42,893 bases of DNA. Origin: Dehalococcoidia bacterium. GTDB taxonomy: Bacteria > Chloroflexota > Dehalococcoidia > UBA2979. Of the stretch, positions 1 to 42,893 are shown piece by piece; the first letter of the stretch is position 1, and every line of letters starts with the position of its first letter. Under the pieces are notes generated by a model. The model was not told where the DNA came from. It saw nothing but the letters and a program-made list of their open reading frames with translations, and searched no databases. The stretch is taken from the NCBI GenBank assembly GCA_019694855.1, contig JAIBBD010000014.1, positions 1 to 42,893 on the forward strand, in the 5' to 3' direction. Position numbers and translations under genes: made by a program.

Positions 1-1
1 C

Positions 2-907
2 GCTGCCTTCGACCGCTTGGCGAGGCAGGACGCCGCCCTCCGCGCGGCCTGCGCGGATCACGAGCGCGACCGCGCCGCATTCGCCGCGGTCCTCGCTGAG
101 CGGACGGCTGCCGGCGACGCTGCCACCCGCTCCGCCGACGAGGCCGAGGCCGCCGCCGGCACCGCGCGCGAGGCCGCCGCTGTCGCCTGCGTGGACTTCG
201 AGGCCGAGTGGCGACGCCAGCTCCCGCCGAGCCGCGCGCCCGATGCCACGGCCGTCGCCGAGCTGATCCAGGCCGCCGGCCTCAAGGCGACCGACCTCGC
301 CGCCGAAGTCGGCCGTGCCGGAGCCACCCTCGAGGCGGCACGAGGCCAGGTGGACCAGGCGACGAGGCTCCTCGAGGACGCTCGCTCTTACCGTCGCACC
401 TCGGACCTCGCCTCCGAGCTCGGCCTGGAGCTGCAGGCGAACCGCTTCGTCGCCTACATCCAGCGCGAGGCGATGCACGTCCTCGCCGCCGATGCCGGCG
501 AGCGTATGCTCCAGCTCTCCCGCGACCGCTACCGCCTCGAGGCGGACGGCGACGAGTTTGTCGTCGTCGACCGCCTCAACGGCGACGAGCGCCGCTCCGT
601 CCGCACCCTCTCCGGCGGCGAGACCTTCCTCGCCAGCCTCGCCCTCGCCCTCGCCCTCTCCGAGCGCCTGCCCGAGCTCTCCGGCCACGGCGGCGCGCTC
701 TCCCTCGACTCCCTCTTCCTCGACGAAGGCTTCGGCTCCCTCGACGCCGAGTCGCTCGACATCGCCATCCAGGGCCTCGAGCTGCTCGCCAGCGGCTCGC
801 GCATGATTGGCGTCATCTCGCACGTCCCCGAGGTCGCCGAGCGCCTCGCCGACCGCATCGAGGTGGTCAAAGTCGGCGGCACGAGCACCGTCCGCGACGG
901 CCGCTAG
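2..907 (+). CDS. sbcC: SbcC/Rad50-type exonuclease ATPase, C-terminal part (5' end outside window)
   Basis: The frame is open from the window edge, so this is the last ~301 residues of a much longer protein. The first ~130 residues are Ala/Glu/Arg-rich, as in the returning arm of a long coiled coil. They are followed by an ABC-type C-terminal ATPase half: signature LSGGETFLASLALALAL, Walker B LFLDEGFGSLD and the H-loop region VISHVPEV. This order, and the DEGFGSLD wording in particular, is typical of SbcC, the ATPase subunit of the SbcCD (Mre11-Rad50 type) nuclease that cuts hairpins and processes double-strand ends. The Walker A half and the sbcD partner should lie to the left, outside the window. 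The stop codon is at 905-907. No second gene is joined to it; the next gene has its own promoter. RecN or another SMC-like ATPase is less likely. Confidence 0.85.
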   Translation, partial: AAFDRLARQDAALRAACADHERDRAAFAAVLAERTAAGDAATRSADEAEAAAGTAREAAAVACVDFEAEWRRQLPPSRAPDATAVAELIQAAGLKATDLAAEVGRAGATLEAARGQVDQATRLLEDARSYRRTSDLASELGLELQANRFVAYIQREAMHVLAADAGERMLQLSRDRYRLEADGDEFVVVDRLNGDERRSVRTLSGGETFLASLALALALSERLPELSGHGGALSLDSLFLDEGFGSLDAESLDIAIQGLELLASGSRMIGVISHVPEVAERLADRIEVVKVGGTSTVRDGR

Positions 908-1000
908 CCAACCCTTCCTACACGCTCCTGCCTCGCAGTGGCCCAAGGGTTCGCCGGTCGGCCCGCACCTGAGCGCATCACACGAGGTACCCGGGGGCTG

Positions 1001-1042
1001 TTGCGCCGTGTCCACGCGTGGCCCTATAGTGCACCATATGGT
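1001..1042 (+). promoter_or_regulatory. Promoter and palindromic operator for the ArsR-SRPBCC pair
   Basis: A -35-like TTGCGC (1001-1006), an 18-nt spacer and a good -10 TATAGT (1025-1030) lie just upstream of the ArsR start codon at 1038. Transcription would therefore start at or next to the ATG, giving a leaderless mRNA. The palindrome ACCATATGGT (1033-1042) overlaps the predicted transcription start and contains the start codon. It is the obvious candidate operator for autorepression by the encoded ArsR-family protein. Site and spacing are seen directly; binding is inferred. Confidence 0.6.
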
Positions 1043-1373
1043 TCAGTATTTAACACGGCTCGACGCGTCCTTCGGCGCTCTCTCCGACGCCACGCGCCGG
1101 GGCGTGCTGGAGCAGCTTGGACGCGCGGATGCTTCCATCACGGACCTTGCCGTGAAGTTCCGCATGACCCGCACGGGCATCAAGAAGCACGTCGCCGTCC
1201 TCGAGCAGGCGGGGCTGGTCACCACTGAAAAGGTCGGGCGTGTGCGGACCTGCCGGCTCGGCCCACGCCGCCTCGAGGAAGAAGCGACCTGGATCGAGCG
1301 GTACCGCCAACTGTGGGAGGCACGCTTCGACGAATTGAACAGAGTCGTCGAGGAACTGAGACGCAGGGAGTGA
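1038..1373 (+). CDS. ArsR-family winged-helix transcriptional regulator
   Basis: A 111-residue DNA-binding protein. The N-terminal half has the ArsR/HTH_20 pattern: LSDATRRGVLEQL, then DLAVKFRMTRTGIKKHVAVL as the helix-turn-helix and recognition helix, then the wing GLVTTEKVGRVRTCRLG. The C-terminal helix contains the W..R..LWEARFDELNRVVEEL stretch common in ArsR proteins paired with SRPBCC genes. I chose ATG 1038. The in-frame GTG at 1029 sits inside the -10 box, and no Shine-Dalgarno precedes either. Four bases separate its stop from the SRPBCC gene, so the two form an operon. There is no metal-binding Cys motif, so a metal sensor is unlikely. In this pairing the ligand is usually unknown. 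Confidence 0.85.
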   Translation: MVQYLTRLDASFGALSDATRRGVLEQLGRADASITDLAVKFRMTRTGIKKHVAVLEQAGLVTTEKVGRVRTCRLGPRRLEEEATWIERYRQLWEARFDELNRVVEELRRRE

Positions 1374-1377
1374 ACTG

Positions 1378-1935
1378 ATGGACACGGGAACGGGGAACGG
1401 GCCCGACGCCATGGCCGGCCGCACGACGGTGGAACGGACGTCGGACCGCGAGCTGGTCGTAACGAGGACCTTCAACGCCCCCGCGCGCTTCGTATTCGAA
1501 GCCTGGACCAGGGCCGAACTGTTCCAGCGGTGGTGGGTGCCGAAGTCGTTTGGGCTGACCCTGCTCTCGTGCGAGCTCAACGTTCGCGTGGGCGGAGGAT
1601 ACCGCCTCCTATTCAGCCACCCGGCGGCCCCGGAACCCGTGGCGTTCCACGGCAGCTACCTCGAAGTGCAACCTCACTCACGCCTCGTCTGGTCGAATGA
1701 CGAGGCCGGCGGCAGCGGGCAGGTCACGACGGTCACCTTCGAGGAGCACGCGGGCCAGACGCTGCTCGTGATGCGTGACCTCTACCCCTCGAAGGAAGCG
1801 CTCGACGAAGCGATTGCCTCCGGCAGCGCGGCCGCCTCCCCGGGCGACCAGAGCGGGATCGAGGAGACCTTCGCTCAGCTCGATCAGCTACTCGACGCTG
1901 ACGGTGGCGAATCCACCGCCGCGCCTTCGTCGTGA
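1378..1935 (+). CDS. SRPBCC (AHSA1-like) domain protein
   Basis: A 185-residue START/Bet v1-like protein of the activator-of-Hsp90-ATPase-homologue type. The recognisable core begins at about residue 24: ELVVTRTFNAPARFVFEAWT, then the W..P..F pattern RWWVPKSFGLTLLSCEL. Later come GGGYRLLF, FHGSYLEVQPHSRLVWSND and the C-terminal TLLVMRDLYPSKEALDEAIASG. The fold forms a hydrophobic ligand pocket; substrate and reaction are unknown. AGGGAG, seven bases before ATG 1378, supports this start, although an internal ATG at 1411 would give a protein beginning nearer the domain. It is co-transcribed with the upstream ArsR gene, so it is probably the regulated effector. Confidence 0.85.
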   Translation: MDTGTGNGPDAMAGRTTVERTSDRELVVTRTFNAPARFVFEAWTRAELFQRWWVPKSFGLTLLSCELNVRVGGGYRLLFSHPAAPEPVAFHGSYLEVQPHSRLVWSNDEAGGSGQVTTVTFEEHAGQTLLVMRDLYPSKEALDEAIASGSAAASPGDQSGIEETFAQLDQLLDADGGESTAAPSS

Positions 1936-1971
1936 CATGCTGGCCCCGCGCTCGAGCGCGCCTCCGCGCGG

Positions 1972-2400
1972 CTAGAACCGCTGCACCCGAGGCGGCCGGA
2001 TCAGCCACGTCGCCACCATCGCGACCGCTGAGATCACGAGGGCTCCCAGTACCGCTGACCAGAACCCGTCGACGTGGAAGTTCAGCTCGAGCTGCCCCGC
2101 CGCCCATGCCGTGATCCCCAGCATCGCCGCGTTGATGACCACCACGAACAGCCCGAACGTCGCGAGGATGAGACAGCACGAAAGCATCGTCGCGAGCGGC
2201 TTCAGCAGCGTATTCACAATCGCGAAGATCGCCGTCCCCGCCACCAGCGATTGCCAGTCGTCGATCGCGATCCCGGGCACGATCTCCGAGGCCAGCCACA
2301 ACCCCGCGAGGTTAATCAGGAACCGCAGCAGCATCGACCGCGGCGACCAGTCCCAGTCGCCGCTCGAAGGCATCCGGATGAACACGCCTCGTTGCCGCAT
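1972..2400 (-). CDS. Phage holin family 4 (Mycobacteriophage-type) small membrane protein
   Basis: A 142-residue integral membrane protein with four predicted helices. These begin at about residues 22 (MLLRFLINLAGLWLA), 50 (LVAGTAIFAIVNTLLKPL), 72 (CCLILATFGLFVVVINAAML) and 108 (FWSAVLGALVISAVAMVATW). The short loop TLLKPLA after helix 2 and the ...NAAMLGITAW motif match the 'phage holin family' membrane proteins found on many bacterial chromosomes outside prophages. Their role is unknown. The ATG at 2400 is preceded by GAGGAG at good spacing. A longer reading from 2472 would overlap the upstream gene and adds nothing recognisable. There is no phage context here. Confidence 0.75.
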   Translation of the reverse strand: MRQRGVFIRMPSSGDWDWSPRSMLLRFLINLAGLWLASEIVPGIAIDDWQSLVAGTAIFAIVNTLLKPLATMLSCCLILATFGLFVVVINAAMLGITAWAAGQLELNFHVDGFWSAVLGALVISAVAMVATWLIRPPRVQRF

Positions 2401-2449
2401 CGCCTGCTCCTCGCTCGCCCCGTCCAAGTCCGCACCAGTCGAGGTCTGA

Positions 2450-3490
2450 CTAGACCGAGCTGACCTCCACAACCCGCCGCTCGTTCCACGAGCGCCACAC
2501 CGCCTCCGTGAACTGCATATATCGCACGCCCGCCTCGAAGTCCGTCAGCTCGACCGACTTCCCCTCCCGGATCGAGTCGATGAAGTCCTGCTCGACGCGC
2601 CAGCTCCCCTCGGTGCCCGCGTCCGGCGGCAGCGGCCGCGCCTCGTCGCCCGCCATCGCCAGTGTCATGGTGTCGTCCAGCGACCAGTGCAGTGTCCCGC
2701 GGCTCCCGTACAGCGAGATACCGCCCGGGTCCCGAGGCGCATGCAGCACCGTGCTCACCCGGTACGTCACCCGCACCCCGCTCGCCATCCGCGCCAGCAC
2801 GGCGATGCCATCCGGGATCTCGATGCGCACCCGCCGCCCGTTGTCCTCGTCGACCCGCTCCTCCACGCCAACCGAGGCGTCGGCCAGCACCGTCCCTGTC
2901 GGCCCGAGCCAGCGCTCGACAGTCTCCGCCAGGATGCCGAGGTTCATCGTGTTCGTCCCGGAGTACTCGCGACGCTCCCGCCAGTGCAGCGGCGCCCCGA
3001 GGTCAAACGCGTTCCCGTTGAGGGACGTCACCTGCACCTCGCGCAGCGTCCCCAGTGCGCCCTCGGCCAGCACCCGACGCATCGTCCGCCACGACCGCAG
3101 GTCGAATGGCGCCGGCACGACCTGCGCCACGAGCTCGGGCCGCGCCTTCGCGGCAGCCAGCATCGCCCGGGCCTCGCTCGCGTCCATCGCCATCCGCGCC
3201 TCGCACAGCACGTGCTTCCCGGCCTCGAGCGCCCGCACCGTGTACTCGCTGTGCCGGTACGGCCACGTCCCAATGCAGACCGCATCGAGGTCATCCGCAC
3301 TGAACAGTTCCTCGGGGTCGGTCGTCACCCGCTCGATGCCAAACGCATCGGCGACCCGATGACCGCTCGCCTCACTGCGGTTGCACACCGCGACGACCTC
3401 CACGCCCGCGATCGCCTGCAGACCGGGGATGTGACGCACTCGCGTGTTGGCGCCCGCCCCGATGACTCCGACTCGGATTGCACCTGCCAC
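2450..3490 (-). CDS. Gfo/Idh/MocA-family NAD(P)-dependent oxidoreductase
   Basis: A 346-residue dehydrogenase. The N-terminal Rossmann fold is clear: IRVGVIGAGANTRVRHIPGL (GxGxxx dinucleotide motif), VEVVAVCNRS, DDLDAVCIGTWPYRHSEYTV and AGKHVLCEARMAM. In the last of these the usual EKP is replaced by EAR, so the catalytic Lys of many family members is missing. The C-terminal half is the alpha/beta substrate domain (LHWRERREYSGTNTMNLGI, VEQDFIDSIREGKSVELTDFEAGVRYMQFTEAVWRSW). The family acts on sugars, inositols or related polyols; the substrate cannot be told from sequence. The start is GTG 3490, with AAAGGG eight bases upstream. The gene is divergent from the kinase-like gene, with 79 bp between them. 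Confidence 0.85.
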   Translation of the reverse strand: MAGAIRVGVIGAGANTRVRHIPGLQAIAGVEVVAVCNRSEASGHRVADAFGIERVTTDPEELFSADDLDAVCIGTWPYRHSEYTVRALEAGKHVLCEARMAMDASEARAMLAAAKARPELVAQVVPAPFDLRSWRTMRRVLAEGALGTLREVQVTSLNGNAFDLGAPLHWRERREYSGTNTMNLGILAETVERWLGPTGTVLADASVGVEERVDEDNGRRVRIEIPDGIAVLARMASGVRVTYRVSTVLHAPRDPGGISLYGSRGTLHWSLDDTMTLAMAGDEARPLPPDAGTEGSWRVEQDFIDSIREGKSVELTDFEAGVRYMQFTEAVWRSWNERRVVEVSSV

Positions 3491-3538
3491 TCGAGCGCCC
3501 TTTCTCCGCGGGAGTTCGCGTAATCAAGTGATCTGATA

Positions 3539-3572
3539 TTGTCCACAGTACGGCGGACGGTGGATAACTGTG
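3539..3572. promoter_or_regulatory. Inverted pair of DnaA-box-like sequences and CACAGT/ACTGTG repeat
   Basis: TTGTCCACA (3539-3547, plus) and TTATCCACC (3559-3567, minus) each differ by one base from the DnaA consensus TTATCCACA. They face each other across 11 bp. The same stretch holds the perfect inverted repeat CACAGT (3545-3550) / ACTGTG (3567-3572), the right arm of which includes the GTG start of the kinase-like gene. It may be a DnaA-responsive control site or a repressor operator. Sequence matches are direct; function is inferred. Confidence 0.4.
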
Positions 3573-5327
3573 ACCCTGAAGGAGCCAGCGATCCTCGAAG
3601 TCGTCGCCCCCACCGCACCCTCCGAGGGCAGCCCCCGCGAGATCCGTCGTCGGTCGCAGCAACTGCTCTATGTCCTCGCGCTCGCCCTCGCCGGCCTCGC
3701 GCTCGCCCATGTCGTCCTCATCGACGCCTTCCGCCGCGAGGCGCCAGACCACTTCCGCGCCCTGCTCGTCATCGTCGAGGTCATCTTCGTCGGCCTCCTG
3801 CTCGCCGCCGCGGCAAACTACTTCATCGCCCTCTCCCGCGAACGCGGCGGCGCGGCGCTCCTCGCCTCGCTGACGGCCGCCTTCGCCGCCCCGCGCGCCG
3901 AGGACGTGCACACGGTGGCCGTCGCGCAACTCGTCGGATCAGGCATGGCCTCCTCGGCGCTCTTTGCCGTGGCCCGCGACCAGGGCCACCGGCTCGAACC
4001 GGTCGCGGCCTGCGGCTACCCAGCCGCCACACAGCTCGAGGAGCGCGACTCCTACGGTCTGGTCCCTCCGCAGCCCGTCGTCCGTCAGCAGGTCGAGCTC
4101 ACCGACCCCTGGCTCGACCCCGTCCGCGAGCGCGTCGGCCGCGAGCCCTGGGTCTCCCGCGTGCCCATCTTGCGCGGCGATGAGCTCCTCGGCCTCGTCA
4201 TCCTCGCCGATCCGCAGCCCGGCCTGATCAGCGACCAGGCACTCCTGCGACGTCTCGGCGACCTGCTCGCCGTCGCCCTGTCGGGCGGCGCCGTGCCCGC
4301 CGCGCGCGCGGCTGGCGTCAGCCAGGCCGACTGGACCCGCCACGAGCTCATCGAGGCCACCGCTGCCGAGTTCGGCCCACCGCTGCTCGCCGTCGAGGCC
4401 TTCGCCTCGGCGGTCGCCGGTGACGCCGACGAAGTCGGCACCATCGAGGACGCACGCCGTCTCTCCACCCTCGCCCTCAGCGTCGAGCGGCTCGGCGTGG
4501 TGATGAGCGACCTCTCCACGCTCGGCGCGGGCCCTGAGGCGCTCGTCGTCGGAGACGCCGAATCGATCGACCTCGCGCCCACCCTCGATGCATCCGTCGA
4601 CGCCCTCGTCCCCGCCTTCACCGCCCGCGAGCAAGGGCTCACGCTGGAGCTGGCCAACGAGCCGCTGGTCGCATTCGTGTCTCCCGACGCCGTGGAGCGG
4701 CTCCTGCTCCACCTGCTTTCAAACGCCAACCGCGCCGCTCCGGACGGCGGCTCCATTGTCGTCCGCGCGGCCGACCTCGGCGGCTCCATTCAGATCGAGG
4801 TCGAGGACTCCGGCCCACCGCCGCCCGGCGATGAGCTGCAGCGCGCCCTCGACCCCTTCTACCGCATCCCCTCCGCGCGAGGAGACCTGCCGGGCGCTGG
4901 CCTCGGTCTCGCCGTCGCCCGCCGCCTCACCGAGTCACAGCGCGGCACCTTCGAGGCTCGCCCGGCCGCCTCCGGTGGGACGAGCTATGTGGTGCAGCTC
5001 CCGACCGAGCCGCCCCCGCCTCCCGAGGAGGTCCCCCCGCCACCCGCCGAGGACGCCGAGGAGTCCGCACCCCTCGAGGACGAGGCGGCCCTCCCGGACG
5101 AGAACGACGACCTCGAGGCGGACGCCGATCTGGAAGAGTGGGAGTCCGACCTCGAACTCGAAGCCGGTGACCCCGACGACGTCGCCGAGCCACAGGCCAC
5201 GAATGATGCCTTCGAGGAGACCCTCCCGGACGAGGACGTGGAACCCGACGACGGCCCTCTTCCAGACACCTCGCTCGAGGAACCGGACGAAGACTCGCAC
5301 GCCGAGGATGCGCGCCCTTCGCGTTGA
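3570..5327 (+). CDS. Histidine-kinase-like membrane protein with GAF-like region, degenerate phosphoacceptor and acidic tail
   Basis: A 585-residue protein. Two membrane helices (about 32-50 and 64-87) are followed by a GAF-like region (about 95-240: VAVAQLVGSGMASSALFAVA, VPILRGDELLGLVILAD). A dimerisation-helix region comes next, then a HATPase_c domain (about 330-478) with an N box LLHLLSNANRAAPDGG and G2 box GAGLGLAVARRL. Where kinases have HExRxPL this protein has AEFGPPL (residues 266-272), so the phosphoacceptor His is Ala. A nearby HEL at 258-260 is out of register. The G1 box reads EDSGPPPPG rather than DxGxG. Residues ~480-585 are a Pro- then Asp/Glu-rich low-complexity tail. I infer a pseudokinase or non-phosphorylating sensor. 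The start is GTG 3570. No response regulator is adjacent; recF follows 47 bp downstream. Confidence 0.75.
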   Translation: MTLKEPAILEVVAPTAPSEGSPREIRRRSQQLLYVLALALAGLALAHVVLIDAFRREAPDHFRALLVIVEVIFVGLLLAAAANYFIALSRERGGAALLASLTAAFAAPRAEDVHTVAVAQLVGSGMASSALFAVARDQGHRLEPVAACGYPAATQLEERDSYGLVPPQPVVRQQVELTDPWLDPVRERVGREPWVSRVPILRGDELLGLVILADPQPGLISDQALLRRLGDLLAVALSGGAVPAARAAGVSQADWTRHELIEATAAEFGPPLLAVEAFASAVAGDADEVGTIEDARRLSTLALSVERLGVVMSDLSTLGAGPEALVVGDAESIDLAPTLDASVDALVPAFTAREQGLTLELANEPLVAFVSPDAVERLLLHLLSNANRAAPDGGSIVVRAADLGGSIQIEVEDSGPPPPGDELQRALDPFYRIPSARGDLPGAGLGLAVARRLTESQRGTFEARPAASGGTSYVVQLPTEPPPPPEEVPPPPAEDAEESAPLEDEAALPDENDDLEADADLEEWESDLELEAGDPDDVAEPQATNDAFEETLPDEDVEPDDGPLPDTSLEEPDEDSHAEDARPSR

Positions 5328-5360
5328 CCGCTCCCGCGGGTGCCATCCTCGCCGCGGCGC

Positions 5361-5366
5361 GATAAT
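5361..5366 (+). promoter_or_regulatory. -10 box of a probable leaderless recF promoter
   Basis: GATAAT (5361-5366) stands eight bases before the recF ATG at 5375, and no Shine-Dalgarno lies near that ATG. A transcript starting at the usual distance from this box would begin at or next to the start codon. No convincing -35 is visible at 16-19 bp upstream. Confidence 0.4.
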
Positions 5367-5374
5367 CGCTTCCG

Positions 5375-6559
5375 ATGCACCTTTCCGGGCTCTCCCTCAC
5401 CAACGTCCGCTCGTTCCGCCGGCTCGATCTCGAGCTGCGGCCCGGCATGCATGTCATCGCCGGCCCCAACGGCAGCGGTAAGTCGAACCTCCTCGAGGCG
5501 ATCGCGCTCCTCGCGACCACGCGTAGCGTCCGCGCCGCCGCCGATGCGGACCTCATCTCCTGGGATGCCCTGCGCGACGAGCCGCTCCCCGTCGGCCGTC
5601 TGAGCGCCCAGGTCGCGAGCCGCGAGGGCCCCGTCACCGTCGAGGTGGTGATCGCCGCCCGAGCCGGCCTCGAGGGGCAGCCGGCCGCCGCCACCCGCCG
5701 CTTCCGTGTGAATGGCGTCGCGCGGCGTGCGTCCGACCTCATCGGCCGCCTCCGCGTCGTCCTGTTCTCCGCCGACGACCTTGGCATTATCGATGGCGCG
5801 CCGGCCGCCCGCCGCCGCTACCTCGACGTCACGATCTCGCAGCTCGACCCGACCTACGTGCGCGCACTGCAGCGCTACCAGCGCGTACTTCAGCAGCGCA
5901 ACAGCCTGCTTCGCCGCCTCCAGGAACGTCGAGGCGCGCCAAACGAGCTCGACTTCTGGGACCAGGAGCTCGCCGAGTCCGGCGCCACCGTCCTCACCGC
6001 GCGCGCGGCCACGCTCGCGGCCCTCGCCACCGGCGCCTCCGCGCGCTACGTAGATCTTGCTCCGGCCGGCGAGGAACTGGCCATATGCTACCGGCCCGCC
6101 CTGCCTCCTCCGCTCACGGACCTCGTGTCCGAGCCGGCCGCCGCCCTCGCCCCGCGCTTCCTCGAGACCCTGAACGAGCTCCGCCGCCGCGACATCCAGG
6201 CGGGCGCCACCCGCATCGGCCCCCACCGCGATGACGTGACGTTCCTCCTCGGCGGCCACCCCGCCGGGGTGTCCGCTTCCCGGGGGCAGCAGCGCAGCGC
6301 TGCCCTCGCCCTGCGCCTCGCCGAGGTCGCTCTTTCCACACAGCGCACCGGCGATGCCCCCGTCCTGCTGCTCGACGACGTGCTTTCCGAGCTCGACGCT
6401 GCCCGCCGCGCCCGCGTGCTCGCCACCGCCTACGAGGTCGACCAGGTCTTTATCACCACTCCGGACCCGGACCGCCCGAGCGTGGACGAGCTGCCGAGCG
6501 CCCGCCGCTACCAGCTGGTCAGCGGCGCTGTCCGTCCCATCGAGGACGCCGCCGGCTGA
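5375..6559 (+). CDS. recF: DNA replication and repair protein RecF
   Basis: A 394-residue SMC-like ATPase that helps load RecA at single-strand gaps through RecO/RecR. The N-terminus has the RecF opening MHLSGLSLTNVRSFRRLDLE and Walker A GPNGSGKSN (30-38) followed by LLEAIALLATTRSVR. The RecF-specific arm includes VLFSADDLGIIDGAPAARRR (129-148), with DVTISQLDPTYVRAL.RYQRVLQQRN. The C-terminal part carries RIGPHRDDV (280-288), the ABC signature SRGQQRSAALALRLAE (302-317) and Walker B VLLLDDVLSELD (330-341). Length and motif order are normal for RecF. It is not next to dnaA, dnaN or gyrB in this window. Its gene converges on the lipid kinase gene, with 12 bp between the two stops. Confidence 0.95.
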   Translation: MHLSGLSLTNVRSFRRLDLELRPGMHVIAGPNGSGKSNLLEAIALLATTRSVRAAADADLISWDALRDEPLPVGRLSAQVASREGPVTVEVVIAARAGLEGQPAAATRRFRVNGVARRASDLIGRLRVVLFSADDLGIIDGAPAARRRYLDVTISQLDPTYVRALQRYQRVLQQRNSLLRRLQERRGAPNELDFWDQELAESGATVLTARAATLAALATGASARYVDLAPAGEELAICYRPALPPPLTDLVSEPAAALAPRFLETLNELRRRDIQAGATRIGPHRDDVTFLLGGHPAGVSASRGQQRSAALALRLAEVALSTQRTGDAPVLLLDDVLSELDAARRARVLATAYEVDQVFITTPDPDRPSVDELPSARRYQLVSGAVRPIEDAAG

Positions 6560-6571
6560 TTTCGGCTCGCG

Positions 6572-7519
6572 CTATGCCGTTTCGCCGAGCAACGCGTTCG
6601 GCCGCGTGCCGACCAGCACGGTAAGCGAGCGCGGGAGCACCGACAGCGTCACGGGCGTCTCGCCGATGTACTCCCCGTCTGCCTGCACGGCCAGCGGCGC
6701 GCGAGGTGTAACGACCACCCGTTCCCCGCGGAAGTACTCGATGCCCCCACCCGTCCGCGCGTGCAGCCGGCCCCGCGCTGTCACTCCCGCCCGCCACAGC
6801 AGCCGCAGTGTATCGACGCGCCCGCGCCCCATGAACAGGCACACGTCGAGCAACCCGTCGTCCATCCTCGCGATCGAAGTGAGCGGCAGGACGCCGCCGT
6901 ACAGCCGCGTGTTTCCCGCGATCAGCTGCAGGACCGGCTGCGTCGACGGTGCCGCGTCGACGGCGACATCGCTCATGACGCCACGGGTGCCCCACATCGC
7001 CCGCGTCCCAACGACGCCGTACCACACCTTGCCCAGCAGCCGCTTGCCGCGCGACCCGCCCCCGACCCGGCGCACGACGTCCGCGTCCAGCCCGATGCCG
7101 CACATGAGCAGGAAACGCCGAGTCCCGAAGTCGCCCTCGACCACCCCGACGTCGACCTGTGCGGGACGCGCCGACGGGATGAGGCTCGTCGCGCGCCCGA
7201 CGTCGAGGGGCACGCCCGCCTCCCGCGCCCACACGTTCGCGGTCCCCGCCGGCAGCACCGCCAGCGCCGTCGAGGTGCCTCCAAGCGCCTGCACGACCTC
7301 GTGGACAGTACCGTCGCCCCCGCAGGCCGCCACGACCTCGATCCCGGCCTCGGCCGCCTCCGCCGCGAGCTCCGTCGCATGGCCCGCGTGTCGCGTCGAC
7401 TCCACGCGCAGGACCCAACCATGCGCCTGGAGCGGCGCGGCTGCGGCACGCAGCGCAGCCTCGGCCGGCGCATGCCGGGCACGAGGATTGCGAATGATCA
7501 GCAGAGATCGAGGCCGCAC
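6572..7519 (-). CDS. Diacylglycerol/lipid kinase (DagK/YegS-like)
   Basis: A 315-residue cytoplasmic or membrane-associated lipid kinase. The N-terminal catalytic subdomain carries LIIRNPRAR at residues 7-15. The ATP-binding GGDGTVHEV follows CGGDG at about residue 66, then LAVLPAGTANVWAREAGVP, the GTxNxxA motif. The C-terminal beta-sandwich has FLLMCGIGLDADVV, DGLLDVCLF and QADGEYIGETPV, as in DAGK/YegS proteins. It probably phosphorylates diacylglycerol or a related lipid; the exact acceptor cannot be assigned. The start is GTG 7519. TAGCAT on the same strand (7531-7526) lies six bases before it, so leaderless transcription is possible. The gene follows a probable terminator of the upstream run, suggesting its own transcript. 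Confidence 0.85.
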   Translation of the reverse strand: MRPRSLLIIRNPRARHAPAEAALRAAAAPLQAHGWVLRVESTRHAGHATELAAEAAEAGIEVVAACGGDGTVHEVVQALGGTSTALAVLPAGTANVWAREAGVPLDVGRATSLIPSARPAQVDVGVVEGDFGTRRFLLMCGIGLDADVVRRVGGGSRGKRLLGKVWYGVVGTRAMWGTRGVMSDVAVDAAPSTQPVLQLIAGNTRLYGGVLPLTSIARMDDGLLDVCLFMGRGRVDTLRLLWRAGVTARGRLHARTGGGIEYFRGERVVVTPRAPLAVQADGEYIGETPVTLSVLPRSLTVLVGTRPNALLGETA

Positions 7520-7593
7520 TAGCTCATGCTAGCCGAGGCCGCCGCTAGACGAGGGACATTCGTCGTCCTCAAACGATCAGCCGAGGAAAGGGG

Positions 7594-7616
7594 TCGCGCC
7601 CGCCCCAAGGGCGCGA
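7594..7616 (-). terminator. Probable intrinsic terminator after the AAA/VWA/channel/GH3 gene run
   Basis: TCGCGCCC (7594-7601) and GGGCGCGA (7609-7616) form a perfect 8-bp GC-rich stem with a 7-nt loop. Read on the minus strand the hairpin is followed by CCCCTTTCCT. It lies between the small gene ending at 7633 and the lipid kinase starting at 7519, where a minus-strand transcript would be expected to end. The T-tract is short, so termination strength is uncertain. Confidence 0.5.
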
Positions 7617-7632
7617 GTTCAATCCGCGACCG

Positions 7633-7833
7633 TTACGAGCACACCCCACCCTCATGCTCGTGCCGCGCCCCGGATAGCGCCCGTATCCGGGCGAGCACCA
7701 GGAGCCGTCGCAGCTCCGGGGCCGGGAGGATCGTCGGGTCGCCGATCTCGTGAGGACAGGTCATCCCGAAGATGACCATGTCCCGCAGCTCGCTCACGAG
7801 CTCGTCACGCGTCATCTCCCGTACGTGTGCCAT
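7633..7833 (-). CDS. Small hypothetical protein (66 residues)
   Basis: I do not recognise a family. The reading frame gives a soluble 66-residue protein beginning MAHVREMTRDELVSELRDM. It has a charged amphipathic N-terminal helix, a middle with FGMTCPHEIGDP (one Cys, one His) and a basic LRRLLVLARIRAL helix. The C-terminal end is GARHEHEGGVCS. ATG 7833 has AGGA seven bases upstream, and the gene sits 33 bp after the GH3 lipoprotein stop in the same direction, which supports translation. An 8-bp stem (7669-7691) falls inside its 3' part. It may instead be non-coding 3' sequence of the operon. Confidence 0.5.
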   Translation of the reverse strand: MAHVREMTRDELVSELRDMVIFGMTCPHEIGDPTILPAPELRRLLVLARIRALSGARHEHEGGVCS

Positions 7834-7866
7834 GCTTCGATCCTACCCGAGGCCACCCAGCCCCGG

Positions 7867-9159
7867 TCAGTTGCCGCCCGCCGCCGCGAGGATCGTCGCG
7901 ACCAGTTCGCGATGCGCCGCCGAACCCACCTCATCGAGACGTCCCGGGCCCGCCTCGCCCGCGCGGTACCGCTGCTTCAACTCGGTCACCCGCCGCACCG
8001 CGTCGTCGAGGCGTGCCGCTGGTAGCTCCCCGCTCCGCGCCGCCTGCAACAGCCGCGCCTGCACCTTGGTCGCATCGCACGGCAGGCTCACGCAGATGAC
8101 GAGGTCCGCGCCGGCCTGCACCGCTCGCAGCGCGGCGTCTTCAGGCGACATCAGCGCAGCCACCCCCGCCATACCGAGGTCGTCCGTCACCACGACGCCA
8201 CGAAACCCGATCTGCTCCTTGAGTAACCCGGTGATGATTGTCGGCGAGAGGCTGGCGGGCATCCCCGAAGCGTCGAGCGCGGGGTACGCGACGTGCGCCA
8301 CCATCACCGCGTCGAGGCCCGTCGCGACCGCCGCCTCGAACGGCGCCAGCTCCGTCCGCTCGAGCTGGTCCAGCGATTTCTTCACCACAGGCAAGGTGAA
8401 ATGCGAGTCGGTCTCGGTGTTGCCGTGACCCGGGAAGTGCTTCCCGACCGCAATCACGCCGGCCGAGCGCAACCCCTCGATGAACGGCAGCCCCGTCGCG
8501 ACCACCGTCTCGACCGTGCTCCCGAATGCGCGCCGCCCGATCACCGGGTTCGCGGGGTTGTCATTCACGTCGAGTACCGGCCCCAGCGGCATGTTTACAC
8601 CCACCGCGCTCAACTCGCTCCCCACGAGGGCTCCGTACTCCCGCGCGAGGTCAGGCCGTGCCGCTGCGCCCACCGACGCCGCATCCGGCAGCCGTGTGAA
8701 GCCCTGCGTCAGCCGCTGTACCGTGCCGCCCTCCTGGTCCGTCGCGATCAGCGCGCCGAACCCGTTGCTGCGCCGCGCCAGCGCCTGCAGTTGGGAGGTG
8801 AGCGCTGCCACCTGCGAGGGCGTCCCGGCGTTCTCGCCCATCAGCACGACGTTTCCAATGTGCAGCTGCCCGACCAGCCGCTCGGCCGTCGACCCCACCT
8901 GCGTTCCCGGCACCCCCGCGAAGATGAGTTGCCCCACCTTCACTTCGAGGGACAGCTCGCTACCGGCCGGGGTGCCTGTCGGCGTCGCGGTCGCCGTCGC
9001 CGTCACCGGGGCGGTCGAGGCCCGCGTGGGCTCTGGGCTGGCCGTCGCGGCCGCTGTCGCGCTACTGGTCGTCGTCGCCGCCGTACCCGCGTCGCCACCG
9101 CCACACGCGACGAGCAGCGCGACGAGACAGCCCCCGAGGAACGCCGCGGCGAGTCGCAT
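7867..9159 (-). CDS. GH3 beta-N-acetylhexosaminidase (NagZ-like) lipoprotein
   Basis: A 430-residue lipoprotein. A signal peptide ends in the lipobox LLVAC (Cys ~19). An Ala/Thr/Pro linker of about 50 residues precedes the glycoside hydrolase family 3 barrel. Family motifs seen are ALIATDQEGGTVQRL, the NagZ-type GKHFPGHGNTETDSH loop with catalytic Asp-His, VMVAHVAYPALD and VVVTDDLGMAGV, in which the Asp is the nucleophile position. The usual role is removing N-acetylglucosamine from muropeptides or glycans; here it would act on the outer face of the cytoplasmic membrane. It lies 5 bp after the K+ channel gene, so the two are co-transcribed. Only the single GH3 catalytic domain is present, as in NagZ, not the longer multidomain beta-glucosidases. 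Confidence 0.9.
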   Translation of the reverse strand: MRLAAAFLGGCLVALLVACGGGDAGTAATTTSSATAAATASPEPTRASTAPVTATATATPTGTPAGSELSLEVKVGQLIFAGVPGTQVGSTAERLVGQLHIGNVVLMGENAGTPSQVAALTSQLQALARRSNGFGALIATDQEGGTVQRLTQGFTRLPDAASVGAAARPDLAREYGALVGSELSAVGVNMPLGPVLDVNDNPANPVIGRRAFGSTVETVVATGLPFIEGLRSAGVIAVGKHFPGHGNTETDSHFTLPVVKKSLDQLERTELAPFEAAVATGLDAVMVAHVAYPALDASGMPASLSPTIITGLLKEQIGFRGVVVTDDLGMAGVAALMSPEDAALRAVQAGADLVICVSLPCDATKVQARLLQAARSGELPAARLDDAVRRVTELKQRYRAGEAGPGRLDEVGSAAHRELVATILAAAGGN

Positions 9160-9164
9160 CGCGG

Positions 9165-10217
9165 CTACTCGGCGGCCAGGCCGGCGGCCGCGCGCTGCGG
9201 CGATTCCGAGGGCGTCGTGATCGGATGTGCCGCCAGCTCCTCGATCTCCTGCTGGTCCCCATACAGCATCAGCCGGTCACCCGCGCGCAGGCGGAGGTCC
9301 GAGTCCGGCCCCACGACGACCTCGCCCCCGGCTCGTTCCACACCGAGGACACGCGTGGCGCGCAGGCCGGACAGCAACTCCCCCAGTGTCTTCCCGGCAA
9401 CGGCTGGCCCGCCCTCGCCGATCGCGACCTCCGCCAGCGTGTTCACCGCATCCCCGCCACCGTCCGCGCCTTCGGCGAAGTCGAGCAGTTGCGGCTGCAC
9501 GGCCGCGAGCGCGATGCGACGCCCGGCGATCCGGTACGGCGAGATGATTCGGTTTGCGCCGGCGGTCCGCAGCCGCGCCTCCGCCGACTCGCTTCCCGCG
9601 CGCGCGATGATCACGAGTTGCGGGTTGAGCGCCCGCGCCGTCAGCGCGACAAACGTGTTCTGCGTATCCGAGTCCGCCGCCGCGATCAGCACGCGCGCCC
9701 GCTCGACCCCCGCCGCGCGCAGCACCTCTTCCTCGGTCGCGTCCCCTACCACCGCGAGACCTCCGAGGGCGAGCGCCGGCTCTCGGCGCGCCGGATCCTT
9801 GTCGATCACCACGAGTTGCGGACTGCCCTTCCGTCCCCGGAGCTGGCGCGCGATCTCCTCCCCCACCCGGCCGAACCCGCACAGCACGATGTGGTCCTGC
9901 ATCCGACCGACCTTCCGGCTGAGCCGCGCGCCCCCGAGCGCCTCGGCGATGTCGCCCGCCACCGCGGCCTCGACCAGTGCCACGGCGGTATAGAACACGA
10001 CCCCGACTCCCCCGAGGAGGTACACCATCGTGAACAGCCGCCCGCTCGTATCGAGCGGATGCACCTCGCGGTACCCCACCGTCGTGATCGTGGTCACCGC
10101 CATGAACATCCCGTCGAGGAACCCGAAGTCCTCGACGAGCCAGTACCACACCGTACCGGTGACGAGAATGGCGGTCAGGATCCCGACGCCGGCCCACAGC
10201 CGGCGGCTCACCGCCAT
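9165..10217 (-). CDS. Two-TM potassium channel with RCK (TrkA-N and TrkA-C) domains
   Basis: A 350-residue MthK-like channel. TM1 is at about 8-27, the pore helix and filter follow (FMAVTTITTVGYREV, 38-52), and TM2 is at about 60-85. Next comes a TrkA-N Rossmann domain (HIVLCGFGRVGEEIARQL, VVIDKDPARRE, VVGDATEEEVLRAAG) and a TrkA-C domain (~255-335) ending LRAGDRLMLYGDQQEIEEL. The filter reads TVGYRE instead of TVGYGD, so the last filter Gly is Arg. The protein would conduct K+ (or a related cation) under ligand or nucleotide control by the RCK ring. It lies 20 bp after the VWA gene and 5 bp before the GH3 gene, consistent with an operon. It is separate from the Kdp pump cluster 16 kb away. 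Confidence 0.85.
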   Translation of the reverse strand: MAVSRRLWAGVGILTAILVTGTVWYWLVEDFGFLDGMFMAVTTITTVGYREVHPLDTSGRLFTMVYLLGGVGVVFYTAVALVEAAVAGDIAEALGGARLSRKVGRMQDHIVLCGFGRVGEEIARQLRGRKGSPQLVVIDKDPARREPALALGGLAVVGDATEEEVLRAAGVERARVLIAAADSDTQNTFVALTARALNPQLVIIARAGSESAEARLRTAGANRIISPYRIAGRRIALAAVQPQLLDFAEGADGGGDAVNTLAEVAIGEGGPAVAGKTLGELLSGLRATRVLGVERAGGEVVVGPDSDLRLRAGDRLMLYGDQQEIEELAAHPITTPSESPQRAAAGLAAE

Positions 10218-10237
10218 CGACTAGTCCCGTGCTGCAA

Positions 10238-12514
10238 CTACCGCCCGACGCGCTTCCGTTTGTGCTGCACGTAGTCCACGAGGATGTACTCGCCAAGCTT
10301 CTCAGGCGTCGTGTAGAACACGCGCCCGCCGTTGATCTTCGCCAGCTGGTTCACGAACTCCTTCAGATAGTAGTTCCGGTCCAGCATGAAGGTGTTGATG
10401 GTGATCCCCTCCTGGGTGCACCGCTTCACCTCTTTGAGCGTCTCCCGGATCGTCACCGGGCTCGGCGGGTACGAGAACTGTGATCGCCCCCGTTCGAGGT
10501 GCGCCGTCGGCTCCCCGTCCGAGATCATGATCACCTGCCGCGTCCCGCCTCGATGCTTCGCGAGCAACTTGCGAGCGAGCATCAACGCGTGGTGCATGTT
10601 CGTCCCGAGCACGGACTCGTCCCAGCGCACGTACGGCAGCTCGGACACCTTCAGCTCCCGCGCATAGGCCGAGAACCCGATCACGTACAGGTTGTCCCGC
10701 GCGTACTGCGCGCTGATCAGGTTGTGCAGCGCCAGCGCGACCTTCTTCGCCGCCTGGAACGATCCCCGCAGCGCCATCGACCACGACAGGTCGACCATCA
10801 CCACGGTCGTCGTCTGCGTCATTAGTTCCGAGCGGTAGATCTCGAAGTCGTCGGGCAGCAGCCGCACCGGCGCCTGCGGCCCTTCACGTTCGACGGCGTT
10901 CATGATCGTGCGGGTCATGTGGAGGTGGAACGGGTCGCCGAACTCGTACGGCTTGGTCTCATCGATCCGCTCGCCATGCCGCCCCGACTCCGGGACCGCG
11001 TGGTTTCCGATGCCCTGCCGCTTCAGCTGCTGATAGATCTCGCCCAGCGCCTTCTGCCCGATCATCCGCGTCCCGGCCGGCGTCAGTTCCCAGTTGTCGC
11101 CGTCGCGCCGGATGTACCCCGCCTCCTCGAGCACATCGAGGAGCTTCTGCAGCTCGTCGAGCGTCTCGCCGGCCTCGTCGCCGAGCAGCTCGCGCAGCTT
11201 CTCCGCGTCGACCCCGTCAAGGTCGCCCTCGTACTGCGCCCGCTCCAGCGAGCGCTCGAGCTCGTCGATGTCCTGCATCTCGCCCATGAGGTTCATGGCC
11301 GCCTGCAGGTCGATCTCCTCGTCGCCCCGGAAGTTGTACGAGTTCGGCCGCTCCCCGGTTGGGTTGAGGTACTCCATGTTGAGGGCGAGCTGTGACAGCT
11401 CCCCTTCCAGCTCTGGGTCTCCCAGCTTGTCCGCGAGCAGCGACTGCAGCTGTTGCCGCTGGTCCGAGGGCAACGACTCCATCAGCGACTGCATGGCGTT
11501 CATCTGCGCCTGCATCTGCTCGATCAGCTCATCGAGGGACTGCGGCGGGTTCGGCCCGAACATGTCCCCGTACTGCTGCATGAAGGAGTCGAAGTCCGGC
11601 TCCTGCCCGCGCATCTTCTGCACGAGCATGTCGTTCAGCGCCTGCACCATGTCCTTCATGCGCTGCAGGTCGCCGGCCGACATCTGCTCGACCATCTGCG
11701 AGACATCCTTGAAGAAGGACTCCGTCATCGCCTGCTTCAGCTGCTGCATCAGCTCCTGGAACTTGTGCTGCGCTTCGGGGTTCAGGAACTCGTAGTTCTG
11801 CAGCTCCTTCACCTGGCCCGCCGTGTCCTCCGGCAGCCCTTCGAGGAATTGCTGCTTCCGCTCCGCGATCCGCCGCAGCATCTCCTCGAATTGCTGCTGG
11901 TCGCTCAACCCGCCCTCGGCGGGCTCTCCGCTGTCACCGGCTTCGCCCGGTTGTCCGGTCTCACCCGACGGCCCACCCTGCCCGGACTGTCCGCGCTGCC
12001 CCGGACTCCGCTGGCCGCGCATGCCCTGCTGCGAGGACTGACCGCCCGGCTGCTGACCCGCGCGAGGCCCGTCCTGGCCTCCGCTCTGGCCTTGCTGCTC
12101 ACCGTCCTCGCCCGACTGGCCGCCATCCACCGAGGGCGCCTCCGCGCCAGGGCCGTCCTGGCCCGGCTGCCCGTCCTCGCTCTGCTGCCGCCCGAGCCGT
12201 TCGTCCAGCGCCTGCCGCTCGAGGTCGAGGATCTCCTCCAGCTGGCGCTTGAGGTCGTCCATCACCCCGCCGAGGTCGAACTGGTCCAGCCGCTCGCGCC
12301 GCTGCTGGCGCAACTGGTGCAGCAGGTCGCGCAGCCCTTGCATGCGCCCGCCTTGCTGGCGCTGCATCCCGCGCTGCATCAGGTTCCGCAGCGCGTGCTG
12401 CAGGTCCCCGAAATTCATCAGGTCGTCCGACAGCGCCTCGAGCACGTCGCTCGCGTCGAGGTCGGGGATCTCCTGGGTGCCGTCCCACTCCGAATACCGA
12501 TGGACGAGGACCAT
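10238..12514 (-). CDS. VWA-domain protein partner of the AAA+ ATPase (ChlD/CoxE-like)
   Basis: A 758-residue protein. An N-terminal region of about 120 residues is rich in Arg, Gln and Leu helices. A Gly/Gln/Pro-rich low-complexity stretch follows (about 125-215). A long helical middle contains several Met/Gln-rich helices (QQMRxxMQxL-like). The C-terminal von Willebrand A domain starts near residue 565. Its metal-ion site is intact: VVMVDLSWSMAL (DxSxS), followed by VIGFSAYARELK, NMHHALMLARKLL and VIMISDGEPTAHL. MoxR-type ATPases and VWA proteins work as pairs in metal-cofactor insertion or protein-complex assembly. The gene starts 31 bp after the ATPase gene, so this is that partner. The target is unknown. 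The start is an ATG preceded by a G-rich Shine-Dalgarno. Confidence 0.85.
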   Translation of the reverse strand: MVLVHRYSEWDGTQEIPDLDASDVLEALSDDLMNFGDLQHALRNLMQRGMQRQQGGRMQGLRDLLHQLRQQRRERLDQFDLGGVMDDLKRQLEEILDLERQALDERLGRQQSEDGQPGQDGPGAEAPSVDGGQSGEDGEQQGQSGGQDGPRAGQQPGGQSSQQGMRGQRSPGQRGQSGQGGPSGETGQPGEAGDSGEPAEGGLSDQQQFEEMLRRIAERKQQFLEGLPEDTAGQVKELQNYEFLNPEAQHKFQELMQQLKQAMTESFFKDVSQMVEQMSAGDLQRMKDMVQALNDMLVQKMRGQEPDFDSFMQQYGDMFGPNPPQSLDELIEQMQAQMNAMQSLMESLPSDQRQQLQSLLADKLGDPELEGELSQLALNMEYLNPTGERPNSYNFRGDEEIDLQAAMNLMGEMQDIDELERSLERAQYEGDLDGVDAEKLRELLGDEAGETLDELQKLLDVLEEAGYIRRDGDNWELTPAGTRMIGQKALGEIYQQLKRQGIGNHAVPESGRHGERIDETKPYEFGDPFHLHMTRTIMNAVEREGPQAPVRLLPDDFEIYRSELMTQTTTVVMVDLSWSMALRGSFQAAKKVALALHNLISAQYARDNLYVIGFSAYARELKVSELPYVRWDESVLGTNMHHALMLARKLLAKHRGGTRQVIMISDGEPTAHLERGRSQFSYPPSPVTIRETLKEVKRCTQEGITINTFMLDRNYYLKEFVNQLAKINGGRVFYTTPEKLGEYILVDYVQHKRKRVGR

Positions 12515-12545
12515 CTTGCCCCCCTGTCGGGCGCGCGTCGCGCCG

Positions 12546-13946
12546 CTAGCCTCGGTAACGCGACTGGCCGATCACGCTGTCCTTGTTCAGCCGCTTGTTG
12601 AGATGCAACCCCTCGAGCACCAGCTCCACCGCCGCCGCCTGCGCCGCCGGACTCGCGTCCGCGGTCACCTGCCGCACCGCCGGAGAGAGCCCGTCGACCT
12701 GCTTCAGCAGCTGCTGGTAGTGCGAGACCGGCAGTGCCTCGCCGGTCTCCGCCGAGATTCCTGACTTGAACGCCGCGATCACCGGCTCCAGGTCCGTAAT
12801 GCTGCAGCGGCGGTTGAACACCGCCACCACCGCGCCCTGGATCAGCCGGTCGACGATCTGGTCTTCGCGCCCGTCCTCGACGGTCTCAAACTCGACCTTG
12901 CCTTCGAGGGCCGGCTTGATGAACTGCAGGTCCGAGATCCGCGGCGCCACCTCGCGCTCCCCGAGCCGCACGGCACGCCGGAACGCGTTCGCCACCATCG
13001 CCTCGTAGTCAGCGACCGAGGCCCGCACCGACACACCCGACCGCTGGTTGATGTCCGGTGACCGCCGCGCGAGCCGCGTGATTTCCGCGACCACTTCTTT
13101 CATGTAGTCGGGCACGACGACCTGGTAGCCCTCCTGCGAGAGCTGCGCCGCCTCCTGGTCGATGATGCTGACCTCGTCCTCGACGTTTCGAGGGTAGTGC
13201 GTGCGGATCTGCGACCCGTACCGGTCCTTTAGCGGCGTGATGATCCGCCCGCGGTTCGTGTAGTCCTCGGGGTTCGCCGTCGCCACGATGAACACGTCCA
13301 GCGGCAACCGCACCTTGTGGCCGCGGATCTGGACGTCCCGCTCCTCCATGGCGTTCAGCAATCCCACCTGGATGCGCTCCGCCAGGTCGGGCAGCTCGTT
13401 GATCGCGAAGATGCCCCGGTTCGTCCGCGGGATCAGGCCGAAGTGGATAGTCAGCTGGTCGGAGAGGTACCGCCCTTCCGCCACTTTGATCGGGTCGACC
13501 TCGCCGATGAGGTCCGCGATCGTGATGTCCGGCGTCGCGAGCTTCTCGCCGTATCGCTCGTCACGATGGACCCAGGCGATGGGCGTGTCGTCGCCCATCG
13601 CCTCGATGAGCGACCGGCCCTGCTCGCTGATCGGCGCGAACGGGTTCTCCGGAATCTCGACCCCCGCGATCACCGGCGTCCACTCATCAAGCAGCGAGGT
13701 CAGGCTGCGGATGATGCGCGACTTCGCCTGGCCGCGTTCCCCCAGCAGGATGATGTCGTGCCCCGACAGGATCGCGTTCTCGAGCTGCGGGATGACCGTA
13801 TCTTCGTACCCCGTGATCCCGGGGAAGAGCGTCACCCCCTGCTCGAGGTTTGCGATCAGGTTCTTGCGGATCTCCTCGCGCACCGGCAGGACCCGGTACC
13901 CGGATGCACGCAGCGCGCCAAGCGTCGCGGGTTGCTCGTTCGCCAA
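12546..13946 (-). CDS. MoxR/magnesium-chelatase-like AAA+ ATPase
   Basis: A 466-residue cytoplasmic AAA+ protein. Motifs in order: Walker A-like LLGERGQAKSR (67-77), Walker B-like RGIFAINELPDL (177-188), RIQVGLLNAMEERDVQIRG (191-209), sensor 1 IVATANPEDYTNRG (220-233), then LKDRYGSQIRTHYP. The C-terminal lid holds ARRSPDINQRSGVSVRAS, the usual MoxR/BchI sensor 2 region. Two positions are non-standard: GK of Walker A is AK, and the Walker B Asp is Asn (N183, E184 kept). From memory this wording recurs in a conserved Chloroflexi/Bacteroidetes subfamily. The start is TTG 13946, with AGGGGG just upstream. It heads the run ATPase-VWA-channel-GH3 and is probably a remodelling ATPase for the VWA partner. 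Confidence 0.85.
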   Translation of the reverse strand: MANEQPATLGALRASGYRVLPVREEIRKNLIANLEQGVTLFPGITGYEDTVIPQLENAILSGHDIILLGERGQAKSRIIRSLTSLLDEWTPVIAGVEIPENPFAPISEQGRSLIEAMGDDTPIAWVHRDERYGEKLATPDITIADLIGEVDPIKVAEGRYLSDQLTIHFGLIPRTNRGIFAINELPDLAERIQVGLLNAMEERDVQIRGHKVRLPLDVFIVATANPEDYTNRGRIITPLKDRYGSQIRTHYPRNVEDEVSIIDQEAAQLSQEGYQVVVPDYMKEVVAEITRLARRSPDINQRSGVSVRASVADYEAMVANAFRRAVRLGEREVAPRISDLQFIKPALEGKVEFETVEDGREDQIVDRLIQGAVVAVFNRRCSITDLEPVIAAFKSGISAETGEALPVSHYQQLLKQVDGLSPAVRQVTADASPAAQAAAVELVLEGLHLNKRLNKDSVIGQSRYRG

Positions 13947-14091
13947 GGCTGGCCCCCTTCACTTCCCCGGTCTCTCCGGGGCGGCGCGCCGGCGGGTGCT
14001 GGTGGTTGAGCGAATGCCGAACGCTACCGGTGGCTCCCCACCGGTCGCCTCGATCAGTATACGTTTCCCCGTACCCGCTGAACGGGACGCC

Positions 14092-14115
14092 AAAAGGCCC
14101 CGCCAGAGCGGGGCC
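14092..14115 (-). terminator. Intrinsic terminator of the XRE regulator gene
   Basis: Read on the minus strand, GGCCCCGC, a TCTG loop and GCGGGGCC form a perfect 8-bp stem followed at once by TTTT. It starts 30 bp after the stop of the XRE gene. Stem and T-tract are clear and the orientation fits that gene. Confidence 0.8.
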
Positions 14116-14144
14116 CTTCGTCGGTGGGAGGAATGGTCGAGGAG

Positions 14145-14495
14145 TTAGGACGCCGCTTCCGACTCCACGCGCCGGGGCGCAATCGAGTCCAGCAGGTCCG
14201 GCCGGTCCACGAGCGTCTTCACGACCTTACCAAGCCGCGAGTCACGCAGCACGATGATGTCGGAGACATCGAGCACGTCGCCCAGCGAGATGTCGAGCGC
14301 CGCCGCCACCGAGAGCGCCGTCGACAGCGGAAGCTCGCGCTTCCCCGTCTCGTAGTTCGAGAGCGAGGCCTGCGTGATGCCCGCCGTCCGTGCGACTTCC
14401 GCCTGCGAGCGCTCCCGCTTCATCCGCCACTGCCGCAGCCGCTGCCCGGTTGCGCGGCGTCGCTCTCGCTCCGCGGCTTCAAGGTTCGTCGTCAT
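14145..14495 (-). CDS. XRE-family (Cro/cI-type) transcriptional regulator
   Basis: A 116-residue DNA-binding protein. The helix-turn-helix occupies about residues 18-72: LRQWRMKRERSQAEVARTAG, then ITQASLSNYETGKRELPLST and ALSVAAALDISLGDVLDVSD. This matches the HTH_3 pattern. The last ~40 residues (VLRDSRLGKVVKTLVDRPDLLDS) form a short helical tail with no known sensor domain. The ATG at 14495 has AAAGGA just upstream; an upstream in-frame start at 14606 would add residues with no family character and would read through the promoter. The gene is monocistronic, with its own promoter/operator (14549-14585) and terminator (14092-14115). Autoregulation is likely; targets are unknown. Confidence 0.85.
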   Translation of the reverse strand: MTTNLEAAERERRRATGQRLRQWRMKRERSQAEVARTAGITQASLSNYETGKRELPLSTALSVAAALDISLGDVLDVSDIIVLRDSRLGKVVKTLVDRPDLLDSIAPRRVESEAAS

Positions 14496-14548
14496 GTAGT
14501 CCTTTCCTTTCCAGGGGCGCCTCGTCCCTGCAGAGATATCTGGTCGTG

Positions 14549-14585
14549 ATTCTACCGGATGTGTTCTTGTGCGCACAAGCACAAG
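14549..14585 (-). promoter_or_regulatory. Promoter and palindromic operator of the XRE regulator gene
   Basis: On the minus strand, TTGTGC (14578-14573) and TAGAAT (14554-14549) form a -35/-10 pair with an 18-bp spacer, pointing at the XRE start 54 bp away. The perfect 14-bp palindrome CTTGTGCGCACAAG (14566-14579) covers the -35, and one more CACAAG half-site follows at 14580-14585. This layout is typical of a self-repressing XRE regulator. Binding is inferred. Confidence 0.6.
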
Positions 14586-14654
14586 TTCAGAGCGCGGCTC
14601 TATCACGTTTGCGTGGATCGAGCATAGGGCCGGGATCGAGGTATGGGAAGCGCG

Positions 14655-15491
14655 CTACGGTAACACTTGGATGACAGCCGAGCGTCCGACCACCTGCTGC
14701 CAGGCCCAGCCCTCGCCGCTGCTCATGAACCAGATGTCGCGGTGCTGCCCGTGGATGGCGCTCCCCGTGTCCGCGCACACGTACGTCCGGCCGGTCGGGT
14801 CTCCCTCGATGCGGAAGCGCTGACCGAGGTAGACCACGTCGCACGCTGCCGCACCCGGGTAGACCGCCGTTCCGTCGCGCATCAGGCCACAGAACCCGCC
14901 GCCATCCCCGCGCCGCTGACCACCCGTCGAGTCTTCGCAGTAATAGAAGGTGACCGGCACCGTCAGCTCGTCGCCCGGCCGCATGTCCTGCGCCGTCGGC
15001 GCCGTGACCTGCGTCCGAGTCGTTGCCTCGCTCACCGTCGGGGTCGACTTCACCTTGAACCGCGCCGCCGAGACCACCATGTCGCCCTGGTCCGCCGGCC
15101 GCTCCGCCAGCATCGGCACTTCGTTGGTCAGCGCGGTCGAGACTCGAGCTTCTGACGCCGCGCCTTCCTCAGCGCTCGCGCCCTCGGAGGCTCCGGCCGT
15201 GGCTTCCGGTTCCGCTGTCGCGGTCGTTGCCGCCGACTCGGGCCCGCCGTCTGCGCTCGCGGCCTTCACGGACCCCGGCGACTTCACCCACCTGGTGAGT
15301 GCCCCGATCGAGGTGGACTCCCCGTGATCGCGGCTGCTGCTGGCGCTGGTCTTCGGATACGTCGTGCCGTCGTTGCCCTGCAGCACGACCCCGGTCACGA
15401 CGGCAGCGACGGCAATCGTCAACGCCAGCCCGGCAATGAACAGGCTGTGGCGCAACAACCGCCAAGGCGTCAGAAGGTGGCCCCACCGCAT
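14655..15491 (-). CDS. Membrane-anchored or secreted protein with C-terminal 3D domain
   Basis: A 278-residue exported protein. It has a short basic N-terminus, one membrane helix at about 15-38 (SLFIAGLALTIAVAAVVTGV), and an Ala/Ser/Glu-rich low-complexity linker to about residue 115. The conserved C-terminal part (about 175-278) holds FYYCEDSTGG, GGGFCGLMRDGTAVYPGAAA, CDVVYLGQRFRIEGD and the diagnostic VCADTGSAIHGQHRDIWF. That last block matches the 3D (three-Asp) double-psi barrel found in MltA-type lytic transglycosylases and Rpf/YocH-like wall enzymes. The usual first Asp (VDP) is Tyr here (VYP). Four Cys could form disulfides outside the cell. The role is probably peptidoglycan binding or cleavage. 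The start is ATG 15491, with no Shine-Dalgarno and a -10 eight bases upstream. Confidence 0.7.
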   Translation of the reverse strand: MRWGHLLTPWRLLRHSLFIAGLALTIAVAAVVTGVVLQGNDGTTYPKTSASSSRDHGESTSIGALTRWVKSPGSVKAASADGGPESAATTATAEPEATAGASEGASAEEGAASEARVSTALTNEVPMLAERPADQGDMVVSAARFKVKSTPTVSEATTRTQVTAPTAQDMRPGDELTVPVTFYYCEDSTGGQRRGDGGGFCGLMRDGTAVYPGAAACDVVYLGQRFRIEGDPTGRTYVCADTGSAIHGQHRDIWFMSSGEGWAWQQVVGRSAVIQVLP

Positions 15492-15499
15492 AGGCGCGC

Positions 15500-15505
15500 A
15501 TTATG
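15500..15505 (-). promoter_or_regulatory. -10 box of a probable leaderless promoter for the 3D-domain gene
   Basis: On the minus strand CATAAT (15505-15500) lies eight bases before the ATG at 15491, so the transcript would begin close to the start codon. No Shine-Dalgarno and no clear -35 are seen. The spacing is the same as for recF. Confidence 0.4.
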
Positions 15506-15532
15506 GCACCTGATCGCCGCTGAGCGCACCTC

Positions 15533-15566
15533 TTATCAACACAACTGCTCAAATCGCTGTGGATAA
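15533..15566. promoter_or_regulatory. Pair of DnaA boxes in inverted orientation
   Basis: TTATCAACA (15533-15541, plus, one mismatch) and a perfect TTATCCACA on the minus strand (15558-15566) face each other across 16 bp. They lie in the 117-bp gap between the 3D-domain gene start and the aminotransferase stop. A DnaA-controlled promoter is one reading. There is no AT-rich unwinding region, so an origin is unlikely. Confidence 0.45.
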
Positions 15567-15608
15567 GTTATGTGCGTCTTGAGGCCGCTCGCGTGTTCTT
15601 ATGTTGCC

Positions 15609-16952
15609 TCAGTCGAGCAGCCCCGCCGCGCGCAGGTCACCCACCGCCGCCCGAAACGCCTCTACCGTCTGGTCGATCTCCTCGTCCCCATGCGCCGAGG
15701 ACACCATCCCCCCGGTGTTCATCAGGTCCACGCCGTGGTTGAACAGCGCCCACTTCAGCGGCGCTACCAGCCGTTCCGGCACCCCCTGTGGCTCCTCGCT
15801 CGCGTCCCACTCGACGTCCGTCGGCCTCGGCGCCTCGTACCCGAGGTTCAAATGCCACATCGAGGAAACCGCCCAGGCGGACCCCGGCACGCTCAACTCC
15901 CCGAACAGCGAGTTCAGTCCGCGCACCAGCCGTGCCGTCGCCGCATCCGCGCGCTCCGTCTCCCCACCCCGCGCGATCAGCCGTAGCGCCGCCGTCCCCG
16001 CCGCCGCCGAGACCGGCGTCGCGTTGAACGTCCCCTGGTGCGTCACCCGCCGCGTCGAGTTCCACTCGCCGTCGTCCCGGATCTCGAGCATCGTGATCAC
16101 GTCCTCGCGGCCCGTCACGCAGCCGCCCGGCAATCCGCCCGCGAGGATCTTCGCGTGGGTCGAGAGGTCGCAACGCACGCCGTACCGCTCCTGCGCGCCG
16201 CCCGGCGCCATTCGGAACCCCGTGATCACCTCGTCCATCACGAAGAGCGTCCCCGTCTCCCGGCACGCCTCGCTCGCGAACTGCAGGTACAGGGGCGCCA
16301 GCGGGTGTGTCCCCCAGTGCGCCCCCGTCGGCTCGACGATCACCGCCGCCACGTCCCGAGGCGCCAGCGCCTCCCGCAGCGCAGCCTCATCCCCCGACGG
16401 CACGATCGTCAGCGAGTCGTAGAACCCGCTGGGCACACCGACCGAGTACGGATGCGCCTCGTCCTCCCGCAGCCGTCCCACGACGAGGTCATGCCACCCG
16501 TGGAAGTGCTCGACGAGCTTCACCACCCGCTCGCGGCCCGTGAACGCGCGCGCCAGCCGCAGCGCCATCATCGTCGCCTCAGTCCCCGACGAGGTGAACC
16601 GCACTCGCTCCCCGCACGGCACCATCGCGATCACCTGCTCGCCCCACTCCAGCTCCGCCTCGTGCGACGACCCGAAGTGCGTCCCCCGCCCAAGCGCCTC
16701 CTGTGCCGCCTCCACCACCTCAGCGCGGTTGTGACCGAGCAGCAACGCCCCGTGCCCGCCGATGTAGTCCACATACTCGTTGCCGTCGACGTCCCACTTC
16801 CGCGCGCCCGCCGCTCGCTCCACGTAAATCGGCCACGGCGCGAACGCCCGGATGTCGTGCGTGACCCCCGAGGGAAACACCCGCCGCGCCCGTTCGGCCA
16901 GCCGTCGCGAACCCTGGTGCATGGCTTCGAACGTCTCGAGGATCGAGCTCAC
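15609..16952 (-). CDS. Class III PLP-dependent aminotransferase (glutamate-1-semialdehyde aminomutase-like)
   Basis: A 447-residue fold-type I enzyme. Family blocks in order: RRVFPSGVTHDIRAF, YVDYIGGHGALLLGHNRAEV, VRFTSSGTEATMMALRLARA, KLVEHFHGWHDLV, the PLP Asp in FVMDEVITGFR, and the Schiff-base Lys region THAKILAGGLPGG. Wording is closest to 'aspartate aminotransferase family' proteins related to HemL, not to true HemL, since no tetrapyrrole genes are adjacent. It is a cytoplasmic transaminase or aminomutase of unknown substrate. I chose GTG 16952 (SSILETFEAMHQGSRRL) because AGAAGG stands five bases upstream. ATG 16922 is an alternative. Longer readings run into the divergent pterin dehydratase gene at 17037. 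Confidence 0.85.
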   Translation of the reverse strand: MSSILETFEAMHQGSRRLAERARRVFPSGVTHDIRAFAPWPIYVERAAGARKWDVDGNEYVDYIGGHGALLLGHNRAEVVEAAQEALGRGTHFGSSHEAELEWGEQVIAMVPCGERVRFTSSGTEATMMALRLARAFTGRERVVKLVEHFHGWHDLVVGRLREDEAHPYSVGVPSGFYDSLTIVPSGDEAALREALAPRDVAAVIVEPTGAHWGTHPLAPLYLQFASEACRETGTLFVMDEVITGFRMAPGGAQERYGVRCDLSTHAKILAGGLPGGCVTGREDVITMLEIRDDGEWNSTRRVTHQGTFNATPVSAAAGTAALRLIARGGETERADAATARLVRGLNSLFGELSVPGSAWAVSSMWHLNLGYEAPRPTDVEWDASEEPQGVPERLVAPLKWALFNHGVDLMNTGGMVSSAHGDEEIDQTVEAFRAAVGDLRAAGLLD

Positions 16953-17036
16953 GACGACCTTCTTTCCGGCTGATGCGATGCTAAGTCGAGTGTCGGCCCG
17001 CACCCACGGCCCGGCAAGCGAACTCGAGGAGCCACC

Positions 17037-17311
17037 ATGCCCCGCCTCAACGATGCCCGGCTGAACGAAGCGCTTGCCAGCCTCCACGACTGGCGCCACG
17101 AGGACGGTCAGCTCGTCCGCGACTTCGAGTTCCGCGACGCCGTCGAGGCCCTCGGCTTCATCGTGCGGGTCGCGGCGCTGCAGGAGCGCGCCAATCACCA
17201 CGCCACGATCACGGCCACCTACAACCGCGTCGGCCTCGCCCTTACGACCCACGACGAGGGCGGCATCACCGACCGCGATGTCGCCCTCGCCCGCGACATC
17301 GACGGACGCGC

Positions 17312-17315
<4 letters not shown>
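17037..17315 (+). CDS. 4a-hydroxytetrahydrobiopterin dehydratase (pterin carbinolamine dehydratase)
   Basis: A 92-residue enzyme that dehydrates 4a-carbinolamine pterin to recycle the cofactor of aromatic amino acid hydroxylases. The family pattern is complete: LNDARLNEALASLHDWRHED, LVRDFEFRDAVEALGFIVRV, then the active-site block AALQERANHHATITATYNRV (the [E/K]xxxHHP-like motif, here ANHHA) and the C-terminal LTTHDEGGITDRDVALARDI. GAGGAG lies at proper distance before ATG 17037. There is no phenylalanine hydroxylase nearby, so it may serve molybdopterin or general pterin metabolism. It is convergent with the ABC-F gene, and the two stop codons interlock within CTAG (17312-17315). Confidence 0.95.
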
Positions 17316-19249
<1,934 letters not shown>

Positions 19250-19250
19250 C

Positions 19251-19844
19251 TCAGCGCACGCCCGCCAGCGCCGCGTCCGTCGCGACCTCGGGCGCCACGA
19301 GCTGCACGAACTCCTCGACGTCCGCCGCCGAGCGCAGCCGCACGACGCGTCCGGTGGCCATTCCATCGGGCCCCGCCTCGCGCATCACCCTCCGTTCGAG
19401 GGGTCCCCGCGCCAGGACCGTCCACGTAAGGAGCGAGTCGTTCGCGTTCCAGAGCTTCAGGTGCTTCCAGAACCGCTCCGTGTTCGTACCCCACAGCAAC
19501 TCGCGCTCCCGCGACCGCCGCCACGAACGCCGCACGAGGCGGCCGAGGCACACGCGCAGCGGCAGGTCGAGCCAGACCACCGTCTCGGCGCGCGGCCAGT
19601 ACACCGGCCACGCTCGCGAGTAGTTCCCGGCGACCACCCATCCCTCGCCGGCGGTCTCCGATTGCACCCGGCCCACGAACTCTTCGTGCTCCGACTCCAC
19701 CCATCCGGGCTTCCAGTACAGCGCATCCAGCTCCACGAACGGCAGCGCGAGCCGCTCCGCCAGCAACGAAGCCACCGTCGACTTGCCGCTCCCCGAGCTG
19801 CCGACAACCGCGATCCGCCTTCCGATGATCGATTCGCCCGCCAT
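19251..19844 (-). CDS. P-loop kinase (adenylate-kinase/FlaR-like topology-modulation family)
   Basis: A 197-residue nucleotide-binding protein. Walker A RRIAVVGSSGSGKSTVASLL is at 9-28. It is followed by LALPFVELDALYWKPGWV, the acceptor-side pattern of the 'DNA topology modulation protein FlaR' and shikimate/adenylate-kinase-like group. Further blocks are GWVVAGNYS, VVWLDLPLRVCLGRLVRRSW and LLWGTNTERFWKHLKLW. The substrate is unknown. I chose ATG 19844 because GAGG stands six bases before it. The ATG at 19850 has no spacer from the same Shine-Dalgarno. It is co-directional with the SDR upstream (23 bp gap) and the ABC-F gene downstream (1 bp gap). Confidence 0.8.
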   Translation of the reverse strand: MAGESIIGRRIAVVGSSGSGKSTVASLLAERLALPFVELDALYWKPGWVESEHEEFVGRVQSETAGEGWVVAGNYSRAWPVYWPRAETVVWLDLPLRVCLGRLVRRSWRRSRERELLWGTNTERFWKHLKLWNANDSLLTWTVLARGPLERRVMREAGPDGMATGRVVRLRSAADVEEFVQLVAPEVATDAALAGVR

Positions 19845-19867
19845 CGCCATCCTCGAGCAGCGCCGTC

Positions 19868-20665
19868 CTACAGGAAGAGCGAGCGCCCCGGCTCGCCGCC
19901 CCCGACCCCGATCACTTCGCCCGACACCGCGCTCGCCTTGGGCGACGCGAGGAATGCCACCACGTACGCGATCTCGCTCGCGTCCACCACCCGCTTCATC
20001 AGCGCCCGCTCCGAGGCGATCCGTTCGCCCTCCTCCGGCGGCAGTCCCTGCCGTCGTGCCGCCTCCGCCCAGCGGCCCGCCGCCCACTCCGTCCGCGTCA
20101 TCCCCGGATGCACGATGTTTACCGTGATCCCGGATGGCGCCAGCTCGAGCGACAGCGTCCGCGTCAGGTGAGTGATCGCCACGTTCCGCATCCCCGTGCT
20201 GTACGTCCCCGGCTGCCGCCCCGACAGCCCCCCGATGTTGATGATGCGGCCCCAGCCCTGCTGCTGCAGGTGCGGCGCCACCGCCCGGCAGAACCGCAGC
20301 GTCCCGAAGGTCTTCGCGTTGAAGTCCTCTAGCACGTCCTCGTCGGTCACCGTCGGCAGCGGCCCGGTCGCGAGACCCCCCGGCTGCCCCGCGCTATTCA
20401 CGAGGATGTCCACCCCGCCCAGCTGCGCAACCGCTTCTTCGACGGCCGCGTCGACGCTCGCGCGGTTGCCCGCGTCCACCTCGATACCGGCCGCCCGCAC
20501 CCCGAGCGCGCGGATGTCAGCGGCCGCCGCGTCGAGCGTCGCCCGGTCGCGAGCGCAGATCGCGATGTCCACGCCCTCGCGCGCCAGCTCCAGCGCGATC
20601 GCCTTCCCGATCCCACGGCTTCCGCCCGTGACGATCGCCCGCCGCCCCCTCAACTCGAGGTCCAT
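19868..20665 (-). CDS. SDR-family protein with altered active site
   Basis: A 265-residue Rossmann-fold protein. The coenzyme site is standard: RAIVTGGSRGIGKAIALELA (TGxxxGIG, 13-20), CARDRATL, and NSAG (90-93). The NxxS region reads RIINIGGLSGRQPGTYSTGMRNVAITHL. Aligning the following LTRTLSLELAPSGITVNIVHPG with ordinary SDRs puts Thr157 at the catalytic Tyr and Asn161 at the catalytic Lys, so the YxxxK pair is missing. A subgroup with a Y..G..GNAA-type signature exists, from memory, so this is not necessarily a dead enzyme. It is annotated broadly as a 3-oxoacyl-ACP-reductase-like oxidoreductase. The ATG at 20665 overlaps the end of the hydrolase gene by 16 bp. Confidence 0.8.
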   Translation of the reverse strand: MDLELRGRRAIVTGGSRGIGKAIALELAREGVDIAICARDRATLDAAAADIRALGVRAAGIEVDAGNRASVDAAVEEAVAQLGGVDILVNSAGQPGGLATGPLPTVTDEDVLEDFNAKTFGTLRFCRAVAPHLQQQGWGRIINIGGLSGRQPGTYSTGMRNVAITHLTRTLSLELAPSGITVNIVHPGMTRTEWAAGRWAEAARRQGLPPEEGERIASERALMKRVVDASEIAYVVAFLASPKASAVSGEVIGVGGGEPGRSLFL

Positions 20666-21498
20666 GCCCCCGCCCTTCCGTCCCCGGTGCCCCGCGTCCC
20701 CGCGACGCCATCCTCGACCGCGTCAATGAACGAACGCACCGCCGCGTTCCACGCCTCCGCCCGCTCGAAGTACGCCGAGTGCCCGGCATCCACCACCTCC
20801 ACGTACCGCGACCCCGGCGTCAGCTCGTGCGAGATGCGCACCAGCTCCGCGGGCACCACACGGTCGTGTTCGCCGACCACCCACAGCACCGGCACGCCGC
20901 TGTCGTTGATGCGCCCCGCCGTCGAACCCCGATAGTTCCGCATCTCGGGCGTGGGCGCGAGGAAGTCCGCCGGCCGCGGCGGATTCACCGCTCGCACCTG
21001 CCGGTACAGGTGCGCCAGCTCGGGCGCCCGTTCCACGAAGTCCGCCGCGAGCGCGCGCGACAGCAGCGACCCGCTCAGGACCCCCGACGCCTCCAGTTCC
21101 GCCTTCCGCGCGCGCAGCCGGTCGTCCACGCACCCCGCGTTCGACCCCGACAGCGTGAGCGATCGGATCCGCGACTCGTCGTGCCGCATCAGCGCCATCG
21201 CCGTGCGCGCGCCCATCGAGTGCGCCACCACGTGCACCGCCCCCACCCCGAGGTGGTCGAGCAGCGCGACCGCGTCCGCGCCGAACGCCGTCCGCCCGGG
21301 TCCGCCCTCGATGTCGGGCGACCGCCCGAACGCCCGGTGGTCGAACGTGATCACCCGGTACCGCCCGCGGAACGCCGGCACTTGCTGCCACCATGAGATA
21401 GCATTGCCGCCCGCGCCGTGCGCGAACAGCACCGCCGGCCCCTCGCCGTGCGACTCGTAGTACAGCCGGAATCCGTCCGCCAGCTCGAGGTGCGGCAC
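20650..21498 (-). CDS. Alpha/beta hydrolase
   Basis: A 282-residue alpha/beta-hydrolase-fold enzyme. The oxyanion-hole region is VLFAHGAGGNAISWWQQVPA. RYRVITFDHRAFGRSPDIEG follows, and the nucleophile elbow is VVAHSMGARTAMALM (AHSMG). The acid is in LWVVGEHDRVVPAELV and the His in VVDAGHSAYFERAEAW. So the full Ser-Asp-His triad is present. The substrate is unknown; relatives are esterases, C-C bond hydrolases and lactonases. The start is GTG 21498, whose first base is also the last base of the TPR gene's TAG stop (TAGTG), indicating translational coupling. The 3' end overlaps the SDR gene by 16 bp. Confidence 0.85.
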   Translation of the reverse strand: MPHLELADGFRLYYESHGEGPAVLFAHGAGGNAISWWQQVPAFRGRYRVITFDHRAFGRSPDIEGGPGRTAFGADAVALLDHLGVGAVHVVAHSMGARTAMALMRHDESRIRSLTLSGSNAGCVDDRLRARKAELEASGVLSGSLLSRALAADFVERAPELAHLYRQVRAVNPPRPADFLAPTPEMRNYRGSTAGRINDSGVPVLWVVGEHDRVVPAELVRISHELTPGSRYVEVVDAGHSAYFERAEAWNAAVRSFIDAVEDGVAGTRGTGDGRAGAWTSS

Positions 21499-21962
21499 TA
21501 CTCGCCCTCGCGCCAGGGCTCGCCCGTGGCGTTCGCGATCACGTCTAGCATGTCCTCGATGTCGCCCCGCATCCCTTCCTCCGGCTCGAGCTGCAACGCC
21601 CGCAGGAACGCCGCCTTTGCCATCGCGTAGAGCGTCGAGGCGTCCTGGCCTACGGCCTGGTGCGGCCGGCTGCGTTTCGGCTTGTCGAGGGCGTTCGCGG
21701 CGAACTCCCGGCACCACCCCAACGTGTAGTACACCGCGGCATCCTGAGGACACAGCTGCGCCGCCCGCTCGAGCGCATCCAGCCCGTCCGCGAACTGCCG
21801 CTTCCGCGTCACCAGTGTGTTGCCGAGGTACGCCCATCCCTCGCCGAAGTACGGATCCTGCGCCACGGCATCGCGCGCGACCGTCAGCGCCGCGTCGATC
21901 TCCCCGCGCGAATGCAGCTGCATCGCGTGCTTGAGCAGCGCCTGGACGGCTTCACTGGCCAT
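21498..21962 (-). CDS. TPR-repeat protein
   Basis: A 154-residue all-helical cytoplasmic protein. TPR-like helix pairs are visible at about 5-65: LLKHAMQLHSRGEIDAALTV, then ARDAVAQDPYFGEGWAYLGN and LDALERAAQLCPQDAAVYYT. One more pair is near 115-135 (YAMAKAAFLRALQLEPEE). Tetratricopeptide repeats mediate protein contacts; the partner is unknown. ATG 21962 is the first usable start. A longer reading would overlap the ABC ATPase gene ending at 21998. It is the first of three tightly coupled genes (TPR, hydrolase, SDR), 35 bp after the importer ATPase gene, and may belong to the same transcript. Confidence 0.8.
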   Translation of the reverse strand: MASEAVQALLKHAMQLHSRGEIDAALTVARDAVAQDPYFGEGWAYLGNTLVTRKRQFADGLDALERAAQLCPQDAAVYYTLGWCREFAANALDKPKRSRPHQAVGQDASTLYAMAKAAFLRALQLEPEEGMRGDIEDMLDVIANATGEPWREGE

Positions 21963-21997
21963 CCTCGGATGATACCCATCCGGGGTCGCCTCGACCC

Positions 21998-22807
21998 TCA
22001 GTCCCCCCGCAGGAAGGTCGCCGGCACCACGATCGGCGCGCCGCTCTCCGGGTGCCGCAGCACTGTCACCGAGGCGCCGAACAGCACCCCGATGCGCTCC
22101 GCGGTCACAACCTCCGCCGGCGTGCCATCCACGATGAGCCGCCCGCCCTGCATCGCCACCAGCCGGTGCGCGCAGTGGGCAGCCTGCGCGATGTCGTGCA
22201 TCACCATCACGATGGTCAGTCCCCGCGACGCATTCAGCGCACACAGCAGCTGCAGCAGCTCCTGCTGGTGCCCGATGTCGAGGAACGTCGTCGGCTCATC
22301 GAGCAGCAGCAGCTCCGGCTCCTGCGCCAGCGCGAGCGCGATCCACGCCCGCTGACGTTCGCCCCCCGAAAGCGTGGCGAGCGGTCGGCCGCGCAGCGCC
22401 TCCAGGCCGCATTGCTCGATCGCCGTCTCCACCGCCGTCCGGTCGCCCTTCGTCGCCGCAGCGAGCAGCCCTCGATGCGGGAACCGCCCCCGCCATGCCA
22501 GCTCCTCGACCGTCAGGTCCGAGGGCGCCTCGGGCGCCTGCGGCAGGAACGCCACCCGCCGCGCGTACTCCCGCGAGCTGGTCCGCCAGATATCCTGGCC
22601 GTCGAACCGCACGAGGCCGCCGTCCGGCTTCCGCATCCGCCCGATCGCCCTCAGCAGCGTGGACTTGCCCGATCCGTTCGGCCCGATGATCGCGACGATC
22701 TCACCGCGCCGCACCTCGAGGCTCACGTCGTCGACGGCCGTGCGCGCTCCATACCGCACGGAGACGCCGCGCACCTCAACCAGCGGCGCCGGCGCGCTCC
22801 CGTTCAT
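21998..22807 (-). CDS. Iron-siderophore/cobalamin-type ABC importer, ATP-binding subunit
   Basis: A 269-residue ATPase of the FecE/FepC/BtuD type. It has Walker A IIGPNGSGKSTLLRAI, Q-loop VAFLPQAP, signature LSGGERQRAWIALAL, Walker B LLLLDEPTTFLDIGHQ and H-loop VMVMHDIAQAAH. LSGGERQRAWIA and TTFLDIGHQxELL are typical of Fe3+-siderophore importers. It powers uptake through the permease encoded immediately upstream; the two genes overlap by 4 bp in ATGA, so subunits are made in balance. It presumably forms homodimers with a permease homodimer, since only one permease gene is present. Confidence 0.9.
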   Translation of the reverse strand: MNGSAPAPLVEVRGVSVRYGARTAVDDVSLEVRRGEIVAIIGPNGSGKSTLLRAIGRMRKPDGGLVRFDGQDIWRTSSREYARRVAFLPQAPEAPSDLTVEELAWRGRFPHRGLLAAATKGDRTAVETAIEQCGLEALRGRPLATLSGGERQRAWIALALAQEPELLLLDEPTTFLDIGHQQELLQLLCALNASRGLTIVMVMHDIAQAAHCAHRLVAMQGGRLIVDGTPAEVVTAERIGVLFGASVTVLRHPESGAPIVVPATFLRGD

Positions 22808-23802
22808 GTCCGTGTCCGCACCAGCAGCAAGAACGCCGGCGCGCCGACCACCGCCGTCACGATGCCCACCGGCAGCTCCGTCGGCGCCAGCGCGACCCGC
22901 GCGAACGTGTCCGCGACCACCAGCAGCGCCGCCCCGAGGATCGCCGCCAGCGGCATCACGACTCGATAGTCGTTGCCCGCCACCAGTCGCGCCGCATGCG
23001 GCACTACCAGGCCGATGAACGCCAGCAGCCCGCTCACCGCGACCGCCGACCCCGTCAGCACCGCGGCGAGGACCGCCAGCAGCAGCCGCGCGCGCTCCAC
23101 CCGCAGCCCGAGTCCCCGCGCCATGTCGTCCCCGAGCGCGAGGATGTTCAGCCACCCCGCGGCCAGCAGCGTTAGGCTCCCCGCCCCCACGGTGTATGGC
23201 CACAACTGCTTGAAGTGGCTCCAGTCGCGCCCGAACAGTCCGCCCGCCAGGAACGACAGCGTCGCCTGCGTGAACAGGTCCGAGGTGGCAATCACCGCGG
23301 TGCTGAGCGCCGTGAACAGCGCCGCCACCGCGACCCCCGACAGCGCGAAGCGCACCGGCGAGATCCCGCCGCGCCACGCCAGCGCGTACACGACCGCCGC
23401 CGAGGCAAGTGATCCGAGGAAGGCCGCCGGCGCCACGAGTTGCACCGGCGTCCCCGGCGCGATCACCAGCACCGCGATCGCCGCCAGCCCGGCGCCCGCC
23501 GAGAACCCGAGGATGTGCGGATCCGCCAGCGGGTTGCGCGTGATCCCCTGCAGCAGCACCCCCGCCAGCCCGAGGTTCGCCCCCACCAGCGCGGCCACCA
23601 GCACACGCGGCACTCGCAACTGCCACACGATCTGCCGCGCGACCGGGTCCCCGCGGTCGAATAGCCCGTCGAAGACCTGCCCCGGTCCCAGCCGCACCGA
23701 CCCGAGGGCGACCGCCACCCCCATGGCGACCAGCAGCAGACCGCCCGCCGCGACAATCGTCACGACGGGCGGCAATCGCTTGCTCGGGGCCGCGGTTAGC
23801 AT
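22804..23802 (-). CDS. FecCD-family ABC transporter permease
   Basis: A 332-residue integral membrane protein with about ten helices, the BtuC/FecCD architecture. Diagnostic blocks: LGPGQVFDGLFDR, RQIVWQLRVPRVLVAALVGA, NLGLAGVLLQGITRNPLADP, HILGFSAGAGLAAIAVLV and DDMARGLGLRVERARLLLA. Also GLLAFIGLVVPHAARLVAGN, DYRVVMPLAAILGAALLVVA and LPVGIVTAVVGAPAFLLLV, the last being the coupling segment. It moves a siderophore, haem or corrinoid across the cytoplasmic membrane. The start is ATG 23802, 46 bp after the binding-protein stop. The stop overlaps the ATPase start. Confidence 0.92.
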   Translation of the reverse strand: MLTAAPSKRLPPVVTIVAAGGLLLVAMGVAVALGSVRLGPGQVFDGLFDRGDPVARQIVWQLRVPRVLVAALVGANLGLAGVLLQGITRNPLADPHILGFSAGAGLAAIAVLVIAPGTPVQLVAPAAFLGSLASAAVVYALAWRGGISPVRFALSGVAVAALFTALSTAVIATSDLFTQATLSFLAGGLFGRDWSHFKQLWPYTVGAGSLTLLAAGWLNILALGDDMARGLGLRVERARLLLAVLAAVLTGSAVAVSGLLAFIGLVVPHAARLVAGNDYRVVMPLAAILGAALLVVADTFARVALAPTELPVGIVTAVVGAPAFLLLVRTRT

Positions 23803-23848
23803 GGCTCCCTGTTCATCGGCCCGCGCTCCGGGGCGTGCCCCGTCCCGC

Positions 23849-24892
23849 CTACCGCGGGGTCGCCGTCGGTGTGGCCGCCGCGGTCGCCGAAGCGCCCGCG
23901 CCCGGGAAGAGCAGCGCCGCGAGGTCCTTCAACCCCTGGGCCGCCCGCGGGCTCGGCGACTGCAGGTACACCTCCACGTCGAGGTCACGCACCCGCCCAT
24001 TCTTGACCGCCGAAAGGGTCGCGTACGCTGCGTTGCTCTTGATCCCATCCGCCAGGCTCGGACCGCCTGGAGGGCCCGCCGTGATCGTGAGGATCACCTC
24101 CGGGTCCGCCGCCACGATCTTCTCCAGCGACAGCTTGGTGTACCCCGGCAGCGGCCCGCTCTGCGGCTCCCCGGCCGCGACGTTCTTCGCCCCCGCCAGC
24201 CCCGCGAGGTTTCCGATGAACGAGTCCGTCAGCGCCACGAACGGGTCGTTTGGCGCGCCGATCAGGATCAACGTCCGTGGCGCGGTCTTCCCGCTAACCA
24301 GGTTCTTGACCTGCGTCTTTGCGTCCTCCATCGCCTTCACCGCAGAGGCAGCCTTCTCGGGGTTGTTGATCACCTTCCCGATCAGCTGCAGCGAGGTCGC
24401 GATGTCGTCGTACTTCTGCGCCCCCACGAACAGCACCGGCACCCCCGCGAGGCTGCTCGCGAAGTTCGGCGCGAACTGCGCCTGCAGCGAGGCGTCCGCA
24501 AGCACGAGGTCCGGGTTCTGCTGCACGATTCGCTCGTACGCCGGCTTCTCCGCCGTGCCGATGTCCGGCAGCGAGGTCACTTCAGCGGGGATCTTCGCCG
24601 TCGTCGTGCGCGCGACGGCCTTCCCGCCCGCCGCGTACAGCAACTCGATCGCCGAGGGGCTCGCCGCCACGATGCGCTGTGGCTGCGCCTTGATCGTCAC
24701 GTCCTTGCCCAGCATGTCCTTCACGGTCATCGGGTACACGGCGGCCGCCGTCGCCGTCGGCGAAGAGGCGCTCCCGATGCCCGCGGTCGCTGTCGCGTTC
24801 GCCCCGCCATTGTCATCGTCGCCGCCGCACGCGGCCAGCAACGCCGCGCCGAGGGCAAACGCCGTCAGCAAGATCAAGACACGTCGGTGCAC
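23849..24892 (-). CDS. Iron-siderophore-type ABC transporter substrate-binding lipoprotein
   Basis: A 347-residue periplasmic-face lipoprotein. The signal sequence VHRRVLILLTAFALGAALLA ends in the lipobox LLAAC (Cys ~22). A Gly/Asp/Ala/Thr linker follows, then a Peripla_BP_2 fold: TVKDMLGKDVTIKAQPQRIV, AASPSAIELLYAAGGKAVAR, ERIVQQNPDLVLADASLQ, SLAGVPVLFVGAQKYDDIAT and IVAADPEVILTITAGPPGGP. It binds a metal chelate or corrinoid and delivers it to the FecCD permease. I chose GTG 24892, with AAAGGA eight bases upstream and a signal peptide of ideal length. Upstream in-frame starts (24949, 24925) would add a poor N-terminus. First gene of the importer operon. Confidence 0.88.
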   Translation of the reverse strand: MHRRVLILLTAFALGAALLAACGGDDDNGGANATATAGIGSASSPTATAAAVYPMTVKDMLGKDVTIKAQPQRIVAASPSAIELLYAAGGKAVARTTTAKIPAEVTSLPDIGTAEKPAYERIVQQNPDLVLADASLQAQFAPNFASSLAGVPVLFVGAQKYDDIATSLQLIGKVINNPEKAASAVKAMEDAKTQVKNLVSGKTAPRTLILIGAPNDPFVALTDSFIGNLAGLAGAKNVAAGEPQSGPLPGYTKLSLEKIVAADPEVILTITAGPPGGPSLADGIKSNAAYATLSAVKNGRVRDLDVEVYLQSPSPRAAQGLKDLAALLFPGAGASATAAATPTATPR

Positions 24893-24983
24893 GGTTTCCG
24901 TCCTTTCTCGGGCGGCACTCACCATTCGGCGGCCCCGATCTAGCGTCAATGGACGGAAGCCCCTAAAAGCCGGAAAGCTATCC

Positions 24984-25007
24984 GAACCTCGACGAGATTT
25001 GAGGTTC
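24984..25007. promoter_or_regulatory. Inverted repeat in the divergent importer/MFS intergenic region
   Basis: GAACCTC (24984-24990) and GAGGTTC (25001-25007) form a perfect 7-bp inverted repeat with a 10-bp spacer. It lies 92 bp upstream of the binding-lipoprotein start and 114 bp upstream of the MFS start. It is a candidate operator for one or both genes. It does not look like a Fur box. No firm -35/-10 pair was found in this 228-bp gap. Confidence 0.3.
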
Positions 25008-25120
25008 TACGACCGGCTCGCCAAGGTCGCCTGCGACGGATGCACCCTGCATCTCCGCTCGTTATCATCGCCCTCCAGCGGGCTCCTCCCGTTGCACTTC
25101 CCGCACCGAAAGGCTCGTCC

Positions 25121-26407
25121 GTGCCGAGGCTCCGCCTGCCCTTCTACGGTTGGTGGATCGTCGGCGCCGCGATCGGGGCGCAGGCCCTCTCCGCCGGCCT
25201 CCTGCAGCAGTCCTTCGGCTCCTACATCGTCCTGCTCGAGCGCGACTTCGGCTGGAACCGCACTGCCCTCTCCGGCGCCTTCTCCCTAGCCCGCGTCGAG
25301 GATGGACTCCTTGGCCCGATCCAGGGCTGGCTCCTCGATCGCCTCGGCCCCCGCGCCGTCATGCGCGCCGGGATGCTCATGTTTGCCGCCGGCTTCTTCC
25401 TCTTCGCCCGCATCGACACCATTACCTGGTTCTACATCGCCTACCTGGTCATGGCCGTCGGCGCCTCCTTCGCCGGCTTCCTCTCGATCACCACCGTCAT
25501 CGTCAACTGGTTCGAGGAGAAACGGCAGACCGCGATGGGCATCGCGCTCCTCGGCACCGCCATCGGCGGCTTCTCACTCCCCCTCGTTGTCTGGGGCCTC
25601 GAGACCTGGGGCTGGCGCACCGTCGCCAATGTCTCCGGCATCATCGTCCTGCTCGTCGGCCTCCCCCTCACCCAGGTCGTCCGCCAGCGCCCCGAGCCCT
25701 ACGGCTACCTACCCGACGGCCGCAAGCCCGAGGATTCCGGCGCCGCCGCAGCCTCGGTCGTCCGTCTCTCCTCCAACATCCCCGACTTCACCGTCCGCCA
25801 GGCCCTCCGTACGAAGGCCTTCTGGTACATCTCCCTCGCCCACGCCGCGTCGGTCCTCGTGGTCGCGGTTGTCCAGGTGCACTTCACCGCGCACCTCGTC
25901 GGCTCGCTCTCCTACTCCCTCGGCGCCGCCGCCACCCTCACCACCGTCATGACCGCGGCCAACTTCGCGGGACGCCCCCTCGGCGGTTGGCTGGCGAGCC
26001 GCATCGGCTCACGAGCCGTGATCATGGGCTGCATGCTGCTGCACGCCGGCTCCCTGCTCGCGCTCGCCTACGGCACCGCGATGCCGGTGCTCGTCGGCTT
26101 CGCCATCGGCAACGGCCTCGCCTGGGGCGCCCGCGTCCCCGTCATCGTCACCATGCGTGCCGAATACTTCGGCGCGAAATCCTTTGGCTCGATCATGGGC
26201 CTCTCCTCCAGCGTCGTGACCATCGCCTCGGTCTCCGCGCCCTTCCTCGCCGGGCTCTCCTACGACGTCACCGGGTCCTACACCTTCGGCTTCACCGCGC
26301 TCGCCATCGCCGCCGCCCTCGGCACCCTCTTCCTCGTCTTCCTCCCCAGGCCCGAAGTCACCCCCACCTCCACACCCACCGCGCCGCTCGCGGCCGCCCA
26401 CTCATAG
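25121..26407 (+). CDS. MFS transporter (monocarboxylate/oxalate-formate type)
   Basis: A 428-residue protein with 12 predicted membrane helices. It opens with the FYGWWIVGAAIGAQALSAG segment common in MCT-like bacterial MFS proteins. The helix 2-3 loop carries DRLGPRAVMRAGMLMFA (motif A-like), and the second half carries GRPLGGWLASRIGSRAVIMG at the equivalent place. The cytoplasmic central loop (about 190-225) is Arg/Pro-rich. It probably exchanges an organic anion with protons; the substrate is unknown. The start is GTG 25121, with GAAAGG before it. An in-frame ATG at 25040 lacks a Shine-Dalgarno and adds residues unlike the family. The gene is transcribed alone; the Kdp region starts 370 bp later. 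Confidence 0.85.
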   Translation: MPRLRLPFYGWWIVGAAIGAQALSAGLLQQSFGSYIVLLERDFGWNRTALSGAFSLARVEDGLLGPIQGWLLDRLGPRAVMRAGMLMFAAGFFLFARIDTITWFYIAYLVMAVGASFAGFLSITTVIVNWFEEKRQTAMGIALLGTAIGGFSLPLVVWGLETWGWRTVANVSGIIVLLVGLPLTQVVRQRPEPYGYLPDGRKPEDSGAAAASVVRLSSNIPDFTVRQALRTKAFWYISLAHAASVLVVAVVQVHFTAHLVGSLSYSLGAAATLTTVMTAANFAGRPLGGWLASRIGSRAVIMGCMLLHAGSLLALAYGTAMPVLVGFAIGNGLAWGARVPVIVTMRAEYFGAKSFGSIMGLSSSVVTIASVSAPFLAGLSYDVTGSYTFGFTALAIAAALGTLFLVFLPRPEVTPTSTPTAPLAAAHS

Positions 26408-26777
26408 ACCAAGCCCACGAGGATGCCGCTTCAGGCGCCCGGCTGACCGCCCACGAACCGAGGTGGCGCAGGACTTCCCCCTGGGGAGTCGCACCCGATC
26501 CCCGGCTGCCAGAACTTGCATCAGGAACCGGTCTACCCCGGACGCGGTATCGAGATGGCGGCTCCGCCGTAACACATCCTTGCTTGCGCTCTGCGGGTTC
26601 GCCGTGGCGCACGTACTCGAGGAGTCCTGCGGCGGTGTACAGTCGCAACGCATACCGCGGAAGAGAGGCTGCTCGCGACGACCAGCGCCACAGCCGACCC
26701 CGCAGCGTGGCAGCAATGAACTGCGGTCTGTTTGCGACGATGTTCACCCCCCAATTGCAACGGATGGAGCCGCCTGC
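26408..26777. other. Gap of 370 bp with no convincing gene
   Basis: This stretch between the MFS stop and the KdpE start contains no gene I can support. A minus-strand frame (26747-26358) has a plausible-looking middle (PRYALRLYTAAGLLEYVR), but it ends inside the MFS gene and loses protein character, so it could be gene debris at most. A TACAGT at 26638-26643 could be a -10 for kdpE but has no -35. Third-position composition changes from here on, so this may be the left border of the Kdp segment. Confidence 0.3.
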
Positions 26778-27470
26778 TTGAAGGGCGCACGAATCCTCGT
26801 GGTCGACGACGACCCCGCCATCCAGCGGGTGATACGCCGCGCGCTCGAAGCCACCTCATACGAGGTAAGGACCGTTGCCGCCGGCAGCCCCGTCGCGAAT
26901 GAGGTCTCCTCCTTTCACCCCGAGGTGATCCTCCTCGACCTGGTATTGCCCGACGTGGATGGCGTTCGCGTATGCACCACGATCAGGCCGCTGACCGATG
27001 CGTGGATCATCGTACTTAGCGCCGTCGGCGATGATGCCAGGAAGGTCGAGGCGCTCGATAGCGGCGCTGACGACTACGTCACCAAGCCGTTCAGTATCGA
27101 CGAACTCCTTGCTCGTATTCGCGTGTCGCTGCGCCGCCAGAGCCGGAATTTGGAGGAGCCCGCGCTCAACGCCGGCGCGGTCAGCCTTCGCCTCGATACT
27201 CACGAAGTCTTCGTCGCCGGCCGTCCGGTGCAACTAACCCCCACGGAGTTCGCGTTACTCCGCTTGCTGATGGAACAGCAGAACCGCGTCCTCACCCAGC
27301 GCCTGATCCTCCAACGAGTCTGGGGGCCGGAGTACGCGGACGATCACCACATCCTGCGGACGTTCATCCATCAGCTGCGCCGGAAGCTGAGGGAAGCCTC
27401 GCCCGAGGCGGCCAACCTGATCGTCACCGACCCCGGCGTCGGGTACCGAATCTCGGCGCCGATTCCCTGA
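26778..27470 (+). CDS. kdpE: KdpE-type response regulator (OmpR/PhoB family)
   Basis: A 230-residue two-domain regulator. The receiver (about 1-115) has acidic pocket VVDDD, phosphoacceptor in VILLDLVLPDVDGV (Asp ~52), the Ser switch residue in IIVLSAVG, and Lys in YVTKPF. The C-terminal winged helix (about 130-228) has LDTHEVFVAGRPVQLTPTEF, ALLRLLMEQQNRVLTQRLIL, RTFIHQLRRKLR and VGYRISAP, the wording of KdpE proteins. It would activate kdpFABC under K+ limitation. The start is TTG 26778, with GGAG eight bases upstream; the frame stays open to 26463 but without protein character. Unusually it precedes the pump genes, and no kinase core lies nearby to phosphorylate it. Confidence 0.88.
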   Translation: MKGARILVVDDDPAIQRVIRRALEATSYEVRTVAAGSPVANEVSSFHPEVILLDLVLPDVDGVRVCTTIRPLTDAWIIVLSAVGDDARKVEALDSGADDYVTKPFSIDELLARIRVSLRRQSRNLEEPALNAGAVSLRLDTHEVFVAGRPVQLTPTEFALLRLLMEQQNRVLTQRLILQRVWGPEYADDHHILRTFIHQLRRKLREASPEAANLIVTDPGVGYRISAPIP

Positions 27471-27564
27471 CGCCGCCCGCATATCCTCGGAGACGTTCAT
27501 CCACGCGGCGCTGACAGCTCGTCGGCAACAATCCTCGCATGCGACCTCTCGGCAACTGCCAGCG

Positions 27565-27951
27565 ATGAACGAGGACATCCTGCTTGTTGACGACGAGCAG
27601 GCGATTCTGACTGTCCTCGAGCGCTCGCTGCGCGCCCACGGGTACACCGTGCACACAGCCGCCGCAGGCCGCGAGGCACTGGCCAGGATGAGTGAGGTTG
27701 TGCCGGGTCTGCTGCTCCTTGACATCAACCTCCCGGACCTCACGGGCTGGGAGGTGCTCCGGCGGCTCTCTCCGACGGATCGTGCTCGCATCCCCGTCGT
27801 CGTGTTGTCCGCTGCACCCCTCTCGCGCCGGCGTCTTGAGGAATTCTGTCCCGCCGGTGTGCTGCTCAAGCCGTTTCCGATCGAGGCATTGCTGCGTCTG
27901 GTGGGCGACGTGCTGGGAGGACGCAGGAAGGAAGAGATGCTGGATGCCTGA
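27565..27951 (+). CDS. Stand-alone response-regulator receiver protein
   Basis: A 128-residue single-domain receiver. All key residues are present: acidic pair in ILLVDDEQAI, phosphoacceptor in LLLLDINLPDLTGW (Asp ~53), Ser in VVVLSAAPL and Lys in LLKPFPIEALL. No output domain follows, so it would act as a phosphate carrier, a sink, or through protein contacts, like CheY/Spo0F-type proteins. It lies between kdpE and kdpF in the same direction, and its last 8 bp overlap the next small gene, so it belongs to the Kdp transcript. It could link an unseen kinase to KdpE. No strong Shine-Dalgarno is seen (AGCG before the ATG). Confidence 0.88.
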   Translation: MNEDILLVDDEQAILTVLERSLRAHGYTVHTAAAGREALARMSEVVPGLLLLDINLPDLTGWEVLRRLSPTDRARIPVVVLSAAPLSRRRLEEFCPAGVLLKPFPIEALLRLVGDVLGGRRKEEMLDA

Positions 27952-28027
27952 CATCGGTTTTCTCACGCTCACCGTCAGCTCGTTTGTCGCATTCGGACTC
28001 CTCGCGGAGTTCCTGAGGAGGGTGTGA
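27944..28027 (+). CDS. Small single-helix membrane peptide (27 residues) of the Kdp operon
   Basis: The frame opens at ATG 27944 with GAAGAG eight bases upstream (GGAAGGAAGAG tract) and ends at TGA 28025-28027. It encodes a peptide starting MPDIGFLTLTVSSFVAFGLL and ending AEFLRRV, that is one hydrophobic helix with a positive C-terminal end. It overlaps the receiver gene by 8 bp and shares one base with the kdpF start (TGATG), which is strong evidence for coupled translation. It differs from KdpF, which is encoded next. Small membrane peptides just upstream of kdpF occur in other bacteria as far as I recall, but I know no assigned function. It may be an extra pump subunit or sensor contact. 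Confidence 0.6.
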   Translation: MPDIGFLTLTVSSFVAFGLLAEFLRRV

Positions 28028-28116
28028 TGGACGCCGAAAACCTGATCGCGCTCACGATCGCGCTGGTGCTCGGCGCCTATGTCTTGTACGCACTGCTCCG
28101 CGCGGAGGAGATGTAG
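28027..28116 (+). CDS. kdpF: KdpF, small subunit of the K+-transporting ATPase
   Basis: A 29-residue single-span peptide: MDAENLIALTIALVLGAYVL, then YALLRAEEM. The C-terminal L.YALLRAE ending is the KdpF signature, and the position just before kdpA is the usual one. KdpF stabilises the KdpABC complex in the membrane. The start ATG 28027 overlaps the stop of the preceding 27-residue peptide by one base. The stop (28114-28116) is 4 bp before the kdpA ATG, and GGAGGAG inside its 3' end serves as the kdpA Shine-Dalgarno. Confidence 0.88.
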   Translation: MDAENLIALTIALVLGAYVLYALLRAEEM

Positions 28117-28120
28117 CGAA

Positions 28121-29845
28121 ATGACCACCATCGAGTGGGGACAGCTGGCTCTCTACACGGCCGTCCTGCTGCTCGCGGCGAAGCCACTCGGCAGCTATAT
28201 GGCGACTGTGTACGAAGGCCGCCGCACCTGGTTGCATCCAATCGTCCGGCCGCTCGAGGCCGTTACGTACCGCCTGTCCGGCGTGCACGAGGAGTCCGAA
28301 CAGGACTGGCGGCGCTATCTGTTTGCCGTGTTGGCCTTCAACCTGCTCGGGTTCCTCATGCTCTATCTCATCCTGAGAACGCAGGGATCGTTGCCCCTGA
28401 ACCCGCAGCATTTCCCCGCTGTGAAGCCGAGTCTCGCCTTCAATACTGCCGTCAGCTTCGTGACCAACACGAACTGGCAGTCCTACGGCGGCGAGACCAC
28501 GCTGAGCTACTTCTCGCAGATGGTTGGCCTCACGTTCCAGAACTTCGTCTCGGCCGCAGTCGGCATGGCGATCCTGGTCGCCGTCATCCGCGGACTGGCG
28601 CGGCACTCAGCTCATACGCTCGGCAACTTCTGGGTCGATCTCACCCGCAGTGTGCTCTACATCCTGCTCCCGCTCAGCCTGCTCGTCGCGATCTTCCTCG
28701 TATCGCAGGGCGTGATTCAGAATTTCGCGGCCTACAAACAAGTCGCCACGCTCGAGGGACCGACGCAAGTCCTCGGCATGGGTCCGGCCGCGGCACAGCT
28801 CGCCATCAAGCAGTTGGGCACGAACGGTGGCGGCTTCTTCAATGCGAACTCGGCTCACCCATTCGAAAACCCGACCGCCTGGTCGAACCTGGTCGAGATG
28901 CTCGCCATCCTCCTGATCCCGGTCGCTTCCGTCTACATGTACGGCCGCATGGTCGGATCGACGAAACACGGTTGGGTGCTCGTCGGCGCGATGACCGCGC
29001 TCATGCTGCTGGGCGCGGTCATCGTTGGGTACGCCGAGCAGACCGGAAACCCGAACCTCGAGGCGGTGGGCGTTACCCAGGTGGCAGGGAACGGTCAGCT
29101 CGGCGGAAACATGGAGGGGAAAGAGCAACGCTTTGGTATCGGCAACTCAACCATCTGGGCTGTCACGACGACCGATGCCTCAAACGGTTCGGTAAACAGC
29201 ATGCATGACAGCTACACGGCCCTGGGAGGGTTAATGCCCCTGGCCAACATCGCGACAAGTGAGGTCATCTTCGGCGGCGTTGGTTCGGGCATGTACGGCG
29301 CTGTGCTGTACATACTCCTGACCGTGTTCATCGCCGGGCTCATGGTCGGACGGACGCCGGAATACCTCGGGAAGAAGGTCGAGGCGCGCGAGATGAAGTC
29401 CGCGATGGTAGCGCTGCTGATCTTCCCACTGCTGATCCTCGGATGGTCCGCGATTGGGGTCGCCCAGAGCTTTGGCACCGACGCGTTGAACAACGCGGGA
29501 CCGCACGGGCTATCGGAGATCCTCTACGCCTTTAGCTCAGGCGCCGCGAACAACGGCTCTGCCTTTGCTGGTCTGGGAGCAAACACGACGTTCTACAACC
29601 TCGGAATCGGGATCAATATCCTCGTCGGTCGCTTTATCTTCATCGTCGCCGTCATGGTGATCGCCGGGACCATGGTCGAAAAGCGACGCGTCCCGGCCAG
29701 TCTCGGCACCTTCCCGGTGGACGGGGTCACATTCGGGGGCCTCTTCGCGGGCGTCATCCTCATCGTCGGGCTCCTGACGTTCTTCCCTGCCTTCGCGCTC
29801 GGCCCAATCGTCGAGCACCTCATGCGCAGCGGAACACTGTTCTAG
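28121..29845 (+). CDS. kdpA: KdpA, potassium-binding and channel-like subunit of the K+-transporting ATPase
   Basis: A 574-residue membrane protein with ten helices and four pore loops, as in the SKT superfamily. The pore regions are all there: [60 protein letters not shown] and [20 protein letters not shown]. The N-terminus [20 protein letters not shown] and the motif [11 protein letters not shown] are also typical. It selects K+ and passes it through a tunnel to KdpB. Length is normal. Third codon positions here look less C-saturated than in genes left of 25 kb. Part of kdpFABC, followed 22 bp later by kdpB. Confidence 0.96.
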
Positions 29846-29867
29846 GCATTCGAGGAGGACAACTGAG

Positions 29868-31943
29868 ATGGCCGTAGCGCAAGCGCCTGCTCCGGTGCCA
29901 CTCCGAGTCGAGAAGCGTCAGACAGCGAGCGTCTGGACCGCACAGATCGTTCGCCAGGCCGTTGTGGATTCGTTCCGCAAGCTGGCTCCCTGGAAACTCT
30001 ATAAGAACGTCATCATCTTCATCGTCGAAGTGGGCGCACTCCTGACGACCCTGATCTGCATCAGAGACGTCATCGATGGGAAATCGTTCGAGCTCGCGCG
30101 CTTCGAACTGCAAATTTCGGTCTGGCTCTGGTTCACCGTGCTGTTCGCGAACTTCGCCGAGGCGATCGCTGAAGGCCGTGGCAAAGCGCAGGCCGACACC
30201 CTTCGCCGGACTCGCACCCAATCCACCGCCCGTCGCGTGCGAGACGACGGCATCGAGGACGTACCGGCAAGCCTCCTCCGTCGCGGCGATGTCGTCGTCG
30301 TGGCCTCCGGCGAGCTCATTCCAGGCGACGGGGACGTCATCGAGGGGGTCGCCTACGTGAATGAGGCGGCGATCACGGGCGAGTCCGCCCCGGTCGTGAA
30401 GGAGCCGGGTACCGATATCCGTAGCTCGGTGACTGGCGGCACGACTGTGGTCAGCGACTCGCTCCGCATCCGTATCACGGCCAACCCTGGCGAGACGTTC
30501 CTCGACCGCATGATCGCGCTGGTCGAGGGCGCCGAGCGCCAGAAGACACCAAACGAGGTGGCGCTCAACATCCTCCTGAGCGGGCTCACGTTCATCTTCC
30601 TGATGGTCACGGTGACCCTCCAGCCGTTCGCCCGCTACTCCGGCTCCGAGATATCCGTAGTCATCCTCGTGGCCCTCTTGGTCACCCTGATCCCGACCAC
30701 GATTGGCGGCCTGCTCTCCGCCATTGGGATCGCCGGCATGGACCGCCTCGTGCAGCGCAACGTGCTCGCGATGTCGGGTCGCGCGGTCGAGGCCGCGGGC
30801 GACGTCGACACGTTGCTGCTCGACAAGACCGGCACGATCACCTTCGGCAACCGCCTCGCGTCCGAATTCGTCCCGGTCGATGGCGTCCAGGCAGAACGTC
30901 TGGTCTCGGCGGCGGTACGTTGCTCCCTCGGCGACGAGACGCCCGAGGGCCGCTCGGTGATCGACCTCGCCCGCGCCCAGGGTTACGCGCACCTCGTAGG
31001 CACGTTGCCGGCCGACGCCGAACTCGTCCCCTTCAGCGCCGAGACGCGGCTCAGTGGCGTGCGGTCCAACGGCACACTGGTGGCGAAAGGCGCCGTCGAC
31101 GCGATCTCTGCCGCTGCCGGGAGCGACCCGTCCCGTGACCTTGTCGCCCACTCGCAGCGGATTGCTGGCGAAGGAGGCACGCCCCTCGCCGTACTCGACG
31201 GCCACCAGGTGCTTGGCCTGATCTACCTGAAGGACACAGTGAAGCCCGGCATCCGGCAGCGGTTCGAGGAACTCCGCCGCATGGGCATTCGCACCGTCAT
31301 GGTCACGGGCGACAACCGCCTCACTGCGGCGACCATCGCACGTGACGCCGGCGTCGATGACTTCGTCGCGGAGAGCAAGCCCGAGGACAAGATCCGCGTC
31401 ATCCGGGAGGAGCAGGCGCAGGGCCGTTTGGTCGCCATGACGGGCGATGGGACGAATGACGCCCCGGCGCTGGCCCAGGCGGACGTGGGCGTCGCCATGA
31501 ACAGCGGGACCCAGGCCGCCAAAGAGGCGGGCAACATGGTGGACCTCGACAGCGACCCGACCAAGCTCATCGAGATCGTCGCGATTGGAAAGCAGCTGCT
31601 CATGACACGCGGCGCGCTGACCACTTTCAGCATCGCCAATGACGTCGCGAAGTACTTCGCCATCCTCCCCGCCGCCTTCGCCGTGACCTACCCCGCCCTC
31701 GACGCCCTGAACGTGATGCATCTGCACTCGCCCGAAAGCGCGATCCTCTCGGCGGTGATCTTCAACGCGCTCATCATCGTCGCTCTCGTACCGCTTGCGC
31801 TCCGCGGCGTCGCCTACCGCGCCATCGGCGCGGCGTCCCTCTTGAGGCGGAACGCCTTGATCTACGGCGTTGGAGGGATCATCGCTCCCTTCGTCGGGAT
31901 CAAAGCGATTGACCTGCTGCTTACCGCCGTGAACCTGGCGTAG
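29868..31943 (+). CDS. kdpB: KdpB, catalytic P-type ATPase subunit of the K+ transporter
   Basis: A 691-residue type IA P-type ATPase. Motifs in order: actuator loop [11 protein letters not shown] (TGES 170-173), membrane segment [20 protein letters not shown], phosphorylation site [13 protein letters not shown] (Asp319), nucleotide domain [10 protein letters not shown] and KGAVDAI, then [15 protein letters not shown] and the hinge [20 protein letters not shown]. The TGES Ser is the residue reported to be phosphorylated for high-K+ inhibition in E. coli KdpB (Ser162), and it is kept here. AGGAGG precedes the ATG. ATP hydrolysis in KdpB drives K+ entry via KdpA. Length and motifs are complete, so the pump should be functional. 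Confidence 0.97.
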
Positions 31944-31954
31944 CGGAGGACATC

Positions 31955-32551
31955 ATGACTGCCAAGGCCCTCACCCAGGAGCTCAGGCCCCTGCTCGGCA
32001 TCACCGTCACCATGCTGTTGCTCACCACCGCCGTGTACCCCCTGGCCGTCACGGGCGTCGCTCAGACCCTGTTCCACCGGCAGGCCAACGGCAGCATTGT
32101 CGAGGTGAACGGGTCCCCGGTCGGCTCCACGCTGATCGGCCAGATGTTCGAGGGAGACCAGTACTTCCATGGGCGTCCGTCGGCCGCGGGTGACGGCTAC
32201 GATGCGAGCGCGTCCGGCGGGTCGAACCTCGGCCCCACGAGCCAGAAGCTCATCGATCGAGTGACCGAGGATGCGGCGGCCTTCCGGCAGTCGAACAGCC
32301 TGGAGGCGCATGCAACCCTGCCATCCGACGCGGTCACTGCGTCGGGCAGCGGACTGGATCCCCACGTCAGCCCTGCCACGGCGCGCCTCCAGGTTGAGCG
32401 TGTGGCGCACGCCCGACGGGTGACCGAAGACCAGGTCCGCGAACTCGTGGACGAGTTCACCGAGGGTCGCCAACTGGTGCTCATCGGCGAGCCTCGCGTG
32501 AACGTGCTGAAACTCAACATTGCCCTCGATGAGCGGTTCCCACTCCCGTAG
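31955..32551 (+). CDS. kdpC: KdpC subunit of the K+-transporting ATPase
   Basis: A 198-residue protein with one N-terminal membrane helix (about 10-32: LRPLLGITVTMLLLTTAVYP) and a periplasmic-side domain. Family wording is clear: QTLFHRQANGSIVEVNGSPV, GSTLIGQMFEGDQYFHGRPS, GYDASASGGSNLGPTSQKLI and DAVTASGSGLDPHVSPATAR. The terminal block is RVAHARRVTEDQVRELVDEF. KdpC supports assembly and ATP use of KdpB. GGAGGA lies just before the ATG, 11 bp after the kdpB stop. Full length. Confidence 0.96.
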   Translation: MTAKALTQELRPLLGITVTMLLLTTAVYPLAVTGVAQTLFHRQANGSIVEVNGSPVGSTLIGQMFEGDQYFHGRPSAAGDGYDASASGGSNLGPTSQKLIDRVTEDAAAFRQSNSLEAHATLPSDAVTASGSGLDPHVSPATARLQVERVAHARRVTEDQVRELVDEFTEGRQLVLIGEPRVNVLKLNIALDERFPLP

Positions 32552-32589
32552 CACCTCGAAGCAGAACGCCCAACGGAATTGGAGGCGTC

Positions 32590-33453
32590 ATGATCTGGGA
32601 CAATGGGACTACCGCCGCGGGGAAGAGTCGTGAGAATGGTCAGTTGGAACCGGAGACGACCGAGGCGGTCGCGATCCTCAAGCGCTGGTTCCTTAGTCGC
32701 TGGTCAGGGTTGCTGGCCGTAAGCATCGCGGCAGCTGTCTTCACAGCCATCTTTACGTCGTTCCAGGATGAGCGACGCCTTCCCGATGTAGCCATGCTGT
32801 ACCTGGCGGTCACGCTGATCTCCGCGGCGACGTGGGGCTACGCGGTGGGCGCGTTCAGCGCGCTTTTGACAAACCTCTTCCTCAACTACTTCTTCATTCC
32901 ACCGTTGCATGTGTTCAACGTCGCTGACCGGGGCAACGCGGGCGGGCTTGTCCTCTTCTTTCTGGTGGCCGCGCTGGGCGCGTCCCTCGTGTCCCGAATG
33001 CGAGACGTCGCGCGACACCTCCAAACCGCGTGCGAGGAGAACCTGACCCTGTCGGAGCTCATTCATGCAGTGGCCGCCTCCGCACCCGGCGCGGAACCCT
33101 CCGCGTTCTGCTCCTCGGCCGCTCGACGTATGGGAGCCGCCCGAGTGGAACTCATCGAGCATCGAGACGGCTGGGTGGTGCTCGCGGGAAGCGCCCGGGC
33201 GGGACAGTACCTCGATGAGCGCGAATCGGCCGCTATCGCTCAACTCGCAGATCGGCTCAGCTCAGGCCAACCGTCGACCCTCAAGCGGATCGACGATCGC
33301 TTCGTTGTCCCGTTGCCCGGTTACACTGCGCCTGCCGTGCTGGTGATCTCAGGGATGGACGGGGCGCTCAGATCTGAGGACGTCGACCGCTTCCTGCGCA
33401 CCGTCGCGGACCAGGCAACGATTGCGATCCGACTCGGAAGGCGCGCAGCGTGA
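32590..33453 (+). CDS. KdpD middle part as a separate protein (DUF4118 membrane domain + GAF)
   Basis: A 287-residue protein matching only the central portion of a normal KdpD. Four closely spaced helices lie at about 38-58, 68-86, 88-108 and 117-135. They include the KdpD/DUF4118 signature LFLNYFFIPPLHVFNVADRG. A helix (MRDVARHLQTACEENLTLSE) then leads to a GAF-like domain (about 155-285) ending FLRTVADQATIAIRLGRRAA, exactly where KdpD proteins continue into HisKA. No His-box, N-box or G-box follows; the frame stops at 33453. GGAGG precedes ATG 32590. It comes 38 bp after kdpC and before the N-terminal KdpD gene, so domain order is reversed relative to KdpD. Presumably it senses K+ or turgor at the membrane. 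Confidence 0.8.
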   Translation: MIWDNGTTAAGKSRENGQLEPETTEAVAILKRWFLSRWSGLLAVSIAAAVFTAIFTSFQDERRLPDVAMLYLAVTLISAATWGYAVGAFSALLTNLFLNYFFIPPLHVFNVADRGNAGGLVLFFLVAALGASLVSRMRDVARHLQTACEENLTLSELIHAVAASAPGAEPSAFCSSAARRMGAARVELIEHRDGWVVLAGSARAGQYLDERESAAIAQLADRLSSGQPSTLKRIDDRFVVPLPGYTAPAVLVISGMDGALRSEDVDRFLRTVADQATIAIRLGRRAA

Positions 33454-33529
33454 TCCGCTCCCTCCCGGCGGATCGGGACATCACGGGCGTTGGCGCCGCG
33501 CGGCGCGGGTCGATCGCACCAGAAACACC

Positions 33530-34654
33530 ATGACTGGCTCCCACGAACGCCCAGACGCGGACGCGCTGCTGAGGAAACTCGAACGCGAAGAGACCGCAGC
33601 AACCCGCGGTCGGCTTCGCATCTACCTCGGCGCCGCGCCCGGCGTCGGCAAGACCTACGCGATGCTGCACGAGGGCAAGCGGCGGGCGCAGCGGGGCACG
33701 GACGTCGTCGTTGGCTTTGCGGAGACTTACGGTCGGCCACTGACCGTGGACGCACTCACCGGCCTCGAGGTGATTCCACGGCGGAAAGTCGACTATCGGG
33801 GCGTGACGCTCGAGGAGATGGACGTCGAGGCGCTCATCGCGCGCCACCCGCAAGTCGCGCTCGTTGACGAGCTCGCCCACACGAATGCGCCCGGTTCGAA
33901 ACACGAGAAACGATGGCAGGACGTACAGGATATTCAGGCGGCCGGTATCACGGTCATCTCGACCCTCAACATCCAGCACCTCGAAAGCCTGAACGATGTC
34001 GTAGCTGGCATCACCGGCATCCACGTCCGCGAAACGGTACCCGATTCCATCATCGATGATGCTGACGAGATCGAACTCGTCGATGTCTCGGCGCAGGCGC
34101 TCCGCTCCCGCATGCAGCACGGCAACATCTACCCGCCCGAGCAAGCCCAGCGGGCCCTCGATGGCTTCTTTCGAGAAAGCAATTTGACCGCATTGCGGGA
34201 GCTGGTCCTTCGACGCGTCGCCGACCAGGTCGAACACGAGCTCGACGAGTACATGCACGAACACGCGCTCGATAGCTGGGAGGCGACGGAACGGGTGCTC
34301 GTGCTGCTCGACAACATCGAAGGCTCGGAAGTAGCGGTTCGCCGTGCGTGGCGCCTGGCAAGCGCCTTCGACGGAGAACTGTTCGTCGCCTACCCGGCGG
34401 CGTCCATCCGCCAGCAGGGGATGACGCGCATGCTTGAGGTGGCGACGGACCTCAACGCCACGGTCAGGGAAATCCCCGGGGACCACCCGGCGGCAGAGCT
34501 GGGCGATCTCATCCGGACCCAGAAAGTGAGTCACCTCGTGCTCGTCGCGAACCCGCGTCGGACGCTCCTGGGTCTCCGCAGGAAGGACCTCGTCGACGAC
34601 ATGCTGGAGCAGACGCCGAACGTGAGTATCCACCTCGTGAGCCAGGCATCGTAG
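33530..34654 (+). CDS. kdpD: KdpD N-terminal part as a separate protein (KdpD domain + USP domain)
   Basis: A 374-residue soluble protein equal to the cytoplasmic N-terminal part of KdpD. The KdpD domain (about 28-235) has Walker A YLGAAPGVGKTYAML (32-46), VVVGFAETYGRP, Walker B VALVDELAHTNAPGS (109-123) and KRWQDVQDIQAAGITVISTL. It continues with NIQHLESLNDVV and RETVPDSIIDDADEIELVD. A universal-stress-protein domain follows from about 240 (ERVLVLLDNIEGSEVAVRRA) and ends near the stop. The frame ends where the membrane domain should begin. Short KdpD forms of this extent are known, for example in Anabaena. ATG 33530 is my start; the Shine-Dalgarno is weak, and earlier in-frame starts overlap the preceding gene. 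It probably partners the DUF4118-GAF protein. Confidence 0.85.
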   Translation: MTGSHERPDADALLRKLEREETAATRGRLRIYLGAAPGVGKTYAMLHEGKRRAQRGTDVVVGFAETYGRPLTVDALTGLEVIPRRKVDYRGVTLEEMDVEALIARHPQVALVDELAHTNAPGSKHEKRWQDVQDIQAAGITVISTLNIQHLESLNDVVAGITGIHVRETVPDSIIDDADEIELVDVSAQALRSRMQHGNIYPPEQAQRALDGFFRESNLTALRELVLRRVADQVEHELDEYMHEHALDSWEATERVLVLLDNIEGSEVAVRRAWRLASAFDGELFVAYPAASIRQQGMTRMLEVATDLNATVREIPGDHPAAELGDLIRTQKVSHLVLVANPRRTLLGLRRKDLVDDMLEQTPNVSIHLVSQAS

Positions 34655-34804
34655 CTTTGAACGCACCGCTAGCGATCCCGTTACACCCCGAGGCGAGCTG
34701 GGTGCCGGCCCCACCAGCCCTGCGCTGCGCGACTTCGTCGCCTCGACTATGATCGGCACAAGGCGTCCCGCGTCGCGTACGTTCGAATCTGAAATCTGTC
34801 TCTC

Positions 34805-34880
34805 GCGCCGGTAGCTCAGTGGATAGAGCATCAGTCTTCGGAACTGAGGGTCGGGGGTTCGAATCCCTCCCGGCGCGCCA
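34805..34880 (+). tRNA. tRNA-Arg (anticodon TCG)
   Basis: A full 76-nt cloverleaf. The acceptor stem GCGCCGG/CCGGCGC (34805-34811/34870-34876) is perfect. The D stem is GCTC/GAGC, and the anticodon stem is TCAGT/ACTGA (34831-34835/34843-34847) with loop CTTCGGA, so the anticodon is TCG (34838-34840), reading CGA and probably other CGN codons. The T arm has loop TTCGAAT and one G-T pair. The discriminator is G, and CCA is encoded (34878-34880). The last 12 nt begin the 169-bp tandem repeat. Confidence 0.96.
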
Positions 34881-35209
34881 GCCCCCCTGCCTCGGCGGAC
34901 ACCGTGCAGTCCCGCCGCTCCGTGACCAAACCTGCGTGCGGTGTGAAACGACGAGGATGCTCGTCCTGACTACCCACGCACGCCTTCGTCGAGCAGATCG
35001 TCGAGGTCGCCGCGTCCTCCCCGGGTACACACCTCGGCCCGGCGCGCCAGCCCCCCTGCCTCGGCGGACACCGTGCAGTCCCGCCGCTCCGTGACCAAAC
35101 CTGCGTGCGGTGTGAAACGACGAGGATGCTCGTCCTGACTACCCACGCACGCCTTCGTCGAGCAGATCGTCGAGGTCGCCGCGTCCTCCCCGGGTACACA
35201 CCTCGGCCC
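34869..35209. repeat. Perfect 169-bp tandem direct repeat starting in the tRNA-Arg 3' end
   Basis: Copy 1 (34869-35037) and copy 2 (35038-35206) are identical by eye over all 169 bp, with three more matching bases (35207-35209). The unit starts with the last 12 nt of the tRNA gene (CCCGGCGCGCCA). It also contains a small hairpin GACGAG-GATG-CTCGTC and two TCGTCGAG direct repeats. The period is not a multiple of three, and no gene is supported in the unit. It may be a recent tandem duplication, an attachment-site scar, or an assembly artefact. Confidence 0.9.
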
Positions 35210-35327
35210 AATGAAGCTGACCGGCACCCGACCTGCCTCATCGACCTCCCCTCCCGCGCAGCTCCCGGGCGGGCTGTAGGCCCGCTACAGTGCTCTCGAT
35301 GAACGCACAGACATCGAGGGGCACGAG

Positions 35328-36068
35328 ATGACAGCCGCAGAACAGCCTCAGGTGGTCGTGGTCACCGGGGCGGGCGCCGGCATCGGGCGGGCTATCGCCC
35401 TCGAGTTCGGCCGCAGTGGTGCGCGCGTCGCTGTCGCCGCCCGCACGCGCTCCGACATCGAGGCGGTAGCCGCCGAGATCGCCGGCGCGGGCGGCACTGC
35501 ACTTCCGGCGGCGATCGACGTGAAGGATCCCGGCTCCGTCGAGGCCACGCTCCGCGACATCCGCCGCGCACTCGGTCCAATCGACGTCCTCGTGAACAAC
35601 GCGGGCGCCCCGGGCCCGCGCGCCTTCACCCAGGACGTCACCCCCGCCGAGTTCCTCGAGGTCATCCAGACCAACCTCTGGGGCGCCTTCCTCTGCACCA
35701 AGTTCGTCCTCCCCGCCATGGTCGCCAGCCGGCGCGGCTGCATCATCAACATGACGGGCGGCGGCGCGGCCTCTGACCGGCCCCTCCGCGGCGGCATCGC
35801 CTATGCCTCCTCCAAGGCCGGCGTCGAAGGGTTCACGCGCAACCTCGCCTTCGAGGTCTCCGCCCTCGGCATCGCCGTCAACGCTATCCAGCCCGGCCGC
35901 GTCGACACACGCGGCTTTCCCGCCGCCACCATCACAAGCGGCGCCGGCAACCTCGTCCCGCCCGACCACGCCGCACGCCTCGCGGTCTGGCTCACCACCG
36001 ACGAGGGCCGCCAGCTCAGCGGTCAGACCATCGACGCCGTCGAGTGGGATCGAGCCCGCGGCGCCTGA
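35328..36068 (+). CDS. SDR-family NAD(P)-dependent oxidoreductase
   Basis: A 246-residue classical short-chain dehydrogenase. It has VVVTGAGAGIGRAIALEFGR (coenzyme motif TGxxxGIG), AARTRSDIEAVAAEIA, NNAGAPGPRAF, active-site Ser region CIINMTGGGAAS, catalytic YASSK (Tyr-x-x-x-Lys) followed by AGVEGFTRNLAFEV, and NAIQPGRVDT. The catalytic set is intact except that the usual Ser position (NxSS) reads NMTGGG, so the exact Ser is unclear. It probably acts on a hydroxyacyl or alcohol substrate related to the CoA-transferase cluster to the right. AGGGG lies six bases before ATG 35328. A TACAGT at 35285-35290 could be its -10. Confidence 0.85.
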   Translation: MTAAEQPQVVVVTGAGAGIGRAIALEFGRSGARVAVAARTRSDIEAVAAEIAGAGGTALPAAIDVKDPGSVEATLRDIRRALGPIDVLVNNAGAPGPRAFTQDVTPAEFLEVIQTNLWGAFLCTKFVLPAMVASRRGCIINMTGGGAASDRPLRGGIAYASSKAGVEGFTRNLAFEVSALGIAVNAIQPGRVDTRGFPAATITSGAGNLVPPDHAARLAVWLTTDEGRQLSGQTIDAVEWDRARGA

Positions 36069-36224
36069 CCGCCACCCTGCGGGACCGAAGCTCGATGCCA
36101 TCCCGTCCGAGGTGATCGACGCGCCCCTCGGTACCATCGACGCATGCGCTTCACGCCGCCCGTCATCCGAATCCCCACGAGACCCCGGCAGTTCCCGGGC
36201 CGCCCGTGGCTGAAGAACACCCCG

Positions 36225-36314
36225 AAAACGAATGAAACGAACGAAACGAACCAGACGCAGATTCAGAATCCGCGATTCGTTTCCTTCGTTTCGTAGTGGC
36301 CCTCGAAAACGAAT
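36225..36314. repeat. AT-rich inverted repeat built from AAACGAA units between convergent genes
   Basis: The left arm (36234-36250) carries two GAAACGAA units in tandem. The right arm (36276-36292), read in reverse complement, matches it at 16 of 17 bases. The 25-nt loop contains GATTC-A-GAATC. Further AAAACGAAT units stand at 36225-36233 and about 36306-36314. The composition is far below the local GC level. It sits between the SDR stop (36068) and the MFS stop (36321), so a bidirectional terminator is possible, though there is no T-tract. The rest of the 252-bp gap shows nothing. Confidence 0.7.
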
Positions 36315-36320
36315 CGGTCG

Positions 36321-37703
36321 TTACGAAGACGCTGCCGCGCCGCCCCCGTCGCCGGCCGCGACCGCCAGCGGCATCGCTCCCGCCTGTTCGAGCGGCCTCG
36401 CGAACATCGCCGACACCGCCCCGAGGCACAGCGCCACCATCGTCACGACGAACGCCGCCTCATAACTTCCCGTCGCATCCACCGACCGCCCGACGAAGAA
36501 CGGGATCGCCGACTGCACCCCACGCAGCAGCAACTGCAACGACCCGAACACCACCCCGAACGCCAGCAACCCGAACGAGTCCGCGACCACGAGCGGCTGC
36601 ACGGCGCCCACCGCCCCGAACCCCACGCCGTAGATCACCGCGAACACCCAGAGCAGTGCCGTCTGGTCCGGACTCCGCACGCCGAGGAGCACCGCGATCC
36701 CCACGACCTGCACGAGGCACACCGTCCCGAATGCCACCCGTGACGGGATGCGTTCCGAGAGGTACCCGAAGATCAGCTTCCCCAGCAGCCCACACGCCCC
36801 GAGGATCGTGATCGCCGTTCCCGTCGTCGTCTTGTCGATCCCCACCAGCTCCAGGTGCTTCCCCAGCTGGTTCAGCACCGCGTAAATCGACACGAACGAC
36901 GTGACGGAGGTCAGCGTCAGCAGCCAGAACGTCCAGCTCGCCATCCCCTTGGTCCAGACTTCGCGGAAGGTCCGCAGCGTCAGCACGAACGGCGCCGCCA
37001 GCAGCCCGCCGAGGCCCGGCCAGCGCAGGCCGCTCCTCGTATCGTTCGCCAGCATCGAACGTGCGACCGCCGCCTCCGATGCGCGCGCCGGCCGGCCGTC
37101 GCTCGCCTCCAGCACATCTCGGGGGTGATCCCGGATGAACAACCAGATCAGTACGAGGTTCAGGAGCGTGACGATGATGCCCGCACCACCGAGCGTCCAC
37201 CGCCACCCGAACGCGTCGAACAGCCGCGGCACCGCACGGCCCATGATGATGCCGCCAGCGTTGTTCCCCGCGAGCGCGATGCCCATCATTCGCCCACGGT
37301 CACGCTCGAACCACATCCCGATCAGCTTGCCCGTGCCGACAAACGCGGCTGACTGCCCCACGACGAGAAGGCCCTGCCCGAGCCACAGCTGCCACAACTG
37401 CGTCATCATCGACTCGACGATGAAAGCCAGCCCGACCAGCGGCACGCCGAACAGCATCATCCGCCGAGGCCCAAGCGTGTCGATGCCACGGCCGATCAGC
37501 GGCGTGAAGAACGCCAGCGGCAGTCCCACCCAGAACGAGGCGTTGATCGCCGTCAGGCTCCAGCGGAGGTCCTCGTCGTGTTGCCACTCACGGATGAAGA
37601 GGCTGAACGAGTAGAAACTGATGCCGGTGACCGCGATCTCGGCCACGAACAGCGTGGCGACGACCCAGTACCCGAAGTACACCCCGCGCAAGAGCCGCCT
37701 CAT
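36321..37703 (-). CDS. MFS transporter (monocarboxylate-type)
   Basis: A 460-residue protein with 12 predicted helices. The N-terminal LRGVYFGYWVVATLFVAEIA is the MCT-like first helix, and the motif A-like loop is GRGIDTLGPRRMMLFG. Helices 4-5 contain GTGKLIGMWFERDRGRMMGI and ALAGNNAGGIIMGR. A charged central loop at about 190-235 precedes the second half. The C-terminus is Ala/Gly-rich. It likely takes up or exports an organic acid; neighbouring CoA-transferases and the SDR suggest a carboxylic acid substrate, by inference only. I chose ATG 37703, closely preceded by GGAGGG; ATGs at 37730 and 37772 lack a Shine-Dalgarno. Confidence 0.85.
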   Translation of the reverse strand: MRRLLRGVYFGYWVVATLFVAEIAVTGISFYSFSLFIREWQHDEDLRWSLTAINASFWVGLPLAFFTPLIGRGIDTLGPRRMMLFGVPLVGLAFIVESMMTQLWQLWLGQGLLVVGQSAAFVGTGKLIGMWFERDRGRMMGIALAGNNAGGIIMGRAVPRLFDAFGWRWTLGGAGIIVTLLNLVLIWLFIRDHPRDVLEASDGRPARASEAAVARSMLANDTRSGLRWPGLGGLLAAPFVLTLRTFREVWTKGMASWTFWLLTLTSVTSFVSIYAVLNQLGKHLELVGIDKTTTGTAITILGACGLLGKLIFGYLSERIPSRVAFGTVCLVQVVGIAVLLGVRSPDQTALLWVFAVIYGVGFGAVGAVQPLVVADSFGLLAFGVVFGSLQLLLRGVQSAIPFFVGRSVDATGSYEAAFVVTMVALCLGAVSAMFARPLEQAGAMPLAVAAGDGGGAAASS

Positions 37704-37782
37704 TCCCTCCGACCGCGCCGCCGCCAGCATAGCGCCGCCATCACGCTCGTAGCCGACAGCGGAGAACGCCACAAACGAGACG

Positions 37783-37800
37783 GGCGGCGCAAATGCCGCC
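37783..37800 (-). terminator. Possible intrinsic terminator after the solute-binding protein gene
   Basis: GGCGGC (37783-37788) and GCCGCC (37795-37800) form a perfect GC-rich stem with a short loop, 28 bp after the stop of the minus-strand binding-protein gene. Read in that direction the hairpin is followed by CTCGTTTGTGG, a weak T-tract. Termination is plausible but not certain. Confidence 0.35.
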
Positions 37801-37827
37801 GCCCGCCTCTCAGCAGACCTCGCGCGG

Positions 37828-39597
37828 CTACTTGTCGATCCAGGCGTCCATGATCATGTCGCCGATGTCCTGGTAGTTGTTCGAGGTGCCCATCGCCCCA
37901 CCAAAGCGAATCCCATGTAGCCACGGCTGGTAGGCGTAGAAGCCCACGCCCGTTGCCATGATCGGGTGGTACGCCTGGTCGAGGTCGTACTCGTAGATCT
38001 GCTTGAGCAGATCCTTTCGCTTCTGCGGGTTCACCTCGGACTGCTGCCGTGAGGCCAGGTCGTCGACCTTCGGGTCGTTGAGGTTCCAGCGGTTGCCCGC
38101 CGCCGATGAGTGCATGCAGTTGTAATAGTAGTTGTCGGCGTCGAAGCCGATCGTGACCCAGCCGCCCGTGGACACCTCGGGCAACTTGCGCCCAGTCCAC
38201 TGCGAGTTGTACTCGGTGTACTCCACCTTTCCGCCGACGAGGTTCACGCCGACCTTCCGCAGCTGGTCGACCATCACATCGTTCGTCTGCTCGTAGGCCT
38301 GGGAGTACGGGTAGTACTTGTTCTGCAGCTCGAGGTTGCTCGCGCCCGCGGCCGCCAACAACTTGGTCGCGTCGTTGGGGTTGAACTGATGCCACTGGCC
38401 GAAGCTGTCCGTCGTCGGCTCTTTATCGAGGTGGAAGATCCACGGGTGCATGGGCAGGATCTTCCCGATGCCCGGGTAGACCAGGTTCGCCAGGGCTTGC
38501 CGGTCGATGCCGAGCGAGATCGCGCGCCGCACGCGCACATCCTGGAACTTCGGGTTCGACAGGTTCATCGCGAACCCGCTTGCGAGCACGACCGAGCTCA
38601 TATTGATCTGCACGCCCTGGTTCGTCGACTCGAGCGCCTTCGCGTCGGTGATGTTCGTGACCAGGATGTCGCCAAAGTCGGTCTGCCCGGAGCGGAACGC
38701 CGCGAGGCGGGCGGGCGTGTCCACCTGCAGGCGGAACTCGACGCCATCGAGTAGGACCTTGCCCTCCCAGTACTCGGGGTTCTTCTCGAAGGTGACTTTC
38801 TGCCCGACGATCGCGTCCTTCAGGATCATCGGTCCGGTGCCGACCGCCTTCTTCTCGATCTCGCCCGAGTCGACCAGCTCTTTCGGGTGGATCGTCTGGT
38901 ACGCGGAGCCGAGCGGCGTGAGGAAGTCTGCCAGCGGCTTTTTCAGCGTGATCTTGACGGTCTTGGGGTCGGGCGCCTCGATCGTCTGGACTCCGACCCA
39001 GTACGAGGTGCTGATGCCGCCGGACTTGTAGCGATCGAACGCGAACTTGACGTCATCCGCGACGAACGGCCGCCCGTTGAGGGGGGCGATGTTCTGCCAC
39101 TTCACGCCATCCTGCAGCTTGAACGTGTACACGAGCCCGTCCGGCGACTGCTCCCACGACTTCGCGAGTTCGCCCTCGATCGCGAACTTGAACGGGTGCA
39201 GGCGTACGCCTCGGTTGTAGCCGAGCAGCCGGTTGTACACGAGGTTCACGATGCGCCCGGTGCCGCTCGCGGTCGTCTTCTGAGGATCCATGATCGAGAC
39301 GTCCGAGTTGACGCCCAGGACCATGGTGCCGCCGGCCTTCGGGACCTTGTTCGGCTCAGGGAACTGGTACGGGTACGGAAGCGCGTTGTCACGGATGAGC
39401 TCGCCCTTGCCGGGCGCCGTCGAGGCGGCCGCGGAAGACGTAGCAGACGGTGGAGCCTGCTCCTCGTCGTCGCTGCCGCATCCGATCAGGGCGGCCGCGG
39501 CGACGCCGCCGATGAGCAGGCCGCCGCCGCGGAGCACGCTCCGTCGTGCGAGTCTCCCCTGGAGTGAGGCGCGTTCTTCAAAGGGATTGTCTGACAC
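37828..39597 (-). CDS. Tat-exported family 5 solute-binding lipoprotein (peptide/opine/nickel type)
   Basis: A 589-residue exported protein. The N-terminus has a twin-arginine signal (RLARRSVLRGGGLLIGG) that ends in the lipobox ALIGC, so it is a Tat-dependent lipoprotein. After a Ser/Ala/Pro linker comes the SBP_bac_5 fold: GGTMVLGVNSDVSIMDPQKT, VYNRLLGYNRGVRLHPF, LAKSWEQSPDGLVYTFKLQD and GVKWQNIAPLNGRPFVADDV. Also DVRVRRAISLGIDRQAL and the C-terminal YDLDQAYHPIMATG. It binds a peptide-like or other organic ligand for an ABC importer, but no permease or ATPase gene is adjacent. The start is GTG 39597, with GAGGAGGT 11 bases upstream. Upstream frame extensions lack protein character. Confidence 0.88.
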   Translation of the reverse strand: MSDNPFEERASLQGRLARRSVLRGGGLLIGGVAAAALIGCGSDDEEQAPPSATSSAAASTAPGKGELIRDNALPYPYQFPEPNKVPKAGGTMVLGVNSDVSIMDPQKTTASGTGRIVNLVYNRLLGYNRGVRLHPFKFAIEGELAKSWEQSPDGLVYTFKLQDGVKWQNIAPLNGRPFVADDVKFAFDRYKSGGISTSYWVGVQTIEAPDPKTVKITLKKPLADFLTPLGSAYQTIHPKELVDSGEIEKKAVGTGPMILKDAIVGQKVTFEKNPEYWEGKVLLDGVEFRLQVDTPARLAAFRSGQTDFGDILVTNITDAKALESTNQGVQINMSSVVLASGFAMNLSNPKFQDVRVRRAISLGIDRQALANLVYPGIGKILPMHPWIFHLDKEPTTDSFGQWHQFNPNDATKLLAAAGASNLELQNKYYPYSQAYEQTNDVMVDQLRKVGVNLVGGKVEYTEYNSQWTGRKLPEVSTGGWVTIGFDADNYYYNCMHSSAAGNRWNLNDPKVDDLASRQQSEVNPQKRKDLLKQIYEYDLDQAYHPIMATGVGFYAYQPWLHGIRFGGAMGTSNNYQDIGDMIMDAWIDK

Positions 39598-39664
39598 GGT
39601 TGCTGGATACCTCCTCTGCGTCGTACGAAGTGCGGCAATCTCGCCGCCCGCCCTACACGCAGAC

Positions 39665-39694
39665 GTGATACCACATCCGTTAAGACGATAACAA
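39665..39694 (-). promoter_or_regulatory. Possible promoter of the solute-binding lipoprotein gene
   Basis: On the minus strand TTGTTA (39694-39689), an 18-bp spacer and TATCAC (39670-39665) point toward the GTG start at 39597, giving a leader of about 60 nt that carries the Shine-Dalgarno. Match to consensus is only moderate. Confidence 0.3.
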
Positions 39695-39731
39695 TCGGAG
39701 GTGCACATCGAGGCCGTCGCGGTCCCGGCCG

Positions 39732-41051
39732 TCAGGGAACCGAAGCGTCGTACTCCGTGCCGATGTGGCCCGACTCGATGAACGCCCGGTACTCCTCGTC
39801 GCTGAAGCCAAGGAGCTCGCGGTACACGTAATCGTTATCCTGGCCGAGCATCGGTGCATGGCGGGCCGGCGGATGCGGAGTGTCGCTCGCTCGCCATAGG
39901 CGCCCCACGTTCTGCTGCACACCGGTCTCAGGATGCTCGATCGTCTGCCAATACCCTCGATGGTCGAGGTGGCGGTCGCGCAGCAGCTCCGACTCGTGGA
40001 GCACGACGCCTGCCGCAACGCCCAGTGCCTGCAACCGCTGGGTGACCCAGTGCGCGTCGTGCTCGCGCGTCCATGCGGAGATTTCCGCGTCCAAATCTCG
40101 GCGATTGGCGTGCCTCGAGGGCATGTCCGCGAAGCGCTCGTCGGTGGCGAGGCCGGGGCGGCCCATCAGTCCGCAGAGCGCGCGCCAGTCGTCTTCGCTC
40201 GTGCATGCGATCGTGACCCAGCGGTCCATCCCCTGGCACGGGTAGGCGTTGTGCGGGGCCACCGTCCAGTGGTCGTTGCCCATCTGCTCCCACACGCGGC
40301 CGTTCATGGAGTAGTCGAGGACGAACTCGGACAGGAACGGCACGTAGTTCTCAGCCGTCGCCAGCTCGACGTACACGCCTTTCCCCGTGCGTTCCCGCTG
40401 CCGCAGCGCGAGCGTGAAGGCGAGCGCCCCGCCGACACCCGAGGCGGCATCGGCCGGCACGCTGGCCGGCGCGTAGTCCAGGCCGAGGTCGGGGTACGCG
40501 CGGATGACCGGGTGTCCCGCAATCGCCTCCATGTGGTTCCCGAAGGTGCGGTAGTCCCGATATGGGCCTTCGACCCCGAAGCCGGGCACGCGCATGAGGA
40601 TGAACCGCGGGTTGATCTTCGACAGCCGGTCCCACGTCACGCCGAGTTCCTCGGCGTGCGGCGGCAGGTTGTTCTCAATCATCCCGTCCGACTCGCGGAC
40701 GAGGCGCTCGAACACCTCCTGCCCCTCAGGCCGGGTCAGGTCGAGGGTCATTGAACGCTTGTTGCGCCCGTGGTGGTTGAAGACGGGCGACCGGTTCCAG
40801 GGGTGCTCGCCGGCGCGGTCTTCCGGATAGCCCATGCCGCTGGTCGAGGAGGTGTCAACGAGTGCCTGCGACGGCCGCGCCAGCGTTCCACGCGTGAAGC
40901 TGGCGAAGTGGTGCAACGACTCGATGCGGATGATCTCTGCACCCCAGTCCGCGAGGTGCATGGTGGCATAGGGCCCCGCCCACACCACCGTGAGGTCGAG
41001 AATGCGCACCCCGGCGAGAGGCTGGTCACGCTCGTCAGCTGGCGACGGCAT
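39732..41051 (-). CDS. Family III CoA-transferase (CaiB/BaiF) with catalytic Asp
   Basis: A 439-residue CoA-transferase of the formyl-CoA transferase/CaiB group. Blocks: LAGVRILDLTVVWAGPYATM, HLADWGAEIIRIES, NRNKRS-like HHGRNKRSMTLDLTRPEGQE, DGMIENNLPPHAEELGV, INPRFILMRVPGFGVEGPYR, then PADAASGVGGALAF with Asp201 at the catalytic position, and GKGVYVELATAEN. It moves CoA between carboxylic acids. GAGGAGG seven bases before ATG 41051 gives a strong start. The gene overlaps the preceding CoA-transferase gene by 17 bp, so both are translated together and may form a two-subunit enzyme like BbsEF or SmtAB. The acyl substrates are unknown. Confidence 0.9.
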   Translation of the reverse strand: MPSPADERDQPLAGVRILDLTVVWAGPYATMHLADWGAEIIRIESLHHFASFTRGTLARPSQALVDTSSTSGMGYPEDRAGEHPWNRSPVFNHHGRNKRSMTLDLTRPEGQEVFERLVRESDGMIENNLPPHAEELGVTWDRLSKINPRFILMRVPGFGVEGPYRDYRTFGNHMEAIAGHPVIRAYPDLGLDYAPASVPADAASGVGGALAFTLALRQRERTGKGVYVELATAENYVPFLSEFVLDYSMNGRVWEQMGNDHWTVAPHNAYPCQGMDRWVTIACTSEDDWRALCGLMGRPGLATDERFADMPSRHANRRDLDAEISAWTREHDAHWVTQRLQALGVAAGVVLHESELLRDRHLDHRGYWQTIEHPETGVQQNVGRLWRASDTPHPPARHAPMLGQDNDYVYRELLGFSDEEYRAFIESGHIGTEYDASVP

Positions 41052-42276
41052 CGCGAACCTCCTCGCGCGTCTGGATCACGCCGGCACCGCGCAGCCGGTC
41101 GATATCAGCCGGTTGCATATCGAGCACGTCGCGGATCACCTCGACGGTGTGTTCGCCGAGCAGCGGCGCCCGTTTGCGAGGCGGTTGCGGCGGCTCCGTG
41201 TTGAACCGCGCCTGGAATCCCGGGTAGGTGAGCGGACCCGCTTCTGGATGGTCGATCGTCTGGAAGAAGCCGCGCGCCGCGAAGTTGCGGTCGACGAAGA
41301 GGTCGGCGGTCGTGTTCAGCGGCCCGCCGAGGACGCCGTACTGCTGGCACGCAGCGCGGATTTCTTCCTTGGTGTGCTCGAGCGTCCACATCAGCAGGTA
41401 GGCGTCGAACTCCGGGACACGGTCCGGGTGGGAACGGGCCTCCAGCGTCGCCCATTCCGGCTGATCGAGAAGATCCTCGCGTCCGATCATGCGGATGGTG
41501 AGCGGCAATCGCGGCGCGCCGCTCGTGATGAGGACGAAGCCGTCGAGGCAGGGGTAGGTACCCGAGCCGACCCCGAGTCCACTGCCAGCCCGCCCAACGA
41601 GACGCCCGTTGTACTGGTAGCCGAGCAGCCGGCCTAGGCGCGAGTCGATCGAGTGCGCGAGCACCTCGAAAGCTGAGACATCGAGGTGTTCGCCGTGCCC
41701 GCGCCGCTCCGCGGCGGTGAGGCCGACGGCGCTTGCGAGCGCCGCGGCGTAGCCCACCTGATAGCCCGGCGCGCGGCCACCTGTCTTGAGCGGCTCTCGA
41801 CTCGGATCGCCCTGCGAGATCATCGGACCACCCATGGCGTACAGCGTGAGATCGGTGCCCTTCCAATCGCGATAGGGCCCGGTCTGCCCGAAGTTGCTGA
41901 TCGACGTGAGGACGATCCGGGGGTTCACCGCCCGCAGCCGGTCGTACCCGAGGCCGAGGTGGTCGAGCGTCCCGGGCGCGAAGCTCTCCACGACGATTTC
42001 GGCGCGCTCGACAAGGCCAAGCACGAGGTCTCGGCCCTCCGGTCGCTTGAGGTCGACGACCACCGAGCGCTTCGAGGTGTTCAAGGCCAAGAACGCGCCG
42101 GAGCGCTCGATATGCGGTACGTCTTTCGGAAACGGCCCCAACCGCCGTGCGGGGTCGCCGCCAGGCCGCTCGATCTTGATGACGTCGGCACCGTAGTCGG
42201 CGAGGACCCGAGTCGCGAATGGGCCCATCGCGTACTGCGTCAGGTCGACAATCCGGACATCGTCCATTGGAAGCAT
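41035..42276 (-). CDS. Family III CoA-transferase (CaiB/BaiF) lacking the catalytic Asp
   Basis: A 413-residue member of the same family: VRIVDLTQYAMGPFATRVLA, DYGADVIKIERPGGDPARRL, NTSKRSVVVDLKRPEGRDLV, ADVVVES-like AEIVVESFAPGTLDHLGLGY, VNPRIVLTSISNFGQTGPYR, and GGRAPGYQVGYAAALASAVG. Aligning the last block with the downstream paralogue puts Gly171 where that protein has catalytic Asp201, so this copy appears non-catalytic. It may be the structural partner in a hetero-oligomer. I chose ATG 42276, with GAGG seven bases upstream; an in-frame ATG at 42303 has none. The inverted repeat at 42291-42306 lies 15 bp upstream of this start. Confidence 0.88.
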   Translation of the reverse strand: MLPMDDVRIVDLTQYAMGPFATRVLADYGADVIKIERPGGDPARRLGPFPKDVPHIERSGAFLALNTSKRSVVVDLKRPEGRDLVLGLVERAEIVVESFAPGTLDHLGLGYDRLRAVNPRIVLTSISNFGQTGPYRDWKGTDLTLYAMGGPMISQGDPSREPLKTGGRAPGYQVGYAAALASAVGLTAAERRGHGEHLDVSAFEVLAHSIDSRLGRLLGYQYNGRLVGRAGSGLGVGSGTYPCLDGFVLITSGAPRLPLTIRMIGREDLLDQPEWATLEARSHPDRVPEFDAYLLMWTLEHTKEEIRAACQQYGVLGGPLNTTADLFVDRNFAARGFFQTIDHPEAGPLTYPGFQARFNTEPPQPPRKRAPLLGEHTVEVIRDVLDMQPADIDRLRGAGVIQTREEVRDAVAS

Positions 42277-42290
42277 GGGGTCACCTCGGG

Positions 42291-42306
42291 CGGATGATAA
42301 CATCCG
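42291..42306. promoter_or_regulatory. Inverted repeat upstream of the CoA-transferase genes
   Basis: CGGATG-ATAA-CATCCG is a perfect 6-bp inverted repeat with a 4-nt centre, ending 15 bp before the CoA-transferase start at 42276. On the minus strand its centre includes TTATCAT, which could serve as a -10. It may be an operator over the promoter. The remaining ~100 bp toward the next small gene shows nothing clear. Confidence 0.3.
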
Positions 42307-42408
42307 AGATGAGCGATCACACCACTCGTCCAGGGCACCCGTGACTTTCCGGCCCGCAGATCCCAGAATGCGGCAGCAGGCCGCCGCCGTCCGACGAGGT
42401 GCCCCGCG

Positions 42409-42528
42409 ATGCTCGTCTTCATCCTCTTCTCCGCCGTGGCGTTCGCCGTCGTGGCGGGCGGAGTCATGCGGCGCCGCCGTGTCCGCCGGAGGGTGCGGCG
42501 GCGCATGTTCTGGCGTCGGCGCTTCTAG
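42409..42528 (+). CDS. Arg-rich 39-residue membrane peptide
   Basis: The frame runs from ATG 42409 to TAG 42526-42528, with GAGG nine bases upstream. It encodes a hydrophobic helix (MLVFILFSAVAFAVVAGGV) followed by a tail in which 13 of the last 19 residues are Arg, ending MFWRRRF. I know no family. A single span with a strongly cationic cytoplasmic end could bind nucleic acid, phospholipid or a membrane protein. It lies 33 bp before the DUF1330 gene in the same direction and may share its transcript. Cryptic coding by chance in GC-rich DNA cannot be ruled out. Confidence 0.45.
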   Translation: MLVFILFSAVAFAVVAGGVMRRRRVRRRVRRRMFWRRRF

Positions 42529-42561
42529 CCGAGCGAGATTCGATCAGAAAGGGGACGGACG

Positions 42562-42846
42562 ATGTCCGTGTACTTCGTCATCCAGGAAGAAATCCACGAC
42601 CCAGAGGCGCTGGTCGAGTACCGCGAGAAGGCCCGCAACTCCCCGCATGGAGGCAAGTTGCTCGCAATGGACGACGCGCCGATCGTCCTCGAGGGCAACT
42701 GGCACGGTGGGCGCGCGCTGATTATCGAGTTCGACGATGAGGCGGCGTTCCGGGCCTGGTACGAATCGCCCGCCTACCAGGAGGCGCTGAAGATCCGCCT
42801 CGCGGCGACCGATTCCAGGTCTGCGCTACTGCACGGCATGCCCTGA
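42562..42846 (+). CDS. DUF1330 family protein
   Basis: A 94-residue dimeric alpha/beta-barrel (ferredoxin-like) protein. The family pattern is complete: YFVIQEEIHDPEALVEYREK, then HGGKLLAMDDAPIVLEGNWH, GGRALIIEFDDEAAFRAWYE and SPAYQEALKIRLAATDSRSA. The ending LLHGMP is also usual. AAAGGGGAC precedes ATG 42562. DUF1330 proteins have no settled function; they often accompany acyl-CoA or aromatic catabolism genes, and here the neighbours are two CoA-transferases on the other strand. Confidence 0.92.
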   Translation: MSVYFVIQEEIHDPEALVEYREKARNSPHGGKLLAMDDAPIVLEGNWHGGRALIIEFDDEAAFRAWYESPAYQEALKIRLAATDSRSALLHGMP

Positions 42847-42893
42847 CCGCAAGCGTGCGATCCCGCCGTCGCCCGCGAGCGGGCGGTCGGACG

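What the first reader, a model, noticed from the sequence alone, without database searches (positions are those of the whole stretch)
32590..34654. KdpD is split, out of order and lacks its kinase core
A normal KdpD reads KdpD-USP-DUF4118-GAF-HisKA-HATPase. Here the DUF4118+GAF middle is the first gene (32590-33453). The KdpD+USP N-terminal part is the second (33530-34654). Each stops at a clean domain border with its own start, and no histidine kinase motif follows either. Short N-terminal KdpD proteins are known, but I know of no described system with the membrane/GAF part as a separate upstream gene. The two could form a non-kinase K+/turgor sensor acting directly on KdpE, on the lone receiver or on the pump.
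Basis: partly seen in the sequence, partly recalled or inferred. Interest (0 to 1): 0.78.

Follow-up and report, generated by a model that had tools for sequence, protein, structure and literature searches.

The report
Two-piece potassium-pump regulator without kinase core
An uncultured Chloroflexota bacterium carries the known short form of the potassium-pump regulator KdpD plus an unusual extra gene, a kinase-less copy of the membrane sensor half, wedged between the pump genes and that regulator; the seemingly missing histidine kinase is elsewhere in the genome, so this is a new variant of a known arrangement rather than a new kind of system.

Summary
In detail: 32590-33453 encodes an intact 287-aa DUF4118+GAF membrane protein (here 'KdpM') and 33530-34654 a 374-aa KdpD+USP protein ('KdpN'). 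Neither has a histidine-kinase core; no frameshift joins them. 'KdpD split and kinase lost' is only partly right. Short KdpD/USP is common in this class (Dehalococcoidia) and described; in E. coli its domain was shown to be a serine kinase acting on KdpB Ser162. KdpN keeps the catalytic residues (W39 is Tyr) and the pump keeps the target serine. Relatives carry a separate DUF4118-GAF histidine kinase before kdpE; in this genome such a kinase lies on contig C98 beside a second KdpE and a KimA K+ importer. The unusual part is KdpM: a diverged relative of those kinases, cut just after the GAF domain, between kdpC and kdpN. No counterpart was found in 393 class genomes, though two have a fused KdpD-USP-TM-GAF without kinase (same domain set, one chain). 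Likeliest: KdpN is a serine-kinase brake on the pump, KdpM its membrane sensor or dock, and KdpE is served in trans by the C98 kinase. KdpM's role is inferred; one MAG only. New variant of a known kind.

The parts
26778..27470 (+). KdpE, OmpR-type response regulator (TTG start inferred); phospho-acceptor Asp and Lys present
   Evidence: Response_reg + Trans_reg_C; alignment with other KdpEs
27565..27951 (+). Lone receiver (REC) protein, a usual member of the class's split-type kdp operons
   Evidence: Response_reg; same gene in the same place in G001, G312, G338, G174, G116, G148, G097, G091, G135
27944..28027 (+). Putative KdpF, 27-aa hydrophobic peptide
   Evidence: Translation; position before kdpA; inferred
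28121..29845 (+). KdpA (start inferred)
   Evidence: PF03814, 802 bits
29868..31943 (+). KdpB with TGES motif; Ser173 aligns with E. coli Ser162
   Evidence: 61.5% identity to E. coli KdpB; S162, D307, D583, K586 conserved
31955..32551 (+). KdpC
   Evidence: PF02669, 247 bits; TIGR00681 over cut-off
32590..33453 (+). 'KdpM': DUF4118 (4 TM) + GAF, no kinase core; ends just before the signalling helix/DHp of related kinases; GGAGG upstream of the ATG
   Evidence: sequence
33530..34654 (+). 'KdpN': short KdpD (KdpD domain with G-x5-GKT Walker A and Walker B DE, plus USP domain), no TM helix
   Evidence: PF02702 320 bits, NF038185 best NCBIfam hit; E. coli KdpD alignment; PDB 2r8r match; no TM; model pLDDT 85

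Best explanation
This is a Dehalococcoidia kdp operon of the known split type with one novelty. KdpN is the short KdpD: by homology an atypical serine kinase that phosphorylates Ser173 in the TGES motif of KdpB and shuts the pump when K+ is plentiful. KdpM is a relative of the class's separate DUF4118-GAF histidine kinases that has lost DHp and CA and now sits between kdpC and kdpN. It most likely acts as a membrane-bound K+/turgor-sensing or docking subunit that controls KdpN's action on the pump, so that the pair works as a two-chain version of the kinase-less KdpD-USP-TM-GAF proteins found fused in the same class. Transcriptional control through KdpE is probably supplied in trans by the full histidine kinase on contig C98, which sits with a KdpE paralogue and a KimA K+ importer. 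Shown: gene anatomy, conserved residues, existence of the C98 kinase, rarity of KdpM. Inferred: serine-kinase activity here, KdpM-KdpN interaction, signalling from the C98 kinase to the window KdpE.
For: KdpN keeps G-x5-GKT, D109/E110 (D113/E114) and R190 (R194), with W39 changed to Y43; KdpB keeps Ser162 (S173). E. coli KdpD and short DgKdpD phosphorylate KdpB, and in E. coli KdpD the serine-kinase activity responds to K+ in a membrane environment (PMC11018627). KdpM lies 38 bp after kdpC and 76 bp before kdpN on the same strand, with a Shine-Dalgarno-like GGAGG. KdpM keeps a well-predicted 4-TM + GAF fold and an open frame despite a long branch. KdpM groups with the C98 kinase and the kdp-operon kinases of G312 and G338 (91/94). 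G271 (657 aa, whole within its contig) and G391 (about 660 aa) have fused KdpD-USP-TM-GAF with no kinase, ending at the same GAF border. The C98 kinase and its response regulator, 66% identical to window KdpE, are in the same bin.
Against: No direct evidence that KdpM touches KdpN. KdpM descends from split kinases, whose TM/GAF part is not fused to a KdpD domain, so its ancestral partner was a kinase dimer. In short KdpDs the signal can be c-di-AMP with no membrane part, and this genome has a cdaA-type diadenylate cyclase, so KdpN may not need KdpM. KdpM is known from one MAG with no genus mate held, so its conservation cannot be shown; its branch is long (1.6).
Confidence: 0.45

Rival explanations
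1. KdpM modulates the histidine kinase, not KdpN: as a kinase-less paralogue it pairs with the C98 kinase through TM/GAF and tunes or blocks its signalling to KdpE.
For: KdpM's nearest relatives are the split histidine kinases, including C98 (34% identity). The operon's KdpE has no kinase beside it, and the only other DUF4118 protein in the genome is the C98 kinase.
Against: Only 34% identity, so pairing is doubtful. KdpM ends before the signalling helix and DHp that normally dimerise. It sits next to kdpN and away from the kinase.
Confidence: 0.22
2. KdpM is an idle or decaying leftover of a duplicated kinase gene; KdpN alone works as the c-di-AMP-controlled brake known from DgKdpD.
For: Long branch; GC3 75.7% against 80-85% in most operon genes, 73% in the GAF part; single MAG; relatives run the same operon without KdpM; diadenylate cyclase present.
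Against: Intact start, GGAGG and 287 codons after a divergence at which neutral drift leaves no stop in about 5% of simulations; confident fold; four TM helices kept. KdpN's USP does not carry the Firmicutes c-di-AMP motif, although that motif was defined in Firmicutes only.
Confidence: 0.25
3. Assembly or binning artefact: a frameshifted or chimaeric contig broke a normal KdpD or a normal kinase gene.
For: MAG in 130 contigs; kinase genes that look frameshifted occur in other MAGs (L064, L112).
Against: No kinase sequence in any frame near either gene; GAF before KdpD cannot arise from a frameshift in a normal KdpD; KdpM is flanked by kdpC and kdpN well inside a 42.9-kb contig; short KdpD is common in the class.
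Confidence: 0.05

Closest known systems
Split KdpD: KdpD/Usp serine kinase + separate TM/GAF/DHpCA histidine kinase (PMC11018627)
   Same: KdpN has the KdpD/Usp architecture; a TM/GAF/DHpCA kinase exists in the genome (C98); KdpE present
   Different: The kinase lies outside the kdp operon, beside KimA, and an additional kinase-less TM/GAF gene lies between kdpC and kdpN
Kinase-less KdpD with truncated DHpCA (Campylobacterota and Archaea in PMC11018627; G271 and G391 here)
   Same: Same domain set: KdpD, USP, TM (DUF4118), GAF, no kinase; G271 ends at the same border
   Different: There one polypeptide in normal order; here two genes in reversed order, and the TM/GAF part groups with the split kinases, not with full-length KdpD
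NF038185 KdpD_non_kinase, and DgKdpD of Deinococcus geothermalis (PMC11018627)
   Same: KdpN: KdpD + USP only, about 370 aa
   Different: 357 bits against a 550-bit cut-off, so a relative rather than a formal member of NF038185; a membrane partner gene next door
Stand-alone DUF4118(+GAF) proteins of G637, another Chloroflexota family (L136, L137)
   Same: DUF4118 followed by a weak or unscored GAF, no kinase core, 327 and 354 aa
   Different: Not near kdp genes; separate branch of the tree

Membership tests
KdpD-domain atypical serine kinase (KdpN) | Walker A G-x5-GKT, Walker B DE, adenine-coordinating W/R pair | tested here: met
   GAAPGVGKT, D113/E114, R194 conserved; W39 replaced by Tyr43, aromatic kept; that Tyr is nearly invariant in the 20 short KdpDs aligned
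KdpD-domain atypical serine kinase (KdpN) | Target serine in the KdpB TGES motif | tested here: met
   KdpB Ser173 aligns with E. coli Ser162
KdpD-domain atypical serine kinase (KdpN) | Phosphorylates KdpB | not testable with these tools
   Needs a biochemical assay
NF038185 KdpD_non_kinase | Score at or over the curated cut-off (550 bits) | tested here: not met
   356.6 bits over nearly the whole model (7-372 of 373); best NCBIfam hit
KdpD sensor histidine kinase, full length | KdpD-USP-TM-GAF-DHp-CA in one chain with phospho-accepting His | tested here: not met
   No HisKA/HATPase in either protein or nearby; only one PF02702 match in the genome
Split KdpD with separate TM/GAF/DHpCA kinase | A DUF4118/GAF/DHpCA kinase in the genome besides KdpD/Usp | tested here: met
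   C98:259-1761: DUF4118 76, HisKA 55, HATPase_c 96 bits; His aligned with E. coli H673
Split KdpD with separate TM/GAF/DHpCA kinase | That kinase phosphorylates the operon's KdpE | not testable with these tools
   Only indirect: no kinase beside window KdpE; the C98 regulator is 66% identical to it
c-di-AMP-binding KdpD USP (Firmicutes type) | (A/G/C)XSXSX2N(Y/F) motif | tested here: not met
   KdpN reads LLDNIEGSE...FVAY in that region (by eye). Binding by non-Firmicute USPs is not excluded; a diadenylate cyclase is present
DUF4118 + GAF of KdpD-type sensors (KdpM) | Four-TM DUF4118 over cut-off and GAF fold | tested here: met
   66.5 bits against 28.4; GAF by alignment and predicted model, not by Pfam score

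The most novel reading that the evidence does not exclude
KdpM and KdpN form a two-chain K+ sensor: the membrane/GAF half of a former histidine kinase has been recruited as a sensor that controls a serine kinase acting on the KdpB pump, instead of a histidine/aspartate relay.
Probability: 0.33. Interest if true: 0.55.

Novelty: new variant of a known kind. Interest (0 to 1): 0.36.

Why it matters
Apart from c-di-AMP, it is open how K+ status reaches the serine-kinase activity of short, membrane-less KdpD proteins. A genome in which a kinase-free membrane/GAF sensor is a separate gene next to short KdpD offers a separable two-protein test of whether TM/GAF alone can control that activity. It also shows a histidine-kinase sensor half that appears to be kept without its kinase.

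Tried and rejected
Frameshift or join of the two genes: rejected (no kinase remnant, order reversed). Full-length kdpD elsewhere: rejected within the held assembly (one PF02702 hit). Class-wide conserved KdpM gene: rejected (none other in 393 genomes). KdpM in named genomes: the genome-contig scan with KdpM found no relative; the scan with KdpN gave 20 loci, none with a KdpM-like gene at that place. The gap of about 410 bp between kdpC and short KdpD in f16 genomes was checked as a possible DUF4118 remnant: it holds instead an ORF of about 130 aa that looks like a degenerate receiver (by eye). Short DUF4118 frames elsewhere turned out to be kinases without a GAF (G106, G570), contig ends (G035, G613), an apparent frameshifted kinase (G097) or DUF4118-only genes (f12). 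Literature searches found no description of a stand-alone DUF4118-GAF gene beside short KdpD; only open-licence papers are held, so absence there is weak evidence.

Full report
What is there. On the + strand the window holds one potassium-pump operon: KdpE (26778-27470), a lone receiver (27565-27951), a putative KdpF (27944-28027), KdpA, KdpB, KdpC, then the two genes of the finding. The first, 32590-33453, I call KdpM: DUF4118 (four TM helices) plus GAF, 287 aa. The second, 33530-34654, I call KdpN: KdpD domain plus USP, 374 aa. Pfam does not score the GAF, but it aligns to the GAF region of a real kinase in the same genome and is predicted to fold as one (mean pLDDT 86; GAF domains prominent among the top Foldseek hits).

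No kinase core next door and no frameshift. tblastn with E. coli KdpD and three Chloroflexota kinases finds no DHp/CA sequence near either gene; the only kinase hit in the window is another one near 4.2-5.0 kb. KdpM stops at the end of the GAF, where the kinases continue into the signalling helix and DHp. A frameshift in a normal KdpD could not place GAF before the KdpD domain.

The genome does own a KdpD-type histidine kinase. The MAG (2.46 Mb, 130 contigs, 96.5% complete) has one PF02702 match, the window's, and two DUF4118 matches: KdpM, and C98:259-1761, a 500-aa DUF4118-GAF-HisKA-HATPase kinase. Its His aligns with E. coli H673. It is followed by a response regulator 66% identical to the window KdpE and a KimA-type K+ importer (PDB 6s3k, E 3e-95). 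That this kinase also serves the window KdpE is inference, and that C98 belongs to the same organism rests on binning.

What relatives look like. The nearest named relative is a Dehalococcoidia MAG (L102), and the survey drew 393 genomes of the window's class. Thirty-one have PF02702 over its cut-off, and about half of those carrying a KdpD have the short KdpD/USP form (my count from open-frame lengths and gene models). The usual order for these is kinase (DUF4118-GAF-HisKA-HATPase) - KdpE - lone REC - kdpABC - KdpD/USP, seen in G312, G174, G116, G148 and G097 (kinase gene apparently frameshifted), and in G001 of the same family with the KdpD gene cut by contig ends. So a short KdpD and a lone receiver are ordinary here. 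kdpC and KdpD/USP are adjacent or nearly so in most; four f16 genomes have about 410 bp between them, holding a small receiver-like ORF. None has a DUF4118-GAF gene there, and the DUF4118 survey of the same genomes gave no other kinase-less copy next to kdp. In a 400-genome phylum draw (match list truncated) two kinase-less DUF4118(-GAF) proteins turned up in G637, away from kdp genes.

Origin of KdpM. In a tree of DUF4118-GAF regions KdpM groups with the C98 kinase and the kdp-operon kinases of G312 and G338 (support 91/94, not starred), on a long branch of 1.6. It therefore looks like a diverged copy of a split-type kinase that lost its catalytic half, not the middle of a former full-length KdpD. 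The long branch makes the exact placement uncertain. It kept an open frame: drift from the C98 kinase to the same identity leaves no stop in about 5% of simulations, without counting indels. That is moderate evidence for selection, not proof.

How it most likely works. [quoted passage not shown] coli KdpD was shown to be an atypical serine kinase that phosphorylates KdpB Ser162 and inhibits the pump at high K+; a short KdpD from D. geothermalis does the same and is stimulated by c-di-AMP; split serine-kinase/histidine-kinase versions and kinase-less versions were catalogued (PMC11018627). KdpN keeps the Walker motifs and R190, with Tyr for W39, and KdpB keeps the serine. So 'non-kinase' probably means only 'not a histidine kinase'. 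For KdpM the best guess is a membrane sensor or dock for KdpN. The strongest parallel is in the same class: G271 and G391 have a single KdpD-USP-TM-GAF chain with no kinase (in G271 directly after kdpC and ending at the same border). The window has the same domain set as two genes in reversed order. Against this, KdpM's ancestry points to kinases as partners, and KdpN could work alone under c-di-AMP: a cdaA-type cyclase is present, although the Firmicutes c-di-AMP motif is absent from KdpN's USP.

Verdict. Observation confirmed; interpretation partly supported. The arrangement is a new variant of the described split/kinase-less KdpD family. The stand-alone KdpM gene is rare and worth a test, but it rests on one MAG, with no close relatives held and no functional evidence.

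Noticed in passing
G000 contig C98 (L052) 259-4573; also L138, L123, L105, L132, L139, L088, L011, L085, L109, L111: A DUF4118 histidine kinase, an OmpR-type regulator and a KimA-type K+ importer lie together repeatedly in Chloroflexota, and KimA also lies near Acidobacteriota kdp loci (tblastn), suggesting that KdpD-type kinases also control KimA. G000 has a second KimA at C121:27012-29021, 68% identical.
   Followed up: partly
window 34869-35206: Perfect 2 x 169-bp tandem repeat that begins inside the 3' end of tRNA-Arg(TCG) at 34805-34880; could be an integration scar or an assembly duplication.
   Followed up: no
L061 3846-4262, L062 8744-9160, L065 681-1091, L067 8479-8889: In four genomes of one family (f16) an ORF of about 130 aa resembling a degenerate receiver lies between kdpC and short KdpD, the same slot as KdpM.
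   Followed up: partly
L124 4996-5331, L125 5496-5831, L126 4948-5346: 111-132 aa DUF4118-only membrane proteins away from kdp genes in family f12.
   Followed up: no
L071 1031-3004 (G271), L049/L073 (G391): Fused KdpD-USP-TM-GAF of about 660 aa without kinase core; in G271 an AmtB-like ORF follows (by eye).
   Followed up: partly
L064 792-2395, L112 1621-2802: DUF4118 kinase genes next to kdp operons broken into two overlapping or adjacent frames, likely frameshifts.
   Followed up: no
window 3570-5327: Another histidine kinase gene in the window, without a DUF4118 match.
   Followed up: no
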